Assembly: GCF_021390675.1 (NCBI RefSeq)
Contig: NZ_JAJEJV010000004.1
Span: 3,782,001 to 3,846,000 of the forward strand
Source of the DNA: Dyella sp. 2HG41-7
GTDB lineage: Bacteria; Pseudomonadota; Gammaproteobacteria; Xanthomonadales; Rhodanobacteraceae
Direction of reading: 5' to 3'
DNA: 64,000 nucleotides
Both the position numbers and the translations under genes were made by a program. Of the stretch, positions 1-64,000 are shown piece after piece; the first letter of the stretch is position 1; the number at the start of each line of letters is the position of its first letter. A model generated the notes under the pieces. The model was not told the DNA's origin, made no database searches, and saw nothing but the letters and a program-made list of their open reading frames with translations.

Positions 1-2010
1 GTTGCGAATCGCCCCATCCAGTGCCATTTGCGTGCGCCACATGCACTCGTGGAACGCCCACGCAAGCAGCGGACGATCCGCTTCCGGACGGCCGGTGTCT
101 TCGTAACGCTTCAACATCGCGCTGGCGATATAGAGATAGCTCAGCACATCGCCCAGCCGTGCGGAGAGCTTTTCCTTGAACTTCAGCTTGCCGCCCAACA
201 CGCCCATAAAGGTGTCCGCGCAAAGCGCAAGCGCCGCGGAGTAGCGATTGAGTTTGCGATAGTAGCGACGCACATACGCGTCGCCCGCCGATTCGCCGAT
301 ACGTGCGCCGGTAAGGCCAAGCACAAAACTGCGCACCGCGTTGGAGATGCCGAAACCGATATGTCCGAACAGCGCGCGATCGAACGCCTTCAAGCGCTCG
401 CTCTTATCCTCGATCGACAACGCCTGCATTTCCTTCAGCACGTACGGATGGCAGCGAATGGCGCCTTGACCGAAGATCATCAGGCTGCGCGTCATGATGT
501 TCGCGCCTTCCACGGTAATGGCGATCGGCACGCCCTGCCACGCGCGGCCCGCGTAATTTTTCGGACCGAGCTGCACGGCCTTGCCGCCATGCACATCCAT
601 CGCATCGCCGGCAATCGCACGGCCCCATTCGGTGGCGTGATATTTGGCGATGGCGGACGGCACCGCGGGCTTTTCGCCGCGATCCACCGCAGCGGCCGTC
701 GCGCGCGACAACGCTGCGGTGGCATACGTCAGACCGCCGATACGCGCCAGCGCTTCTTCCACACCTTCGAAACGCGCGACGGCGAGACCGAACTGTTTAC
801 GCATGCGCGCGTACGCGCCCGTGGCGGCCACCGCCATGCGCACGCCACCGGTCGCGTTGGACGGCAGCGAAATCGCGCGACCGACCGACAAGCATTCCAC
901 CAGCATGCGCCAGCCGTGACCGGCCATGTGTTGGCCGCCAATTAGCGTCGACAACGGCGCGAAAATATCTTTGCCGCGCACCGGTCCGTTCTGGAACGGA
1001 ATATTGAGCGGGAAGTGACGACGGCCGATTTCCAGACCCGGCGTGCTGCGCGGTAGTAGCGCGAGCGTAATGCCGAGATCGTCTTTGTCGCCCAGCAAAT
1101 GTTCGGGATCGTACAAACGGAAAGCGAGACCGACGACCGTGGCGATCGGCGCCAGCGTGATGTAGCGCTTGTCGAAATTCAAACGCATGCCGATGGTTTC
1201 GACGCCATCGACCGTTTGCTTGCACACCACTCCGTAATCCGGAATCGACGTCGCATCCGAACCCGCGTACGGGCCGGTCAACGCGAAGCACGGAATTTCT
1301 TCGCCGACGGCCAAGCGCGGCAAATAGAAATTCTTTTGTTCGTCGCTGCCGTAATGCAGCAGTAATTCGGCAGGGCCTAGCGAGTTGGGTACGGCAACGG
1401 TGGATGCCACGGTCGCCGACATCGTGGCGAGTTTCTGCAACACCGCCGAATGCGCGAGCGCGGAAAAACCGAGGCCGCCGTATTGCTTCGGAATGATCAT
1501 CCCGAAGAATTTGTGTTTCTTGATGAAGTCCCACACTTCCGGCGGAAGATCGGCCAGTTCGTGCGTGATCTGCCAATCGTCGAGCATGCCGCAGAGTTGT
1601 TCGACCGGCCCGTCGAGGAAGGCTTTTTCTTCCACGCTCAACTCGGGCTTCGGCTGCTTGAGCAGTTCGTGCCAATCAGGCTTGCCGGAAAACAGCTCGC
1701 CTTCGAAACCCACGGTGCCCGCCTCCAACGCAGTCTGCTCGGTATCCGACAACTTCGGCGTCACTTTCGCAAACATTTTCAGCAGCGGCGCGCTGATTTG
1801 CTGGCGGCGAAAATCGAGCATCAGCAAGGGCACGGCGATCGCCAGCTCGATGACAAGCAAGAGAATCATCGTGACGGGAGCACCAGCTAATACGCCTACC
1901 ACCAGCGTGCTTGCGATCGTGGCGATCGCCCACGTACGCAGGCTGCTGCGGTGGTATGCGCAGACGCCGGTCGCGATGAGCGCCGCCAACACAGTGAGTA
2001 GTACGGACAT
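1..2010 (-). CDS. fadE: Acyl-CoA dehydrogenase FadE, partial (3' end beyond the window)
   Basis: The reading frame is open on the minus strand from an ATG at 2010 to the left edge: 670 codons, with no stop seen. FadE catalyses the first, FAD-dependent step of fatty-acid beta-oxidation at the inner membrane. The N-terminus (MSVLLTVLAALIATG) and the next 70 residues form hydrophobic segments typical of the long FadE class. The acyl-CoA dehydrogenase signature CFALTGPYAGSDAT lies near residues 240-253. Farther on are FadE-specific stretches such as RYYRKLNRYSAALAL. E. coli FadE has 814 residues, so about 145 C-terminal residues should lie beyond position 1. The ATG is 1 nt after the TGA of the upstream hydrolase, with GAGG about 8 nt before it, so the two genes are probably translationally coupled. 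Confidence 0.95.
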   Translation of the reverse strand, partial: MSVLLTVLAALIATGVCAYHRSSLRTWAIATIASTLVVGVLAGAPVTMILLLVIELAIAVPLLMLDFRRQQISAPLLKMFAKVTPKLSDTEQTALEAGTVGFEGELFSGKPDWHELLKQPKPELSVEEKAFLDGPVEQLCGMLDDWQITHELADLPPEVWDFIKKHKFFGMIIPKQYGGLGFSALAHSAVLQKLATMSATVASTVAVPNSLGPAELLLHYGSDEQKNFYLPRLAVGEEIPCFALTGPYAGSDATSIPDYGVVCKQTVDGVETIGMRLNFDKRYITLAPIATVVGLAFRLYDPEHLLGDKDDLGITLALLPRSTPGLEIGRRHFPLNIPFQNGPVRGKDIFAPLSTLIGGQHMAGHGWRMLVECLSVGRAISLPSNATGGVRMAVAATGAYARMRKQFGLAVARFEGVEEALARIGGLTYATAALSRATAAAVDRGEKPAVPSAIAKYHATEWGRAIAGDAMDVHGGKAVQLGPKNYAGRAWQGVPIAITVEGANIMTRSLMIFGQGAIRCHPYVLKEMQALSIEDKSERLKAFDRALFGHIGFGISNAVRSFVLGLTGARIGESAGDAYVRRYYRKLNRYSAALALCADTFMGVLGGKLKFKEKLSARLGDVLSYLYIASAMLKRYEDTGRPEADRPLLAWAFHECMWRTQMALDGAIRN

Positions 2011-2011
2011 C

Positions 2012-2920
2012 TCAACACCTCATGGCAGGTTGCTTGGCCTCGCCCTCCGGGGCGGCGACCGGTCCCAGGCTTTCGATAAAGCCTGCAATCGCAGCCGTGA
2101 ATGCGTCGTTCGCATCCCCGGCCAACATATGCGTCGCGCCTTTCACCTGCGCATGTTGCGCGTGCGGTACGAGCGCGAGAAATTCTTCGACGGTGTGTTG
2201 CGAGACGACGTCGCTGCGTTCGCCCGACAGCAACAACACCGGAACATCGACTTTCGCGGCGGCGGTCAGCAATCGCGGCTGATAGCGTTCGCTCTCGCTT
2301 ACCAGCCCGCCAGCCAGCAACGCCGGGTCCCAATGCCAGCGCAGACGTCCATCGGCGCCTTCGCGCAACAACGGGCGCAATTGCTCCTCGCTTTTGCGTT
2401 CGCGGCGCTGGGGCAGATACGTCGCAATTTGATCCGCCGCTTCGGCGTAATTCGCAAAACCGTCCGGATGCGCTTGCATAAAGGCCAGAATGCGTTCGAC
2501 GCCCGCGGTTTCCCACCGCGGGGTGATATCCACCAACACAAGCGCGCGAAACGGCGACGGCCGCATCTCGCCGGCGACCACCAGGCCCAGCAATCCGCCC
2601 ATGGACGCGCCCACCAGAATCGGCGGCTCGGGCTGCGCGTGCGCCAACGCGAGCAGATCGTCGACGAAATGCTGCATGTGGTACTCGCCGTCTTGCGCGC
2701 GACCGCTTTCGCCGTGACCGCGGCTGTCGAAAGTGACGCAGCGGCATCCATAAGTCGCCAAGGCAGTTGCGGCCGCATTCCATGCGCCACGGGTCTGGCC
2801 AAACCCATGCGCGAACAGCAGCGTCGGCTTGCCGGACGCATGTCGCACATCGAGGGCCAGCGATAGCCCGTCGGCGGTGGCGTGCGAAGTCTGATTGACG
2901 GAAACGGAATCCATACGCAT
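2012..2920 (-). CDS. Alpha/beta-fold hydrolase
   Basis: 302-residue alpha/beta hydrolase of the epoxide hydrolase/esterase type. Visible motifs: HGFGQ oxyanion region near residue 38, nucleophile elbow GASMGG (Ser near 106), and a C-terminal catalytic His in GATHM near residue 265. The Asp of the triad is probably in SGERSDV. There is no signal peptide, so it is likely cytoplasmic. Its TGA is 1 nt from the fadE start, suggesting a two-gene operon; a thioesterase or lipid-related role follows from that context only. An in-frame ATG at 2914 is an alternative start. Neither start has a strong ribosome binding site, and both lie inside a palindrome, so a bound repressor could block initiation. 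The substrate cannot be told from sequence. Confidence 0.85.
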   Translation of the reverse strand: MRMDSVSVNQTSHATADGLSLALDVRHASGKPTLLFAHGFGQTRGAWNAAATALATYGCRCVTFDSRGHGESGRAQDGEYHMQHFVDDLLALAHAQPEPPILVGASMGGLLGLVVAGEMRPSPFRALVLVDITPRWETAGVERILAFMQAHPDGFANYAEAADQIATYLPQRRERKSEEQLRPLLREGADGRLRWHWDPALLAGGLVSESERYQPRLLTAAAKVDVPVLLLSGERSDVVSQHTVEEFLALVPHAQHAQVKGATHMLAGDANDAFTAAIAGFIESLGPVAAPEGEAKQPAMRC

Positions 2921-2930
2921 GAGTATGGAT
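2909..2930. promoter_or_regulatory. 22-bp palindrome, candidate TetR operator
   Basis: Arms ATCCATAC and GTATGGAT are separated by GCATGA. 20 of 22 positions are symmetric; only the outermost pair of the spacer breaks symmetry. It overlaps the hydrolase start codon and lies about 105 bp upstream of the divergent tetR start. Size and symmetry fit a TetR-family operator. That the neighbouring regulator binds it is inference. Confidence 0.55.
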
Positions 2931-3034
2931 GGCGTGCCCAGGTGGCGTCAACCCGCCTGAAAATCCACCATCCCCCGCCATCTTGCCCGCAAGATCGGCC
3001 ACAGTTTCCGACCGGCATCGGCTACCATACGGAA

Positions 3035-3613
3035 ATGAATGTCCGCCAGAAACCCGAACGTACGCGCCTTTCCGCCGAAGACTGGGAAGACGCCGCCCTC
3101 AACCTGATCGCCGAACAAGGCGTCGGCGCGCTGGCTGTCGAAGCGCTCGCTCGTCAGCTTGGCGTTACCAAGGGCAGCTTCTATTGGCACTTCCGCACGC
3201 GCGAAGCCTTGCTTCAAGCGGCACTGGAACGTTGGGAACAATACGGCGAGCGTGAAATCATCAGCCAGATCGAAGCGATCCCCGACCCGCGCGAACGCTT
3301 GCCCGAGCTGTTCCGCCGCGTCGCGCACGAATTGCATCCGCATCGCGTTTACGCCGCGCTGTTGAAAGCGCTGGATCACCCGCTGGTGGTCCCGGTGATG
3401 GCGCGCGTGTCCAAGCGCCGCACCGAGTTCCTTCACACCGCTTATACCGAAGCAGGACTGGAGCCGGTCGAAGCGCTCAATCGCGCCCGCCTTACCTACG
3501 CTGCTTATGTCGGCTTCCTGCAACTCAATTTCACGCTGGGTCTGCCACGTTTGAGCCACGAAGAGTTCGAGGCCTACGTCGAGCACATGATCGCCACGCT
3601 GATCCCGGCCTGA
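3035..3613 (+). CDS. TetR/AcrR family transcriptional regulator
   Basis: 192 residues. The N-terminal helix-turn-helix is clear: AALNLIAEQGVGALAVEALA, then RQLGVTKGSFYWHFRTREALL around residues 15-55, the classic TetR recognition region (GSFYWHF). The C-terminal ligand domain is unassigned. The open frame extends upstream to 2882, but the ATG at 3035 begins just before the HTH at the usual distance. It is divergent from the hydrolase-fadE pair across about 114 bp that contain a strong palindrome, so local repression of these fatty-acid genes is likely. It is not an obvious FadR orthologue. The ligand, perhaps an acyl-CoA or aromatic compound, is unknown. Confidence 0.88.
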   Translation: MNVRQKPERTRLSAEDWEDAALNLIAEQGVGALAVEALARQLGVTKGSFYWHFRTREALLQAALERWEQYGEREIISQIEAIPDPRERLPELFRRVAHELHPHRVYAALLKALDHPLVVPVMARVSKRRTEFLHTAYTEAGLEPVEALNRARLTYAAYVGFLQLNFTLGLPRLSHEEFEAYVEHMIATLIPA

Positions 3614-3618
3614 TTCTC

Positions 3619-3640
3619 GCGGGCGGCCATCGCCGCCCGC
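3619..3640 (+). terminator. GC-rich hairpin downstream of tetR
   Basis: Perfect 9-bp stem GCGGGCGGC / GCCGCCCGC with a 4-nt loop, 6 nt after the tetR stop. No T-tract follows, so it may act with Rho or only stabilise the transcript end. Confidence 0.4.
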
Positions 3641-3756
3641 CATCCCTTCGCAAGCCCAAGCCAGCACCCGCTTTGCTGCGCGCAACCTTGCAATGCCAGT
3701 ACACGTAACATACCGTCTTGTCTTCCTTTTCTGGGTATACCAAAAGTGAGGGGAGC

Positions 3757-5526
3757 ATGAAGAGCAAGCTGGATACGCTCGAGCGATGGGTTAATGACGT
3801 GGCGGCAACGACCCGCCCCGCGACCATCCACTGGTGCGATGGCTCGGACGCCGAGTACGACGCACTCGTGCAGCAGATGCTGCAGAGCGGGGATTTGATC
3901 GAACTGAATCAGCAGACCCATCCGGGCTGCTACCTGCACCGTTCCAACCCGTCCGACGTGGCGCGCGTGGAGCACCTCACCTTCGTGTGCACGAAGGACG
4001 AGGTCGATGCAGGTCCGAACAATCATTGGATGGCGCCGGCCGATGCGCACGCCAAGATCGATGCGTTGTTCGATGGATGTATGGAAGGCCGAACCATGTA
4101 CGTGATTCCGTACTGCATGGGGCCGATCGATTCGCCGCTTTCGCGTTGCGGCGTTGAAATTACCGACAGCCCTTACGTGGTGGCCAATATGCGCACCATG
4201 ACGCGCATGGGTGCGGCAGCGTTGGCGCGCATCGAGCGCGAAGGCCGCTTCGTAAAAGGTCTGCACTCCACCGGCGAGCTGGATCCGGAACGCCGCTTCA
4301 TCATGCATTTTCCGGAAGAACTCACGATCAAATCGTACGGCTCCGGTTACGGCGGCAACGCGTTGCTGGGCAAGAAATGTCATGCGTTGCGCATCGCCAG
4401 TTTCCAGGCGCAACGCGAAGGTTGGCTGGCCGAGCACATGCTGATCGTCGGCATCGAAAATCCGCAGGGCCAAACGCATTACGTTGCGGCGGCGTTTCCT
4501 TCCGCATGCGGCAAAACCAACTTGGCGATGCTGATTCCGCCGGAGGGCTATCGCAAAGACGGTTGGCGCGTGTGGACCGTGGGCGACGACATTTGCTGGT
4601 TGCATCCGGGCGACGACGGACGCCTCTACGCCATCAATCCGGAAGCGGGCTTCTTCGGCGTTGCGCCGGGCACTAGCGACAGCAGCAATCCGAATGCGCT
4701 GGCGTCGATTTCGCGCAATACCATCTTCACCAATGTCGCCGTCACCGCCGACAACCAACCGTGGTGGGAAGGTTTGCCGGGTACGCCGGTGACCGATTGG
4801 CAAGGTCGTCCTTACGATCCGGCGAACGGTCCCGCTGCGCATCCGAATTCGCGTTTTACGGTGAGCGCAAAGCAATGTCCGACGTGGTCGCCCAAAGCCG
4901 AAGAGGCGCAAGGCGTGCCGATCAGCGCGATCGTTTTCGGCGGACGTCGTCCGTCGCTGCTTCCGCTGGTGATGGAAGCACGCGATTGGGCGCACGGCGT
5001 GCTGATGGGTGCGGCGATGGGTTCGGAAACCACGGCCGCCGCTACGGGCGCGGTTGGCGTTTTGCGTCGCGATTCGATGGCGATGAAGCCGTTCTGCGGC
5101 TACCACTACGGCGACTATTTCACGCATTGGTTGTCGTTCGACAAACCCGGCGCGAAGTTGCCGAAGATCTTCCACGTCAACTGGTTCCGTAAGGGCAAAG
5201 ACGGCAAGTTCATGTGGCCGGGCTTTGGCGAAAACCTGCGCGTGCTGGAATGGATGATCGCGCGCGTCAACGGCAAGGCGCGTGGCGTCGATACGCCGAT
5301 CGGCACCTTGCCGGCCACCAGCGAACTGAAGCTGGACGGCCTGAACCTGTCGCGCGAAACGCTCACGGAATTGCTGGCAGTCGACATCCCGGGATGGCAG
5401 ACCGAGCTGCACGCCATCGGTGAGTATCTCGACAGCTTCGGCGCCCGCCTGCCCTCCCCGCTTCGCGAGGAGCAGCGGCGCATCGCCCAGGCTCTGGATA
5501 CGCCGCGCAAGGCGGCGAACGCCTGA
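3757..5526 (+). CDS. pckG: Phosphoenolpyruvate carboxykinase (GTP)
   Basis: 589 residues, close to the family length of about 590-620. It converts oxaloacetate and GTP to phosphoenolpyruvate, CO2 and GDP, the entry step of gluconeogenesis in the cytoplasm. The GTP-type kinase-1 loop FPSACGKTNLAM sits at residues 247-258 with the hallmark reactive Cys at 251. IKSYGSGYGGNALLGKKC near residues 191-208 and the metal-binding FGGRRPSLLPLV region are also family signatures. The frame is open upstream, but the ATG at 3757 follows GAGGGGAGC, an excellent ribosome binding site. It is transcribed alone after the tetR gene. Placement beside fatty-acid oxidation genes suits growth on acetate or lipids, but no shared control element is visible. 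Confidence 0.97.
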   Translation: MKSKLDTLERWVNDVAATTRPATIHWCDGSDAEYDALVQQMLQSGDLIELNQQTHPGCYLHRSNPSDVARVEHLTFVCTKDEVDAGPNNHWMAPADAHAKIDALFDGCMEGRTMYVIPYCMGPIDSPLSRCGVEITDSPYVVANMRTMTRMGAAALARIEREGRFVKGLHSTGELDPERRFIMHFPEELTIKSYGSGYGGNALLGKKCHALRIASFQAQREGWLAEHMLIVGIENPQGQTHYVAAAFPSACGKTNLAMLIPPEGYRKDGWRVWTVGDDICWLHPGDDGRLYAINPEAGFFGVAPGTSDSSNPNALASISRNTIFTNVAVTADNQPWWEGLPGTPVTDWQGRPYDPANGPAAHPNSRFTVSAKQCPTWSPKAEEAQGVPISAIVFGGRRPSLLPLVMEARDWAHGVLMGAAMGSETTAAATGAVGVLRRDSMAMKPFCGYHYGDYFTHWLSFDKPGAKLPKIFHVNWFRKGKDGKFMWPGFGENLRVLEWMIARVNGKARGVDTPIGTLPATSELKLDGLNLSRETLTELLAVDIPGWQTELHAIGEYLDSFGARLPSPLREEQRRIAQALDTPRKAANA

Positions 5527-5692
5527 TTTTTCTTGGAAACATCAGGGTGGCCACGGACGGCCCCCTCTCAGCCCGGCCAACCCAGGCTCGGCCGCGCGGA
5601 CATGAAAAAGGTGCCGCGACATAAACCTTTACGGCCCCAGCCGCATCCAAGCTGGCAAGATGAATGCTGCTTGCATCGCTAACGGAAGCGCC

Positions 5693-6241
5693 ATGCCACC
5701 TGCGCTCGCTGCGGGAAACAACGATATGGATGACGTACGCGCGGCCGCCGGAGGCGACCGTCATGCGTTCCAGCGCCTGTACCGTCAGCATGTAAACCGC
5801 ATTCATGGCGCCATGTTGAGGTTGTCCGGTTACGATCATGCGCGCGCCGAAGACCTTACGCAGGATGCGTTCGTACGGGCCTGGCAGAAGCTCGACAGCT
5901 TCCGCGAACAGAGCTCGTTCGGCACGTGGCTTTACCGTCTAGCCGTCAATGTGGCACTGATGGATATCCGTTCGCGGGGCGCCGATCCCGTCGGCTTTAT
6001 CGACGAGGACAACGTACCCGAGCAAGGCGAAACACCGTTCTGCGCTGCCGAACGCGATGAGCTCGAACGCGCGATCGGCAAACTACCGCCACGGGCGCGC
6101 GCAGTGCTGGTGCTGCACGATGTGGAAGGCTGGCGCCATGAAGAAATCGCCGGCGAATTGGAGATGGCAGTGGGATCGTCGAAAGCGCAACTGCATCGGG
6201 CACGCGGGTTGTTGCGCAAGGTTCTTGGAGAAGTGCGATGA
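5693..6241 (+). CDS. ECF-type RNA polymerase sigma factor
   Basis: About 182 residues from the ATG at 5693, which has GGAAG 4 nt upstream. An in-frame ATG at 5660 would add 11 residues but has no clear ribosome binding site. Region 2 is recognisable (FQRLYRQHVNRIHGAML, then AEDLTQDAFVRAWQKL and FGTWLYRLAVN). Region 4 is LPPRARAVLVLHDVEGWRHEEIA followed by GSSKAQLHRARGLLRK, the sigma-70 region 4 helix-turn-helix. It directs RNA polymerase to a small regulon, probably envelope stress given its partners. Its last 4 nt overlap the next gene (ATGA), the usual arrangement with a cognate anti-sigma factor. The subgroup cannot be assigned with certainty. Confidence 0.92.
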   Translation: MPPALAAGNNDMDDVRAAAGGDRHAFQRLYRQHVNRIHGAMLRLSGYDHARAEDLTQDAFVRAWQKLDSFREQSSFGTWLYRLAVNVALMDIRSRGADPVGFIDEDNVPEQGETPFCAAERDELERAIGKLPPRARAVLVLHDVEGWRHEEIAGELEMAVGSSKAQLHRARGLLRKVLGEVR

Positions 6242-6696
6242 ACGAATTCGAATGGCTGCGCCAAATGCGCGATTTGAACCAACCGGTCGCTCCGCGGAAC
6301 GATCTGTGGACGCGTATCGATGCGAAGCTCGACGACGCATCGTCGCGCGAGGTCATCACGCCGACGCAAACACCGCGCGCGCGGCATCGTCGCGCATGGG
6401 CGATGGCCGCGAGCATGGCCGCCGTGGTGGTGCTTGCCGCCGGTATCGTATGGCATATGCGCGTCGTTCCGCAGAGCGCAACGTCCGTCGCCACCAACGC
6501 TACCGCTCCGAACAACGAACCGTGGAAACCGAACGATCCGCGCCTGGCTGGCGCCGCGCTGCAACTGGATGCGACACGCATGGAATTGCAACAGGCCTTA
6601 GAGCAAGCTCCGAATTCACCTGCGTTGCAGCGTTTGCTGCAGCGAACCACCGCGCAGCAAAACCAACTGCGCGAACTTGAGAAACAAGCCGGCTGA
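6238..6696 (+). CDS. Putative membrane anti-sigma factor
   Basis: 152 residues. A cytoplasmic N-terminus of about 50 residues, rich in charged and Trp residues (FEWLRQMRDLNQP, LWTRIDAKL), precedes one membrane segment near residues 54-73 (AMAASMAAVVVLAAGIVW). A periplasmic C-terminus ends in a coiled-coil-like stretch (ATRMELQQALEQAP and QRTTAQQNQLRELEKQ). The gene overlaps the sigma factor by 4 nt. The topology and position are those of an anti-sigma factor. No zinc-binding HxxxCxxC motif is present, so it is not a classic ZAS protein. The function is inferred from operon position and topology. Confidence 0.7.
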   Translation: MNEFEWLRQMRDLNQPVAPRNDLWTRIDAKLDDASSREVITPTQTPRARHRRAWAMAASMAAVVVLAAGIVWHMRVVPQSATSVATNATAPNNEPWKPNDPRLAGAALQLDATRMELQQALEQAPNSPALQRLLQRTTAQQNQLRELEKQAG

Positions 6697-6716
6697 AAAC
6701 AGAGGACATAACAACA

Positions 6717-7622
6717 ATGAAAAGCGCCCGCTATCTGCCGCTCGTAATCTGCCTGCTTCCAGGGGGGCAGGCTTTTGCCGACACCCCGATCGACACGAGC
6801 CACCCCGCCGCGCCCACCGCGCACATCAACATCAGCAACGTCAAAGGCGAAGTCACCGTGACTGCCTGGGACCGCAATGAAGTACATGTAAGCGGTCAGC
6901 TCGGCGATGGCGCTTCGCCGCTCACCATTCAAGGAAGCGAAAACAACCTCACCATCAACGTGGAAGCGCCGGGACATGACGGTTGGTTCAACTGGGGCGG
7001 CGACAAATCGATGGGCCCCACAACGTTGGACGTCAACGTACCGCGCGGCGCGTCGGTCAAAGTAAATGTCGTCAGCGCGCCAGCGAATCTCGATGGCATC
7101 AACGGGGGCGATGTGCAGGTGAACTCGGTCAGCGGTCGTGTGCGCATCAATGCGAAAACGCCGATGCTCAATATCGTATCCGTCAGTGGCAACGTCGCTT
7201 TCTCCGGACGCGCCGAACAAGCGAAATTGCAAACGGTGAGCGGCGACATTCTTGCGCCTTCGCTCGGCAACACCGTCGATGTGCAAACGGTATCAGGACA
7301 CGTTCAAGTGGGCGGCGGCCCATGGCAGCAATTCAACCTGAGCACCGTTTCTGGCGACGTGCAGCTCACTGGCGGACTGGCCCCGGGCGGCAATATGAGC
7401 ATCGACAGCATGAGCGGCGATCTTCAACTGCAATTTCCCGCCTCGCTCAGCAGCAGTCTGCACGCAAGCACCTTCAGCGGTGATTTGCGCACCGACTTCG
7501 GCACGCCGAAACGCCCGGAACACGGTCCTGGCAGCACGCTCGATACGGAGGCCGGCAACGGCGACGGCAAGATCCACATCGAAACGTTTAGCGGCGACGT
7601 GCGTATTCGCAAACAGGATTGA
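6717..7622 (+). CDS. Secreted DUF4097-like beta-helical protein
   Basis: 301 residues with a signal peptide (MKSARYLPLVICLLPGGQAFA, cleavage near residue 21). The rest is a repeated beta-rich pattern with units ending VSGD, VSGR, VSGN, FSGD or MSGD roughly every 15-20 residues. This is typical of the DUF4097/putative-adhesin family thought to form a right-handed beta helix. It lies 20 nt after the anti-sigma-like gene and ends at a strong terminator, so it is the last gene of a sigma / anti-sigma / effector operon. It is probably periplasmic or surface-exposed and may report or buffer envelope stress. No enzymatic motif is visible, and the molecular function of the family is unknown. Confidence 0.78.
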   Translation: MKSARYLPLVICLLPGGQAFADTPIDTSHPAAPTAHINISNVKGEVTVTAWDRNEVHVSGQLGDGASPLTIQGSENNLTINVEAPGHDGWFNWGGDKSMGPTTLDVNVPRGASVKVNVVSAPANLDGINGGDVQVNSVSGRVRINAKTPMLNIVSVSGNVAFSGRAEQAKLQTVSGDILAPSLGNTVDVQTVSGHVQVGGGPWQQFNLSTVSGDVQLTGGLAPGGNMSIDSMSGDLQLQFPASLSSSLHASTFSGDLRTDFGTPKRPEHGPGSTLDTEAGNGDGKIHIETFSGDVRIRKQD

Positions 7623-7662
7623 TGCGAGATCGACAACAACGACGTTGCGGTTCGCGCAAAGC

Positions 7663-7695
7663 AAAACGCCTCCGGCAAAGCGGAGGCGTTTTTTT
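7663..7695. terminator. Intrinsic terminator, probably bidirectional
   Basis: Stem AACGCCTCCG / CGGAGGCGTT, extended by A-T pairs, with a 6-nt loop and a run of seven T on the plus strand (7689-7695). On the minus strand the stem is followed by TTTT. It serves the operon ending at 7622 and probably the convergent gene ending at 7716. Confidence 0.85.
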
Positions 7696-7715
7696 ATGCG
7701 GCACGAAAACGCAAT

Positions 7716-8597
7716 TTACAGATCTTGGTGATATTGCACGTACGGCGTACGCGATTGATCCGGTTCCGGCGGACCTGCGGGCGTGCTGGTGGCATTGCCC
7801 GACGACCAGAGATTCTGCGCGCCGAAACTCAACGAACCCTGCCACGGCAGACGCCACGTTACGCCCAGGTCGATGCTGTTCCAACGACGATCGGCGTTGA
7901 GCGTACCCGGCACGCCCATGCCCGGTTCGGGCTGCATGGTGCGACCGACGATATTGCCGCTTACCGAACCGTGTTCGACACCGAAACTCAGTGCTCGCTG
8001 ATCCAGCGTGCTAAGACCCATCAGGTTGCCAGGCAGCAAATGGATGCGTCCCATGCTTGCGCCGAGCAACACGCCGCTGTTGCCGTTCAATGCATAACGA
8101 CCACGCGCATTAACTTGCGTGCTGTTGTCGAAATCGGTGAGGCCGTTGACGCCCGGCACGGCGCCCGGCAACACGCGCGGCAGCGGTGTGGCGTTCGGCG
8201 ACTGATCCTGCGCCACGCTCACACCAAGGCTGTAACGACCGCTGTTATAGGTGGCGCCGACTTCGCTGCTGATGATGCGCGGCTGCGACACCCACGAGCG
8301 CTGCGTAACGCCCGCCTGCGCCGTAACATTCGGCGTTACGCCGACTTGCACGGAGCTGGCATTGACCGTGCCACCGGACAGCGGGTTGAACGACAACGAC
8401 GTATCGTTGTTCTGCGCGCCCGCCGTCGTAGCGCTTTGCGACTGCACCAGCAACGACCCTGGCGCTGGCTGCTGATTGTTTTTGGAATTCGGTTGCTGAA
8501 ACCACGCGGCGTTGCCGATCTGATCATTGGGCGACGTCTGCCCTGCCGCGATAAGCGGCATGCAGAGTAGCGGCAATGTCAGCAGCAGTCGGCGCAT
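7716..8597 (-). CDS. Secreted hypothetical protein, possible outer-membrane beta-barrel
   Basis: 293 residues with a signal peptide (MRRLLLTLPLLCMPLIAAGQ). A low-complexity Gln/Asn/Ser-rich linker covers residues 30-70. The C-terminal two thirds alternate polar and hydrophobic residues with many Gly, Asn and Ser (for example GRYSLGVSVAQDQS and ALNGNSGVLLGASMG), consistent with beta strands of a small outer-membrane protein. It does not end in the usual terminal aromatic residue (it ends YHQDL), which weakens the barrel idea. I do not recognise the family. It is monocistronic, convergent with the DUF4097-like operon, and shares its terminator. Confidence 0.65.
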   Translation of the reverse strand: MRRLLLTLPLLCMPLIAAGQTSPNDQIGNAAWFQQPNSKNNQQPAPGSLLVQSQSATTAGAQNNDTSLSFNPLSGGTVNASSVQVGVTPNVTAQAGVTQRSWVSQPRIISSEVGATYNSGRYSLGVSVAQDQSPNATPLPRVLPGAVPGVNGLTDFDNSTQVNARGRYALNGNSGVLLGASMGRIHLLPGNLMGLSTLDQRALSFGVEHGSVSGNIVGRTMQPEPGMGVPGTLNADRRWNSIDLGVTWRLPWQGSLSFGAQNLWSSGNATSTPAGPPEPDQSRTPYVQYHQDL

Positions 8598-8886
8598 GAA
8601 AATTCGAATGAGGCGTCAGAATCCCGATCCGCGCTCGTTAAAGAGTACGGATTCCCGGTGTTAAGTATACCTTGTTTTACTTTTTACTAACACCCCGACC
8701 CGGTCGCGTTTTCTGTGCTCTGGTGGGGCAAAACGCGCGGTCGAACAACCACTTGCTGGCACGAGGGATGCATGGAGTGGCTATTCAGCTAAATCAGGCA
8801 AAGAAAGCCATGGGCAGCGGCCACATGACGGTATCTTCACGATATATAGTCATCCGACATATCAAAGATGGACCCGCCCACTGATC

Positions 8887-11778
8887 ATGAGTTCAGTGCC
8901 TGACAGCCGGAGTTTCGCAAAAAGACTAGGCGGGAACGTCCCGGCCGAGCTGCGCGACGTTCTGGAGCGGCTTTTCCGGGCGGGAGACGCGGTCAGCGTC
9001 TTGGAAGTCTGTGAGACGGCGCTGGCCCATTTGGGCGTCAAAGGGTCTCTTCGTTGGGTCCCACCAGAGGCAGAGAGTGCGCCTGTGGGTCAGGGTCTGC
9101 TCAATCTCGCCATCGATCCCCAGACCCTCCATACTCTGGTACTGGAAGGAGACCTCTCTTCGGTGAGCGAAGAGACGCATGCGCTGGTCGTCTGGCTAGG
9201 GCGAATCGCGGGCATCCGTGTGCGACAACTGCACGAAACCGGGCGCCTGTACGAATCCATTTCGCGCCTTGCCATGGCCGAGCGACTGCAACGCGCCCTC
9301 TACGCCATCGCCGAACTGGCCGCCACCGCGCACAACATGACGGAGATGATGCAGTCGCTGCACGCCATCGTCGGCATGCTGATGTACGCCGAGAACTTCT
9401 TCATCTTTTTGTACGACCCAGCCAGCGACAGCGTGCGGTTTCCGTATTACGTGGACACGGCCGACGAAAAGCCGCCCGCGCCCGACGAAACCTATCCGCT
9501 GCAGGACATGCGCTACAGCTTGTCGTGGAACCTGCTGCAAAACGCGCAGCCCATCATGGGTTCGGTGGAAGAACTGTCGCGGCAGCTCGAAGGACGCTTT
9601 GCGCTGGTCGGCCCCGCCTGCGAACACTGGCTAGGCGTTCCGTTGTTGCGCGGCAACCAGGCGGTCGGCGGCATCGTCGTGCAAAGCTATCGGTCCGACA
9701 CGCATTACACACACAACGATCGCGACCTTCTCAACTACGTCGCCCAACACATGCAAACCGCGTTGGAACGACGCGAAGCGCATGCGGAACTGGAACGACG
9801 TGTCGCCGATCGCACGGCCGCGCTACGCGCGACCAATCGCGTGTTGCGCCAGCAGGTGTTGCAGCGTCAACGCGGCGAGCGTCTGCAATCGGCGTTGTTC
9901 CGCATCGCGGAACTGGCGAGCGCGCCGGAAAGCCAACAAAACTTCTACGCCGCCGTGCATCGCGTGGTCGGCGGCTTGCTCTACGCGCGCAACTTTTATA
10001 TCGCGCTGCTCGACGAGAACGGTCAGAACATTACGTTCCCGTATTCCGTGGACGAAATCGAACCGCCGCGCGTTTCGCGCCCGGTCGACAACGGCGCCAC
10101 CGAATACGTACTTAAACACGGCAAGCCCTTGCTCGCCGACCGGCAGACTTTCGATCAACTCGCCGCCGCCGGAGAATGCGCGCAAAAAGGCGCGAAATCC
10201 GTATGCTGGCTCGGCGTTCCGTTAGTGTGGGACGACCGCGTGATGGGCGTGCTTGCGGTGCAGAGTTACTCGCCCAAACATATTTACGATGCGCGCGACC
10301 AAGAACTGCTGACCTTCGTCAGCTATCACATCGCCAATGCGTTGCAGCGCAAGCAAACCAGCGAAACGCTGAAGCAGGCGTACCTCAATTTGGAGCGGCG
10401 CGTCACCGAACGCACGCGTGCGCTCGCGCTCGCCAACCGCGATTTGCGCGAACAGATTGCGGAACGCGAACGTGTCGAACGCAGGTTGATGTATGAAACC
10501 CTGCATGATTCGTTGACGGGTTTGCCCAATCGCACGTTGCTGCTGCAGCGGCTTGGACAAGCCTTGCAGGCTTATCACGCCGAACCCGGAAAACTGTTCG
10601 CGGTGCTGTTTATCGACCTCGATCGCTTCAAGGTGATCAACGATTCCGTGGGCCACTTGATCGGCGACGATCTGCTGTTCCAGGCCGGCAGCCGTATTCG
10701 CGCGTGCCTGAAAACACGCGATTTGGTGGCGCGCTTGGGTGGCGACGAATTCGCAGTGTTGCTGGAAGGCATCAGCGATGCGAGCAAAGCGAAGGTAATC
10801 GCCGACCGCATTATCGCCGAGCTGCACGTGCCGTTCCGTCTCGGCGTGAAAGAAATTTTTACTTCCGCATCGATCGGTATCGCATTGCCCGGCGCGCATT
10901 ATCAGCAACCGGAAGAACTGCTGCGCGACGCGGATGCCGCGATGTATCGCGCCAAAGACGAAGGCCGCCACCGCGCGGCTATTTTCGACGATCGCCTGCG
11001 TCGCGAAGTCTTGTCGCTATTGGAAATGGAAGGCGACTTGCGCCGCGCGCTGACGCGTAACGAATTCGTACCGTTCTATCAGCCGATCGTGTCGCTCGAA
11101 GACGGCCGCACGGTCGGATATGAAGCGCTATTGCGCTGGCGTCATCCGGAACGCGGTTTCCTGTGTCCCGGCGACTTTCTTGCCGTGGCGGAAGAAAACG
11201 GCAGCGCCGAAAGCATCGACTGGCAGATCTTCGAACAAATCGCCTCGCAAGCGAGCATGCTGGCAGGCTCCAGCGGTTTCGTCAGCCTCAACGTATCGGG
11301 CCGGCATTTCCGTCAAATCGATTTGGATGAGCGCCTGCTCAATCTGATGCGCACCCATCGCGTGAATCCGCGTTCGCTGCGCATCGAAGTGACCGAACGC
11401 ACCCTGCTGGAAAATCCCGCGCAGGTGAAGCGCATGCTGGACAACTTGCGCCAGCACGGCGTGAGCATTGCGCTGGACGACTTCGGCACGGGTTATTCGT
11501 CACTGAGCTATTTGCATCAGTACCCGATCGAAACGCTGAAGATCGACCGCTCGTTTATCGTCGAACTCGCCACGGCCAACAGCGCCAGCGTGCCCGTCGT
11601 GCGCGCCATCCAGGTGTTGGCCGATTCGCTGCAAATGCAGGTGATCGCCGAGGGCATCGAAGACGAAGCGCAGCGTCAGGCGCTGCGCCACATCGGATGT
11701 CGCTTCGGTCAGGGTTTCCTGTTCGCCAGGCCGCAGCCGGCGGAAGTGTGGCTGGGCACCGCGATTTCCGCCGACTGA
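8887..11778 (+). CDS. Tandem-GAF GGDEF-EAL protein (cyclic-di-GMP metabolism)
   Basis: 963 residues, no signal peptide or membrane segments. Two related GAF domains (about 132-295 and 332-490) each end in a coiled coil (295-330 and 490-535) that relays the signal to a GGDEF domain (about 540-700) and an EAL domain (about 715-960). GGDEF is intact at 618-622, and EAL is intact at 746-748 with DDFGTGYSSL and IAEGIED, so both diguanylate cyclase and phosphodiesterase activity are possible. The inhibitory RxxD site is altered (KTRD just before GGDEF), suggesting weak product inhibition. The GAF units align closely (RLQRALYAIAELA versus RLQSALFRIAELA; YAENFFIFLYD versus YARNFYIALLD), indicating internal duplication. 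The start is the ATG at 8887, without a strong ribosome binding site. The ligand is unknown. Confidence 0.93.
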   Translation: MSSVPDSRSFAKRLGGNVPAELRDVLERLFRAGDAVSVLEVCETALAHLGVKGSLRWVPPEAESAPVGQGLLNLAIDPQTLHTLVLEGDLSSVSEETHALVVWLGRIAGIRVRQLHETGRLYESISRLAMAERLQRALYAIAELAATAHNMTEMMQSLHAIVGMLMYAENFFIFLYDPASDSVRFPYYVDTADEKPPAPDETYPLQDMRYSLSWNLLQNAQPIMGSVEELSRQLEGRFALVGPACEHWLGVPLLRGNQAVGGIVVQSYRSDTHYTHNDRDLLNYVAQHMQTALERREAHAELERRVADRTAALRATNRVLRQQVLQRQRGERLQSALFRIAELASAPESQQNFYAAVHRVVGGLLYARNFYIALLDENGQNITFPYSVDEIEPPRVSRPVDNGATEYVLKHGKPLLADRQTFDQLAAAGECAQKGAKSVCWLGVPLVWDDRVMGVLAVQSYSPKHIYDARDQELLTFVSYHIANALQRKQTSETLKQAYLNLERRVTERTRALALANRDLREQIAERERVERRLMYETLHDSLTGLPNRTLLLQRLGQALQAYHAEPGKLFAVLFIDLDRFKVINDSVGHLIGDDLLFQAGSRIRACLKTRDLVARLGGDEFAVLLEGISDASKAKVIADRIIAELHVPFRLGVKEIFTSASIGIALPGAHYQQPEELLRDADAAMYRAKDEGRHRAAIFDDRLRREVLSLLEMEGDLRRALTRNEFVPFYQPIVSLEDGRTVGYEALLRWRHPERGFLCPGDFLAVAEENGSAESIDWQIFEQIASQASMLAGSSGFVSLNVSGRHFRQIDLDERLLNLMRTHRVNPRSLRIEVTERTLLENPAQVKRMLDNLRQHGVSIALDDFGTGYSSLSYLHQYPIETLKIDRSFIVELATANSASVPVVRAIQVLADSLQMQVIAEGIEDEAQRQALRHIGCRFGQGFLFARPQPAEVWLGTAISAD

Positions 11779-11796
11779 TTTCGACGCGTCGTTCGC

Positions 11797-12726
11797 TTAC
11801 TGCACCGTCGGCGACGCGGCGACGCCGCCACTCAACACATGCTGCGCATCGACGCGATCGAACGAATACGTGCGCGCGCAAAATTCGCACGTCACTTCGA
11901 TCAGGCCGTGCTGCGCTTCCAGCGTTGCTTCGATTTCTTCGCGGCCAAGCGTACGCAACATCGCTTCCACCCGCTCGCGCGAGCAGCTGCAGCCGAAGGC
12001 CAGCGGACGCGGCTCGAACAAACGCACGGTTTCTTCGTGATAGAGGCGATAGAGCAAGTCTTCCGGCGCCGTGCTGAGCAGTTCCTCGCGACCCAAAGTC
12101 GCAGTGAGATGTTCGATGCGTGTCCACGCATCTTCATCTTCCGCGGCATCGTGACCGCCTTCGCCCGGCAACTTCTGCAGCATCAGCCCAACCGCATGCT
12201 GACCGTCGGCGGCGAGCACCAAACGCGCGGGCAATTGTTCGGACTGCAGAAAATAATTCTCCAGCGCACCGGCCAAATCGGGATGCCCCAGATCGATCAG
12301 GCCCTGATATCGCTGGCCGCGATCGGCTTGGCCGATGGTGATGGCCATGATCGCTTCCGGCAGTTCGCTCAGATGCAAGGGATCGGGCAGCGCCGCATTC
12401 CAGCGCGCAAGGCCGCGCAGACGGCCGCTATCGCTGCATTCGGCGAACAGCAAACGCAGAGCGCCGGCGCTCTTGAGCTCGATCGACAAGGAACCGTCGA
12501 ATTTGATGTTGCCGGTCAGCAGCGCGCTGGCGGCCAGCGCCTCGCCAAGCAGATCCCGCAGCGGTTCCGGATATTCGGCGCGCCCGGCGACCTCGCGCCA
12601 GGCCGGTCCCAACCGCACGATGACGCCCCGGACGCCGGCGCGTTCAAGCAGAAAACGGTGGAGCACATCTTCAACAAGCACGGTTTCCACGTGTACGACC
12701 TCATACCAAGCCAAGGGACGAGACAT
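11797..12726 (-). CDS. hslO: Redox-regulated chaperone Hsp33
   Basis: 309 residues from the ATG at 12726, preceded by AGGGCGAG; an in-frame TTG at 12750 is less likely. Hsp33 is a cytoplasmic holdase activated by oxidation. The C-terminal zinc switch is complete: CxC at Cys246/Cys248 and CxxC at Cys280/Cys283 (GCSCSR and CEFC), with the expected spacing of about 31 residues. The N-terminal domain includes GDLL/GEALAASALLTGNIKFDGSLSIEL-type sequence typical of the family. It is convergent with the GGDEF-EAL gene and divergent from mtgA. Confidence 0.96.
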   Translation of the reverse strand: MSRPLAWYEVVHVETVLVEDVLHRFLLERAGVRGVIVRLGPAWREVAGRAEYPEPLRDLLGEALAASALLTGNIKFDGSLSIELKSAGALRLLFAECSDSGRLRGLARWNAALPDPLHLSELPEAIMAITIGQADRGQRYQGLIDLGHPDLAGALENYFLQSEQLPARLVLAADGQHAVGLMLQKLPGEGGHDAAEDEDAWTRIEHLTATLGREELLSTAPEDLLYRLYHEETVRLFEPRPLAFGCSCSRERVEAMLRTLGREEIEATLEAQHGLIEVTCEFCARTYSFDRVDAQHVLSGGVAASPTVQ

Positions 12727-12795
12727 GGGGGCTCGCCCTGGGAGGAACAATAGCTGACGCCGGCCGGCACTTATACTGCGAGGAATTTTTCAACC

Positions 12796-13551
12796 GTGCC
12801 GCCCATGCCGCATCTTCCGCCTTTCCGCCGTCTGCTGCGTTATCTCGGCATCATGATCCTGTCATGGCTGGCCTTGAGCTGGTTCGTGGTGCTGGTCTTG
12901 CGTTTCGTGCCGCCCTGGACGTCGGCGGTGATCATGGAACGGCATGTGGATGCGCTGATTCACGGCGAAAAAGATTTCCAGCTGCGTCATCACTGGGTGC
13001 CTTGGTCGCGGATTTCGCCGTGGGCGCCGATCGCCATGGTGGCCGGCGAGGACCAGAAATTCCCGTTCCACCACGGCTTCGATTTCGGCTCCATCGAGAC
13101 GGCGATCGATGCGGCCGACGACGGCAAACGTCTGCGCGGCGCCAGCACGATCAGTCAGCAAACGGCGAAGAATCTGTTTTTGTGGAACGGCCGTAGTTTC
13201 GTGCGCAAAGGGCTGGAAGCGTATTTCACGGTGTTGCTGGAAATCACATGGCCCAAGCAGCGCATCCTTGAGGTGTACCTCAACATCGCGCAATTCGGCG
13301 ATGGCGTTTACGGCGTTGGCGCGGCGAGCGAAACGTTCTTCCGCGAGTCGCCGGCGCAGCTGAGCCCCGCACAGGCCGCGCGACTGGCCGCGGTGCTACC
13401 CAACCCGGACCGCTTTCATGTGGAACGCCCCAGCGGCTACGTGATGGAGCGAGCCGCGTGGATCGAGCAGCAAATGAGCCAGCTCGGCGGCCCGGGCTAC
13501 CTGCAAAGCCGACAGCCCCCACGCGATGTTCGAACGTCGCGACGGCGCTGA
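12796..13551 (+). CDS. mtgA: Monofunctional peptidoglycan glycosyltransferase
   Basis: 251 residues. One N-terminal transmembrane helix (residues 14-38, ILSWLALSWFVVLVL) anchors a periplasmic GT51 domain that polymerises lipid II into glycan strands. GT51 motifs are present in order: EDQKFPFHHGFD (catalytic Glu), RGASTISQQTAKNLFLW, then KQRILEVYLNIAQFGDGVYGVG. No transpeptidase domain follows, so this is MtgA rather than a class A PBP. A GTG at 12796 with AGGA about 10 nt upstream is chosen; the ATG at 12805 is an alternative. The stop lies 70 nt before the next glycosyltransferase gene. Confidence 0.95.
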   Translation: MPPMPHLPPFRRLLRYLGIMILSWLALSWFVVLVLRFVPPWTSAVIMERHVDALIHGEKDFQLRHHWVPWSRISPWAPIAMVAGEDQKFPFHHGFDFGSIETAIDAADDGKRLRGASTISQQTAKNLFLWNGRSFVRKGLEAYFTVLLEITWPKQRILEVYLNIAQFGDGVYGVGAASETFFRESPAQLSPAQAARLAAVLPNPDRFHVERPSGYVMERAAWIEQQMSQLGGPGYLQSRQPPRDVRTSRRR

Positions 13552-13621
13552 AGCACAAGCGCTCGCGTACCGCTTACACTTCAAACACTTTCCTGATTCT
13601 TGCCGCATCGGACCTTCTGGC

Positions 13622-14590
13622 ATGCCGCGACTTACGGTAGTCGTACCCGCTTACAACGAATCGGCCGTGCTTGCCGCCTTCCACGCGCGCTTGTCCGGCG
13701 TATTGGACCAGCTGCCGCTGTCGTGCGATGTGCTGTACGTCGACGACGGCAGCCGCGACGACACCTGGTCGATCATGCAATCGCTCGCTGCATCCGATCC
13801 GCGCGTGGGCACGTTGAAGCTGTCGCGAAATTTCGGCAAGGAAGCGGCTTTGACGGCGGGTCTCGACCATGTCGATGCCGATGCCGCCGTGGTGATCGAC
13901 GCGGATCTGCAGGATCCGCCCGAACTGATTCCGCAGTTGGTGCAACAATGGCAAGCCGGCTTCGACGTGGTCTATGCCACACGCAGCGCACGCGCAGGCG
14001 AAACCGGCTTCAAACGTTTCACCGCGGCCGCGTTCTATCGCACGATGGAAATGATGTCGGATGTCGCCGTGCCGCGCGACACCGGTGACTTCCGCCTGCT
14101 CTCGCGTCGCGCGCTCGCCGCGTTGGCGCAACTGCGCGAACGCCAGCGTTTTATGAAGGGCCTGTTTGCCTGGATCGGCTATCGTCAGACCTCGATCAGC
14201 TATATGCGCGACCCGCGCTTGGCCGGCAAAACGAAATGGAATTACTGGCGCCTCACCCAATTGGCCATCGAAGGCATTACCTCGTTTTCCAGCGCGCCAC
14301 TGAAACTCGCCACGTGGACCGGCCTTGCAGCCGCGATACTGGCGTTCCTGTTCGGTTTGAAGGTATTGCTCAAAGCCCTGCTGCACGGCGATCCCGTACC
14401 GGGCTATCCGAGCTTGATGGTGGTGGTGCTTTTCCTCGGCGGCGTTCAGCTGCTGGCGCTCGGCGTGATCGGCGAATACCTGGGTCGCAATTACAACGAA
14501 ACCAAACAGCGGCCGCTGTATTTCATCGAAGAAGAGCACCTGCCCGCGTCGCACGAAACGTTTCACACCCGGGAAACGCCTGAGCGCTAA
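13622..14590 (+). CDS. GtrB/DPM1-type polyprenyl-phosphate glycosyltransferase
   Basis: 322 residues from the ATG at 13622; the open frame begins upstream inside mtgA. A GT2 domain covers residues 1-230: VVVPAYNES, YVDDGSRDDT, and DADLQDPPE (DxD-like metal site). Two C-terminal membrane segments (about 235-260 and 268-295) follow. This layout fits transferases that move glucose or another sugar from a nucleotide donor to undecaprenyl phosphate on the cytoplasmic face, as in O-antigen glucosylation (GtrB) or lipid A modification (ArnC). No GtrA flippase or third Gtr gene is adjacent, so the recipient glycan is unknown. Confidence 0.88.
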   Translation: MPRLTVVVPAYNESAVLAAFHARLSGVLDQLPLSCDVLYVDDGSRDDTWSIMQSLAASDPRVGTLKLSRNFGKEAALTAGLDHVDADAAVVIDADLQDPPELIPQLVQQWQAGFDVVYATRSARAGETGFKRFTAAAFYRTMEMMSDVAVPRDTGDFRLLSRRALAALAQLRERQRFMKGLFAWIGYRQTSISYMRDPRLAGKTKWNYWRLTQLAIEGITSFSSAPLKLATWTGLAAAILAFLFGLKVLLKALLHGDPVPGYPSLMVVVLFLGGVQLLALGVIGEYLGRNYNETKQRPLYFIEEEHLPASHETFHTRETPER

Positions 14591-14635
14591 ACTGGCCCTT
14601 ACACGGCCACTGCCACGGCCGTCGGGGAGGTCTGG

Positions 14636-15064
14636 ATGCGTCAGGTCAAGCATTTGCTGGACAGGAAAGGCAACGACATCTTCGCCGTCGCGCCGGAAGC
14701 GCCGGTGCTGGACGCGATCAAACACATGGCCGAGCGAGGGGTCGGCGCGTTGCTGGTGATGCGTGGCGAGCAACTGGTCGGTATCGTTTCCGAACGCGAC
14801 TACGCGCGTAAAGTCATTCTGCAAGGTCGATCGTCGGCGCAAACGCCTGTGTCGGACATCATGAGCAGTCCGGTGCTTTCCGTTACGCCGGATACCGATG
14901 TGTTCGATTGCATGCGCCTATGCACCGACAGCCGCGTGCGACATTTGCCGGTGCTGCACGGCACGCGCGTGATGGGCGTGATCTCGATCGGCGATCTGGT
15001 GAAGGAAGTGATTAGCGCGCAGGCCGAGCAGATCGAACAATTGCAGCGTTACATCACCAGCTAA
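14636..15064 (+). CDS. CBS-domain pair protein
   Basis: 142 residues made of two CBS motifs (about 8-65 and 75-132; LLVMRGEQLVGIVSERDYARKV and PVLHGTRVMGVISIGDLVKEV). CBS pairs bind adenine nucleotides and act as energy or ligand sensors. The ribosome binding site GGAGG lies 6 nt before the ATG. It is 45 nt downstream of the glycosyltransferase gene, so cotranscription is possible, and it is convergent with the transporter gene. Stand-alone proteins of this size are common in proteobacteria. No target is evident. Confidence 0.9.
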   Translation: MRQVKHLLDRKGNDIFAVAPEAPVLDAIKHMAERGVGALLVMRGEQLVGIVSERDYARKVILQGRSSAQTPVSDIMSSPVLSVTPDTDVFDCMRLCTDSRVRHLPVLHGTRVMGVISIGDLVKEVISAQAEQIEQLQRYITS

Positions 15065-15068
15065 TTAC

Positions 15069-16376
15069 TTAAGAGCGCACTGCTTCGCCGGGCGTTTGCG
15101 TCGAACTGGCTCCCTTTTCGGGAGCCAGATCCGGCGACGTGGCGGCTTTGCCGGCGATCCACGTGGCCAATGACGACGCACCGACGCCGATCAGCGCGAT
15201 GCTGCCCACGCCGACGCCCAGCTTGACCAGCGCGCTGATGCCGCTGGTGAACACCACATCGCCGAATCGCCACACTGCCGTCTCGACGAAATTCTTACCC
15301 TTGTAGCGCGTTTCGCGCGGCACGCGGGTGTACAGCGCATCGCTGGCCGGCTTGGTCATGCCGTACATGAAACCGCGCGTACCGACCATCATCATCGCCA
15401 GCAGGGGAATGCCGTAACCGAACACGTTCAACTGACCATGGCCGCCGAACACCACCACGATCAGAAGGCCGAGGTTCACCACTTGCGGCAACACCAACGC
15501 CCACATCGTGCCGCGACGCATCAGCAGCCAGCGCGTCCACGTAAGTTGAAGCAGCACGCCAAGCAGATTCGTCGCCCAGTCGATATTCGCGTAGAACGCC
15601 GTACGCGCACCTGCAGCGCTCAGGTGCGCTTTGGCGTAGTCGGCGACCAGCGCATAAGCGAGCGTGCCCACGCCGTCGCCTAGCAGCATCAGAATTGCCA
15701 TCCAGCGCAGGAACGGCTTCGACCAAAGCTCTCGAACGCCGGCCCACAGCGAACCGCCGACGGCTTGTTCGCCTTCGCCATGTTGCGCACGCTGCACCGA
15801 TATCCGCAGCAGCAGCCACAGCGATGCGGCGAGCATGACCGCCGACACCAGCAGCAGCGGCGCGACGCCAATCAAACCCACCAGCAGACGAGTCAGCATG
15901 GGGCCGACCAGCGCACCGGCCATGCCTCCTAGGGCGATCAGCGAGAACACTTCGCGCGCACGCCGGCTGTCGAAAACATCCGCCATGAAGCTCCAGAACA
16001 GCGACACCACAAACAGGTTGAATACGCTGACCCAGACGAAGAACACCACGCCCAGCGTGCGTGCGCCGATGCGATCCTGCGCGAGAAATGCAGGAATCAA
16101 GGCGAGCAGGCACAGAATGAAAAAACTGTAGCTCCAGCCAAGCAGCGATCGTCTTGTAAAACGCGCCACCAGCGCGCCGAAGATCGGCGTCAGCACCAGC
16201 ATGGCCAGAAACGTCACGGCATAGAACAACGGCAGTTGCGAGGATCCCACGGCGCCGCCCAACTGATCGCGCACCGGACGGATGATGTAGTACGCGGTCA
16301 TCACAAAGAAAAATGCGAGCGCCGACACCATCGGCGTGTCGTCGTGACGGGCAGTATCGGGGGACAACGATGGCAC
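15069..16376 (-). CDS. MFS/Tlc-like transporter
   Basis: About 435 residues from a GTG at 16376, or 420 from the ATG at 16331. The first membrane segment carries AFFFVMTAYYIIRPVRDQLGG, a motif shared with the ATP:ADP antiporter (Tlc)-like branch of the major facilitator superfamily in free-living proteobacteria. About 12 hydrophobic segments follow, for example LPLFYAVTFLAMLVLTPIFGALVARF and VSVFNLFVVSLFWSFMADVF. The open frame continues upstream, but the added sequence is not membrane-like and overlaps the divergent oxidoreductase gene. The substrate is unknown; use of nucleotides should not be assumed from the family name. It shares an upstream region with the GMC oxidoreductase. Confidence 0.83.
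   Translation of the reverse strand: MPSLSPDTARHDDTPMVSALAFFFVMTAYYIIRPVRDQLGGAVGSSQLPLFYAVTFLAMLVLTPIFGALVARFTRRSLLGWSYSFFILCLLALIPAFLAQDRIGARTLGVVFFVWVSVFNLFVVSLFWSFMADVFDSRRAREVFSLIALGGMAGALVGPMLTRLLVGLIGVAPLLLVSAVMLAASLWLLLRISVQRAQHGEGEQAVGGSLWAGVRELWSKPFLRWMAILMLLGDGVGTLAYALVADYAKAHLSAAGARTAFYANIDWATNLLGVLLQLTWTRWLLMRRGTMWALVLPQVVNLGLLIVVVFGGHGQLNVFGYGIPLLAMMMVGTRGFMYGMTKPASDALYTRVPRETRYKGKNFVETAVWRFGDVVFTSGISALVKLGVGVGSIALIGVGASSLATWIAGKAATSPDLAPEKGASSTQTPGEAVRS
15106..15128 (+). terminator. Hairpin 42 nt past the CBS gene, inside the convergent transporter gene
   Basis: Perfect 9-bp stem CTGGCTCCC / GGGAGCCAG with loop TTTTC. It lies in the last codons of the minus-strand transporter gene and could end plus-strand transcription. 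There is no T-tract, so confidence is low. Confidence 0.3.
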
Positions 16377-16451
16377 TGGGTGGGTTCCAGCGGAAGGCCG
16401 CGCAAGACTAGCATGCTCCGCTGACGCAAGATCGCGAGAAAGGGGGATGGC

Positions 16452-18029
16452 ATGGAGTACGACTACGTGATCGTCGGCGCCGGTTCGGCCGGATGCGTAT
16501 TGGCCAATCGCTTGAGCGCTCGCGCAAGCCAACGCGTGTTGCTGCTGGAAGCCGGCGGCGCCGATTGGCACCCGTTTATCCACATGCCGGCGGGCCTTGC
16601 GCACCTGGCCAAGAATCGACGGCTGAACTGGAATTACGAAACCGAGCCGGAACCGCATTTGCTCAACCGTCGCCTTTGGTGGCCACGCGGCAAAACGCTG
16701 GGCGGCTCCAGTTCGATCAATGCGATGTGCTATGTGCGCGGCGTACCTGCCGACTACGACGCCTGGGCACAGGCTACCGACGACGAACGCTGGTCCTGGT
16801 CGCACGTATTGCCGTGGTTTCTGCACAGCGAAAACAACACACGCGGCGCGAGTGCGCTGCATGCGGTCGACGGCCCGCTGTACGTGTCAGATCTGCGCTA
16901 CCGCAATGAACTTTCCGCCGCCTTGATCGACGCCGCGGTCGGCGCAGGTTTCGAACGCAACGCCGATTTCAACGGCCCCACACAAGCCGGATTCGGCTTC
17001 TACCAAGTGACGCAACGCGACGGCGCGCGCTGTTCCGCAGCGGCGGCCTACCTTCATCCAGTACGCGAAAGAACCAATCTGCAGGTCCGCACTCGTGCGT
17101 TGGTGGAACAGATCGTCATCGAACACGGACGCGTGACGGGCGTGCAACTGCGTCACGCACAGGGGAGCGAAATCGTTCGCGCCGGCAACGTCATACTCGC
17201 CGCCGGTGCGATCAATTCGCCGCAACTGTTGATGCTTTCGGGCATCGGCCCCGCCAATCATCTGCGCGAACACGGCATCTCGCCGGTCGCGCATCTACCG
17301 GGCGTCGGCGAGGGACTGCAAGACCATCTGGATATTTGCACGCTCGTCCATTGCACGCGAAACGTCACTTACGACAAGCTCAACGAACTTGCTGTGGGAT
17401 GGCGTTTTCTGCGCCATCGCGATGGACCCGGCAGTTCCAACATCGCCGAGTCGGGCGGCTTCGTGCGCAGCCGCTTGGCGACGGATGCGCGCTGCGATAT
17501 GCAATTTCATTTCGTGCCGGCCTTGTTGGACGATCACGGCCGTCATCGGCTTCGCGGTGTCGGTTACACGCTGCATGCCTGTTATCTGCATCCGCGCAGT
17601 CGTGGGCGGTTGCGGTTGCGATCGGCCGATCCTTCTTCGCCCATCGCGATTCACGCTGGTTACCTGAGCGATCCGGAAGGTCACGATCTCGCGCGCATGA
17701 TCGAAGCGGCGAAACTGTCGCGCGAGATATTCGCCCAATCGACATTTGATCCGTATCGCGGCCGTGCGGTTTTTCCCGAATCCAACCCCGCGAGCGATGC
17801 CGAGTGGGAGGCCTTTATCCGTCGCAAGGCCGAAACCATTTACCACCCGGTCGGCACCTGCCGCATGGGTCGGGACGCGCAGGCGGTCGTCGATAGCGAA
17901 TTGCGCGTTCAGGGCGTGGACGGTTTACGCGTGGTGGACGCCTCGGTGATGCCTGCCTTGACCAGCGGCAATACCAACGCACCCACCATCATGATCGCTG
18001 AACGCGCAGCCGCCCTCATGCTTGCGTGA
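16452..18029 (+). CDS. GMC-family FAD oxidoreductase (choline/alcohol dehydrogenase-like)
   Basis: 525 residues. The N-terminal dinucleotide-binding motif YVIVGAGSAGCVLANRLS (residues 5-22) is followed by LLEAGG. GMC signature 1 (GKTLGGSSSINAMCYVRG, about 79-96) and signature 2 (GAINSPQLLMLSGIGP, about 253-268) are intact. The C-terminal catalytic His/Asn region reads YHPVGTCRMG and TSGNTNAPTIMIAERAA. It oxidises an alcohol, with electrons probably passing to the respiratory chain. It is closest in feel to BetA/AlkJ, but without betB or betI alongside, choline is not a safe substrate call. No signal peptide. Divergent from the transporter gene. Confidence 0.92.
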   Translation: MEYDYVIVGAGSAGCVLANRLSARASQRVLLLEAGGADWHPFIHMPAGLAHLAKNRRLNWNYETEPEPHLLNRRLWWPRGKTLGGSSSINAMCYVRGVPADYDAWAQATDDERWSWSHVLPWFLHSENNTRGASALHAVDGPLYVSDLRYRNELSAALIDAAVGAGFERNADFNGPTQAGFGFYQVTQRDGARCSAAAAYLHPVRERTNLQVRTRALVEQIVIEHGRVTGVQLRHAQGSEIVRAGNVILAAGAINSPQLLMLSGIGPANHLREHGISPVAHLPGVGEGLQDHLDICTLVHCTRNVTYDKLNELAVGWRFLRHRDGPGSSNIAESGGFVRSRLATDARCDMQFHFVPALLDDHGRHRLRGVGYTLHACYLHPRSRGRLRLRSADPSSPIAIHAGYLSDPEGHDLARMIEAAKLSREIFAQSTFDPYRGRAVFPESNPASDAEWEAFIRRKAETIYHPVGTCRMGRDAQAVVDSELRVQGVDGLRVVDASVMPALTSGNTNAPTIMIAERAAALMLA

Positions 18030-18214
18030 CGCGTGCATGGCGGAACATTCACGGTTGAGGCCGGTCTTTGATTAACCACGCGGCAACGCCCGTTGCCCGC
18101 ATCACAGCGTTGTGACCTCGTCCGAAGTACAGGACAATTCGGGCACATCCATGGACGGCCTACCCCAGCCCATGAACCCAGGCGTGGCGCCACGCCCGAT
18201 AGAAGCGGAGCAGT

Positions 18215-19528
18215 ATGATCCGTACGTTTTCCCCGTTGATCGCCGGTTTGCTCGGCATCACTGCGACACTGACGTCCGCTTTCGCGACGCCGGCAACCTC
18301 GACGAGTACGCAACCGTCGGCGGACGTCCATCCGCTGCGGCAAGATGCGACCGATTTGAACGCCACTTCCACACTTCCGCCCGAACGCGTCAAGGCGGCG
18401 CTGGATGCGTACTCGCATTGGTTGGACGTGGTCGCGCAACGCAATGAAGTCGCCGGCATGGCGACCGCGGTCGTGCAAGACAACAAAGTAGTTTTCGAAC
18501 GCACCCTCGGCTATGCGGATACATCGACGCAAGAACCGATCACTCCGGCAACCGTGTTTCGGCTTGCCTCGCTCTCCAAGGCGTTCGCCACCGCCGTTAC
18601 GGGCTTGCTGATCGACGATGGGCGCTTCACCTGGGACACCAAACTCGCCGACGCGCTACCGTTCTTCCAATTGAAGAATGCGCAGGCGTCCAGCCAGGCG
18701 ACGGTCAGGGACATTCTCGGGCAGCGCATTGGGCTTCCGCACAACACGTACGATCAGATGCTGGAAGACAATGTTCCTTATGAGGAACTCGTGCGCAAAC
18801 TCGACGAGGTGACGCTCACCTGCAACGTAGGCGAATGCTACGGCTACCAGAACGTCGCCTTCAGTTTGATCGGCGATTTGATCTATGCCGAAACCGGCGA
18901 CTTCTTCTATCACCAAGTCGACAAGCGGATCTTTTTTCCGCTCGGCATGACCACCGCCAGTTACGGACGCGAAGCGCTGGAAAGCAGCAAGAGCTGGGCG
19001 CGGCCGCATCGTCAGCGCGGCGCGCACGCCTGGGAACCGTTCGATCCGAAGGAAGCGTATTACCGCGTCGCGCCGGCGGCAGGCGTCAACGCGAGTCTGC
19101 GCGATATGGAGCAATGGTTGATCGCGCAGATGGGTGGACGCCCCGATGTGCTGTCGCAACCGCTGCTCGATGTGCTGCACGCGCCAGGCGTACCGACGCC
19201 GGCCGAAACGCACGGCACGCCGTGGCGGCATGCGCGCCTGACCTCCGCCAGCTACGGTCTCGGCTGGCGCGTGTTCACCTATGGCGGCGAGACGATGATC
19301 TTCCACGCCGGCGCGGTCGAGGGTTATCGCACGATGATCGCGTTCTTTCCGAAGTATCACGTCGGCATGGTGTCGATGTGGAACTCCTCCGGCTCCGTTG
19401 GCACCGACCTGATGCCGATGGTATTCGACGCCATGCTCGGTCTGCCGCACGTGGACTGGGCCGGTGTGGAAAGCGATCCTCCCGCCAACCACGCATCGCC
19501 GCGCCGGCATCGTCATCGCGGAAGCTGA
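18215..19528 (+). CDS. Secreted serine hydrolase of the beta-lactamase/class C family
   Basis: 437 residues with a signal peptide (MIRTFSPLIAGLLGITATLTSAFA). Penicillin-binding-fold motifs: SxxK in LASLSKAF (near residue 125), YxN in GYQNVAF (near 210), and HxG in place of KTG in FHAGAVEGYRT (near 368). This is the class C/esterase (EstB-like) pattern, acting in the periplasm as a D-aminopeptidase, esterase or beta-lactamase. A true AmpC usually has KTG, so antibiotic resistance should not be assumed. The gene stands alone between GMC and the convergent tonB-like gene, ending before a hairpin. Confidence 0.88.
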   Translation: MIRTFSPLIAGLLGITATLTSAFATPATSTSTQPSADVHPLRQDATDLNATSTLPPERVKAALDAYSHWLDVVAQRNEVAGMATAVVQDNKVVFERTLGYADTSTQEPITPATVFRLASLSKAFATAVTGLLIDDGRFTWDTKLADALPFFQLKNAQASSQATVRDILGQRIGLPHNTYDQMLEDNVPYEELVRKLDEVTLTCNVGECYGYQNVAFSLIGDLIYAETGDFFYHQVDKRIFFPLGMTTASYGREALESSKSWARPHRQRGAHAWEPFDPKEAYYRVAPAAGVNASLRDMEQWLIAQMGGRPDVLSQPLLDVLHAPGVPTPAETHGTPWRHARLTSASYGLGWRVFTYGGETMIFHAGAVEGYRTMIAFFPKYHVGMVSMWNSSGSVGTDLMPMVFDAMLGLPHVDWAGVESDPPANHASPRRHRHRGS

Positions 19529-19565
19529 TCCGACCTTTCGCGTGCTTGCGCGGACCGCCTAAAAG

Positions 19566-19598
19566 CGAAGAGGCGAAACCCTAGGGTCCGCCTCTTCG
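19566..19598. terminator. Hairpin between convergent genes
   Basis: Perfect 10-bp stem CGAAGAGGCG / CGCCTCTTCG, with an inner ACCCTAGGGT palindrome in the loop. It lies between the serine hydrolase and the convergent tonB-like gene. No long T-tract follows in either direction. Confidence 0.5.
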
Positions 19599-19622
19599 TC
19601 TCTTCCAGTATCGGCAGAACGC

Positions 19623-20672
19623 TTACTGCGAACTGCTCAGCTTGAACTCGATACGCTTCTGCTGCTGCGCGGCGATCGCGGCGCCGTCGCGCATCGCGGG
19701 CGAGAACTTCGCGCGGCGGATCGCATCGATGGCGGCGCTGTCGAACACGTGCCGCGGTTCGGCGCTGACCACCGTGATGTTGGACACGCTGCCGTCCGAA
19801 TTCACCATGTACTGCACATCCACCCAACCTTCCTGGTTGTTGCGAAGCGCGGCGGTCGGATAGCGCGGACGAATGGTGGAGATCGGTATTGCATCGCGCG
19901 TTTCACCACCGCCGCCGCCAGCAGCGGGGGTCGTGGCGGCCACATCGGAGGTTGCGGCAGCTTTTCTGGCTTCGTCTTGCTTGATCTTCTCCTGCTGCGC
20001 AACCTGAGCGGCTTGCTGCTGCGCCGCCTTGTCGGACGCCGCCTTGTCGGCGAGCGCCTTGTCAGACGCAGCCTTATCGGCCGCCGCCTTCTGCGCCGCA
20101 AGTTCCGCCTGATGCTGTTGGTCGAGCTGCTTCTGCTGCTGCTCGTCGAGCGTCTTGCGCTGCGCGTCGAGCTTGGAGCGCAAGATCGTCAACGTGTAGT
20201 TGGTGGGATCGACCTTCGACAGCAAGTCGATCTCGCGATCGGCTTCGCTGAATTGGCGCTGGTTGATCGCCTGCTCCACGTTGCTCGCCGCAAACGGGAA
20301 CGTTTCGCGCAGCGCGTCCGCCGCGACCTGATTGCCTGGTTGCTTCTGCAACACCTTGAGATAGAACTCGAAGGCGTTGTTGCCGGCCGGCGCAATCACG
20401 CGCTGCTGGTTCATCGCGCTGCGGGCTTCGGTCAGAAGATCGTTAAGGCTCATCGCCTCCACATTGACCGGCGCCGCCTGTTGGCTAACGGCGACGGGCG
20501 TGGACGGATGTCCGCCCTGATCGACGCTCACCATGTCCTCATGCGGCTTGATGATGAGGAACCATGACAGAACGGCCAAGATTCCAACGACGACAAGAAT
20601 CGCGATGGTGACGGGCTTAATCGCCCCGCGCGCACGCGAGCGCGCATAACGCATGTTATTTCGGGTATCCAT
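19623..20672 (-). CDS. TonB C-terminal domain protein with TolA-like stalk
   Basis: 349 residues. One transmembrane helix (about 20-41, IAILVVVGILAVLSWFLII) is followed by a helical periplasmic region and a Lys/Ala/Gln-rich coiled coil (about 160-235, with units such as AADKAASDKALADKAASD). A C-terminal TonB domain follows (about 265-345: RPRYPTAALRNNQEGWVDVQY, then FDSAAIDAIRRAKFSPA). TonB proteins couple inner-membrane proton-motive force to outer-membrane transport; the stalk resembles TolA. No exbB/exbD or receptor gene adjoins, so the partner complex is unknown. The stalk is helical instead of Pro-rich, unlike classic TonB. The ATG at 20672 gives a short cytoplasmic tail. Confidence 0.85.
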   Translation of the reverse strand: MDTRNNMRYARSRARGAIKPVTIAILVVVGILAVLSWFLIIKPHEDMVSVDQGGHPSTPVAVSQQAAPVNVEAMSLNDLLTEARSAMNQQRVIAPAGNNAFEFYLKVLQKQPGNQVAADALRETFPFAASNVEQAINQRQFSEADREIDLLSKVDPTNYTLTILRSKLDAQRKTLDEQQQKQLDQQHQAELAAQKAAADKAASDKALADKAASDKAAQQQAAQVAQQEKIKQDEARKAAATSDVAATTPAAGGGGGETRDAIPISTIRPRYPTAALRNNQEGWVDVQYMVNSDGSVSNITVVSAEPRHVFDSAAIDAIRRAKFSPAMRDGAAIAAQQQKRIEFKLSSSQ

Positions 20673-21067
20673 GATTTCTCACTAACTGCGTGGCATCAGA
20701 TACCCGCGCTTCCCCCCTGTTATCCAGGAGCGGCTTTCCCCCAAGGTTCGCCGCGGCGCGGATGGATCAAAGGTATCGCGATTGGGTCGACACGGCAAAT
20801 GTGGGGTGGTTCACGGAAGTTTGAGGCCTGAGCGGGCGGGTCGCCGGTGCCGGCGGGGGCTCACTAAAAGGTCGCACTCATTCTCTTATTCCGGAGCGAG
20901 AGAGCCCGTACCTATGCTCATTTTCCGGGGCGGAAAATGAAGGACGAAAAATGCAGCCCCCAAAATGAAGCGTCCCGGCACATGGCCGGGACGAAACGCT
21001 TTTCGAAGCACCTCCCCGCGCTGGGCACCGCAGGGAGACAAATCGATAGAACGTCTAATTGTTATGC
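20673..21067. other. Intergenic region with two hairpins, no gene seen
   Basis: 395 bp between the tonB-like gene and the metJ-like gene, both on the minus strand. It holds the tonB-like upstream region, a hairpin at 20918-20940 (TCATTTTCCG / CGGAAAATGA, 3-nt loop) and the terminator-like hairpin at 20971-20993. No coding frame is convincing. Confidence 0.6.
20971..20993 (-). terminator. Terminator-like hairpin after the metJ/H1-like gene
   Basis: 9-bp stem CGTCCCGGC / GCCGGGACG with a 5-nt loop, about 75 nt downstream of the minus-strand stop at 21068. In the minus direction it is followed by CTTCATTTTG, a weak T-tract. Confidence 0.5.
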
Positions 21068-21589
21068 TTACTTCTTGGCCTTGGAGGTCTTGGTAGCCTT
21101 CACAACCTTGGCAGCAGCAGCCTTCTTGGCAGTGCGCTTACGCGTTGCCTTCTTGGCGGTTTTCTTTGCACCAACGCGCTTGGCGCTGGCCTTCTTCGCG
21201 CCTACGCGCTTTGCTGCCTTCTTGGCAGTCTTGCGCACGGTGCGCTTCTTAGCGGTGGCCTTCTTGGCGACCGGCCGCTTAGCGGCGGCTTTACGGGTGG
21301 ATTTCTTGGCAGCTTTCTTAGCCGATTTCCTAGCAGTTTTCTTGGCAGTGGCCATAGTTCGTCTTAGCTCCTCATCAGTTGGCAGTGGTTGCCCAGTAAA
21401 AGCGTGGAGGAACGCCTCAACCAGCAAATCGCTGTTCGTGGCGTGCCTCAAATTGTTGACCTGTCGGTAAGTGCGGAGGTCCGACAAGAGTCGCAATACG
21501 TGCATTGGGATCGATACAGTGATCTTTCTCACCGCGCCGGATTTTTCGCCGTGCTCTATGTATGGCTTGATGAATTTCGATGCCACCAT
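21068..21589 (-). CDS. MetJ-like repressor domain fused to a histone H1-like Lys/Ala tail
   Basis: 173 residues in one uninterrupted frame. Residues 1-78 match the methionine repressor Met[15 protein letters not shown] (DNA-contacting beta strand of the ribbon-helix-helix), then [19 protein letters not shown] and [17 protein letters not shown]. From Met79 the native MetJ C-terminus is replaced by 95 residues of AKKA/RKTA-type sequence, about one third Lys, with no Asp or Glu and a duplicated RVGAKK unit, like bacterial H1-like proteins (AlgP, Hc1/HctB type). Met79 (codon at 21355-21353) could also be an internal start for a free H1-like protein; GAGGAG lies about 12 nt before it, slightly far. 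The full-length ATG at 21589 has GGGGAA upstream and a good promoter. It probably binds DNA; whether it represses met genes, compacts the nucleoid, or both is unknown. Confidence 0.85.
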
Positions 21590-21617
21590 TGTTACCGTTC
21601 CCCGTTATATGGTGCGA

Positions 21618-21646
21618 AAGCTATTCCTGAACATTTCAACTGTCAA
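21618..21646 (-). promoter_or_regulatory. Sigma-70 promoter of the metJ/H1-like gene
   Basis: On the minus strand, a perfect -35 TTGACA (21646-21641) is separated by exactly 17 nt from TAGCTT (21623-21618, 3 of 6 to consensus). Transcription would begin near 21611, giving a leader of about 22 nt. No tandem met box (AGACGTCT-like) is recognisable nearby. Confidence 0.55.
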
Positions 21647-22126
21647 TTGATTTTTGCCATGAAATCAATCTCTTCGACCTGAAGCCCCACCGATGACACG
21701 GGTCCGCGAGGAGATTTTTTCATTGCAAATTTCATTGCCGATACGACTAAATGCATTCAAGGAATCGGTTTCGTTGATTTTTAAAAAAGGCCAAAAACAA
21801 GCTAAAAACAGCGATTTTTCTCATTCGCCTTGATACACGCATATGCGTAATGCAATGCGCATCGCAACGCCGCGCAACCGCTCGCTCCGACCGCCTGATA
21901 GGGGTCATTCGGAGCATGAACGAATTTAGACCGGAACGTGCCGCGACGGACGCCAAAAGTCGTCCCGAACACCCCGAACACCCTCGATGCACACCTGAGC
22001 GACGCGCCGCCGACCAACTTCAACAGACGATCGATGCGCATCCGAGCGACGTCCGTCATCCATTTTTTTCTTGGTGCACGCGACGTCGATTTTTTGTTTT
22101 TCGCTCGGTGCGAGAACCGTCGATAC
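21647..22126. other. AT-richer intergenic region, no gene supported
   Basis: 480 bp between the metJ-like promoter and the gcvH terminator. Its left half is distinctly AT-richer than the neighbourhood, with A and T runs. It holds two small palindromes, ACGCATATGCGT (21837-21848) and ATGCGCAT (21855-21862). Short frames here lack ribosome binding sites and protein-like composition. Confidence 0.55.
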
Positions 22127-22154
22127 GATAACGGCCGCCAAGGCGGCCGTTATC
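22127..22154 (-). terminator. Strong hairpin downstream of gcvH
   Basis: 13-bp perfect inverted repeat GATAACGGCCGCC / GGCGGCCGTTATC separated by 2 nt, 20 nt beyond the gcvH stop. No immediate T-tract on the minus strand. Confidence 0.55.
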
Positions 22155-22174
22155 CAAAGCGAGCGGATCGAGCG

Positions 22175-22576
22175 TCAGTGATCTTCGTTTTCGATCAGTT
22201 CGGCATAGGCATCGGCGTCGAGCAGTTCGTTCAGTTCGGCGCGATCGCTGGCCTTTACCACGAACAACCAACCGTCGCCGTAAGCGTCTTCGTTGATGGT
22301 TTCGGGCTTGTCGCTGAGGATCTCGTTGACCTCAACCACCTCGCCGGATACCGGCGAATAGATGTCGGAAGCGGCCTTGACCGATTCCACCGTCGCGGCG
22401 CTGGTGCCGGCCTGCACGCTGGCGCCGATTTCCGGCAATTCGACGTACACCAGGTCGCCGAGCTGCTCTTGCGCATGGTTGGAGATACCCACGCGAATCA
22501 ACCCATTGTCTTCGACACGGGCCCACTCGTGGGACTTGAGGAATTTCAGATCGCCGGGAATCTCGCTCGCGCTCAT
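22175..22576 (-). CDS. gcvH: Glycine cleavage system H protein
   Basis: 133 residues, normal length. GcvH carries the lipoyl arm that shuttles the aminomethyl group from glycine between the P, T and L proteins. The lipoylated Lys is Lys67 in [20 protein letters not shown] and [20 protein letters not shown] are family signatures. It lies 111 nt downstream of gcvT in the same direction, with an inverted repeat between them. gcvP is not in the window. Confidence 0.97.
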
Positions 22577-22644
22577 GGTCGGGTCCAGTCGTTAATGTCG
22601 ATCAAAGGTTGGAGAAACAAATTCTAACTGCGTACGTCGTGCGA

Positions 22645-22676
22645 TGGGACACCCTAGGCGTACGCCGTGTGTCCCA
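22645..22676 (-). promoter_or_regulatory. Inverted repeat between gcvT and gcvH
   Basis: Outer arms TGGGACAC / GTGTCCCA enclose an inner palindrome GGCGTACGCC, together a long imperfect stem beginning 12 nt past the gcvT stop. It may attenuate or process the gcvT-gcvH transcript or stabilise its 3' end. Confidence 0.4.
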
Positions 22677-22687
22677 GCACCCGATGG

Positions 22688-23788
22688 TTAGATACCTTCG
22701 CAGGCTTTGCCGTCGCGCACAAACGGAAACTTCACGATGCGCACCGGCACTTCACGTCCACGAATATCGACGCGCACATCCCCGGTCACGCCCGACGGAA
22801 TGCGCGCGAAGGCCACCGACTTATTCAGCGTCGGTGCGAAGCCGCCGGAAAGAATTTCGCCGTCGCCTTGCGGGGTCAGCACTTTCTGACCGTGACGCAG
22901 TACGCCTTTGTCATCCAGCACCAATCCGACCATCGCGTGCGGCACGCCATGCGCTTTTTGCGCTTCCAGCGCCTTGCGGCCAATGAAGTCGCGTCCTTCG
23001 TCGAGCGCGATGGTCCAGGCCAGCGCGGCCTCCCACGGCGTCACGTTTTCGTCCATGTCCTGGCCATAGAGATTCATGCCGGCTTCCAGGCGCAGCGTGT
23101 CGCGCGCACCCAATCCGCACGGCGCGACGCCGGCGGCCGACAATGCATTCCACAAGGCGACAGCCTGGTCTTCGGGCACGATGATCTCGAAACCGTCTTC
23201 GCCCGTGTAACCGGTGCGCGCCACGAACAACGGCACGCCGTGCGGACCTTGCGCGGCGGCGGCGGCAAAACGGCCGAGCTTTTCGATGCGCGCCCGATCC
23301 ACTTCGTGCAACAGCGCGATGAGCTTGGCGCGCGCGTTGGGACCTTGCACGGCGATCATGGCGAAGTCGGGACGCTCCTGCACAGCGACGTTGAACGCTT
23401 TTGCCTGCTGCTCGATCCACGCCAGATCTTTGTCGCGCGTGGCGGCGTTGACCACCAGCCGGAAAAATTCGTCACCGAGGAAATAGACGATGAGGTCGTC
23501 GATCACCCCGCCCTGCTCGTTAAGCATGCACGAATACAACGCCTTGCCCTGCACCTTGAGCTTGTCGACGCTGTTGGCCAGCAGGTGACGCAGGAAGTCG
23601 CGCGTGCGTGCGCCGTGCAGGTCGACCACCGTCATATGCGACACGTCGAACATGCCCGCATCGCGGCGCACGGCATGATGCTCTTCGATCTGCGAGCCGT
23701 AGCTGATCGGCATGTCCCAGCCACCGAAATCGACCATGCGCGCACCGAGTTCGCGATGGGTAGCGTTGAGTACGGTCTTCTGGGTCAT
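22688..23788 (-). CDS. gcvT: Glycine cleavage system aminomethyltransferase (T protein)
   Basis: 366 residues. GcvT transfers the methylene group from aminomethyl-GcvH to tetrahydrofolate and releases ammonia. Signatures: [23 protein letters not shown] near the N-terminus, [13 protein letters not shown], and [13 protein letters not shown] near residue 195. The domain order is that of the family, ending [15 protein letters not shown]. It is followed by gcvH. The 80 bp upstream are too short for, and do not resemble, a tandem glycine riboswitch. Confidence 0.97.
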
Positions 23789-23869
23789 TGCAGGCCTGCG
23801 AAAGTAAGGGGGAGACGAAGGGACCCCGCATTATCTCCGCCGCAGCGCATCAATCCAAGTTGCAGGGCG

Positions 23870-24484
23870 TCATGGACGGATCAATCGGAAGGTCAGATTC
23901 ATGCGCATCCCGATCACGACGGCGTTTTTCGGCACATCGTGCTGGTAGTGACGCTGCGTATCGCCGGCCATGCAAAGCAGGCTGCCGTGCGATAGCGGCA
24001 AGCCGACCGGGTCGACACGGTGTCCACGGGGGACACGACGACGGAAGCGGAAGCGTCGCTCCGCACCGAGGCTCAACGAGGCGATTACCGGCTGCGATCC
24101 GAGTTCGGGCTCGTCGTCGCTATGCCAGCCCATCGAGTCCTGGCCGCCGCGATAAAGATTGGCCAGCACGCTGTTAAAACGCGCGCCGCAGGCGTTCTCC
24201 AAACGTCCACGCAGCGCATGCAACGACGGCGTCCAAGGCCTGGGTTCGAAGCGCGTGCGCGAATACGAATACGTCGCGTCGGGATCGCCGATCCAACAAC
24301 TCAGTCGCGGCGCGTCCACGTCGCGCCCGAAGATGCGCAGACGATGTTGTTCCCAGGGGATTTCTTCCCATAAACGCGCGAGCAACGCATCGGCTTCGTC
24401 ATGATCGAGCCACGTCGCCGCGTAGCGTACATCGGCATCGAGCAGCGGCAAGCGCTGCCAGGTATCGCCGATCCAATCAGCCAT
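23870..24484 (-). CDS. alkB: AlkB-family 2-oxoglutarate/Fe(II) dioxygenase
   Basis: 204 residues from the ATG at 24484, which overlaps the end of the upstream methyltransferase gene by 8 nt; the open frame continues upstream. AlkB proteins remove methyl groups from N1-methyladenine and N3-methylcytosine, releasing formaldehyde. The iron ligands are visible: HxD in GWHSDDEPELG, distal His in RHYQHDVPK, then RMNLTFR with the 2-oxoglutarate-binding Arg. NLYRGGQDSMGWHSDDE matches the AlkB/ALKBH2-like group. The tight overlap implies coexpression with a membrane-lipid type methyltransferase. Substrate (nucleic acid or other) is not proven. Confidence 0.9.
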   Translation of the reverse strand: MADWIGDTWQRLPLLDADVRYAATWLDHDEADALLARLWEEIPWEQHRLRIFGRDVDAPRLSCWIGDPDATYSYSRTRFEPRPWTPSLHALRGRLENACGARFNSVLANLYRGGQDSMGWHSDDEPELGSQPVIASLSLGAERRFRFRRRVPRGHRVDPVGLPLSHGSLLCMAGDTQRHYQHDVPKNAVVIGMRMNLTFRLIRP

Positions 24485-25064
24485 CGTCGCGCCTATAGGT
24501 GTACACCTGCGCCGGCGGCAGATTGCGCCATACCATGCCCACACGGTTGCAACGCAACCGCAGTTGCCGACACACACGCTCATCCAGCGGGCTGCGCCAA
24601 CCGTAGGTGTATTGCACGAAAACGCCGCCGGGTCGAAGCACGGCGAACGCGGCGGAAAGGATATCGTGCTGAAGCTCCGGCGGCATGTTCAGCAAACCGA
24701 GACTGCTGAGAATGGCGTCCGCGCCTTCCGGCGCCAGCACGCCGGTGCGTCGCGCAAGTTCGTTGACGTGTCGCGCATCCGCGCAAAGCACATGCGCCTG
24801 CGGAAACCGTCGACGCAGGATGCCGTGCAAGGTGGCATTCATCTCCAGCACCAACAATTGCGCGGCCGAAACGCCGTGCTGCAATAGCGCTTCCGTGATC
24901 ACGCCGGTACCGGCGCCCAGTTCGATCACACAGTCCGCCTGCGCAGGCATCGCGGCCACCATCATGCGCGCCAAGGGACGGCCAGACGGCAGCACCGAGG
25001 CCATTTCCAGCGGATGCTTGATCCATTCGCGAAAAAACGTGAGTTGTTGCGTATACGCGGTCAT
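24477..25064 (-). CDS. SAM-dependent methyltransferase (phospholipid N-methyltransferase-like)
   Basis: 195 residues from the ATG at 25064; a TTG at 25091 would add 9. The Rossmann motif I is VIELGAGTGVITEALL (near 45-60), and motif II is around LLVLEMNATL. The N-terminal FFREWIKHPLEMASVLPSGRPLARMM resembles PmtA-type phosphatidylethanolamine methyltransferases and the related KsgA-like group, in which a KHP.....SVLPSS segment precedes the SAM site. No clear ribosome binding site. It overlaps alkB by 8 nt. Lipid methylation is a family-based guess. Confidence 0.82.
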   Translation of the reverse strand: MTAYTQQLTFFREWIKHPLEMASVLPSGRPLARMMVAAMPAQADCVIELGAGTGVITEALLQHGVSAAQLLVLEMNATLHGILRRRFPQAHVLCADARHVNELARRTGVLAPEGADAILSSLGLLNMPPELQHDILSAAFAVLRPGGVFVQYTYGWRSPLDERVCRQLRLRCNRVGMVWRNLPPAQVYTYRRDDG

Positions 25065-25148
25065 AAGGGGATATGTGGACGTTTTTCCCAACTTTACCCG
25101 GCGTACCGTAACAAAACGTTGTCAAGTCACGGGTTCGTCAAGCCCGCG

Positions 25149-26546
25149 TCAAGGGATGATGGGGTAATCGGGTGTGACGTCCAGCGTGGCCGACCAGACG
25201 GCCGCCAACTCAAGCAAGCGCAAATCCGAACCGCGTGCGCCCACCAACTGCATGCCGATCGGCAGTCCATTGGGCAGCGTGCCCATCGGAATGCTTACCG
25301 CTGGACATCCCGCAAGGTTCGCGAAGCTGGTGAGATCGGCCTGCGTATCGGGCACCGGTCCGTCGAGCGGGAACGCGCCTTGCGGGGTGGTGGGCATCAC
25401 CAGCACATCGATCTGTGCGAAGAGTCTGCGCATCTTCAACGTGGCCGCGTCGAGCACGCGATCGGCCTCGGCGTAATCGGCGGCCGTTTTGCGCGCGGCG
25501 TAGTCGAGCATGCGACGAAACGACGACGACACCGGATGTTGCGTGTTGGCAAGTTGCGCGCTGAACGTGCCGAGCATTTCCGATTCCATCAACAGCAAAC
25601 CGGCACGACGCGCACGCGCGAAATGCCAATCGTCGAAATCGACGGTGCGGCATTCGCCCAGTTCGCGATCGAGCTTTTGCAGCGCAGCCTCGAAGACATC
25701 GATCACATCCTGTTGTACGCCGAGCGCAGCAAGATTGGGCAACACACCGCAGCGCAATTTGCCCGGCTCCCAATCCGGCAGCGACAACGCGACGCGACGA
25801 CGGCGCGACCGCGCATCTTCCGCGTCGTAGCCGGCCAACACTTGCAGCAACACGGTGAGATCGTCGACACCGCGCGCAATCAAGCCGACGGCATCCAGAC
25901 GACGCGCCGCCGGCGCCATGCCGCGCGCTGAAATTTCGCCTTGCGTGGGCTTCAATGCAAACACGCCGCAATAGCTGGCCGGGATGCGAATCGAACCCAA
26001 GCTGTCCGAACCGATCGCCGCCACCGCAAGACCCGAAGCGACAGCCGCCGCCGCGCCGCCCGACGATCCACCCGCCGTATAACCGTTACGAAACGGATTG
26101 TGCGTCGGCCCGGTATGCGGATTGTTGGTCACGGCGCCGAGCGCGCCTTCATCCATATTGGTTTTGCCGGCGAGCACCGCGCCCGACGCGCGCAAGCGCG
26201 CCACCACATGCGCGTCTTGTTCGGCGGGCTGCTCGGAACTTGGCATGCCCGAGCGCGTAGGCCAGCCAGCGATGTCGAAGTTATCTTTGATCGCAATCGG
26301 CACGCCGTCCAACCGACCGATCACGCCATCGCGCCGTCGCAGTTCGGCCATGCGCGCCTGCTCGGTGAACAACACCGGACTGACGTCGACATACGCATTG
26401 ATCTGCGGATTGATGCGATCGATGGCGCCGAGATAGACCTCAGCCAGCTTCCCCGGCTGCGTTCGACCGGCGGCCAACCAGTGCAATATCTGGCAGAGCG
26501 TGGCGCGGCGCAGGTCGATATCGGCAATCGGCGGTAGAGAACTCAT
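25149..26546 (-). CDS. Amidase-signature family amidase
   Basis: 465 residues. The Ser-cisSer-Lys triad of the amidase signature family is visible: Lys in GVPIAIKDNFD (near 86), the Gly/Ser-rich GGSSGGAAAAVASG (near 158-171), and GSDSLGSIRIPASYCG (near 178-193), containing the nucleophile. The usual GTDTGGS is here GSDSLGS, a mild variation. It hydrolyses an amide of unknown identity. GatA is unlikely because gatB and gatC are absent and the C-terminal region differs. No signal peptide. It is divergent from the ETF-QO gene, with 165 bp between. Confidence 0.9.
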   Translation of the reverse strand: MSSLPPIADIDLRRATLCQILHWLAAGRTQPGKLAEVYLGAIDRINPQINAYVDVSPVLFTEQARMAELRRRDGVIGRLDGVPIAIKDNFDIAGWPTRSGMPSSEQPAEQDAHVVARLRASGAVLAGKTNMDEGALGAVTNNPHTGPTHNPFRNGYTAGGSSGGAAAAVASGLAVAAIGSDSLGSIRIPASYCGVFALKPTQGEISARGMAPAARRLDAVGLIARGVDDLTVLLQVLAGYDAEDARSRRRRVALSLPDWEPGKLRCGVLPNLAALGVQQDVIDVFEAALQKLDRELGECRTVDFDDWHFARARRAGLLLMESEMLGTFSAQLANTQHPVSSSFRRMLDYAARKTAADYAEADRVLDAATLKMRRLFAQIDVLVMPTTPQGAFPLDGPVPDTQADLTSFANLAGCPAVSIPMGTLPNGLPIGMQLVGARGSDLRLLELAAVWSATLDVTPDYPIIP

Positions 26547-26711
26547 GCACGCTCCGGCGCGGGTTAAATGCGGTTATTTCCCCTACGGTCGCCGGTCCAC
26601 GTACACACAAGTTTGCCGCGCAGTAGGCGAACCCGGAGAATACCGTCCGGACCGCCCCCAGAACCACCATGCGGCCTCTTCACACCCACCACCCCACCGG
26701 AGCCCAACCCC

Positions 26712-28313
26712 ATGACCGAACGCGAGACGATGGAATATGACGTGATCGTCGTCGGTGCGGGCCCGGCCGGCCTCTCGTTCGCGATCCGTCTGAAACAGCT
26801 CAAGCCGGACGTGACGGTGTGCGTGATCGAAAAGGCATCCACCATCGGCGCGCAGATTCTCTCTGGCGCCGTGATCGAACCGCAGCCGCTGGACGCCCTG
26901 CTGCCCGGCTGGCGCGACAATCCGCCGCCGATCTGCGTGCCTGCGACCGAAGACGAATTCTGGCTGCTGAACAAAACCGGCGGACGCAAGCTGCCGGTGC
27001 CGCCAGGCATGCACAACCGTGGCAACGTGATCGTATCGTTGGGCGCGCTGTGCGCGTGGTTGGCGCCGCAGGCCGAAGCGTTGGGCGTGGACGTCTTCCC
27101 CGGCTTCGCCGCCGCCGACACTATTTATAACGAAGACGGCTCCGTGGCGGGCGTGCGCATCGGCGACATGGGCGTGGCCAAAGACGGTTCGCACAAGCCC
27201 GGTTACACGCAAGGCATCGATATCAAAGCCAAGGTCACCGTGCTCGCCGAAGGCGCGCGCGGCAGCCTCACCAAGCAACTCATCAAGCGTTTCTCGCTCG
27301 ACAAAAGCAGCGATCCGCAAGGCTATTCGATCGGCATCAAGGAACTCTGGCAGGTGCCCGCGGGGCGCGTAACGCCCGGAAAAATATTCCACAGCTTTGG
27401 CTGGCCGGCTGACACGCACACCTATGGCGGCGCGTTCCTTTATCACTTGGACAAAGATCGCATCGCGCTGGGTTACGTCAGCGGACTGGACTACAGCGAT
27501 CCGAATTATCAGCCGTGGGAAGCCTTCCAGCAGTGGAAGAATCATCCGCTGATCAAACCGCTGCTTGAAGGCGGCACCATTCTCTCCGCCGGCGCGCGCG
27601 CCATCGTCACCGGCGGTTATCAATCGCTGCCCAACGTCGAGATGCCCGGCGCGCTGTTGATCGGCGACACCGCCGGCCTGCTCAACGTGCCCAAGATCAA
27701 AGGCACGCACCAGGCGATCAAGAGCGGCATGCTCGCCGCCGAACATCTCGCTGCGAACGATCTCAAGCCCGCCGGCTTCGACGCAAAACTGCGCGACTCC
27801 GACGTGATGGCCGAATTGAAGAAAGTGCGCAACGTCAAGCCTGGTTTCAAGAAGGGTTTGTGGCGCGGCATGTTCAACGCGGCCTGGGAAACCATCACCG
27901 CCGGCAAATCGCCCTGGACGCTGAAGAACAAACCCGACTGGAATTCGCTGCACAAACTCGGCCAGTTCGAAGAACCCAAACGCGACTACGTGCAACGCGA
28001 ACTGCCACCACGCGATCGCTTGGCCGGCGTGTACTTCGCCGCCACCGAACACGACGAAGATCAGCCGATTCATCTGCACGTTTCCGATACGTCGGTATGC
28101 GTGACGAAATGCGCGCAGGAATACGGCAATCCTTGCACGCGTTTCTGCCCTGCCAACGTTTACGAAATCGTCAACGATGAATCGGGCAAGCGTTTGCAGA
28201 TCAATGCCGCCAACTGCGTGCACTGCAAAACCTGCGACATCAAAGACCCGTACCAAATCATCAACTGGGTGACGCCGGAAGGCGGATCGGGCCCGAATTA
28301 CCAGAATCTGTAA
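26712..28313 (+). CDS. Electron transfer flavoprotein-ubiquinone oxidoreductase
   Basis: 533 residues from the ATG at 26712 (GGAG about 10 nt before); the open frame starts earlier. ETF-QO carries electrons from acyl-CoA dehydrogenases, via ETF, to ubiquinone at the inner membrane. The N-terminal FAD-binding motif VIVVGAGPAGLSFAIRLKQL is clear, and the 4Fe-4S ligands are in CTRFCPANVYE and NCVHCKTCDIKDP near the C-terminus. Length and motifs match bacterial and mitochondrial enzymes. etfB and etfA follow 2.2 kb downstream, interrupted by a glycosyltransferase gene. Together with fadE this supplies a full beta-oxidation electron route. Confidence 0.97.
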   Translation: MTERETMEYDVIVVGAGPAGLSFAIRLKQLKPDVTVCVIEKASTIGAQILSGAVIEPQPLDALLPGWRDNPPPICVPATEDEFWLLNKTGGRKLPVPPGMHNRGNVIVSLGALCAWLAPQAEALGVDVFPGFAAADTIYNEDGSVAGVRIGDMGVAKDGSHKPGYTQGIDIKAKVTVLAEGARGSLTKQLIKRFSLDKSSDPQGYSIGIKELWQVPAGRVTPGKIFHSFGWPADTHTYGGAFLYHLDKDRIALGYVSGLDYSDPNYQPWEAFQQWKNHPLIKPLLEGGTILSAGARAIVTGGYQSLPNVEMPGALLIGDTAGLLNVPKIKGTHQAIKSGMLAAEHLAANDLKPAGFDAKLRDSDVMAELKKVRNVKPGFKKGLWRGMFNAAWETITAGKSPWTLKNKPDWNSLHKLGQFEEPKRDYVQRELPPRDRLAGVYFAATEHDEDQPIHLHVSDTSVCVTKCAQEYGNPCTRFCPANVYEIVNDESGKRLQINAANCVHCKTCDIKDPYQIINWVTPEGGSGPNYQNL

Positions 28314-28342
28314 TCCAGCCGTAGCGCCACTCGGAGGTGGCT

Positions 28343-30439
28343 TTGAGCAGTTCGTTGACCTGGCGCATTCGGCGTCTGTATTTCTTGATGACTCGCACCA
28401 CGAGCAGCGTTGCTCAACGTGGCTTGCGGGGCACGATGACGCGCATCGCGCAAGAATTCCGGCCACGCGCTTCAACGTTGCCGGCGTTGTCATTGGAGCC
28501 GATGGAAAATTCTCCGTGGCCTTTTGCGCTGCCCACGAGCGACGCGCCACGCGTCTCCGTCATCATTCCGGTGCACGGAAAGCTTGACTACACGCTTGCC
28601 TGCCTTCGATCCATCGCACGTTATGGCGCGAATGCGCCATTCGAAGTCATTGTGGTGAACGACGCTTCTCCAGATGCGACAGCATCGACGCTAAGCGAGA
28701 TCGCGGGCTTACGGCTGCTGAGCAACCCTCGCAACCTTGGCTTTATCGGCAGCTGCAATGCCGGCGCCGAGGCAGCGCGCGGATCGCATCTGTTGTTTTT
28801 GAACAACGACACGCAAGTCACGCCAGGCTGGCTCGATCGGTTGTTGGAATGTTTTGCGGATGAGCCCGATTGCGGCCTCGTCGGCAGTCGGTTGGTTTAT
28901 CCCGATGGTCGCCTGCAGGAAGCGGGAGGCATTGTTTTTTCAAACGCCGATGGCTGGAACTACGGTCGCTTCGAGTCGCCGGACGATCCGCGTTTTCGCT
29001 TTCGCCGCGACGCGGATTACGTGTCCGGCGCATCGCTCATGATCGAATCGGCACTGTTTCGCCAGGTGAATGGTTTCGACAGCCGATACACCCCCGCCTA
29101 CTACGAAGACACCGATCTTGCTTTCGCCGTGCGCGCCGCAGGCAAGCGTGTCATGTATCAGCCAGAAAGCGTGGTCGTGCACTTCGAGGGCATCAGCTCG
29201 GGCACCGATCTCCAATCCGGCGTCAAGCAATATCAACGCATCAACAAAACAAAATTTGCGGAAAAATGGATTGACGCACTGAAGCGACAACCAACCGCGG
29301 GATCGGCTATCGAATCGGTCGTCCATCATGATGATCGTCCTCATATGCTTGTCATCGATGCGCTAGCGCCAGATGCCTCGCGCGACTCCGGCTCGCTGCG
29401 CATGATCAACATCATGCGCTTGCTGCGCGAACTGGGATGGCGTGTGACCTTCATGGCCGACAATCGCCTTGCCAGCGACGAGGAAATCGCTCAGCTGGGA
29501 CGTATCGGTGTGCAGACGCTCTGTAAACCCTGGTCACCGTCGCTCGTTCGCTGGCTTTCAAAAGAAAAACAGACCTTGCAAGCCGTGATGTTGTCACGGC
29601 ATTACGTGGCCGCACCCAACCTCGGTTTGATTCGGCGAATGGCGCCGCAAGCCAAGATCGTTTTCGACACCGTCGATTTGCATTTCCTGCGCGAACAACG
29701 TGCGGCGCAACTGACCGGCAATCGCGCCTTGATTCGCCAAGCGCAATCGTCGCGTCGCCGCGAGTTGGAATTGATACGCGCCAGTGACATCACACTAGTT
29801 GTCAGCCCGGTCGAGAAAGAGCTGCTCGCCAAAGAAGCTCCCGATGCGACGGTGGAACTCGTTTCCAACGTGCACGAAGTGTTCGGCCGACGTGTTGCGT
29901 TCGCTCAACGCAAGGATGTTGTGTTCGTCGGCGGCTTTGGGCATCCGCCCAATGTCGATGCAGTCAACTGGCTCGTCGGCGATATCTTTCCGCTCATTCA
30001 CGCGGCACGACCGGATATAACGTTGCATCTTATCGGCGACATCCCCGAATCGGCTCGAATCCATTTGGCAAAGCCGGGCGTTCAAATCCACGGCAAAGTC
30101 GACGAACTGACGCCATGGATGGACGGGTGCCGTATCGCCTTGGCGCCGCTTCGCTACGGCGCTGGCGTCAAGGGCAAGGTCAATATGGCGATGAGCTATG
30201 GCCTGCCCGTGGTTGCAACCAGCATCGCCGCGGAAGGCATGCGATTGCAGGACGGCGAAAACATACTCGTCGCCGATGATTCGTCGACCTTCGCATCCGC
30301 GGTGCTCAAGCTGTACGACGATGAGCCGCTGTGGTTGCGCCTGTCCAACGGGGGCGTGGACAACATTCGCCAGCACTTCTCCTTCGATGTCGCCCGCGAG
30401 GCCCTGCGCCAGGCGCTATCCGCGCGCCAGCCGGCCTAG
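28343..30439 (+). CDS. Two-domain glycosyltransferase (GT2 + GT4)
   Basis: About 698 residues from a TTG at 28343, 5 nt after GGAGG; a GTG at 28337 is an alternative. The GT2 domain (about 70-315) has VSVIIPVHGKLDYTLACL, VVNDASPDATAS, LNNDTQVTPGWLD and FEGISSGTDLQSG. The C-terminal GT4-like domain (about 335-690) has FVGGFGHPPNVDAVNWLV and RYGAGVKGKVNMAMSYGLPVVATS. Both domains closely resemble the C-terminal two thirds of the large protein at 52633-55881, so they are paralogues. It interrupts the ETF-QO and etfBA genes, just outside the etfA flank of the polysaccharide locus. Likely a cytoplasmic polysaccharide-building enzyme; the sugars are unknown. Confidence 0.88.
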   Translation: MSSSLTWRIRRLYFLMTRTTSSVAQRGLRGTMTRIAQEFRPRASTLPALSLEPMENSPWPFALPTSDAPRVSVIIPVHGKLDYTLACLRSIARYGANAPFEVIVVNDASPDATASTLSEIAGLRLLSNPRNLGFIGSCNAGAEAARGSHLLFLNNDTQVTPGWLDRLLECFADEPDCGLVGSRLVYPDGRLQEAGGIVFSNADGWNYGRFESPDDPRFRFRRDADYVSGASLMIESALFRQVNGFDSRYTPAYYEDTDLAFAVRAAGKRVMYQPESVVVHFEGISSGTDLQSGVKQYQRINKTKFAEKWIDALKRQPTAGSAIESVVHHDDRPHMLVIDALAPDASRDSGSLRMINIMRLLRELGWRVTFMADNRLASDEEIAQLGRIGVQTLCKPWSPSLVRWLSKEKQTLQAVMLSRHYVAAPNLGLIRRMAPQAKIVFDTVDLHFLREQRAAQLTGNRALIRQAQSSRRRELELIRASDITLVVSPVEKELLAKEAPDATVELVSNVHEVFGRRVAFAQRKDVVFVGGFGHPPNVDAVNWLVGDIFPLIHAARPDITLHLIGDIPESARIHLAKPGVQIHGKVDELTPWMDGCRIALAPLRYGAGVKGKVNMAMSYGLPVVATSIAAEGMRLQDGENILVADDSSTFASAVLKLYDDEPLWLRLSNGGVDNIRQHFSFDVAREALRQALSARQPA

Positions 30440-30495
30440 CATCCCCGGGGAATACCCCTTGACCGCGTCCATTCGTGCCCGGATGGACCATCGGT

Positions 30496-30501
30496 TAGAA
30501 T
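30496..30501 (+). promoter_or_regulatory. Possible -10 element of an etfBA promoter
   Basis: TAGAAT (5 of 6 to consensus) lies 55 nt before the etfB start. An upstream TTCGTG at 18-nt spacing is a poor -35, so this is a weak call. Confidence 0.3.
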
Positions 30502-30556
30502 GGGCGTTTGCTCACCCCCTCCGCGCCCCTCAAGGCGCACGGTTGAAGGATCTAAA

Positions 30557-31303
30557 ATGAAAGTTCTGGTCGGCTACAAGCGCGTGGTGGACTACAACGT
30601 CCGCATCCAGGTCAAACCCGATGGCACCGGCGTGGTGACCGATGGCGTGAAGCTTTCCGCCAATCCTTTTGACGATATCGCCTTGGAAGAGGCCTTGCGC
30701 CTGCGTGAAAAGGGCGTGGTCGAGGAAGTGGTCGTCGTGGGCATCGGCCCTGCCGATCTGACCGCACATTTGCGCAACGGCCTGGCGATGGGCGCTAATC
30801 GCGCCATCCACGTAGTGACGCCGGATGCGGTGCAACCGCTGACCGCCGCGCGCGCGTTTCTGAAGCTGGTCGAGAAGGAACAACCCGGCTTGGTGATCCT
30901 GGGCAAACAAGCCATCGACGACGATGCCAATCAGACGGGCCAGATGCTGGCTGCGCTGTGGGACCGTCCGCAGGCGACGTTCGCCAGCAAAGTGGAGATC
31001 GCCAACGGCAAAGCGACGGTAACGCGCGAAGTCGACGCCGGCCTGGAAGTTATCGAAGCCGAATTGCCGGCGGTGATCACGACCGATCTGCGCTTGAACG
31101 AACCGCGCTTCATCAAACTGCCGGACATCATGAAAGCCAAATCCAAACCCATCGACACCATTGAATTCGCGTCGCTTGGCGTGGACACGCACGATCAGTT
31201 GAAGACCACGCACTATGCGGCGCCCGCCAAGCGCAGCAAGGGCGTGATGGTGAAGGACGCGGCCGAACTCGTCGCCGCGCTGAAGCAGAAAGGCCTGCTT
31301 TAA
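30557..31303 (+). CDS. etfB: Electron transfer flavoprotein beta subunit
   Basis: 248 residues from the ATG at 30557 (AAGGATCTAAA upstream). EtfB pairs with EtfA to carry electrons from acyl-CoA dehydrogenases to ETF-QO. Family sequence: MKVLVGYKRVVDYNVRIQVK, NPFDDIALEEALRLREKG, and the AMP/FAD-contacting LVILGKQAIDDDANQTGQMLA. etfA follows after 27 nt. The etfBA pair forms the conserved left border of the O-antigen locus in Xanthomonas, and the arrangement here is the same. Confidence 0.97.
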   Translation: MKVLVGYKRVVDYNVRIQVKPDGTGVVTDGVKLSANPFDDIALEEALRLREKGVVEEVVVVGIGPADLTAHLRNGLAMGANRAIHVVTPDAVQPLTAARAFLKLVEKEQPGLVILGKQAIDDDANQTGQMLAALWDRPQATFASKVEIANGKATVTREVDAGLEVIEAELPAVITTDLRLNEPRFIKLPDIMKAKSKPIDTIEFASLGVDTHDQLKTTHYAAPAKRSKGVMVKDAAELVAALKQKGLL

Positions 31304-31330
31304 GCAGCCGACCGGACCAAGGAGACACCC

Positions 31331-32275
31331 ATGAGCAAGATCCTGGTTATCGCCGAACATCTGGACGGCAAACTGAACCCCTCCACCGCGCGCGCTGTGA
31401 GCGCAGCAGCGGCTGTCAAACCCGACGCCATCGACGTACTCGTGCTTAGCGACAAGGCGGATGCCATTGCCGCCGAAGCCGCGAAGATCGATGGCGTAAG
31501 CCGCGTACTCACGGTCGCGCGCGCTGAAAATGCGCATCCGCTCGCCGCCGTGCTCGCTCCGCAAATTGCGAAGGCGGCAAGCGGCTATAGCCACGTATTC
31601 GTGCCTTCCACCACGTTCGGAAAAGATGTCGCTCCGCGCGTCGCCGCCCTGCTCGGCGTGGCTCAAGTCAGCGACGTAATGAGCGTGGAAGACAGCCACA
31701 CGTTCAAGCGCCCCATCTACGCTGGCAACGCCATCATCACCGTGGAAGCCGACGCTGCGCATGCGATCGTCGCCACCATCCGCACCGCATCCTGGCCCGC
31801 CGCCGCCAGCGGCGCGAACGCTGCTCCCGTGGAACCGCTGAGCCTGGACGTCGCACTACCGACCCACACACGCTTCGTGGAACTGAAGCAAGGTAAGAGC
31901 GATCGCCCCGATCTGCAAAGCGCCAACAAGGTGGTTTCCGGCGGTCGCGGCGTCGGCTCGAAAGAAAACTTCGAGATCATCTACAAATTCGCCGACAAGA
32001 TCGGCGCAGCCGTGGGCGCATCGCGTGCCGCCGTCGATGCGGGTTATGTTCCCAACGAACTGCAAGTAGGCCAGACCGGCAAGATCATCGCGCCGGAACT
32101 GTATATGGCCATCGGTATTTCTGGCGCCATCCAGCATCTGACGGGTATCAAAGATGCCGGCACCATCGTTGCTATCAACAAAGATGGCGAAGCGCCTATT
32201 TTCGAGGTGGCGGATATCGGTTTGGTGGGTGATCTGTTCAAGATCATCCCGGAGCTTGAGCAGGCCCTAGGCTAA
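31331..32275 (+). CDS. etfA: Electron transfer flavoprotein alpha subunit
   Basis: 314 residues, AAGGAG 8 nt before the ATG. The C-terminal FAD-binding signature is intact: [40 protein letters not shown], then [31 protein letters not shown] near residues 200-290. It forms the heterodimer with EtfB. A strong terminator lies 21 nt after the stop, isolating the pair from the polysaccharide locus. Confidence 0.97.
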
Positions 32276-32296
32276 ACCAAACTCACGCACGAACTG

Positions 32297-32333
32297 AAAC
32301 GACAAAGGGGCCAAATGGCCCCTTTGTCGTTTT
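32297..32333 (+). terminator. Strong intrinsic terminator of etfBA
   Basis: 16-bp perfect stem beginning AAACGACAAA and ending TTTGTCGTTT, loop AAAT, closed by TTTT. The A run on the left arm gives a T run on the minus strand, so it may also terminate the convergent lipoprotein gene. Confidence 0.88.
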
Positions 32334-32356
32334 CCAGCCATTCTTTCGAACAAGGT

Positions 32357-32797
32357 TCAGGCGTTTTTCGCCAAACACTTGACCACGTAGACACGCCGCA
32401 TGGCGAGGGTCCTTCCCGTCGACGCGTCAGTCATACGAAATGTCGTGTGGTCGCCAACCCAATTGCCCGTGGTGGCCGAACCTTTCGACGATCCCGACAT
32501 CCACTTTTTCGGGCGCCCATGCCCATCATCAACCCAGATGTCGACGCTCTGAACACCACGCCCCGACACATCCCAATTCATCGCGATGGCGCTTCGACCA
32601 CCCGGGTTCTCGCACATATCGATGCCGACTGGGGTAGCCGTCAGGCTCGCATCCTTCAATGCGTAACCGTCGCCGCGACCATCCAGCAAACCGTTACCCG
32701 GTACATACAATTCGCTGGTGCTTTGCGACATCCGCGAGCAGCCTCCACAGACGATGGCTACAACCATCACAAACGATGTCAGCGCCGCCGCTCTCAT
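32357..32797 (-). CDS. Small secreted protein, probable lipoprotein
   Basis: 146 residues. A hydrophobic N-terminus (SFVMVVAIVCGGCSRMSQ) contains Cys17 and Cys20; CGG-C is an imperfect lipobox. The mature part is polar and Gly-rich, with no motif I recognise; SVDIWVDDGHGRPKKWMSG suggests a beta-sandwich. Its ATG overlaps the stop of the upstream glycosyltransferase gene by 4 nt (ATGA), so the two are coupled. As the last gene of the minus-strand run facing etfA, it may be an envelope accessory of the polysaccharide locus. Confidence 0.68.
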   Translation of the reverse strand: MRAAALTSFVMVVAIVCGGCSRMSQSTSELYVPGNGLLDGRGDGYALKDASLTATPVGIDMCENPGGRSAIAMNWDVSGRGVQSVDIWVDDGHGRPKKWMSGSSKGSATTGNWVGDHTTFRMTDASTGRTLAMRRVYVVKCLAKNA

Positions 32798-33786
32798 ACG
32801 TCATCACCTTCGTTGATAAAGGGATGGATCGGCTGCGTCGGTTGATTGGCGACATCGTAGTTGAGCCACGACAAGAACAATTGCACGCCGATGATCAATG
32901 GCAATGCCGCTGTCATAACAATGCCCGGCACAGTGGGAAGACCGCTAATACGCCCCTCCACCCAATGCCAGCCTCCGTAGAAAATCGAAAACAGGATCAG
33001 AGGAATGGAGAAGAGCAACTCAAGGGAAGCCAGCGAAAAATTTCTAATGAAGTAGCTATACACCAGGCGCCGGCCAAAATTTCTAAGATTTCCCTTCAAA
33101 AACGGCAGCATTACCTTGGCCGGATTCAAGCTGGAAGGCTCGTCGCCATAAACGGCCCACATGGGCATTTCCGTTACCACGGCACGCACCTGATTGAGGT
33201 TGTAGAGCATGTCGGACTCGAAGAAATATCGCTTTGCGATGTTGTCGAGTTCGAGCTCCTGCAGGACATCGCGATGGATCGCGGTAAATCCGTTGGTAGG
33301 ATCGAAGAGTTGCCAATAGCCACTGGATAGCTTGGTAAGGAACGACAATCCAGCATTACCGAACAGGCGTACCCATGGCATCGAAGATACGTCGCGAATG
33401 CGATGAAAACGATTGCCTTTCACATAGTCGGATCGCCCGGCGACGATCGGGCGCGATAGCCTTCCGATCAATGCGGGATCCATTTGACCATCTCCATCGA
33501 GCTTTACCACCGCGATCGCGGCGGTCTGCGCCGCCGCCTTATACCCCGTGATGGTGGCACCGCCAACGCCCTGGTTCTGCGCATGCTTGATGACGTGAAC
33601 GCGCGAATCCTTACACTCGGCAAGTACCAAGTCGCCCGTATTGACCGGGCAGGCATCGTCCACAATAAAAATCCAGCCGACTTCGGAGCCAATGCGCGGT
33701 ATCAAATCGAGCACCAGCTTACCTACGCGGTAGCACGGAATGACGACCGCAATTTTCGGTTCCGCTCCATCCACTGAATTATTCAT
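32794..33786 (-). CDS. DPM1-type glycosyltransferase, family 2, membrane-anchored
   Basis: 330 residues from the ATG at 33786; an in-frame TTG at 33810 is less likely. GT2 motifs: AVVIPCYRVGKLVLDLI, FIVDDACPVNTG, NQGVGGATITGYKAA, and KLDGDGQMDP (DxD-like metal site, near residue 97). Hydrophobic segments are at about 238-262 and 284-310 (ASLELLFSIPLILFSIFYGGW and GIVMTAALPLIIGVQLFLSW). Such enzymes load a sugar onto polyprenyl phosphate at the inner membrane; the lipid-linked sugar would feed the periplasmic GT-C candidates nearby. The sugar is unknown. Confidence 0.85.
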   Translation of the reverse strand: MNNSVDGAEPKIAVVIPCYRVGKLVLDLIPRIGSEVGWIFIVDDACPVNTGDLVLAECKDSRVHVIKHAQNQGVGGATITGYKAAAQTAAIAVVKLDGDGQMDPALIGRLSRPIVAGRSDYVKGNRFHRIRDVSSMPWVRLFGNAGLSFLTKLSSGYWQLFDPTNGFTAIHRDVLQELELDNIAKRYFFESDMLYNLNQVRAVVTEMPMWAVYGDEPSSLNPAKVMLPFLKGNLRNFGRRLVYSYFIRNFSLASLELLFSIPLILFSIFYGGWHWVEGRISGLPTVPGIVMTAALPLIIGVQLFLSWLNYDVANQPTQPIHPFINEGDDV

Positions 33787-33916
33787 GCATTTGCCCCAAT
33801 TCACCGGCAACGTCGCTCATAGCACATCCAATCGCTTGTAGATTCAATATTTGGACACTGGGAAATTCAACGGGCAGAAGGAACCTTACCCAATCGCTCC
33901 GAAACCGCATGGCCAA

Positions 33917-36028
33917 TTACCGATAAATCAGCTGTCTCTTCATCTTCCCCCCAATGTCGCGTGCCTCAAGAAGAGGAAAGAAATCCGCATTGCACTGCCC
34001 AGCACAAAGGCGCCAAAGCACCATCTGACCGACCTCGTACTCCTTGCTGGCGTGCAATTGCAACAAAGCATGGCGAAGCGGCTCGCTGGTGGCGTCTTGG
34101 GTTATGACGTGATCGATGCCGGTCCTCGCGAACAGTTCGACCCAGCTGGCGCCGGAGGCATCCGCGTCGGCGTTCGCTGCCGCATTCGCAAACGATGAAT
34201 CGTACCAAGTCAAGGTAACGGCGCGCCCTTCAAACGGACCAAGAAATGGACGCCCGGGATCCGCCAAATACACAAAGTAATTTTGACCGTAACGCGATTG
34301 CAGATAACGCTGCACCAGAAGCTCGGGAGCTATCCGTTTTTCGATCCCCTCGCGAACGTCACCTTGCGCCTCGTTTATCCCTCCCAGCACTTGCCAAGCG
34401 ATATCGCCGTTAAAAAGGTAATTGCACGAAGGGGTGAATATCGTGTTGAGAAGAGCCAAGGCGACGAGAGCGAACGCTCCGATTTTTTGAAAGTTCAGCC
34501 CTTGCCAAACCATCAGCGCGACCGGAAACAACGGCGCCATGGCTGGCAAAATGTATCGAACGTATTGTGTCCCCAAAAACATTCCGACCATGCAAAAGAG
34601 CAGAGAAAGGCTTATCCAACGAAGCCGCGGCCGAAAAACAGAAATAAGTACGCACCCGCTTAACGCCAGCAATGTGAATCCAAGCGCACCTGGATACACT
34701 TCCTGAAACTTGTCGGTATGAAAGGTGATCTGCCAAAGCGAGTCCCAATGAAGCCCCTGGTTCCAACGCCGATCTTGGAAATTGACCGCAGGCCCGAATG
34801 GCGATTTGAAAATACCGTTGAATATCGGGTACACCGGATTGCCGGTGACAAACCAGGCATAAAAATAACTTGACCCGCATACCGCGAAGCCCAGGGGAAG
34901 CCTGGGAATAACAAGCCTTGTGAAACGCGCCGGTTTATATTTAACCAGCAACACCAGCGCGAACGGCAGTACAAGCAACGCTTGCGTCGCCTTCAATGCG
35001 ACGACAAGACCGCTGACGATGACAAGCGGCAAAATAACGCCATCCTTGTTGTAACGAAGGCCTTTCGCGGCGATCACCACGAGCGCGACGGTAGCCGCCG
35101 CAATGGCGTTTTCGGCCTGCATCGATGCGTTCAAATAGACGACCAACGGAATCGACGCATAAGCGGCCAACGCGAGCCATCTCAGGCCCGCACGCAAGCC
35201 AATAATCCGTCCCAGCTGCCATAGGCCGAGAAGCGTCATCAAGAACCAACAGGCATCTGCCGAACCACGCTCAACCCGTCCGGCCAATACAGCCACGTAA
35301 CCTTGGAAAATATCGCTGGCCCAAGGAGCAAGCGCCCACCCTTGCGAGGCTACATCCATCTTGTACCGACCCAACGAAAGCAGCTGGGTCGGAAGAAGCA
35401 TGTGGTAGGCAATGTCATCGTATTGAATCGTCGGCAACACCAGCGCAGTCGCGGCGACGGCAATAATGAACATGGCGAATGCCGCCTGCGCCGGAGCCGC
35501 GCATATCGCCAAGTTCCAATGGCGCCGGCCGCGGCGAAACGCGTCGAATATGCGACGTCTTCCGACATAGCAAATGGCGCCCAACACGACGAGATATGTC
35601 AGAAATCCGTGGACGCTAAACGGGAGCAACCATCCCGTAACACCGGTCATGACAGCCACGCCGCACAACATGGAAACAACGTATCCCTGCGATCCGGTTC
35701 GCGCTTGTATTTTCTCGCCGACGACCAGCGAAGCGCAGAGCAACAGAAGGGCCGCGACAACAGCAGTGAGACCCAAGGTTCGCGCCAGTAAAAGGACAAT
35801 CGCAAGGGCGATGCCTGTGGCTACGGAGGTTCGGCAGATCAACCGGAGCAGGCAGCCTATGGCGAACATGGAACCTGCAATGATCAGGTCATGCCAAACG
35901 GTCTGCGATTCAAGCTGTGCAAAGACATCAGTGGTACATAGTCCAATCACCAACAGAAAAAAGCCGGCGATCGCTACCCCTTTTTCCGTCCATGGCATCC
36001 ACCGACGCGTACTTGCAATAGGAACCAT
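33917..36028 (-). CDS. Multi-spanning membrane protein, candidate GT-C glycosyltransferase
   Basis: 703 residues from the ATG at 36028, preceded by AAGGAAGGGG; the frame extends upstream to 36088. Ten or more hydrophobic segments fill the first 500 residues. An early extracytoplasmic loop carries QYDDIAYHM with the paired acidic residues typical of the GT-C catalytic loop. A later loop (residues near 400, GNPVYPIFNGIFKSPFG) is also seen in GT39/ArnT-like proteins. A soluble C-terminal domain of about 150 residues follows. It probably moves a sugar from a polyprenyl phosphate in the periplasm, downstream of the GT2 enzyme in the same direction. Function is inferred; an O-antigen ligase or polymerase is an alternative. 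Confidence 0.72.
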   Translation of the reverse strand: MVPIASTRRWMPWTEKGVAIAGFFLLVIGLCTTDVFAQLESQTVWHDLIIAGSMFAIGCLLRLICRTSVATGIALAIVLLLARTLGLTAVVAALLLLCASLVVGEKIQARTGSQGYVVSMLCGVAVMTGVTGWLLPFSVHGFLTYLVVLGAICYVGRRRIFDAFRRGRRHWNLAICAAPAQAAFAMFIIAVAATALVLPTIQYDDIAYHMLLPTQLLSLGRYKMDVASQGWALAPWASDIFQGYVAVLAGRVERGSADACWFLMTLLGLWQLGRIIGLRAGLRWLALAAYASIPLVVYLNASMQAENAIAAATVALVVIAAKGLRYNKDGVILPLVIVSGLVVALKATQALLVLPFALVLLVKYKPARFTRLVIPRLPLGFAVCGSSYFYAWFVTGNPVYPIFNGIFKSPFGPAVNFQDRRWNQGLHWDSLWQITFHTDKFQEVYPGALGFTLLALSGCVLISVFRPRLRWISLSLLFCMVGMFLGTQYVRYILPAMAPLFPVALMVWQGLNFQKIGAFALVALALLNTIFTPSCNYLFNGDIAWQVLGGINEAQGDVREGIEKRIAPELLVQRYLQSRYGQNYFVYLADPGRPFLGPFEGRAVTLTWYDSSFANAAANADADASGASWVELFARTGIDHVITQDATSEPLRHALLQLHASKEYEVGQMVLWRLCAGQCNADFFPLLEARDIGGKMKRQLIYR

Positions 36029-36402
36029 TACCCCTTCCTTATCGTGACCAGCCTGTCCATGCCGCTGTCCCGCCATCGACAGGCTCACACCATCCCCTAT
36101 CAGGCGACGACCACACCCATCACTGGACCCTTGATTAATGGCCGCAATGATACGCTAAAGCGCTACGCGCCCGAGTATTTCCAGGCCTGCTGGCTACTGA
36201 ATCTAAGTCCGCCGTCGCTGAATTCGCCCCTCCGGACTTGCAATTTCAGACCACCCTTTCCATCATTATGAATTACAGCTTGTTTTCGCGTTTCTGGCAT
36301 TCGATATGGCCAACGTGCTCCAGCGGGAGCGGTCAGCGCTGACCTCTCCGATTCCCTGAATTAGCCCAGCGCATGGGCGATGGGGCCGATTGAATAGAGA
36401 GT
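36029..36402. other. Divergent intergenic region
   Basis: 374 bp between the divergent membrane-protein and phosphatase-like genes; it must hold promoters for both. I see no clear -35/-10 pair and no supportable coding frame. Confidence 0.5.
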
Positions 36403-37752
36403 ATGCAGATGAATACCCAGTTGCCCTCCAAGCGCCTGACATTGATCGGGCTTAACGAGTTTTCGGTGGACTTGCTCACCAGAGGTGCGAAGGAGCTGCA
36501 GCTAAAGAACATCGACCGCCTACTGTCGATGCGATCGGCAACAACAACGACCGATGACATGGTGGAGCACAGAGGGCTCGATCCGTGGGTGCAATGGGTT
36601 TCCGTTCACACCGGCGTACCCTCATCGGTGCATGGGATTATTCACCTTGGCGATACGCCCTCGGCGCTGTCGGTAAGCCAGGTCTGGGAGACTCTGAGCG
36701 ATGCGGGTATCAGCTCCGGTATCTGGGGCGCCATGAACGCCACACGCGAGGGTGCGAGGCACTGCGATTTTTTCCTGCCGGATCCGTGGACGTTTTCGGA
36801 AGTGGCCTATCCCGACGAGCTGAACGACTTGCTCTCGCTGCCCCGCTACTACTCGAAAAATTACCTCGACGTATCCAAGCAGCAATTCCTCGCCTGCACA
36901 GGTCGTCTGGTCAAATTCATTCTCGGCTCCGGCGCCGTGCTGAAACTCTTCAAGCAGATTCCATTCGTGCTTGGCGGAGTACTTCGCAATGGCATAAACA
37001 ATGCGCTCTTGTTTTCGCTGTTCGACCTGTTTTCCGCTGAGTTCTTCGTAAAATATAAAAAGCGCTACACGCCGCAATTCTCTTTGGTCTTTCTCAATAG
37101 CATCGCCCATTTGCAACACCATCGATGGGACAAGGACAAATTGTCGAAGGACTCGATTTTCGGCCTTCGAGCCATCGATCGCGTGCTCGGGATGATCTTT
37201 GCAGCCCGAGAGAAAGACGAAGCTATCATCGTCATGAACGCACTGACGCAACGGAATATCGTTGGCGAAAAACCCTGCGTTTGCTATCGACAGATCAATC
37301 CGCAGCACTTCCTTTCCGCAGTCGGTATCCAGTTTCGCAGCGTAGAGCAGTTGATGACGAACGACGCTCACGTGTTTTTCCACTCCGAAGCGGAGCGTGA
37401 TGCAGCCGCTCGTGCACTCGAAGCAGCGACGTTATGCGGCAAGCCGCTTTTCCACGTAGAAAAAAGCAGTCAGGATCCAAACAAGCTTTTTTACTTGGTC
37501 GATTTCTGGGATGAACTTGACGGCGAGAAGCTCATCTCCGTCAACGATATCGAGATCAAGTATTTCGAACATTTCGAGGCCATCGTGGCCCGCACTGGCG
37601 CACATATTCGCACGGGCAACGTCTACTACGAAGGCATGGAACTACCAGATCAACTCTACAATCACGAGATGGCCGAGAGAATTCTGAACTATTTTTCGGT
37701 TGCTCAGGCATCGGTCCGCGATCATGTCGAGGCATTGACCGACGCGGTCTAA
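36403..37752 (+). CDS. Atypical alkaline-phosphatase-superfamily protein
   Basis: 449 residues. The N-terminal LTLIGLNEFSVDLLTRGAKE, then LDPWVQWVSVHTGVPSSVHGIIHLGD (near residues 58-83), follow the layout of alkaline-phosphatase-fold phosphodiesterases: a metal-ligand strand, then a nucleophile loop with Thr in HTGV. NSIAHLQHHRW near 238 could supply metal-binding His. The usual terminal DHG is replaced by NALTQRN and the first Asp by Asn-Glu, so catalysis, if any, is not canonical. Similar GLNEF/WVQWVSVHTG proteins occur in polysaccharide loci, as I recall the family. It forms a plus-strand pair with the small membrane protein 55 nt downstream. It may transfer or remove a phospho-substituent on the glycan. 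An ATG at 36409 is an alternative start. Confidence 0.7.
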   Translation: MQMNTQLPSKRLTLIGLNEFSVDLLTRGAKELQLKNIDRLLSMRSATTTTDDMVEHRGLDPWVQWVSVHTGVPSSVHGIIHLGDTPSALSVSQVWETLSDAGISSGIWGAMNATREGARHCDFFLPDPWTFSEVAYPDELNDLLSLPRYYSKNYLDVSKQQFLACTGRLVKFILGSGAVLKLFKQIPFVLGGVLRNGINNALLFSLFDLFSAEFFVKYKKRYTPQFSLVFLNSIAHLQHHRWDKDKLSKDSIFGLRAIDRVLGMIFAAREKDEAIIVMNALTQRNIVGEKPCVCYRQINPQHFLSAVGIQFRSVEQLMTNDAHVFFHSEAERDAAARALEAATLCGKPLFHVEKSSQDPNKLFYLVDFWDELDGEKLISVNDIEIKYFEHFEAIVARTGAHIRTGNVYYEGMELPDQLYNHEMAERILNYFSVAQASVRDHVEALTDAV

Positions 37753-37807
37753 TTTCAAACGTTCGGCTTGTTCTGACGAGCCTGTCTCGGATCATCTGGA
37801 AGCAGTC

Positions 37808-38164
37808 ATGGATTTCACCCGCTTGGTGCAGGTATTGCTGTCGGTGTGCGGCATTTCCCTTGGGCAAATGCTGTTGAAAATGGCGGCCTTGAACTTGAAA
37901 AATCCCGATGCCATCGGCATCTGGTTGGCCGGCTATTGCATCAATATCTATCTGATCGCGGGCGTTCTACTGCTCGGCGTATCGACCCTGTTGTGGATTT
38001 GGGTCTTGCGTACGATTTCGCTCAGCGTTGCGTACCCATTTATGGCGTTGGCCTTCATTGTCGTTCCACTGCTCGGGCATTTTCTGCTGCATGAACCCAT
38101 CGGCTGGCGCAATCTCGCGGGCGGCTTGCTTATCGTCATCGGCGTGGTCGTCGTTTCCGCCTGA
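37808..38164 (+). CDS. Small ArnE/SMR-like membrane protein
   Basis: 118 residues with four predicted membrane helices: VQVLLSVCGISLGQMLLKMA, IYLIAGVLLLGVSTLLWIWVL, LSVAYPFMALAFIVVPLLGHFLL, and LAGGLLIVIGVVVVSA. The sequence SVAYPFMALAFIVVPLLGHFLLHEPIGWRNLAGG fits the EamA/SMR-related ArnE-ArnF family, which helps flip aminoarabinose- or other sugar-phosphate undecaprenols. The usual partner (ArnF) is not present, so it could act as a homodimer. It lies in the same direction 55 nt after the phosphatase-like gene. It probably flips a lipid-linked sugar made by a nearby DPM-type enzyme. Confidence 0.82.
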   Translation: MDFTRLVQVLLSVCGISLGQMLLKMAALNLKNPDAIGIWLAGYCINIYLIAGVLLLGVSTLLWIWVLRTISLSVAYPFMALAFIVVPLLGHFLLHEPIGWRNLAGGLLIVIGVVVVSA

Positions 38165-38201
38165 CGACTACGACACGAAACCGACAAGCGCAGCGCAACA
38201 G

Positions 38202-40355
38202 TTATTGAGCATCTTCGGCTGAAGTCAAAAAGGACACGTTAGAAAGCTTCATCGAAAGCTCGCGTGGATCCTGCACTCGGAGAACGCGACTCCGTACAAA
38301 CGAGCCGTCTGCGGAAATCCTGACGTACATCGGCTCCGAGGGAAATGTGAGTGCGGGCAGTTCCTGCTCCGGCACATTGATGGCAAAGCCTTCTTCGGCG
38401 CCGATCGTTTTTTTCGCTACTGGCACATCATTGACTGTGACCAAGAGCGTCACGGGCGAAGTTCGTCCATCCTTGGCATAGAGATCCCAAGGGAGCAATC
38501 CTTCGATAACCAGGCCGGACGTTTCCGCGGGCTTGCGCAAAACCAGTGAGACCTCCGGTCCGCACCAGCTCTCTGATTGATGCCCCCGCCCATTGGGTGC
38601 CCAGCACCCGGTGAGCATCAAAGGCACGTGGCTGCGACGAACATCATTGACACCTATCCCACTCCTTGGCCACATGTCGCGACCGACGCCAAAAAACGAC
38701 CACATGGAGCCGCGTGCTTTTCCGGCAGATTTGCCGGCATCGGTGGCCTGGAGCGCCGAAAGCAATTGCGCCCGATCGGCTGGACCCATTGAAGATGTCG
38801 CATTCAGCAAATAAGGATGTGCGAGCACAACCTTCGGCGAAAAAATATTCAGGTGATTTTCTTGAAGCAAGCGCAGTAAATCTTGCCTTTTTTCGAGCCC
38901 CCATCCACAAATGGGTAGCTGCGGATTGCAATGGCTGAGCACCTGTGAATCGCTGGGATTCGCCGCAAGCCGATAAATCTGCCGTGCCAAATCCTGATCG
39001 TAGTGCTGCCTACCGGGAACAATCATCCACGCACTGACGGACATGGGTATTTGCAGCACTAAAAAGCCCAGGCAGGCGGTTTTTCCCCATCGAACAAGCC
39101 TCTCTTTGGCTGGACCGGGCGAGCTGCTCGAAACCGAGCCGATCCACATCAAGACAAACGCCACCAGCTCAAACTGATACAGACGTATATATCTATCCTG
39201 TCTGAAATAATCCGCTCCCAGTGCAGGAACGCGATACAGAAGTATTCCCGCGATCCAACCGTATGTGACTAGCATTAGAGCAATGGAAACAAACACCAAA
39301 AGATTCCATTCGTAGCGAACGGCTCTAAACCAGAACCAGCCATGGATGAAAATCACTGCGACGAGAATGCCAAATTCGACAATCTCTACCAGATGACCTT
39401 GGCCGCCCGGCGTAAACAGTCGCGACGCCACGGCCCAGGTCAGAGGCGTGACAAACCATCCAGGCCACTCGCCTTTTCTTACTTGATTGAACAAGGCATG
39501 CAGCTTGTCGGCCAGCGGCGCATCCGGCGCGCCATAAACTTGCGGAGCATAGGAATAGCCGATTCTGACTACGGATGCACAAACCAAAACCACCACAACG
39601 ATGCGCAGGAGAACGCCCTTTTCGGCGACGCCGCGAGACAGCGCATAAAAAGCCAAAGTCATCAGCGTGGCCAAAATGCCGATGACGGCGTTGTCGTCGC
39701 TTATGAATGCCATCAGCAAGGTCACGACGGCGAGCAGCAAATATTCCCTTCTGCAATAGGATCGCCAAACCGTCCACATAAACACGGGAAGCGGCAGAAA
39801 ACTGGAATACTGCGCCGAATTAAGCGGCCAGGCCCAGATCTCAATGCCGTTCAACGAGAAAATGATGGCGGCGATAGAAATCCATGCCATATGACGGGTC
39901 CATCCCGCTTCATTTTTCACGCCGTTCATAATCATGGCGCGGAAAAGCAAGACGCAGCCTAGCGCAACAAACACCCCTACCAACGCCTCAACCGAAATAT
40001 CCAGGTCGAATTCGCGAAGGCACCACAAAAGAACCATTTTGATGAATGGCTCCGAGTGATCAATGCCCATGCGTTTTACGAAAAAATCCGCGAAGTGCAG
40101 ATTGCCTACGATGCCTTTGCGGACGAATACATCCAGAAAGTACCAGTCGTCCGACATTAGGACGGGATTGACACAATGGATGGTGAAGATCAGTACGTTG
40201 AGGAAGATGACAAAGAAAATCGTCCACGCGGCGAAGCCGGTCCAATCGACGTGCGCTTTCCTTTCGGGCATACCCATCAACTTCATAACCAACCACTCCC
40301 AAGAGATGAAACGCCGCATGCCTTCGTGCGCGCCATTGCCTAATCTTCCAAGCAT
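38202..40355 (-). CDS. Large multi-spanning membrane protein with C-terminal soluble domain
   Basis: 717 residues from the ATG at 40355; an ATG at 40286 with GGGAG upstream would give 694. About ten hydrophobic segments lie in residues 40-440. The first extracytoplasmic loop holds NPVLMSDDWYFLDVF, with an acidic DD pair as expected of GT-C transferases. The remaining C-terminal 270 residues are hydrophilic and beta-rich (SLVLRKPAETSGLVIEGLLP and VTLLVTVNDVPVAKKTIG), probably a periplasmic carbohydrate-binding sandwich. Sugar transfer to the glycan outside the membrane is a reasonable guess; I recognise no named family. It is convergent with the small ArnE-like gene. Confidence 0.68.
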   Translation of the reverse strand: MLGRLGNGAHEGMRRFISWEWLVMKLMGMPERKAHVDWTGFAAWTIFFVIFLNVLIFTIHCVNPVLMSDDWYFLDVFVRKGIVGNLHFADFFVKRMGIDHSEPFIKMVLLWCLREFDLDISVEALVGVFVALGCVLLFRAMIMNGVKNEAGWTRHMAWISIAAIIFSLNGIEIWAWPLNSAQYSSFLPLPVFMWTVWRSYCRREYLLLAVVTLLMAFISDDNAVIGILATLMTLAFYALSRGVAEKGVLLRIVVVVLVCASVVRIGYSYAPQVYGAPDAPLADKLHALFNQVRKGEWPGWFVTPLTWAVASRLFTPGGQGHLVEIVEFGILVAVIFIHGWFWFRAVRYEWNLLVFVSIALMLVTYGWIAGILLYRVPALGADYFRQDRYIRLYQFELVAFVLMWIGSVSSSSPGPAKERLVRWGKTACLGFLVLQIPMSVSAWMIVPGRQHYDQDLARQIYRLAANPSDSQVLSHCNPQLPICGWGLEKRQDLLRLLQENHLNIFSPKVVLAHPYLLNATSSMGPADRAQLLSALQATDAGKSAGKARGSMWSFFGVGRDMWPRSGIGVNDVRRSHVPLMLTGCWAPNGRGHQSESWCGPEVSLVLRKPAETSGLVIEGLLPWDLYAKDGRTSPVTLLVTVNDVPVAKKTIGAEEGFAINVPEQELPALTFPSEPMYVRISADGSFVRSRVLRVQDPRELSMKLSNVSFLTSAEDAQ

Positions 40356-40549
40356 TTCACGAATTCCGCCACTCGCACTACGGCCATATCAACGGAAGGG
40401 CAAGAGCAAGATCGAAACGCGATCTGGACAGACGTAATCTGTTGCACACACGCGGGATGAAGCGAGATCGACGCACAACCATCACGTCGCATCCGTAACT
40501 TGACGTGAGGCGCGGCGAGACTGACGGCACCAACCTCGCCATGTATCTA

Positions 40550-41254
40550 TCAGCTCACTGCGTTTGCTCGCGAGTAGACGCGCTTCACATACAAAGTCAG
40601 GAAAATTGTAGCCGCGACGCCCAGCCCCAAAATGACCCACTGCAAGTAGCCAACGTTGATAGATTTGGCATTGATGCTGTGTCGCGCGAACGAACCCATG
40701 CAAACATAGCCAAACAGTGCTGGAAGCGACGCAACGGTGCCCAGCAAATAATTGCGTGCGCTGATACCCGATAACCCCAAGGCATAGCTGGTGAGTGCGA
40801 AAGGCATAATAGGCGACATGCGCAGCAGGCATACGAATCGCCACCCCCCTTTAACGATCTCGTCGCCAAACCGCCGCAGTCGCGCTCGCCGAATAAACAT
40901 GCGCTCGAACGATTCTCGAAAGAGGCCTCGACTGACCAAAAACGAAACCCAAGCTCCCGCCAGAGTTGCGAGCGCGGAAACGAGAAAGCCGTCGAAAAGA
41001 CCGTAGAGCGATCCGCTCACCACACCGATCAGCGAAGCTGGCAGAAATCCGGTGAATGCGATCAGCACCAAAACCACGAGCACTACAAGGAAACCGCTCA
41101 TCCCTGCCCTGGAAATCGAATCCAGGAAACGCTGGAGTTGCAGCGCCCCGCTCGCGCCAAACGCGGACCGACCGGACAATACGCCTGTTAGCAGCAGCAC
41201 GGCCATGATGCATGCGACGACAGCAAGGCATACGAGCTTGAAGTTCCGACCCAT
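40550..41254 (-). CDS. VTT-domain (TVP38/TMEM64/DedA-like) membrane protein
   Basis: 234 residues with hydrophobic segments at about 7-28, 52-76, 80-105, 150-170 and 200-222. The VTT core has FTGFLPASLIGVVSGSLYGLFDGFLVSALATLAGAWVSF, then a re-entrant Arg-rich loop and LLRMSPIMPFALTSYALGLSGISARNYLLGTVASLPA (conserved R...P of the family). Relatives are implicated in lipid or undecaprenyl phosphate recycling and flipping. It stands 18 nt after the upstream glycosyltransferase gene, so the two are coexpressed. This suits recycling of the polyprenyl carrier used by DPM-type transferases, an inference from family and context. Confidence 0.87.
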   Translation of the reverse strand: MGRNFKLVCLAVVACIMAVLLLTGVLSGRSAFGASGALQLQRFLDSISRAGMSGFLVVLVVLVLIAFTGFLPASLIGVVSGSLYGLFDGFLVSALATLAGAWVSFLVSRGLFRESFERMFIRRARLRRFGDEIVKGGWRFVCLLRMSPIMPFALTSYALGLSGISARNYLLGTVASLPALFGYVCMGSFARHSINAKSINVGYLQWVILGLGVAATIFLTLYVKRVYSRANAVS

Positions 41255-41272
41255 TAGACGCGCACCATCCGA

Positions 41273-42058
41273 TCAGTTCGCAGGAGGCGCAACGCGGGAA
41301 ACGACGCGCCTTCCATCAAGGTCCGCAAAGAGATCCGACTTGGCAAGCTTCATCTTGTTTAGCCGATACTGCAGGGCGGTCCCAAGCACGCCAAAACCAT
41401 ACGTAACGCTGCGGCGAAAATTGATCGATGAAGCCTCATCGAAATACTTGGTCGGACAGGAGATTTCACCAATCGGAAAACCGAAATGGACAGCCTGCGC
41501 GATCATCTGATTGTCGAATACAAAATCGTCCGAGCACGATAGCAACGGTAGCCTTTCCAGAACCGTTTTGCTCCATGCGCGATACCCGGTGTGGTATTCG
41601 CTCAATTTCTGCCCCAGCAAAACATTTTCGACAAACGTAAGCATTCGGTTGGCGATGTATTTGTACATCGGCATTCCGCCGGCCAGTGCTCCCTTGCCGA
41701 GAATTCGGGACGCCAGCACCACTTCATAATGTCCAGAAGCGATCATGGAGGCCATGGCGGCCACCAGACGCGGAGAATACTGGTAGTCGGGGTGGAGCAT
41801 GATCACGATGTCGGCGCCGCGTTCCAGCGCTGCCGCGTAGCACGTCTTCTGATTACCGCCGTACCCGCGATTGGCTTCGTGCCGCAACGTGTGCAGCCCG
41901 AGAGATTTTGCGACCTCGACCGTATCGTCCCGGCTTGCATCGTCGGTCAGGATAATGTCGTCGACGATTTCACGCGGAATTTCTGCCACCGTTTGAGACA
42001 GCGTCTTTGCCGCATTGTATGCAGGCATTACCACAGCTACTCGCTTACCGGCCAGCAT
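41273..42058 (-). CDS. Family 2 glycosyltransferase (polyprenyl-phosphate mannose synthase-like)
   Basis: 261 residues. GT2 motifs: VAVVMPAYNAAKTLSQTV, ILTDDASRDDT, NRGYGGNQKTCYAAAL, and a donor/metal site HPDYQYSPRLV (DxD variant). LSEYHTGYRAWSKTVLERLP is a conserved acceptor-side segment. No obvious C-terminal membrane pair, so it probably sits peripherally. The ATG follows GGATGGAATC. It overlaps nothing but lies 18 nt before the VTT gene. It adds a sugar to polyprenyl phosphate or to the growing glycan; the donor is unknown. Confidence 0.88.
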   Translation of the reverse strand: MLAGKRVAVVMPAYNAAKTLSQTVAEIPREIVDDIILTDDASRDDTVEVAKSLGLHTLRHEANRGYGGNQKTCYAAALERGADIVIMLHPDYQYSPRLVAAMASMIASGHYEVVLASRILGKGALAGGMPMYKYIANRMLTFVENVLLGQKLSEYHTGYRAWSKTVLERLPLLSCSDDFVFDNQMIAQAVHFGFPIGEISCPTKYFDEASSINFRRSVTYGFGVLGTALQYRLNKMKLAKSDLFADLDGRRVVSRVAPPAN

Positions 42059-42538
42059 GATTCCATCCGCAATATTTGACTAAAGCGTCCATCTATACCA
42101 TCTCTCCGATTATTCCGTCTAGAAACGGTAACACCATGCCATCCCTCGCATTACCGTTTCCAACACACCTGACCTACCATCGTAACTCATTCAAAACACG
42201 CCCTAACTTCTATATTTCCACAATAAAGGTGATTGACTTCAACGACCCGTTCAAGCCGAAAGCCTCAATCAAACCGCAAAATCCTCAATATCTCCTTTTT
42301 CGCCCATTCACGATCATCGCGCAGACCGTATTGAAAGCACGAACGGCTCGGACGACAGCCAATCGTCAATAACGGAGTCGATTGTGTTTCGGCATCGCGA
42401 GGCTGGCGTGCAGGCGGAGAAACGTCCGACATCGGCGCCAACCGCGCAATCATCATTTTGCGCCGCTCGGAAGGCTTTATGCCCGAAGCGCGCCAATCGC
42501 TGATGTGAGGCAATGTCTACTTTGTCGTCACCCATGCT
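42059..42538. other. AT-richer intergenic gap in the polysaccharide locus
   Basis: 480 bp, clearly richer in A and T than the genes on both sides. Short frames on both strands lack ribosome binding sites and recognisable protein. It should carry the promoter of the glycosyltransferase-VTT pair; nothing else is supported. Confidence 0.5.
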
Positions 42539-43708
42539 TTACGCAAAAGAAAGCGTTGCTCTCACCGTATCGATGAGCCGCGCGACGTCCTGATCGGACA
42601 TGCCTGGCGACAACGGGAGACTCACCGTCGCACGTCCAAGTTTCATAGCATTCGGCCATTGCTCAGGACTCCAGCCGAAGCGTTGCTGATAATAGGGATG
42701 CTCGGGAATGGACATGTAATGAACTCCCGTGCCAATGCCGGCGGCCGTCATCGTTTCCAAGAAACCATCCCGCGTGATACCGCAGCGTTCTGGCTCGATC
42801 ATCACGGTGTACAGGTGTCGGCCATGACGGATTTCGGCCGACGAAGGCATAGGCAGCGTGATCGGCAACGCGGCAAAGGCTTCGTCATACTGTTTCCAGA
42901 TCGTATCGCGCCGGCGCCAATTGCGTTCCACCCGCGCCAACTGATGCAGGCCAAGCGCGGCCTGAATATCCATCATGTTGTACTTGAAACCGCATTCCAC
43001 CACTTGGTAGTGCTTGTAGCCGCTATCGCCAAATCGATGCCAGGCATCCTTGCTCATGCCGTGCAAGGCCAGAATGCGCGCGCGCGCCACTTGGTCTTCG
43101 CTGCGGCCGACAATCATGCCGCCTTCGCCGGTCACGACATTTTTGGTGACGTAAAAGCTGTAGCAACCGAAATCACCGAACGTGCCGACCGGCTGACCGC
43201 GGTACGTGGCCTCTACGGAGTGTGCGCAATCTTCGATAACCACCAGATTGTGCTTGCTCGCAATCGCCATGATTGCACCCATATCGCACGGACGCCCGGC
43301 AAAGTGCACGGGCAGAATGGCGCGCGTACGTGGCGTGATAGCAGCCTCGATGGCAGCCGGATCGATATTTTGTGTTTGCGGATCGACATCGGCCAATACC
43401 GGTTGCAACCCCGCGTGCAAGATGGCGTTGACGGTGGCGCAAAACGTCAATGGCGTGGTGATCACCTCCGCACCCGCCTCGATGCCGGCAGCAAGCATGC
43501 TGACGTGCAGCGCCGCCGTGCAGGAGTTGACGGCTGCGACTTGCATCGGAGACACCGCACGAAAGGCCGCGAAATCCCGCTCGAATTGCGCGACCCGCGG
43601 CCCGGTGCCCAGCCATCCGGAGCGGAGGCAAGCAACGACTTCGTCGATCTCAGCCTCTTCTATTTGAGGCGCCCCGAATACCAGAAAAGGCAACGAAGAC
43701 GGCTCCAT
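42539..43708 (-). CDS. DegT/DnrJ/EryC1/StrS sugar aminotransferase
   Basis: 389 residues from the ATG at 43708 (GGAG 5 nt upstream); an in-frame GTG at 43714 is possible. PLP-dependent enzymes of this family convert a nucleotide keto-sugar to an amino sugar. Signatures: LRSGWLGTGPRVAQFERDFA, NSCTAALHVSMLAAGI, VIEDCAHSVEATYRG, and the PLP Lys in YSFYVTKNVVTGEGG near residue 186, followed by GFKYNMMDIQAALGLHQL. It is 64 nt after cysNC in the same direction. No dehydratase or epimerase gene adjoins, so the substrate sugar comes from elsewhere. It suggests an amino sugar in the glycan. Confidence 0.93.
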   Translation of the reverse strand: MEPSSLPFLVFGAPQIEEAEIDEVVACLRSGWLGTGPRVAQFERDFAAFRAVSPMQVAAVNSCTAALHVSMLAAGIEAGAEVITTPLTFCATVNAILHAGLQPVLADVDPQTQNIDPAAIEAAITPRTRAILPVHFAGRPCDMGAIMAIASKHNLVVIEDCAHSVEATYRGQPVGTFGDFGCYSFYVTKNVVTGEGGMIVGRSEDQVARARILALHGMSKDAWHRFGDSGYKHYQVVECGFKYNMMDIQAALGLHQLARVERNWRRRDTIWKQYDEAFAALPITLPMPSSAEIRHGRHLYTVMIEPERCGITRDGFLETMTAAGIGTGVHYMSIPEHPYYQQRFGWSPEQWPNAMKLGRATVSLPLSPGMSDQDVARLIDTVRATLSFA

Positions 43709-43772
43709 AGTCACTCCAAATGGAAAGGAAAGCGGATTATTTCCGTGTGCGCACCGATCAACACACGTTCGA

Positions 43773-45635
43773 TTAATGGCGATGTTCGGCAGATGGCGAT
43801 AAATAGGTCACCAGCTGCTCCACCATGGCGTCAAGTTTCGCGTCCTTGGTGCGCAAGTGTACTTCAGGCGTATTGGGCGCTTCATAAGGCGAGTCGATGC
43901 CGGTGAAGTTGGTGATCTCACCAGCCCGCGCTTTTCGATACAGACCCTTCGGATCGCGACGTTCGCATTCTTCCAAGGGCGTATCGACAAAGACCTCGAC
44001 AAATTCGCCATCGCCGAACAAGCCACGAGCAAACTCGCGCTCACCGCGGAATGGCGAAATGACGCACACCAAAACAATAAGGCCCGCATCAACCATGAGG
44101 TGAGCGACCTCGGCGACACGCCGCACGTTTTCCACACGCGCCTCAGGCGTAAATCCCAGATCGCGATTCAAGCCGTGACGAAGATTGTCGCCGTCCAGCA
44201 GGTAAGTATGGTGACCCATGGCGCTCAAGCGTCGCTCAACCTGATTGGCGACGGTCGACTTGCCGGCGCCCGACAAACCGGTGAACCACACGCACCGCGG
44301 CTGCTGTCCCTTGCTCCATGCACGCGTCTTTTTGTCCACATCCAAGTGTTGCCAGTGCACGTTGGTCGAGCGACGCAACGCAAAGTCGAGCATGCCGCAG
44401 GCGACTGTCGCATGCGTTTGTCGGTCGACCAGAATGAAGCCGCCCAGCGCATGATTCGTCGCGTAAGACTCGAATGCGATCGGATGGTCCAGGTCGATAT
44501 TGCAATAACCGACCTCGTTGAGCTCAAGTCGATGTGCAGCCAGCTTGGCTTGCGTATTGACGTCAATCTTGTGCTTGATCGATGTGACGCGCGCATTGAC
44601 CGTGCGAGCCCCCACCTTCAACCAGTAACCCCGATTCGGAAGCAAGGGCTCATCGCCCAGCCACAACACATGCGCAGCAAATTGATCGGCCTCCGGCGCC
44701 GGATGCGCCGCGTCGGCAATAAGATCGCCGCGACTGATGTCTACCTCGCGGTCCAGTGTCAGCGTAATCGCCTGGCCCGCCTGCGCCTCCGCAAGGTCGC
44801 CATTGGCAGTCACGATTCGCGCCACTTGCGCATTGTGCGTCCCGGGTTGAATCATCACCGTGTCGCCAACCCTGATTCGTCCACCGCATATCGTGCCGGC
44901 GTAACCGCGAAAGTGCTGGTCGGGACGATTGACCCACTGAACCGGCATACGAAAATCGGTGGGTTGCTGCGGTTCTACCGTGGCAGCCTCCAACAGCTCA
45001 AGCAGCGACGCGCCCTCGTACCACGGCATGCGCGCAGAGCGCGTACCGATGTTGTCGCCGGTTAACGCAGCAATCGGCAACGCTTGAACTTCCTCAACTC
45101 CCAATTGCTCGGCAAGCGCCAAGTAATCCGCCTCAATGGAGGCATAGACATCGCGACGATAATCGACAAGATCCATTTTATTGACGGCCAGGATGATCTT
45201 GCGGATACCGAGCAAGGCGCAGATATAGGTATGTCGTCTCGTCTGTTGCAAAAGCCCTTTACGCGCATCGACCAGCATCACCGCCAAATCGGCGTTCGAT
45301 GCACCGGTCGCCATGTTGCGCGTGTACTGCTCATGTCCGGGACAATCGGCCACCCTGAAATGGCGCCGGCTCGTATGAAAATAGCGGTACGCGACATCGA
45401 TGGTAATGCCCTGCTGCCGTTCGGCGTCTAGACCATCCATCAGCAGCGAAAAGTCGAGCGCATCGCTATCCGGATAGCGACGACGACTGTCCTTCCGCAA
45501 CGCTTCCATCTGGTCGTCCGGCAACATGCCTGCGTCGTATAGCAATCGGCCAAGCAGCGTGCTCTTGCCGTCGTCAACGCTTCCACATGTGATGAATCGC
45601 AGCAGGCCGCTGGCCGAAGTATTGTCGGCAACCAT
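43773..45635 (-). CDS. cysNC: Bifunctional sulfate adenylyltransferase GTPase subunit / APS kinase
   Basis: 620 residues in two fused enzymes. Residues 1-440 are CysN: P-loop GSVDDGKST (18-26), DCPGH (97-101) and NKMD (152-155), the GTPase that powers APS formation with CysD. Residues 445-610 are APS kinase (CysC) with P-loop GLSGAGKST (453-461) and [15 protein letters not shown]. The complex makes APS and then PAPS, the universal sulfate donor. This is the NodQ/CysNC fusion type. The ATG overlaps the cysD stop by 1 nt (TGATG). Adjacent to a sulfotransferase gene, it probably supplies PAPS for glycan sulfation instead of, or as well as, cysteine synthesis; no cysH, cysI or cysJ is nearby. Confidence 0.96.
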
Positions 45636-46540
45636 CAGAAATACCCTTCCTGCTTTTTGCGTTCCATCGATGCAGAAGGATCATGATCGATGACTCTTCC
45701 TTGGCGCTCGGAACTGCGGGAGTGAACCATTTCGTCGATAATTTCATCGAGCGTTGAAGCCGTCGATGCAACGGCGCCAGTGAGCGGATAGCAGCCCAAC
45801 GTACGGAAGCGCACCATGCGCGTCTCGACCTTTTCGCCGTCGCGCAACACAAAGCGTTCGTCGTCGACCATGATCAATGCGCCATCGCGCGCCACGACTG
45901 GTCGCTCTTTCGCGAAATACAGGGGCACAACCGGAATATTTTCGCGCCGTATGTAATGCCACACATCCATTTCCGTCCAGTTGGACAAAGGAAATACGCG
46001 AACGCTTTCGCCCTTGTGGATGTTCGTGTTGTAGAGATTCCAAAATTCAGGACGCTGACGTTTCGGATCCCATCGATGCTGCGCATTGCGAAACGAAAAC
46101 ACACGCTCTTTTGCGCGCGACTTTTCTTCGTCCCGGCGCGCACCGCCAATCGCGGCGTCGAAACCAAATTTATCCAAGGCTTGTTTTAGCGCTGCGGTTT
46201 TCATGATGTCCGTATGCACAGTCGCGCCATGCACGAGCGGCGAAATACCTTGTCGAACGCCCTCTTCATTGATATGGACGAGCAATTGCACATCGCCCGC
46301 TGCAGCCACCTGGTCGCGAAACGCGATCATTTCGCGGAATTTCCAGGTGGTGTCTACATGCAATAGCGGAATCGGAGGGCGTGCCGGATAAAATGCTTTG
46401 CGCAACAAGTGCAGCAGTACCGACGAATCCTTGCCAATGGAATAAAGCATGACAGGCCGCTGAAAACAGGCCGCGACTTCACGAAATATATGGATGCTCT
46501 CGGACTCGAGCGCATCAAGGTGGGAAAGCTCCGTGCTCAT
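45635..46540 (-). CDS. cysD: Sulfate adenylyltransferase subunit 2
   Basis: 301 residues from the ATG at 46540 ([20 protein letters not shown]), matching the family length; the frame is open upstream. CysD catalyses sulfate + ATP to APS with CysN. The PP-loop reads [21 protein letters not shown] (near residues 30-50). Also typical are [31 protein letters not shown] and [22 protein letters not shown]. It starts the cysD-cysNC pair (1-nt overlap) and is separated from the upstream sulfotransferase gene by 246 bp, where its own promoter may lie. Confidence 0.96.
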
Positions 46541-46786
46541 CGATTGGGTCGGATAACGGTGATCCCGCATTGTGCCATGTTGCCTGACCATCCACAGCAC
46601 CCGGTCTGTCGCATTCCGAAGCTGCCCAGGACACACGCCATGGTAAGCCATGAGCGCATAGTCGGTAGGCCCGGATCTTTTATTTATGGGTTCGTTAACG
46701 CCATATCGCAGCGTACGAACGAGGCGCCCGGCAGGAAGGCGTTCCGCCTGAAGAGGCAAGCTCTCTTCGCTATCGTACGCAGATAT

Positions 46787-48049
46787 CTACATTTTTCTCG
46801 TATCGAGGCGATGCGTCAGTACGTGGCCCGCTTGCTCCTTCATGCCGCCTTGTTCGGAATGAGCGAATAATCCGAATTTGCGCAGCAATCTGATCGCGTA
46901 ATCCTGTAAACCCGCGCGCCGAATCCCAATATAAATCCACACACCAATGCACGACGTGCAAAACCATAGGATGCCGTAGCCGGATATTGCCCGCTGCCCC
47001 TCTAGCCACGGCGTCGCAAGTACTGCAGCGGCCATCAAAAAATTGAACGCTATGGCGGCACCGCACCAGTTCAATCGATTCGTCAATGTGGTGACTTTGC
47101 GCTGCCCTGACGCATAGTCGGCGTCGAGCCCGGCTACGAAAGCGACACGCTCGCCGAATTGTCCCTCGACCTCGGCTTGCGCGCTCGCAGAACGCGTAAA
47201 TTGCGTATCCGTTTGCTGCAATTGCTCGCTTAGCCGAAGCGCCTCGTTGATAACACCAATATCGGTTTGAGGATCATGCGCATCGAAGTCGGTCGCGACG
47301 CATGAGCTGTTGATTCGACTTGTAAGCGGCTGCAAACAAGCCTCCATGTAGGGCTCGCCCAAAAAATCCAGCACGCGCCGCATCGCTTGCTCCGGATTGC
47401 GCACCAGATCGTCGTAACGCAGCCTATGCACGACTTGCGTACCGTATGCACGCTCAGCGCGGATGCAAGCTTGCACCGTTCCAAGCCAATACTCGTAGGC
47501 TTGCTGTTCCGTATCCACCAGCTTCCCGCCACTGCCCATGTTGAAATTGAGCATGGAGTTCACGACAGCACGGACGTCTCGAACGATGTGCACGAATTTC
47601 GCGTTGGGAAATAACTTTCTCAAGCCTGCGATGTAATAGGAATACTCCGGCGTGCCATCGACCCAACGCACCTTCGGATCGTCGGCTGACTGCGACAAAG
47701 CAAATGCGGGATTGATCTGAGATGGGTCGTATTTGCTGCAATCCCTGGATATCCGCTCCTGCCGAGCACGACAGCCAAGAATCATCGCATTGATGCTGTC
47801 GCCGAATGTCCTAAAGAAAACCTCGCGGTCCATGCCAAGCGCAGAAAGTTGCGATCGATGACCATGCAGGTTTCCGGTTCGATATTGAACTCCAACATTG
47901 ACCGCAAACTCGCCAAGCCAGCCCGATTCCTCTTGGGGAAGGATGTTGGCATGCTGCCCGAGGCACCAGGTCAGGATGCTCGTACCCGATCGCGGCGAAC
48001 CGACCACGAAGATCGGATCGCTATTACACTTGGCATCGCCTTTTAACAT
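46787..48049 (-). CDS. Membrane-anchored sulfotransferase
   Basis: 420 residues. The PAPS 5'-phosphosulfate loop is FVVGSPRSGTSILTWCLGQH (residues 14-33), and the 3'-phosphate site is FVHIVRDVRAVVNSMLNFN (near 151-169). VRWVDGTPEYSYYIAGLRKLFPNAKF is typical of the sulfotransferase_3 group. After the catalytic domain (to about 300), two hydrophobic segments (about 330-350 and 362-382) and a short tail anchor it to the inner membrane, which is unusual for this family. It lies just upstream of cysD-cysNC, so PAPS production and use are genetically linked. Likely acceptor: the polysaccharide or its lipid-linked repeat. A protein tyrosine target is not excluded. Confidence 0.9.
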   Translation of the reverse strand: MLKGDAKCNSDPIFVVGSPRSGTSILTWCLGQHANILPQEESGWLGEFAVNVGVQYRTGNLHGHRSQLSALGMDREVFFRTFGDSINAMILGCRARQERISRDCSKYDPSQINPAFALSQSADDPKVRWVDGTPEYSYYIAGLRKLFPNAKFVHIVRDVRAVVNSMLNFNMGSGGKLVDTEQQAYEYWLGTVQACIRAERAYGTQVVHRLRYDDLVRNPEQAMRRVLDFLGEPYMEACLQPLTSRINSSCVATDFDAHDPQTDIGVINEALRLSEQLQQTDTQFTRSASAQAEVEGQFGERVAFVAGLDADYASGQRKVTTLTNRLNWCGAAIAFNFLMAAAVLATPWLEGQRAISGYGILWFCTSCIGVWIYIGIRRAGLQDYAIRLLRKFGLFAHSEQGGMKEQAGHVLTHRLDTRKM

Positions 48050-48548
48050 TTGATAACCCCGGGCGACGTGTCGAATTCCGCCGCCTTTCTGTTCTGCGCA
48101 GTCAACGGCCCCACATTCCGTGTCGCAAAATCAAGCTGCACGCGTCAGCCTATCGTAAGGTTACAGTTTTTTTAAAGGCCCCGCAAAGCCCGCTGTTTTC
48201 AACGAAAAAGAGGTCGCTCTTGGATATCCCAGGGTCGTCTTTTCGCCGATGGGGGGCCATTTCTTATACGGCGGGAGACAGACGAACGCCCGGGAGCTTG
48301 CGCATCGCTGTCAAAGCTATGCCGATCACCATCAAAGCAAGGTGTTCGCCATGCATCTGCGTCCGTCGCATGACGGACACCGACGGCATGTATCCGTCGA
48401 TGCTTCGGCTCGGATCGCTACTGGGGAAGCACGTCGGGTTGCTTCAACGTTGTGAAGGAAGCAACGCGCCCGTGTGATATTTCAAAAGGACAAAAGGCGC
48501 AAGCCGCATTCCCGGAGATTGCGCACGTCAGACGCGCTATGGTCGTGC
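48050..48548. other. Intergenic gap without a supported gene
   Basis: 499 bp between two minus-strand genes. Left part (about 48130-48220) is AT-rich with TTTTTTTAAA and holds the likely sulfotransferase promoter region. Short frames at 48220-48477 (plus) have no ribosome binding site and match no family I know. Possibly a remnant of a lost gene. Confidence 0.45.
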
Positions 48549-49517
48549 TTAGCCGGCAAGCTTATTCACTAAGCTCAATGCCCAATTCGTCCGTTGCGAT
48601 GCAATGGCATGCTCGAGATAACATCTCGCACTTTCGACGCCCAGCGTATACATCAATGGCCCAAATTGCGGGTCCTTCAATCGCTCGATATTTTGCGGTA
48701 CCGCCGTCCAAATACGAGTTAGCAGTTCGTCGGCCGTGCATTCTTTGGTACGACTAAATTCGGCGAGAAACGCCCATGTCCGCCCATGAAGAGGATGAAT
48801 GGTAAAGCCGAACTCGCTGAAGATCGGAGCTAGCCCCTTAAGCGAATACGAGACGATATGACCGCGAGCATACGGATCGAGATAACCGGGGTCGTATTGC
48901 TTTACATGCTCGGGCTGCGAGCTATTGAAATAGTAAATGGCGCCAGGAACCGAACGCGAAGCCAATTGCTGCAGAAGCTTTCGCAAGATGGACGGCGTGA
49001 GGTGTTCGATGACCTCAATGCACGAACCCGCCTCGAACTCGAAGGGCACGCTATCAAGCGAGCCAACAATGTAGTTGGGATGTGTCGTTCGGAATTGCTC
49101 CGCCGGCGGAAAGAGTTCGACAGCGTGAAACATGGACTTGGAGGACGGCATGACAACCGACAGAGCGTCGAGCAGATAGCCAGGCCCCGAACCGATATCG
49201 ACGTAACGAGTGATCGGAATACGGCTGTACAAAAACGTTTCCGCAACGCGGTTCAGTGAAGCGCCGAATGATCGCTCGCGCGCGGCTTTCAGCTCTTCTT
49301 CCCAGTACCCATCCGTGTAGTTGCCCAGCTTTCCCGCCTCGACATCCGCCAGGAATTGCGGATCGGCCGACAAACTTCCGCACTTTCTGCATTCGAAATA
49401 CTGAACATCAGAAACGACGCGGTACGCAGTCAAGGAATTACTGGAGCAAACCGGGCAGGACACTATTAGAACCCCTTCGTATGCATGACGTCGGCTGTGC
49501 ATTGCATTTCGAGCCAT
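48549..49517 (-). CDS. Zinc-ribbon SAM methyltransferase
   Basis: 322 residues from the ATG at 49517 (AGG just before); an ATG at 49502 is an alternative, and the open frame runs upstream. The N-terminal zinc knuckle CPVC...CRKC (about 20-45) is followed by a class I methyltransferase domain: YVDIGSGPGYLLDAL (motif I, near 105), SCIEVIEHLTPSILRKLL (motif III region), and YYFNSSQPEHVKQYDPGYLDPYARGHIVSYSLKGLAPIF. This matches the C-methyl/O-methyltransferases of sugar-nucleotide and glycan pathways with a CxxC-CxxC head. Gaps separate it from both neighbours. It may methylate a sugar or the chain end; a terminal methyl is a length-control cap in some Wzt-exported O-antigens. Confidence 0.82.
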   Translation of the reverse strand: MARNAMHSRRHAYEGVLIVSCPVCSSNSLTAYRVVSDVQYFECRKCGSLSADPQFLADVEAGKLGNYTDGYWEEELKAARERSFGASLNRVAETFLYSRIPITRYVDIGSGPGYLLDALSVVMPSSKSMFHAVELFPPAEQFRTTHPNYIVGSLDSVPFEFEAGSCIEVIEHLTPSILRKLLQQLASRSVPGAIYYFNSSQPEHVKQYDPGYLDPYARGHIVSYSLKGLAPIFSEFGFTIHPLHGRTWAFLAEFSRTKECTADELLTRIWTAVPQNIERLKDPQFGPLMYTLGVESARCYLEHAIASQRTNWALSLVNKLAG

Positions 49518-49763
49518 CCTGGCCGCAGTGAACGCGCGCGCCGGAATTTCTCCATTATCGTTGTCAGTGTTACAGCGGAGTGAATTCTCACTTTTGCGCA
49601 CCGTTAGGCGGCTCGCAACGACTAAACGCATGGTAGCGGATATTGCGTGCGCCAGATATATCGACTGTTACGTCAGGCGAAATCTGTGTGTTTTGACGTC
49701 TAAGCGTTGAACGTTGGCATACCTGTTCGTCGATTCCGACGTTCGATCAGGCTACTGATTCAA

Positions 49764-50336
49764 CTACCTGGGCTGCGCTCCAGGGAAGACACGAGACTTA
49801 TCTGCCATCGCCTCATCTATCATCACATAGGCTCCCACGCCGGCAGCTTGCGAAGCTTGCAGATCACTGACATTGTCCCCCACCATCACTGAGGCGGATA
49901 AGTCGATGTCATAGCGATCGGCTGCAGCCAAAATCATGCCGGGCTGCGGTTTCCTGCATTCGCAATTTAGCCGCCATTCTCCTAGACCTTCGGGGTGATG
50001 GGGACAGTAATAGGTCGCAAGCAGCCGGATACCTCGCTCCGCAAATTGGCCGTGCATCCATCGCGTGTAGGTGAGATAGGCAGCTTCTGTGTAGTAACCG
50101 CGCGCAATGCCCGCCTGGTTGGTGACCACGACAAGTTGGTAGTCGGCGTTCTGCGCGATGCGACACAACTGGAAAATGCCGTCCACCCAGTCGGTTTGCC
50201 CTGGTGTATGAACATAGCCGTGATTGACGTTGATCACGCCATCGCGATCGAGAAATAAGGCCTTTTTCCGATCGTGACGTGGTAGCGCGGGTTTGGCCTC
50301 AAGCTCGAACAACCGCGGACAGCCGCTAGCGGTCAT
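49764..50336 (-). CDS. gmhB: D-glycero-D-manno-heptose-1,7-bisphosphate 7-phosphatase
   Basis: 190 residues of the HAD superfamily histidinol-phosphatase-like group. It removes the 7-phosphate from the heptose bisphosphate. Motif I is LFLDRDGVINVNHGYVHT (Asp nucleophile), motif II VVVTNQAGIARGYY, the zinc-binding loop YYCPHHPEGLGEW with NCECRKPQPGM, and motif IV VMVGDNVSDLQASQAAG. The ATG overlaps the hddC stop by 4 nt. Last gene of the heptose operon. Confidence 0.95.
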   Translation of the reverse strand: MTASGCPRLFELEAKPALPRHDRKKALFLDRDGVINVNHGYVHTPGQTDWVDGIFQLCRIAQNADYQLVVVTNQAGIARGYYTEAAYLTYTRWMHGQFAERGIRLLATYYCPHHPEGLGEWRLNCECRKPQPGMILAAADRYDIDLSASVMVGDNVSDLQASQAAGVGAYVMIDEAMADKSRVFPGAQPR

Positions 50337-51037
50337 GTCAACCCCAGAAACATTTGCTGCGCGCGCTGATAATCGTCCGGCACACCTATATCGATGAAGT
50401 GAGACGATTCACCGAAAGCAGCCACTCTTCCAGCCATTGCTTCGGGGCGAAGCACTTCCGTTTCGAAAGAATAGCTTTTCTCTTTGGGAAGGCCTGCGAT
50501 CGCTTCGCGTGCAAGAAAGTAGGTGCCTGCGTTGATGTATCCGGCTCCGCTGCTTCCTTTCTCACGAAACGCAACAACGTGCCCTGCGTTGGTTTCCACG
50601 GCGCCGTAACGCGCAACGTCGGGCACGGACGCCAAGACCATACCCATGGAAAGGCCGCAGGCACGGGTGCGTTCCTCAAGCTCGCCAAGATTTGCTCGGA
50701 CGAACGTGTCGCCATTGGTCAAATAGGCACAATCGCCTTGAAGTCGTTGCGCGGCTAGACGAATCGCGCCGCCTGTGCCGAGCGGCTCGGTTTCCCGAGA
50801 GTAGACAATGTCCATGCCTTGCCAATTGTCGCCAATCGCTTGCTCGATCTTTTCGGCCATATGGCCCGTAGCAAGAATTACGCGCCGCATACCTTCTCGA
50901 GCTAGCTGATCCAGCAGATAGGCCAAAAACGGACGTCCGGCAACCGGCGCCAACGGCTTGGGAAGATCGACCACAACATCGCGCAGGCGCGTACCCAAGC
51001 CACCCGCCAGAACGATGGCCTCCTCACACTTTGGCAT
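50333..51037 (-). CDS. hddC: D-glycero-alpha-D-manno-heptose 1-phosphate guanylyltransferase
   Basis: 234 residues from the ATG at 51037, overlapping the gmhA end by 14 nt. Nucleotidyltransferase signature IVLAGGLGTRLRDVV, then LPKPLAPVAGRPFLAYLLDQL near residues 8-40; GDTFV is the metal-binding region, and GAGYINAGTYFL is typical. It activates heptose-1-phosphate as GDP-D-glycero-alpha-D-manno-heptose for transfer. The family includes other sugar-1-phosphate transferases, but the gene neighbours (hddA, gmhA, gmhB) make HddC the best call. The stop overlaps gmhB by 4 nt. Confidence 0.92.
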   Translation of the reverse strand: MPKCEEAIVLAGGLGTRLRDVVVDLPKPLAPVAGRPFLAYLLDQLAREGMRRVILATGHMAEKIEQAIGDNWQGMDIVYSRETEPLGTGGAIRLAAQRLQGDCAYLTNGDTFVRANLGELEERTRACGLSMGMVLASVPDVARYGAVETNAGHVVAFREKGSSGAGYINAGTYFLAREAIAGLPKEKSYSFETEVLRPEAMAGRVAAFGESSHFIDIGVPDDYQRAQQMFLGLT

Positions 51038-51623
51038 CGCCGAATATCTCTTGCTCGATGAGGCCACACAACAAGTGACCGAGGAATTCATGGCCTTCTT
51101 GTATTTTTGGCGTTTCGGTGGAGGGAATGCGGAAACAGATGTCGCACGACTCGCCCATCGCCCCGCCACTCTTTCCAGTAAACCCGATCACGGCAATGCC
51201 CGCAGCACGCGCTGCCTGGATGGCACGGACGATATTCTTGGAATTTCCCGACGTGGAAATCGCCAACAGCACATCCCCCTGCCGCCCCAGCGCTTCGACC
51301 TGGCGCGCGAACACGTAGTCGTAGCCGTAATCGTTGCCGATCGCCGTAAGAATGCTGGTGTCCGTGCTCAGCGCAATGCCCGGCAGGCCGGGTCGATCGA
51401 AATTGAAGCGACTGACAAGCTCGCCAGCCCAATGCTGCGCGTCAGCGGCACTGCCTCCGTTTCCGGCAAACAGCAGCTTGTTGCTGCTGCGTAGCGCGTT
51501 CACGCACATCGTGAGCGCCTTGCCAATCTGTGCGTGCAATTGGCTGTCATTGGACATGGCCGTCAGCACATCGATGGACTTGCTGAACTCGGCCTCGAGG
51601 GTGATCTTCAAGCGATCCGCCAT
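51024..51623 (-). CDS. gmhA: Phosphoheptose isomerase
   Basis: 199 residues from the ATG at 51623 (AAGGAG upstream), overlapping the hddA end by 16 nt. GmhA converts sedoheptulose-7-phosphate to D-glycero-D-manno-heptose-7-phosphate. SIS-domain motifs: LLFAGNGGSAADAQHWAGELVSRF near residue 48, LSTDTSILTAIGNDYGYDYVFARQ, and LLAISTSGNSKNIVRAIQAA. Ends EFLGHLLCGLIEQEIFG with His and Glu of the zinc/active site. First step of the heptose pathway in this operon. Confidence 0.96.
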   Translation of the reverse strand: MADRLKITLEAEFSKSIDVLTAMSNDSQLHAQIGKALTMCVNALRSSNKLLFAGNGGSAADAQHWAGELVSRFNFDRPGLPGIALSTDTSILTAIGNDYGYDYVFARQVEALGRQGDVLLAISTSGNSKNIVRAIQAARAAGIAVIGFTGKSGGAMGESCDICFRIPSTETPKIQEGHEFLGHLLCGLIEQEIFGDAKV

Positions 51624-52636
51624 GACGTGGCTCCTTGCTGGGTAAAATGAAAATCGAGCAGCCTTCCACCCTGTGAAGCCAAAGCTCTCGTCAAACCGAT
51701 GCGTTTCTCCGGGCTGCACATAAACATCATGAAGCCACCACCGCCGGCACCGGAAACTTTAGCAGCGTGCGCGCCGTTGGCGAAAGCGAGCTTCTCGACA
51801 TCGTCGATAAGCGGATTGCTAATCGACGATGCCATGTTTTTCTTCGCCTCCCAACCCGCTTGAAGCGTTTGCGCCAAACGACGCAAGTCGCCCTTGAGCA
51901 CGCACTCTTTCATCTGCACGGCTTCTTGCTTAAGGCTGTGCATCGCCTCGATGGACGACTGCTTGCCCTCCGTTACGTTGCGCGATTGCTGATCGATGAT
52001 ATCGGCCGAAGCGCGCGAAACGCCTGTGAAATACAGCACCAACGAGGCCTCGAGCTCAGACCATACCCAGTCCTTCACGCGTAAGGGGTTGACGATGACG
52101 CGGTTGCCTTCATAGAACTCCATGAAATTGAACCCGCCAAACGCCGCCGCATATTGATCTTGCTTGCCGCCGGCAAGCTTCAGATCGTTGCGCTCTATGT
52201 CATAGGCCAAGTGCGCTACTTCATACTCCCCCAACGGGAGCGCGAAAAATTCGGCAAACGCCTGAACCAACGCGACGACCATGGTCGACGACGAGCCCAA
52301 GCCCGAACCGGGCGGCGCATCGGAAAAAGTCTGCACCTTCAGCGCCCGTTGTTCGCCATGCAAAAACTCCCGGCAGATGCGCGCATAGACACCCTTGAGC
52401 AGTTGAAGCGGACCGCTAAGCGCGACGTCGCTGCCGCAGTCGATTTCTTCACTGACACCCACGTCCAGCGCCGCGAATTCGCAGCGACCGCTCTCGCTAT
52501 CAGAGAGGATGGCGAATGCATGTTTGTCGATGGTGACATTCATGACATGTCCACCGAACACGTCGCAGTAAGGAGACACGTCGGTGCCGCCGCCTGCAAG
52601 ACCAAGACGCAATGGCGCGCGTGAACGGACGATCAT
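51608..52636 (-). CDS. hddA: D-glycero-alpha-D-manno-heptose 7-phosphate kinase
   Basis: 342 residues, GHMP kinase family. N-terminal [28 protein letters not shown] is the sugar-binding segment, the ATP loop is [20 protein letters not shown] (near 110-129), and the C-terminal GHMP motif is [14 protein letters not shown]. It phosphorylates heptose-7-phosphate at C1 with alpha configuration, the branch leading to GDP-heptose for surface glycans and not ADP-heptose for LPS core. The ATG overlaps the end of the large glycosyltransferase gene by 4 nt. Confidence 0.94.
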
Positions 52637-55600
52637 TGGCGGACCTCAATGGAAAAGATATCCGCGAGCGAACGACGCATGCTCTCTCGCGAGAAACGCG
52701 CTTTGGCATATTGAGCCGAGTTTAATGACAAGCGCTGCCACTCCTCGTCGTTACGAAGCAGCTCGACGATGCTCTGCGCAATGGAAGATTCATCGTCGAC
52801 GATGCGCGCCACTTCCTGAATTCCGTGCAGCCCCTGAGCACCGACTGACGTGGTGACCAGCGGCACGCCGCGCTGCAACGCTTCAACGACCTTGGACTTG
52901 ATGCCCGCACCGAAGCGAAGCGGTACCACGGCGACGCGACAATGCTTGTAAAAATCCTGCAGCACTTTGTCTTCGACATAGCCGGTAACGATCACATGAT
53001 CCGACTCGAGCGAACGTACTCGTTCTGTCGGATTGGATCCCACCAAATACAGGCGAACCGAAGGATGGCTCTGACGTACCAGAGGGAAAATCGATTCCAC
53101 GAGCCACGCGGCTGCGTCTTCGTTCGGCGGATGCCCAAACCCTGCCACGAACAGCAGATCATTGCGCGAGGCGAGCGGCGTATCCGGCGCGCCAAAGTCG
53201 TCAAAGCAATAAGCCTGAACTGCCCGACTCGCGACATTGGGCGCAAGTCGGGTCACGGTATCGATTTCTTCCTGGCTTGGATACAACACGACGTCCGAGC
53301 GCGCCCATAACATCGCTTCGAGCGACTCTGCCTGATCGGCCTGAGCTTTTTGCTTGGGATCGGCACTCACTTCATATTGCTGTCGCAGCCGCATGAAATG
53401 AAGGTCATGACCATAGTAAACAACCCGCGCTTGAGGCGCGTGAAGCTTAATTGCGTCGATGAACTTGATGGCGACATGCGGACGACTGAGCAGGACACTG
53501 TCCAATTCGCTGCCGTATTCACGCAGGAAACGCTCAAATCCATCCATCCAGCCAACCCCATAGATCACCTCCACACCCATTGCCTGCAGGGCGGGCGTAT
53601 ACGCGGGGTCGCGCCACAGGTTTTCAGGCCAGAATTTGATCGAGCACCCTAGATCGCAAAGAGAGCGCATGAATTGCATCATCGTCCGCGAACCGGCGTC
53701 TCTATCCGGTTGCGGCACGTAGTGATCGACGACTAGCACGACATGCTTCTTGCGCGCGCGTTCCCGCGCACGCAATACATGCTGAGCATTGGGGTAGTTA
53801 TCGGCGTCGAGCGTCTTCGCCCAGCGTTCTGCAAACTTCTTCTGATTGGCGACCTGATAGGCCTTGATGCCGCTGGATTCATCCGTGCCGTGCGAAATGC
53901 CTTCGTAATGGACGACGCGCGAGAACGGCGTGTAATACACCTTGTGTCCAGTAGTGCGAAGCTTGAACGCGAGATCCGAATCTTCGCAATATGCCGGCAA
54001 ATAGAGCTCGTCGAAACCGCCTACTCGCTCAAATAGTGCGCGATCGATTAACAACGAGGCGCCAGAGCAATAGTCCACCTCGCGCACGTAGTTGAATTGC
54101 GGATCCTCGGGATCGCCGAAGCGTCCGAAATTCCAGGCGGAGCCGTCCTTCCACATGATGCCGCCAGCTTCCTGCAACTGACCGTTCGGGTACACCAACA
54201 TGGAGCCGGCGGCGCCGCAATCGGAGCGCTCTTGGAATACGCGTAGCAACGCGTCCAACCAACCTTTAGTGACTTCGGTATCGTTGTTGAGGAAATAGAC
54301 ATAGCGGCCGCGCGCCAGCCCAGCCGCGCGATTGCAACTGCGAATGAACCCGAGGTTCTGCGGATTGACTTCGTATCGCAACCCAGGCACTTGCGCCAGA
54401 CGGTGTATTTCCGAATCCCCAGAATCGTCTTCGACAACCAATATTTCCACCTTGGCTTTCGGCAGATATTCGGAGATCGACTTCAGACATCGCGAGGTGT
54501 AGTCAAGCCGGCCGTATGTCGGAATGATGATGGAGACCAACGGCTTGTCGATAGACGGAAATGCCAGCGCCGAGAGCATATCGTCGATCTCTTCTGACGA
54601 GATATGCAACTTCACGGCGGCATTCGAACCACCCGGGGCTTTCCGTGAATGAATCAACGCTCGGGCTGCGCGCTTTAGCGGCGACGCAAAGCGCGACTGC
54701 ATTATCCTGGTATTACGTAGCGAGTCCGTTAGAGCAGCCCAATCGCCGCGCGCAACTTTGCTTACAACGCGAAGTGGTTTCGTGATGCGCCACGAATACG
54801 AGTCCACAATCTTCTGGGAAAGATTTCGCCATGCTTCCACCTCTTTCCGTAGATCGCTGGCACGATCGTATAACGCTCGCTTCTCCTGAGTTACTCGAAA
54901 TAAATCGCCTTTAGCGGAATGAAGCTCGCTTTCGATCGACTGAATTCGTTCCGTACGCTCGATGAGCTCGCGACTATCGTTTGCGATGTGCGAACGCGCT
55001 TGGGCAAGTTCCGCATCGCGCCGCTCAAGAACATGAGCGGTTTCGGTACACAGCGCCATAACCAGCTGCGGCAAATGCGAAGATTCATCGCATAAGCGCA
55101 CGTCGTAAATCTCACGCGAAGGTACGGGAATCGTGCGCTCGACTTCACCGCTATGCTTGTCGATAACGGCAATATGTCCGCTGGCATGTTGCGCATTCAC
55201 CGGAGTATTGCGCGACAGACTGACGCCCACGTAATAGTGCGACGCTCCCACCGCCAAGCCGCGCGCATAGCCGCCCACCGACAGAGTCCGCACGCACTCC
55301 CAATTTTTGAACACGCGCAGCTCGCCGGCTTCCGAATCGCATAACAGCAACTCGTCGCCGCAGGCGACCATGGTATGCGGCTGAGACAATCCATCGATGA
55401 GGATTTCTCCGCTGCGAACATCACGCACGATACCACGGCGGGCCGTCTGTCCCTTGTATTCGCGATGAAGATCGAAATCACCGAACATGCCTACGAGAAG
55501 ACGCCCCTGATAAAGGCATAGGCAGTTGAGATGGATGGAATCTTGTTGGCCAGGAAATACCCAACGTTCAAGCTCACGCCAATCGCTGTCGTAAGCGACT

Positions 55601-55881
55601 ACTGCATTCGGGTACGTACAAGCGACGTAGATCGTCGAACTATCGATCAAGATATCGTGGAGATCCAGTTCGTGGTCGGCCAGCGGGATGTGCGCGTACG
55701 TTCCGTTCTTGCATACGGAAACCGTGCTTGCGCCGTTTGCCTGCAACGCCCGCACGCAGCGACCATCCGCGATAGCCAATCCCGTTGCATCCAACGTGGA
55801 AAGACGTTGCGCAACGCCATTGGCGACGTAAAACAGCCCGCCCTCGTTCGGAGCGGATACGAGCAAGGACTCAGTCGACAT
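52633..55881 (-). CDS. Trimodular glycosyltransferase: beta-propeller-like domain + coiled coil + GT2 + GT4
   Basis: 1082 residues. Residues 5-265 are a beta-rich propeller-like domain resembling TIGR03032/DUF4915-type proteins ([59 protein letters not shown]). Residues 283-355 are a coiled coil, followed by [11 protein letters not shown] (361-371), a motif common before rhamnan-type GT2 domains. GT2 covers 445-690 ([34 protein letters not shown]). GT4 covers 712-1075 ([39 protein letters not shown]). The GT pair is paralogous to the protein at 28343-30439. No membrane segment. The coiled coil may set chain length or bind Wzt, as coiled-coil rulers do in other ABC O-antigen systems; that role is inference. 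First gene of the heptose operon. Confidence 0.88.
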
Positions 55882-55901
55882 TAATCGCCCCGCAAGCCCT
55901 T

Positions 55902-57293
55902 TTAAATGTCCGCACTATCCGCCTCCGTGACATGAACGTCCAGCTCCATATCCGCTATGCCATTGGTGTGCTGCGCGCCGCCGATAATCGTAAGGATGAT
56001 CGCGTCCACGCGACGATCCATGGCGCGAATTTCCGCACCTTGATCGTCGTATTGGGATACCCCGACGGTCACGAAATACTGTCCCGGCAACAACGTCGCG
56101 CGCAGGTCGAACTCGATCAGCGCAATAGCTCCGGCCGCATAGCTGAAAAGCCTGTTATGCACCGTAAAGGAATTTGCGCTGTACACCACCGATCCTTCGC
56201 GCGTACGCACTTGCATGCCGAAGATGATGCGATCGGCGCCTTGTTCGAATCCGTATCTGACCAGCAATCGGAACCGCTCGCGCGCATTGACGATGGGCGG
56301 TACGTCGCGCTGACCTTCGACCACAAAATCCAATGCACGGGCTGAGCCGTCGCCAAGGCGCGTTTCGTCTCGGTTGTAGCCTGCGCGATGCGCGAACAAA
56401 TCCTGGTGCGCCAGCGCGGCGAAATAACTGCGGTCGCCAAGGGCGATCGCTTCCACCTCGCTTGGTTCGGACGATGACGTCTCGCTCTTGATGGCCTTTA
56501 CGGGGCTATGGGAACCGAATACACGGCGCAGATATTCGGTGACTGCAGGCTTGGCAGGACCGTCGAACACCATGTTGCCGCGATCGATCACGATCCCGCG
56601 ATCGCACAGCTGCATAAGCGTATCCAGCGAGTGCGTTACGAATAGCAGCGTGCATCCGCCTTCGCGCAGCTCGTTGATACGCTTGAAGCACTTGCGTTGA
56701 AAATACACATCCCCGACCGACAGCGCCTCGTCGATGATCAGCACATCCGGATCGCAGAACGCCGCCACCGCGAACGCCAAGCGCACGTACATACCGCTCG
56801 AATACGTCTTGACCGGTTGATCGATATGCTCGCCGATCTCGGCAAAATCGACGATTTCCTGATAGCGCCGCTTCAAGGTTTCTTCGGGAATGCCGTAGAC
56901 CAGGCCGCTGAGGAAGACGTTTTCCTTACCCGTGAATTCCGGATTGAACCCGGCGCCCAGTTCGAGCAGCGCGGCAATGCGCCCATGGGAGCGCACCTCG
57001 CCGTTGGAGGCTTCCAAGGTGCCGCAGACAATTTGCAGCAAGGTGGATTTGCCCGATCCGTTGCGGCCGATAACGCCAACCGCCTCACCCCGGCGCACGT
57101 CGAACGAAACGTCGTTGAGCGCCCAGAATTCTCGGAAGTACGAACGCGAACTACGTCCCAGCCATTTCCTCAAACGAGGAATCACCATCTGTTTGAGGCG
57201 ATCCTGCGGGCTGGCGTAGATGTCGTATCGTTTTGAAAGCCCTTTCACCGAAACAGCAATGGACGCGGCGGGCACCACTTCATCAAAGGACAT
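55902..57293 (-). CDS. wzt: Polysaccharide ABC exporter ATPase with Wzt-type C-terminal domain
   Basis: 463 residues from the ATG at 57293, overlapping the permease end by 11 nt. Walker A is [16 protein letters not shown] (near 77), the signature is [16 protein letters not shown], Walker B is [13 protein letters not shown], and the switch His is in LLFVTHSLD. The ATPase belongs to the TagH/Wzt/KpsT branch. After residue 280 comes a beta-sandwich Wzt C-terminal domain ([37 protein letters not shown]) that in characterised systems binds the modified end of the finished glycan and confers specificity. It energises export of lipid-linked polymer across the inner membrane. Confidence 0.95.
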
Positions 57294-58107
57294 CGGCGAA
57301 CCCCCGGCGGCTGCGCTGGAACCATGCAAAAGACGCCCACGCGAAACACATACCCACCGCGGTATACAAAATCAGTGCAGTCCAGTTCGGCATGCGATCC
57401 CAAACAAGCACGTCGCGCGATGCGATGACGATTTCGGTCAACGGATTGAGGTACATCCAGTAGCGCAACTGCCCCGGGATGTTGGTGATCGGGTAGAACA
57501 CCGGCGCCAAGAACAGCATGGCCGTCGTAATGACGCCGATTGCCTGCTTTAGATCGCGCAGAAATACGCCCAGCGACGCCAGCAGCCAAATCGTACCCAC
57601 CATCACCGGCAGAAAGGCCAACACAACGACTGGAAAAAGCACGATGGTAAGCGGCACCGATCCGCGCACAAACAACGAAAACGCCAGCAACACGATGGTG
57701 GATACGAGCAAATGAAACAGCGCCGAACCCAAGATGCTCCAGCCAAGCGTTTCCAGCGGGAATACCACCTTCTTGACGAAATTCGTGTTTTCAATAATCA
57801 GCGTCGGTGCGCGATTGGCGCACTCGGAATAAAAAGCGTTGATATTGAGTCCCGCGAATAAAATCACGGCGAAGTCGAAATGTCCGCTGGTTTGACCGAC
57901 CCAACGGGAATGAAAGATCACGCTGAACACGAAGGTATAGATCGCTAGCATGAAAAGCGGATTGAGAAACGACCACAGCAGGCCGATAAAGGATCCGCGA
58001 TACCGGCCCATGACGTCCCGCTTGGCGATTTGCACGACCAGCGCGTGGTGCCGCTTGAGCGGCATGAAGGGCGACAATGGGTTTGAGAGTCGGTAATTGG
58101 AAATCAT
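57283..58107 (-). CDS. wzm: Polysaccharide ABC exporter permease
   Basis: 274 residues, six hydrophobic segments: LLWSFLNPLFMLAIYTFVFSVIF, FAVILFAGLNINAFYSECA, LVSTIVLLAFSLFV, LTIVLFPVVVLAFLPVMVGTIWLL, ITTAMLFLAPVFY and LILYTAVGMCFAWASFAWF. The N-terminal QIAKRDVMGRYRGSFIGLLWSFLNPL is the ABC-2 permease signature. Wzm pairs with Wzt to carry undecaprenyl-linked O-antigen to the periplasm. It lies 85 bp after metB in the same direction and begins the polysaccharide operon; read-through from metB or a promoter in the gap are both possible. Confidence 0.95.
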   Translation of the reverse strand: MISNYRLSNPLSPFMPLKRHHALVVQIAKRDVMGRYRGSFIGLLWSFLNPLFMLAIYTFVFSVIFHSRWVGQTSGHFDFAVILFAGLNINAFYSECANRAPTLIIENTNFVKKVVFPLETLGWSILGSALFHLLVSTIVLLAFSLFVRGSVPLTIVLFPVVVLAFLPVMVGTIWLLASLGVFLRDLKQAIGVITTAMLFLAPVFYPITNIPGQLRYWMYLNPLTEIVIASRDVLVWDRMPNWTALILYTAVGMCFAWASFAWFQRSRRGFADVL

Positions 58108-58192
58108 GAAATGCCTTAAATCTGGTGCACGTACCGACCGAATCGCAGGAGACCCGCAACACGAGCCTCCCTTACCGAGTAAGCGTCGACCA

Positions 58193-59362
58193 TCAGCTCA
58201 ATGCCGAATCAAGCTCATTGCGCAGATCTTCGACATCCTCGACGCCTACGGAGAGGCGCACCAAGCCGTCGCTGATACCCAGACGCTTGCGATTGGCAGC
58301 CGGCACCGACGCGTGCGTCATGATGGCCGGATGTTCAATCAAACTTTCCACACCACCCAAGGACTCGGCCAACGCAAACAGTTCGCAACGCTCAAGCATG
58401 CGGCGCGCCTTTTTCAGGCCACCCTTTACTTCCACGCTGATAATGCCGCCGAAACCGTTCATCTGACGGCGAGCAAGCGCATGTTGCGGATGACTCTTGA
58501 GGCCAGGGTAGATAACCCGATCGATCGCTGGATGAGTTTCCAACCATCGCGCGATATCCAGCGCGGAGGCGCAATGGGCCTTCATGCGCAGATGGAGCGT
58601 TTTCAGGCCGCGCATGGCGAGAAACGAATCGAAAGGCCCGGCGACCGCTCCTACCGAGTTCTGCACGAACGCCATCTGCTCGGCCAACGCCTTGGAGCCT
58701 GCGACGACGATACCGCCCACCATGTCCGAATGGCCATTGAGGTACTTGGTGGCCGAATGCAGGACAAGGTCGGCGCCATGTTCCAGCGGGCGCTGAAGCA
58801 TGGGTGAGCAGAAGGTGTTGTCCACCACCATGATCAACCCATGCTTTTTGGCGAAGCGGGCAATGGCCGAGAGATCGACCAGCTTCAGCATCGGGTTGGT
58901 CGGTGTCTCGACCCAGATCATGCGGGTGTTGGGTTTGAGGGCCGCCTTAAGCGCGACGGTATCGTTCAGATCGACAAAACTGAAATCCAGCCCGGCCGAA
59001 CGCCGGCGGACCCGCTCGAAGAGGCGATAGCTGCCTCCGTAGAGGTCGTCCATGGCAATGACATGGCTGCCTGACTCCAACAAATCCAGCACGGTGGCCG
59101 CGGCGGCCAGGCCTGACGCGAACGCAAAGCCCGCCACGCCCCCTTCCAGATCGGCAACGCAACGCTCATAGGCCATGCGCGTCGGATTTTGGGTGCGGGA
59201 ATATTCGTATCCCTTGTGCTTGCCCGGACTTTCCTGCACGTAGGTGGAGGTGGCGTAGATCGGGGTCATGATGGCGCCGGTCGAGGGATCGGGCTGTTGC
59301 CCCGCATGGATGGCTCGCGTGCCCAATCCTTGCTTCGCCGCCGCCTTAGTGGATTTCTTCAT
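58193..59362 (-). CDS. metB: Cystathionine gamma-synthase/gamma-lyase family enzyme
   Basis: 389 residues. PLP enzyme of Cys/Met metabolism. Signatures: TRAIHAGQQPDPSTGAIMTPIY, YEYSRTQNPTRMAYERCVADLE, FASGLAAAATVLDLL, DDLYGGSYRLFERV, and the PLP Lys in HSATKYLNGHSDMVGG (near residue 209). The C-terminal LAESLGGVESLIEHPAIMTHASVP is typical. Synthase and lyase cannot be separated reliably by sequence; in Xanthomonas this locus gene is usually called metB. It marks the right border of the O-antigen locus (etfA marks the left). No MetJ box is seen upstream. Confidence 0.93.
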   Translation of the reverse strand: MKKSTKAAAKQGLGTRAIHAGQQPDPSTGAIMTPIYATSTYVQESPGKHKGYEYSRTQNPTRMAYERCVADLEGGVAGFAFASGLAAAATVLDLLESGSHVIAMDDLYGGSYRLFERVRRRSAGLDFSFVDLNDTVALKAALKPNTRMIWVETPTNPMLKLVDLSAIARFAKKHGLIMVVDNTFCSPMLQRPLEHGADLVLHSATKYLNGHSDMVGGIVVAGSKALAEQMAFVQNSVGAVAGPFDSFLAMRGLKTLHLRMKAHCASALDIARWLETHPAIDRVIYPGLKSHPQHALARRQMNGFGGIISVEVKGGLKKARRMLERCELFALAESLGGVESLIEHPAIMTHASVPAANRKRLGISDGLVRLSVGVEDVEDLRNELDSALS

Positions 59363-59904
59363 GCTTTTTTGCCCTTAGCCCGTAGGGTCATCGCCATAAA
59401 CGCGCCATGATACCTGTTACGGCTGAATAGCTTAAATAAACCAATGGCGTGGAAGCGCCCGTTCCCAGCGTGAATGCCGACCCGATGGGGCAAAAGGCCG
59501 CAGGACCGGCACAACGTGCTTTCGCCAACTCGCATCAAGGCTGAAACGCACAACCGGCGACGGCGTTTATGTTTGACGGAGTCTTGGACGCCTTGTCCGC
59601 CAATGCTTTTCGGGCCAACTCGTGTGCTTTAGCTGCAAATTCCCCCCAGAACCTCGCCAATCTCCTGGGACCGGCCATCAGCGGAAGGATGATGGAACGA
59701 CGCTAAACTTGTCTGGAGGGAGCCGATCGCTGTGGCGTGAATTCACGCCCGATTCGTTGCTGCGCCCTCCATTGTGTGAACCGAGGACATCATTTCGAAC
59801 ATGCAGCTAACCGCCACCAAAGCGCCCTGGATTCCAAATCGCGTGGAAAAACTTACGAAAGCGAACGACAGTTTGTTCGCGACCATCTCGCGTCGAGGCC
59901 GCTT
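59363..59904. other. Intergenic region between metB and the acyltransferase gene
   Basis: 542 bp between divergent genes; it must hold both promoters, neither of which I can place with confidence. A frame open upstream of 59905 is probably untranslated leader. No other gene is supported. Confidence 0.5.
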
Positions 59905-60966
59905 ATGAACCATCGTCGCGTTGAAATCCCCGTTCTGAATGGGATTCGAGGCCTCGCTGTCCTCGTCGTGTTTCTGTCCCATGCATCGAACATTTATTTC
60001 GGGGGCATCATCGCGGGATGGGGCGGTGGTCAGCTTGGCGTGATGTTGTTTTTCGTACTTAGCGGTTTTCTCATGGCCCATTTGTACATGGGTGAAATCG
60101 CATCGCCGGTTACTGCGTACCGATTCGCCGTAAATCGCATGGCGCGCATCTATCCCATGTTTTTACTCGTGGTGATTTTCTGCTTTGCGATATCGCGTCA
60201 AGGCGGTTCCTTTTATGTGTACCCGATTCCCACGCTGCACGAGATGCTTTTGCATCTGGCCTTTGTGAGGGGTAACGAGGTGCTTTGGACGATCGGGCCG
60301 GAAGTGATTTTTTATGGCTTGTTCGTCATTGCGTGGACGCTGCGTCGCCGTTCCGCTCCGGCCATGTGGGGCTATGTACTGGCTCTGGCGGCAGTGTCGT
60401 GGCTTCCATTCGAAGGTATTGAGAGCAACTCGCTCCTTCAGCTGCACGACAAGTTGCCCTTTTTTCTTGCCGGAATGATTTTAGGCATGCACTCGGGCGA
60501 TCTAATCGACGCATCCAAACGTCAAGCGCCCTGGATGGCGTGGGCGTTTTGGCTCAGCTTTGCGCTCTTCGTGCTGGCCCTGCCGCGATTGCTGGCGCAG
60601 GTCGGCCATCTTCCCGCGCACCTGTCTGGCGATCCTTGGCCGCATCCGTGGGGATACCCGATCTATTTGTTCGCCACTGTGTTGTTGTTTTCTGCGGCCG
60701 TGGTCGCAAGGCCATGGTTCTTAACCAATCGCGTGGCGCAGTTTTTAGGGCGAATCTCCTATTCGTTTTACCTGCTGCACTTCATGGTGTTGAAGAACAT
60801 CCAGCTCGTTCTGCCTACGCATCCCGTACGAGCTATCGCATTGGCGGCCTTGGTCACCGTGACGCTGTCTTGGCTCACCTACGTGCTGATCGAAACGCCG
60901 GCGAGACGCACACTGCAGCGCCTCGGACCTTCTTCACCCAAAAACGTCATGGCTTCGGCGGCGTAA
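59905..60966 (+). CDS. OafA-type membrane acyltransferase
   Basis: 353 residues from the ATG at 59905 (GAGG 6 nt upstream); the open frame starts at 59737 but the added sequence is not protein-like. Acyltransferase_3 family with about ten membrane segments. N-terminal VLNGIRGLAVLVVFLSHAS carries the conserved R-x10-H motif. GGGQLGVMLFFVLSGFLMAHLY follows, and FLGRISYSFYLLHFMVL near residue 295 matches the family's late motif. It transfers acetyl or another acyl group to a periplasmic glycan or lipid-linked sugar. Its location beside metB suggests O-acetylation of the polysaccharide made next door. No C-terminal SGNH domain. Confidence 0.93.
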   Translation: MNHRRVEIPVLNGIRGLAVLVVFLSHASNIYFGGIIAGWGGGQLGVMLFFVLSGFLMAHLYMGEIASPVTAYRFAVNRMARIYPMFLLVVIFCFAISRQGGSFYVYPIPTLHEMLLHLAFVRGNEVLWTIGPEVIFYGLFVIAWTLRRRSAPAMWGYVLALAAVSWLPFEGIESNSLLQLHDKLPFFLAGMILGMHSGDLIDASKRQAPWMAWAFWLSFALFVLALPRLLAQVGHLPAHLSGDPWPHPWGYPIYLFATVLLFSAAVVARPWFLTNRVAQFLGRISYSFYLLHFMVLKNIQLVLPTHPVRAIALAALVTVTLSWLTYVLIETPARRTLQRLGPSSPKNVMASAA

Positions 60967-61061
60967 TGCCGTTTTGATAACGCCAGCCACAGCACGTTGC
61001 TTACCGTAGCGATCGTTGTCAGCAACGGGCGCGGACCTTGAAGACGCTTCACGCTTCGCAC

Positions 61062-61097
61062 AAAAAAACCCTGGCAGTTCCCCGCCAGGGTTTTTTT
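61062..61097. terminator. Bidirectional intrinsic terminator
   Basis: AAAAAAACCCTGGC / GCCAGGGTTTTTTT, 14-bp inverted repeat with an 8-nt loop. It is bounded by seven A on one side and seven T on the other, ideal for both the acyltransferase gene and the convergent protease gene. Confidence 0.92.
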
Positions 61098-61138
61098 GCG
61101 TCCGATCCTTGGAACGCGTGTCTACAAAAGACGGAAAA

Positions 61139-63547
61139 TCAGGGCCGCGATGCGGCGTACTTCTTCCAGGCCGCCACAAGGTTCGCTGCATCCACGGAAC
61201 CCAGGCCGGAAGCCAGACTCCAACCTGGACGCGACGTGTAAGCACGATCGGTCCCCGTGTAGTCGGTCGGCATCAGATTGTTGCTCGTCAAGCCGACCTG
61301 AATTTGACCGTACTCGATGGTGCCGTAGAAATAGCAGTTGTACGTGACAAAGGCAAAGTTGGAAGGTTGATAGCACTGGGTAGAGATGTCGCCACGCACG
61401 ATGTTATGGAACACGCAGCCATTGTTGGCGTAGCTGCCGGTGTCGTTGGAGGCGCAGGTGCTCAATTGAGCATTGTTCGGCGTGGTGCTGGTGCCATACT
61501 CCTGCTGGGCCAACGCGTACAAGGTCGGCGCGGCGTTGCCCTGGTTGGCCGGCGTTCCATTGCTGCCCATCGCCTGATCGATAAGCGCTTGAATGCCGGC
61601 GAACATCGGGGCCGAAAGCGACGTACCACCTTCCAATGCCACGTTGCCGGTCGTCGGTTGTCCTGACGAATTGAGGGCGCAGTGATCGGCCGCCGTGCAA
61701 ATGATGGCCCAGGTATGGCCGCCGTACGAGCCGGCGAACAGGGAAACGTCGGGAAGATCGCGCATGCCATCAGGCGCCGCATCGTAGACCCCGCCTTGCC
61801 ACGCGGGCTTCGCGTCAATGCCGGAGCGTCCGCCGCTGCCCGCCTCGGACGTCACGTAGTAACCGCTCTGGTCCCACTGCAGATAAGCCTGACAGAACGC
61901 CAAAGGCGTGTAGCCCAACGCCGCCGCCGCGATGCCGTTGCCGCAAGACTCGTTCCAGGGAATCTCAGGCACATAGCCAAGCGCGGAGCCGCCATAGGCC
62001 TGCGTCGTGGAGGCGAAGTACTTGCTGGTGGTGCCGTCCAACACGTCGGCGGTGTCCGTGCCGCCCACACCCGTATCGTTGGGCGAGGTGGCGAACGCAT
62101 TGGCGTCGACGGCGGTGTTGCCGCCTTCACCATTGATCACGGCACCGTTGAAGCTGGGATTGGAACCGGAATCGCCCGTGGATACGAACACCGAAATACC
62201 TTCGGAATCCGCCTGGGCCCACATGGCGTCGATCCCGCTTTTGCTCGCGGAGTCGGTGAAATATTCACCATAGCCGTAGCTGGCGCTGATGATGTTGGGG
62301 CGGCCCGTCGTCAGGTTGATTTCGTTCGTGGCCGCAATGAAAACGCCGCCGAAGGCATTCGAGGTCATCGGGTTTTTATTGGCATCCACATCGGAGCAGG
62401 CAGCCACCACGATATTCGCGCTGGGCGCCAACGCCGAGGACCATTCCGCATCCAAAAGCGTTTCGGTGCCATCGTCCTGCTTACCGCTGATGGCGTCAGG
62501 ATCGAGGCAGTTGGTCGTACCACTGGGCGGCGCCGGATTGACCTGCGCAAACGTACCGCCCCATTGCGTGAGGTTGAACGTCTGGGTGAAATTGGTCCAG
62601 TCCGCCGGCACCATGTCGTCGTCTTCGACCACCGCGATCGTAACGCCTCGACCCGTAATGCCTTGCTGACGCAGGGCGTTGGCGTCGTACATCTGATTCA
62701 TGTCATAGGGCACCAGGCCCCGGATTCCGACGGTTCCGATCGGCGCGATGGTCTGGGCCTTGCCGCCCACTCCACCGCCGAACTTGCCGCCTTGGGCCAC
62801 CAGCTGGGTGACCTGCTGACGATGGATATCCTCGGCGGAAATCGGCTCGTAGGTCTTGGCCGCCGCATTCCAGTGCATGACGTGCTGTTTTTGTGCAAAT
62901 GCTTGGGCATGGAAGTCGTTGAGTCCCATGACGCCGGCCACCACGCCCTGCAGCGCAGTCGGAATGCTGATGTCGCTGTTATTGGACAAATGCGTGACGG
63001 AGGTGGTGGCGCCGCCCAGCGTCTGACGCAAGGTGTAGAGATTTTCCTGGGTATGGAACGCCGCACGCACCTGGCCGGCGGTGCCGCTGAAATCAATCTG
63101 GGTTTTATTCGGATAAATGTTGTTGACCGTGAAGCCTTGCGAGGTGAGCCAAGCGGTCACGGTGGCGATGTCGGCATCGGCAACGCCGAAATTCTGACCG
63201 TACTGATCGGGCGTGATCCACTGATGGAAGCTCGGCGACTGCGGATTATGCTGCGCGGCGATCAACTGTTTCAGTGCCGCCTGACGCTGCGCGCTAGGCT
63301 TCAGAATCAGCTGCATGTGATTCATCGTGGCTGTATCGGGAATGCCGCTACTAGGCGCCACATTGATATTCATGTGCGTACCGGAGACGGGTACGACACT
63401 GTTGTTGTTGACGACGACTGTAATGCGCGGCGCTTCCGTCGTATGCAAATTCGCAAGGATGTTGCTGGCGTTATTCGCCTGCGTGGCCGGCGCGACGATC
63501 AGTGCGAGGGCGATCGACGCGCCCAGCATGGAATGCTTCAGCTTCAT
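61139..63547 (-). CDS. Secreted sedolisin-family (S53) serine-carboxyl protease, xanthomonalisin-like
   Basis: 802 residues from the ATG at 63547 (GGAAG 8 nt upstream); the open frame runs farther upstream. Signal peptide MKLKHSMLGASIALALIVAPATQA. The propeptide (about 40-280) includes MQLILKPSAQRQAALKQLI, HQWITPDQYGQNFGVADADIATVTAWLTSQGFTVNNI and FSGTAGQVRAAFHT, typical of pro-kumamolisin domains. The catalytic domain carries the Glu and Asp in TETLLDAEWSSALAPSANIV and the nucleophile Ser in EGGTSLSAPMFAGIQALI, preceded by DVSLFAGSYGG. The family is active at acidic pH and secreted or periplasmic. It is followed by the bidirectional terminator. Confidence 0.95.
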   Translation of the reverse strand: MKLKHSMLGASIALALIVAPATQANNASNILANLHTTEAPRITVVVNNNSVVPVSGTHMNINVAPSSGIPDTATMNHMQLILKPSAQRQAALKQLIAAQHNPQSPSFHQWITPDQYGQNFGVADADIATVTAWLTSQGFTVNNIYPNKTQIDFSGTAGQVRAAFHTQENLYTLRQTLGGATTSVTHLSNNSDISIPTALQGVVAGVMGLNDFHAQAFAQKQHVMHWNAAAKTYEPISAEDIHRQQVTQLVAQGGKFGGGVGGKAQTIAPIGTVGIRGLVPYDMNQMYDANALRQQGITGRGVTIAVVEDDDMVPADWTNFTQTFNLTQWGGTFAQVNPAPPSGTTNCLDPDAISGKQDDGTETLLDAEWSSALAPSANIVVAACSDVDANKNPMTSNAFGGVFIAATNEINLTTGRPNIISASYGYGEYFTDSASKSGIDAMWAQADSEGISVFVSTGDSGSNPSFNGAVINGEGGNTAVDANAFATSPNDTGVGGTDTADVLDGTTSKYFASTTQAYGGSALGYVPEIPWNESCGNGIAAAALGYTPLAFCQAYLQWDQSGYYVTSEAGSGGRSGIDAKPAWQGGVYDAAPDGMRDLPDVSLFAGSYGGHTWAIICTAADHCALNSSGQPTTGNVALEGGTSLSAPMFAGIQALIDQAMGSNGTPANQGNAAPTLYALAQQEYGTSTTPNNAQLSTCASNDTGSYANNGCVFHNIVRGDISTQCYQPSNFAFVTYNCYFYGTIEYGQIQVGLTSNNLMPTDYTGTDRAYTSRPGWSLASGLGSVDAANLVAAWKKYAASRP

Positions 63548-63596
63548 GAGGAATCTTCCCAGAGTTCGAACCAAGGTGATGAGCGCTGGCTCGCGT

Positions 63597-63619
63597 CCTG
63601 AAAGGGAATCCCTTTCAGG
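63597..63619. promoter_or_regulatory. 23-bp perfect palindrome in the protease leader
   Basis: Arms CCTGAAAGGGA and TCCCTTTCAGG around one central base, 49 bp upstream of the protease ATG. It may be an operator or, in RNA, a 10-bp hairpin close to the ribosome binding site. Confidence 0.5.
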
Positions 63620-64000
63620 CCTGGTCGTAGAGATTGTCGGATCACCCACGTTGTTGGGTGTAGCGCCGAACAAACAACGTAACCAGCCGCTCGAATTGAA
63701 ATCAGATCTAATGCATCTCAGACAGCAGCTTGATCACGTAGCCATCGCCCCACCCCTCCCTTCCCTGTGATGGACGCACACGACAGTCCCCTGCAAGGTT
63801 CGCTGTGCGAACGCTCTGCACATTCCAGTTTCCAATTTGCCCCCGTATCCCCTGGTGCCATTCGAGGATGGCACGATGCAAACTGCTAACTCCGTCAAAC
63901 TTTTTCCGTTGTATACCTTGGTCTTTTTGGTCGTCAAGAAAAATTCACGACAGCTGTGCCGAACGACATAAACGCAACAAATTTCGATTTTCTGATAGTT
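63620..64000. other. Upstream region of the protease gene, no gene seen
   Basis: 381 bp to the right edge. It includes a short inverted repeat ACCCA/TGGGT at 63646-63661 and an AT-rich end. A 67-residue minus-strand frame (63937-63734) is Lys/Thr-rich only at its start and lacks support. Confidence 0.45.

Follow-up and report, generated by a model that had tools for sequence, protein, structure and literature searches.

The metJ-H1 gene of Dyella sp. 2HG41-7 is probably two genes in one: a single reading frame that would yield both a fusion of the methionine repressor MetJ to a lysine-rich, histone H1-like tail and, from an internal start codon at Met79, the H1-like protein on its own. It lies on the minus strand of the window (the whole stretch of 64,000 nucleotides analysed here) at 21068-21589, with its ATG at 21589-21587 and its stop codon at 21070-21068. 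An earlier note on this DNA had described one frame with a MetJ core followed by a Lys-rich tail free of acidic residues, and this is borne out by the single, uninterrupted frame of 173 codons.

The first 78 residues (21356-21589, minus strand) form the ribbon-helix-helix core, assigned by the Pfam MetJ profile PF01340, which matches residues 5-82 (E-value 5.3e-36; 122.9 bits, cut-off 25), and by alignment of residues 4-83 with the E. coli MetJ structure 1cma (1.4e-30); the NCBIfam MetJ profile NF003622 gives the protein 126.6 bits (cut-off 110). RKITVS of metJ-H1 aligns with KKITVS of 1cma, on the beta-strand whose Lys23 and Thr25 (E. coli numbering) we take to contact the bases, so that these residues are present here as well. 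Canonical MetJ is near 105 residues long and carries a C-terminal helix C. By this measure metJ-H1 is not a canonical MetJ, since the PF01340 match, which begins at profile position 5, ends at position 82 of 97 and leaves the canonical C-terminal part unmatched. The likeness to E. coli MetJ thus extends to the core, including the KITVS strand, and to tandem met boxes at a methionine gene (see below), whereas a lysine-rich tail of 95 residues takes the place of the C-terminal part and Glu39 and Arg42 are replaced in the window's genus. Composition shifts abruptly at Met79: the tail (residues 79-173; 21068-21355, minus strand), which coincides with the putative internal reading frame, contains 33 Lys in 95 residues (35%), 9 Arg and no Asp or Glu. 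Its scores against HC2 and NF038053 (12.4 bits each, with cut-offs of 40 and 80, respectively) fall below the curated cut-offs, and this likeness is driven by composition. The mean pLDDT of predicted structures (51.7, five sequences) is too low to inform on the fold. A second metJ, whose presence elsewhere in the genome the earlier note had raised, was searched for in the window's genome and none was found, metJ-H1 being the sole MetJ there.

The gene is preceded by gcvT (22688-23788) and gcvH (22175-22576), the latter serving as locus anchor across families, and followed by a gene for a TonB-family protein (19623-20672), all on the minus strand. The order gcvT-gcvH-metJ-H1 is shared by the window and 25 other genus representatives, and the TonB-family gene is the usual downstream neighbour (24 of 26 representatives; not detected in L085 and L087). 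In one short record (L055), metJ-H1 has neither gcvH nor gcvT within its 1.4 kb of upstream sequence. A sigma70-like promoter, predicted by sequence match as TTGACA-N17-TAGCTT (21618-21646, minus strand), lies upstream of metJ-H1, and TTGACA-N17-TARYTT is found at this place in all 26 representatives.

We infer that the window's family (f1) is Rhodanobacteraceae, because the MetJ-H1 sequence of Dyella choica (L047) equals that of L005 (genus g1) and Rhodanobacter and Frateuria loci were also found, and, from family size and MetJ absence only, that the MetJ-less sister family f2 is Xanthomonadaceae/Lysobacteraceae; a second MetJ-less sister family, f3, is represented by one genome (G152), and f4, f10 and f12 are other families of the order. 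MetJ was found in 16 of 16 genomes of the window's genus and in 146 of the 147 sampled f1 genomes, covering 26 of 26 genera. In the 98 distinct full-length f1 proteins, a set that excludes genes cut by contig ends, the tail is without exception in frame with the core, with lengths of 36-311 residues, 26-45% Lys and 0-2 acidic residues. Core and tail are therefore co-linear across the family, a point raised in the earlier note, and no stop codon or frameshift interrupts the junction in any of these 98 proteins. Family genomes outside this set were judged by frame length alone (at least 125 codons, save four matches cut by contig ends). A methionine stands at the junction in 97 of the 98 proteins, preceded by a residue that varies (Thr, Asp, Ile, Ala or missing). 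The sister families' separate H1-like gene could be taken as a sign that an assembly error or frameshift fused two genes in the window, but 98 distinct proteins, drawn from many assemblies, share the same frame and already refute this explanation, the probability of which is negligible.

Judging from the translated proteins, the H1-like tail on MetJ is, as far as sampled, a family-level feature. In a sample of 250 genomes of the order, 20 outside f1 encode a MetJ, and none of these 20 proteins, all of them translated, carries an H1-like tail; no match to MetJ was obtained in f2. Six of the 20, all from f12 (L107-L112), stop at about residue 80-85, where the tail would begin, which suggests that a MetJ core can function as a repressor by itself, and the remaining 14 have a short C-terminal end of mixed charge. 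A class-wide sample of 369 genomes contained five with MetJ, namely two members of f1 and three full-profile MetJs in frames of 112-118 codons.

That Met79 might start a second product was also suggested in the earlier note, and this has become the best-supported part of its reading, with frozen codons, a Shine-Dalgarno sequence and reuse of the start region in sister families all pointing the same way. A putative translation-start element, recognised by a freeze of synonymous sites, spans codons 63-79 of metJ (21353-21403, minus strand). In nearly every genus codons 63-77 read GCT TTT ACT GGG CAA CCA CTG CCA ACT GAY GAG GAG CTR AGA CGN, although third positions of gcvT and gcvH in these genomes are 87% G or C. 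The mean excess codon identity over these 15 columns is 0.269, a value reached by none of 342 control windows of 15 columns in gcvT and gcvH (maximum 0.195), while the rest of MetJ peaks at 0.06. Likewise, the commonest codon differs from the one preferred in gcvT and gcvH in 11 of the 15 columns, compared with at most 7 in any control window. The borders of the frozen stretch were set after the alignment had been seen, and codons 69-82 gave 0.227 against 0.229 for the best nine-codon gcvT window, so that selection on an internal start above that on the protein is evident with the first placement and weaker with a differently placed window.

The Shine-Dalgarno sequence proposed for Met79, GAGGAG (21368-21373, minus strand), closes a 33-nt core of the element and pairs strongly with the anti-Shine-Dalgarno sequence: the mean duplex energy is -8.2 kcal/mol for Met79 in 26 genera, whereas the value is -5.2 at the metJ start and -3.2 at 525 background ATGs, of which 3.8% are as strong as Met79. 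Of 60 distinct family junctions, 53 have 12 nt between GAGGAG and ATG and six have 9 nt (three rows that are canonical MetJs of other families having been dropped from the count), and 12 nt is longer than ideal. Met79 is very probably a genuine start codon, with one frame giving two products, because the codons upstream are frozen, the Shine-Dalgarno pairing is strong and the free H1 gene of the sister families keeps the blocks of this start region.

The freeze admits another interpretation, in which the fusion is the only product, Met79 goes unused and the stretch is kept as a small-RNA target, a DNA-binding site or a determinant of mRNA stability. We consider this quite unlikely. It does accommodate the extent of the frozen stretch (about 48 nt), which exceeds what a Shine-Dalgarno sequence needs, so that part of it may serve another purpose, as well as the prevailing 12-nt spacing and the situation in genus g7, where the element, the Shine-Dalgarno pairing (-2.2) and the junction Met are all lost and just the fusion is retained, still in frame. 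It is opposed by the near-constancy of Met79 next to a variable neighbour and by the sister families, where a free H1-like gene starts right behind the same blocks. In addition, the 33-nt core of the element (at most three mismatches) occurs once in 75 of 76 f1 genomes and in none of 223 others, and no second copy or complement within three mismatches was found in the 76 family genomes searched; a role of the core as small-RNA partner or repeated DNA site was rejected on this single-copy distribution. RNA structure as the cause of the freeze was ruled out as well, since the window's stretch folds no better than shuffled sequences (z +0.71) and no Rfam match over the gathering score was obtained for one f1 locus and 15 sister-family loci. 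Four further candidates, i.e. a sigma54 promoter, a hammerhead-like motif, a +1 frameshift site and an overlapping small ORF, were set aside by eye, as each is contradicted by variants among the family sequences, such as GAC for GAT, CTA-CCA and CTT-AGA.

Clues on the history of the internal start come from the sister families. In 20 of 20 f2 genera examined, gcvH is followed by a free lysine-rich ORF that begins MA..KK (within 1.5 kb in 17, in longer stretches in three), and none was found after gcvH in five genomes of f4, f10 and f12 examined likewise. In all 20 f2 genera this ORF is preceded by GACGAGGA[GA] and then ATGG, with a CTGGGC block within 90 nt in 18 of them; a metJ-type promoter, TTGACA-N17-TAGNTT (one mismatch allowed per hexamer), lies 297-416 nt upstream of the free H1 gene, also in 18 of 20, the distance from the -35 box to GAGGAG in f1 being 272-279 nt. 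In the order sample, ACTGAYGAGGAG-N2-14-ATGGC occurs in 68 of 76 f1 genomes, two of which have a second, apparently chance site, in 68 of 78 f2 genomes, where the matches were traced to the H1-like gene in the 20 genera examined, and in one of 145 other genomes. The f3 genome has the variant ACTAACGAGGAG and was missed by the motif expression used for f2; its site is otherwise nearest to that of f1, including CTAAGACG before the ATG, and its promoter, read by eye, lies 266 nt upstream. A profile built from the f1 region between promoter and start (E-values up to 10) matched 19 of the 20 f2 genomes at the promoter block and 16 at the start block, and the f3 genome at both. These matches have the correct strand and order and involve essentially only the two ends of the profile; shuffled sequences gave none. 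Single f2 matches are mostly weak (the best are 6e-4 in f2 and 8e-7 in f3), and it is their recurrence that constitutes the evidence.

The blocks common to f1 and to f2 and f3 most likely derive from metJ, because they correspond to MetJ codons (Thr-Gly-Gln, Thr-Asp-Glu-Glu) whose residues recur in the MetJ of other families. The simplest history would then be an ancestral promoter-metJ-H1 arrangement from which the metJ frame was lost in f2 and f3 with the promoter and the H1 start kept; on this history the internal start must already have been functional when the metJ frame disappeared. Between promoter and free H1 gene, the f2 leader (about 290-390 nt; alignment of 17 loci, L164-L168, L170-L178 and L287-L289) shows conserved blocks of its own, AGCAGACG..CTGC.GAAG.GAGTGAG, a terminator-like CC.CG/CGGG-TTT stretch and ATCCGT, and may be a regulatory leader RNA, although no Rfam family matches it above a gathering score.

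Alternatively, the two separate products could be what matters, the fusion being incidental to the loss of a stop codon and the tail being tolerated or trimmed by proteolysis. The MetJ of f12, which ends about where the tail begins so that the core may work without it, and the wide variation in tail length are compatible with such an accident. Nevertheless, under neutral drift a broken frame would be expected in at least some of the 98 proteins, all of which lack a stop or frameshift, and g7 keeps the fusion after losing the internal start; an incidental fusion is unlikely.

The earlier note had also considered that MetJ might have been domesticated away from methionine. Met boxes argue against this. 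A tandem met box was defined as AGACGTCT twice, which we take to be the met-box consensus, with at most two mismatches in the genome counts, and 64 such dyads were counted in 16 genomes of the window's genus, compared with 14 for the reversed pattern. Among 20 sites examined in five genus genomes, one is recurrent: in four of these genomes it separates metX-metB from a divergent cysK-like gene, and in L254, the fifth, only the cysK-like side is visible in the ORF list. MetX, MetB (a partial frame) and CysK were named by family search in the window's genome and by likeness elsewhere. The best dyad upstream of metX has 0-3 mismatches in 24 of 24 f1 loci scored, the window's genome included (2 of 26 f1 genomes gave no locus), and is directly followed by TTGAC in 19 of the 24. 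In f2 and f3, where 2 of 8 genomes gave no locus, the best dyad has 5-7 mismatches and none of six loci qualifies, at least 97 of 100 shuffles reaching the same score in five loci and 10 of 100 in one; these control genes share only 44-48% identity with the query, and their strict orthology is uncertain. The MetJ half is most likely a working methionine repressor, because tandem met boxes stand at metX in f1 and are absent in the MetJ-less controls. A general chromatin protein that has given up its methionine role, as the missing canonical C-terminal part and the replacement of Glu39 and Arg42 in the window's genus might suggest, is thus highly improbable in view of the met boxes at all scored metX loci and of the excess of dyads over the reversed pattern.

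The other met-box sites examined in the genus are not put forward as operators, being located within coding sequence, downstream of genes or ahead of genes whose role is unknown. One of them, near position 2000 in L237, L243, L248 and L251, recurs behind a small gene named lipoprotein-like by eye and has no obvious gene to regulate in these four genomes. A met-box-like dyad was also observed 93-114 bp upstream of the metJ -35 box, as best match, in 25 of 26 genus representatives, its score being matched by at most 5 of 100 shuffles in 21 of the 26. In the window species this dyad (21741-21756) is degenerate, with six mismatches. Autoregulation of metJ from an unusual distance is possible in most genera, and no such claim is made for the window species.

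Glu39 and Arg42 have been described as partners of S-adenosylmethionine (SAM) in E. coli MetJ, according to an excerpt of a simulation study (PMC2775130). At the corresponding positions of metJ-H1 (residues 38 and 41), the window's genus has Leu and Tyr. Among 97 proteins the pair is Glu/Arg in 71, Leu/Tyr in 16 (all from the window's genus), Leu/His in seven and another combination in three, and in some genera the two residues are replaced as a pair, Leu occurring with Tyr, His, Ser or Glu. Such replacements could change SAM sensing, and SAM control may be altered in the window's genus.

In the mechanism that we favour, translation from the first ATG would give a MetJ dimer with two flexible lysine-rich tails, its binding sites being the tandem met boxes at metX and probably others. 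Separate loading of ribosomes at Met79 would give the free histone H1-like protein (about 95 residues), which corresponds to the product of the stand-alone gene at the same locus in the sister families. We infer that the cell makes both proteins, that SAM remains the corepressor and that the tail, given its composition, binds DNA non-specifically. The tails may raise affinity, bridge DNA or compact it locally at met operators, and the free product would serve as a general H1-like protein. A more far-reaching and rather doubtful version of this two-product mechanism is that SAM-gated MetJ brings H1-like tails to met operators and nucleates compaction there, with the internal start supplying free H1 to the nucleoid.

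In-frame internal starts that give long and short products from one frame are known from infB, cheA and clpB. In contrast to these, the predicted short product of metJ-H1 belongs to a different functional class and is a separate gene in relatives. The tail resembles AlgP, the tail of PhaF, HC2 and NF038053 in being Lys/Ala-rich, repeat-like and free of acidic residues, and differs from bacterial H1-like proteins in being joined to a sequence-specific repressor. In the excerpts available of the respective papers, AlgP of Pseudomonas (PMC9239181) and HupB of mycobacteria (PMC5676037) likewise carry a lysine-rich tail behind an N-terminal part; unlike that of metJ-H1, however, the N-terminal part described there is not a metabolite-sensing, operator-specific repressor, and these excerpts describe no internal start. 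The AlgP tail, similar to that of metJ-H1, is needed for the spacing of polyphosphate granules (excerpt of PMC9239181), and by analogy an AlgP-like role is an alternative for the tail of metJ-H1. Other H1-like genes probably exist in the genus, as NF038053 matched separate frames of 202-271 codons in five genus-mates (G002, G003, G006, G008 and G013) at scores below its cut-off; in the window's genome its single match lies within a frame of 853 codons. With the tail as query, the search of that genome recovered only the tail itself, by a method insensitive enough to have also missed the own tail of the g7 genome G021.

In the excerpted text of Leyn 2014 (PMC4239095), MetJ is assigned to six gammaproteobacterial groups and SamR and MetR to Xanthomonadales, and the excerpt of a comparative MetJ study (PMC3228920) contains no mention of Xanthomonas or Xanthomonadales. 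No report of a MetJ-H1 fusion was found in the literature on MetJ with Xanthomonadales, histone H1, lysine-rich or the genus names. The parts of metJ-H1 are of known kinds; what is new, within the literature searched, is their joining, the proposed hidden start and the way in which the locus has decayed in sister families. MetJ control would now include a whole family of an order to which the excerpt of PMC4239095 assigns other methionine regulators, and nature would here provide, throughout a family, a specific repressor that is permanently linked to a protein of the nucleoid type. The locus may also represent gene loss caught in the act, sister families having dropped the repressor frame and mostly kept the promoter and the codons that had turned into a ribosome-loading site. 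If H1-like tails are indeed brought to met operators by SAM-gated MetJ, the methionine and SAM status of the cell would set both the silencing of promoters and the level of a nucleoid protein from one reading frame.
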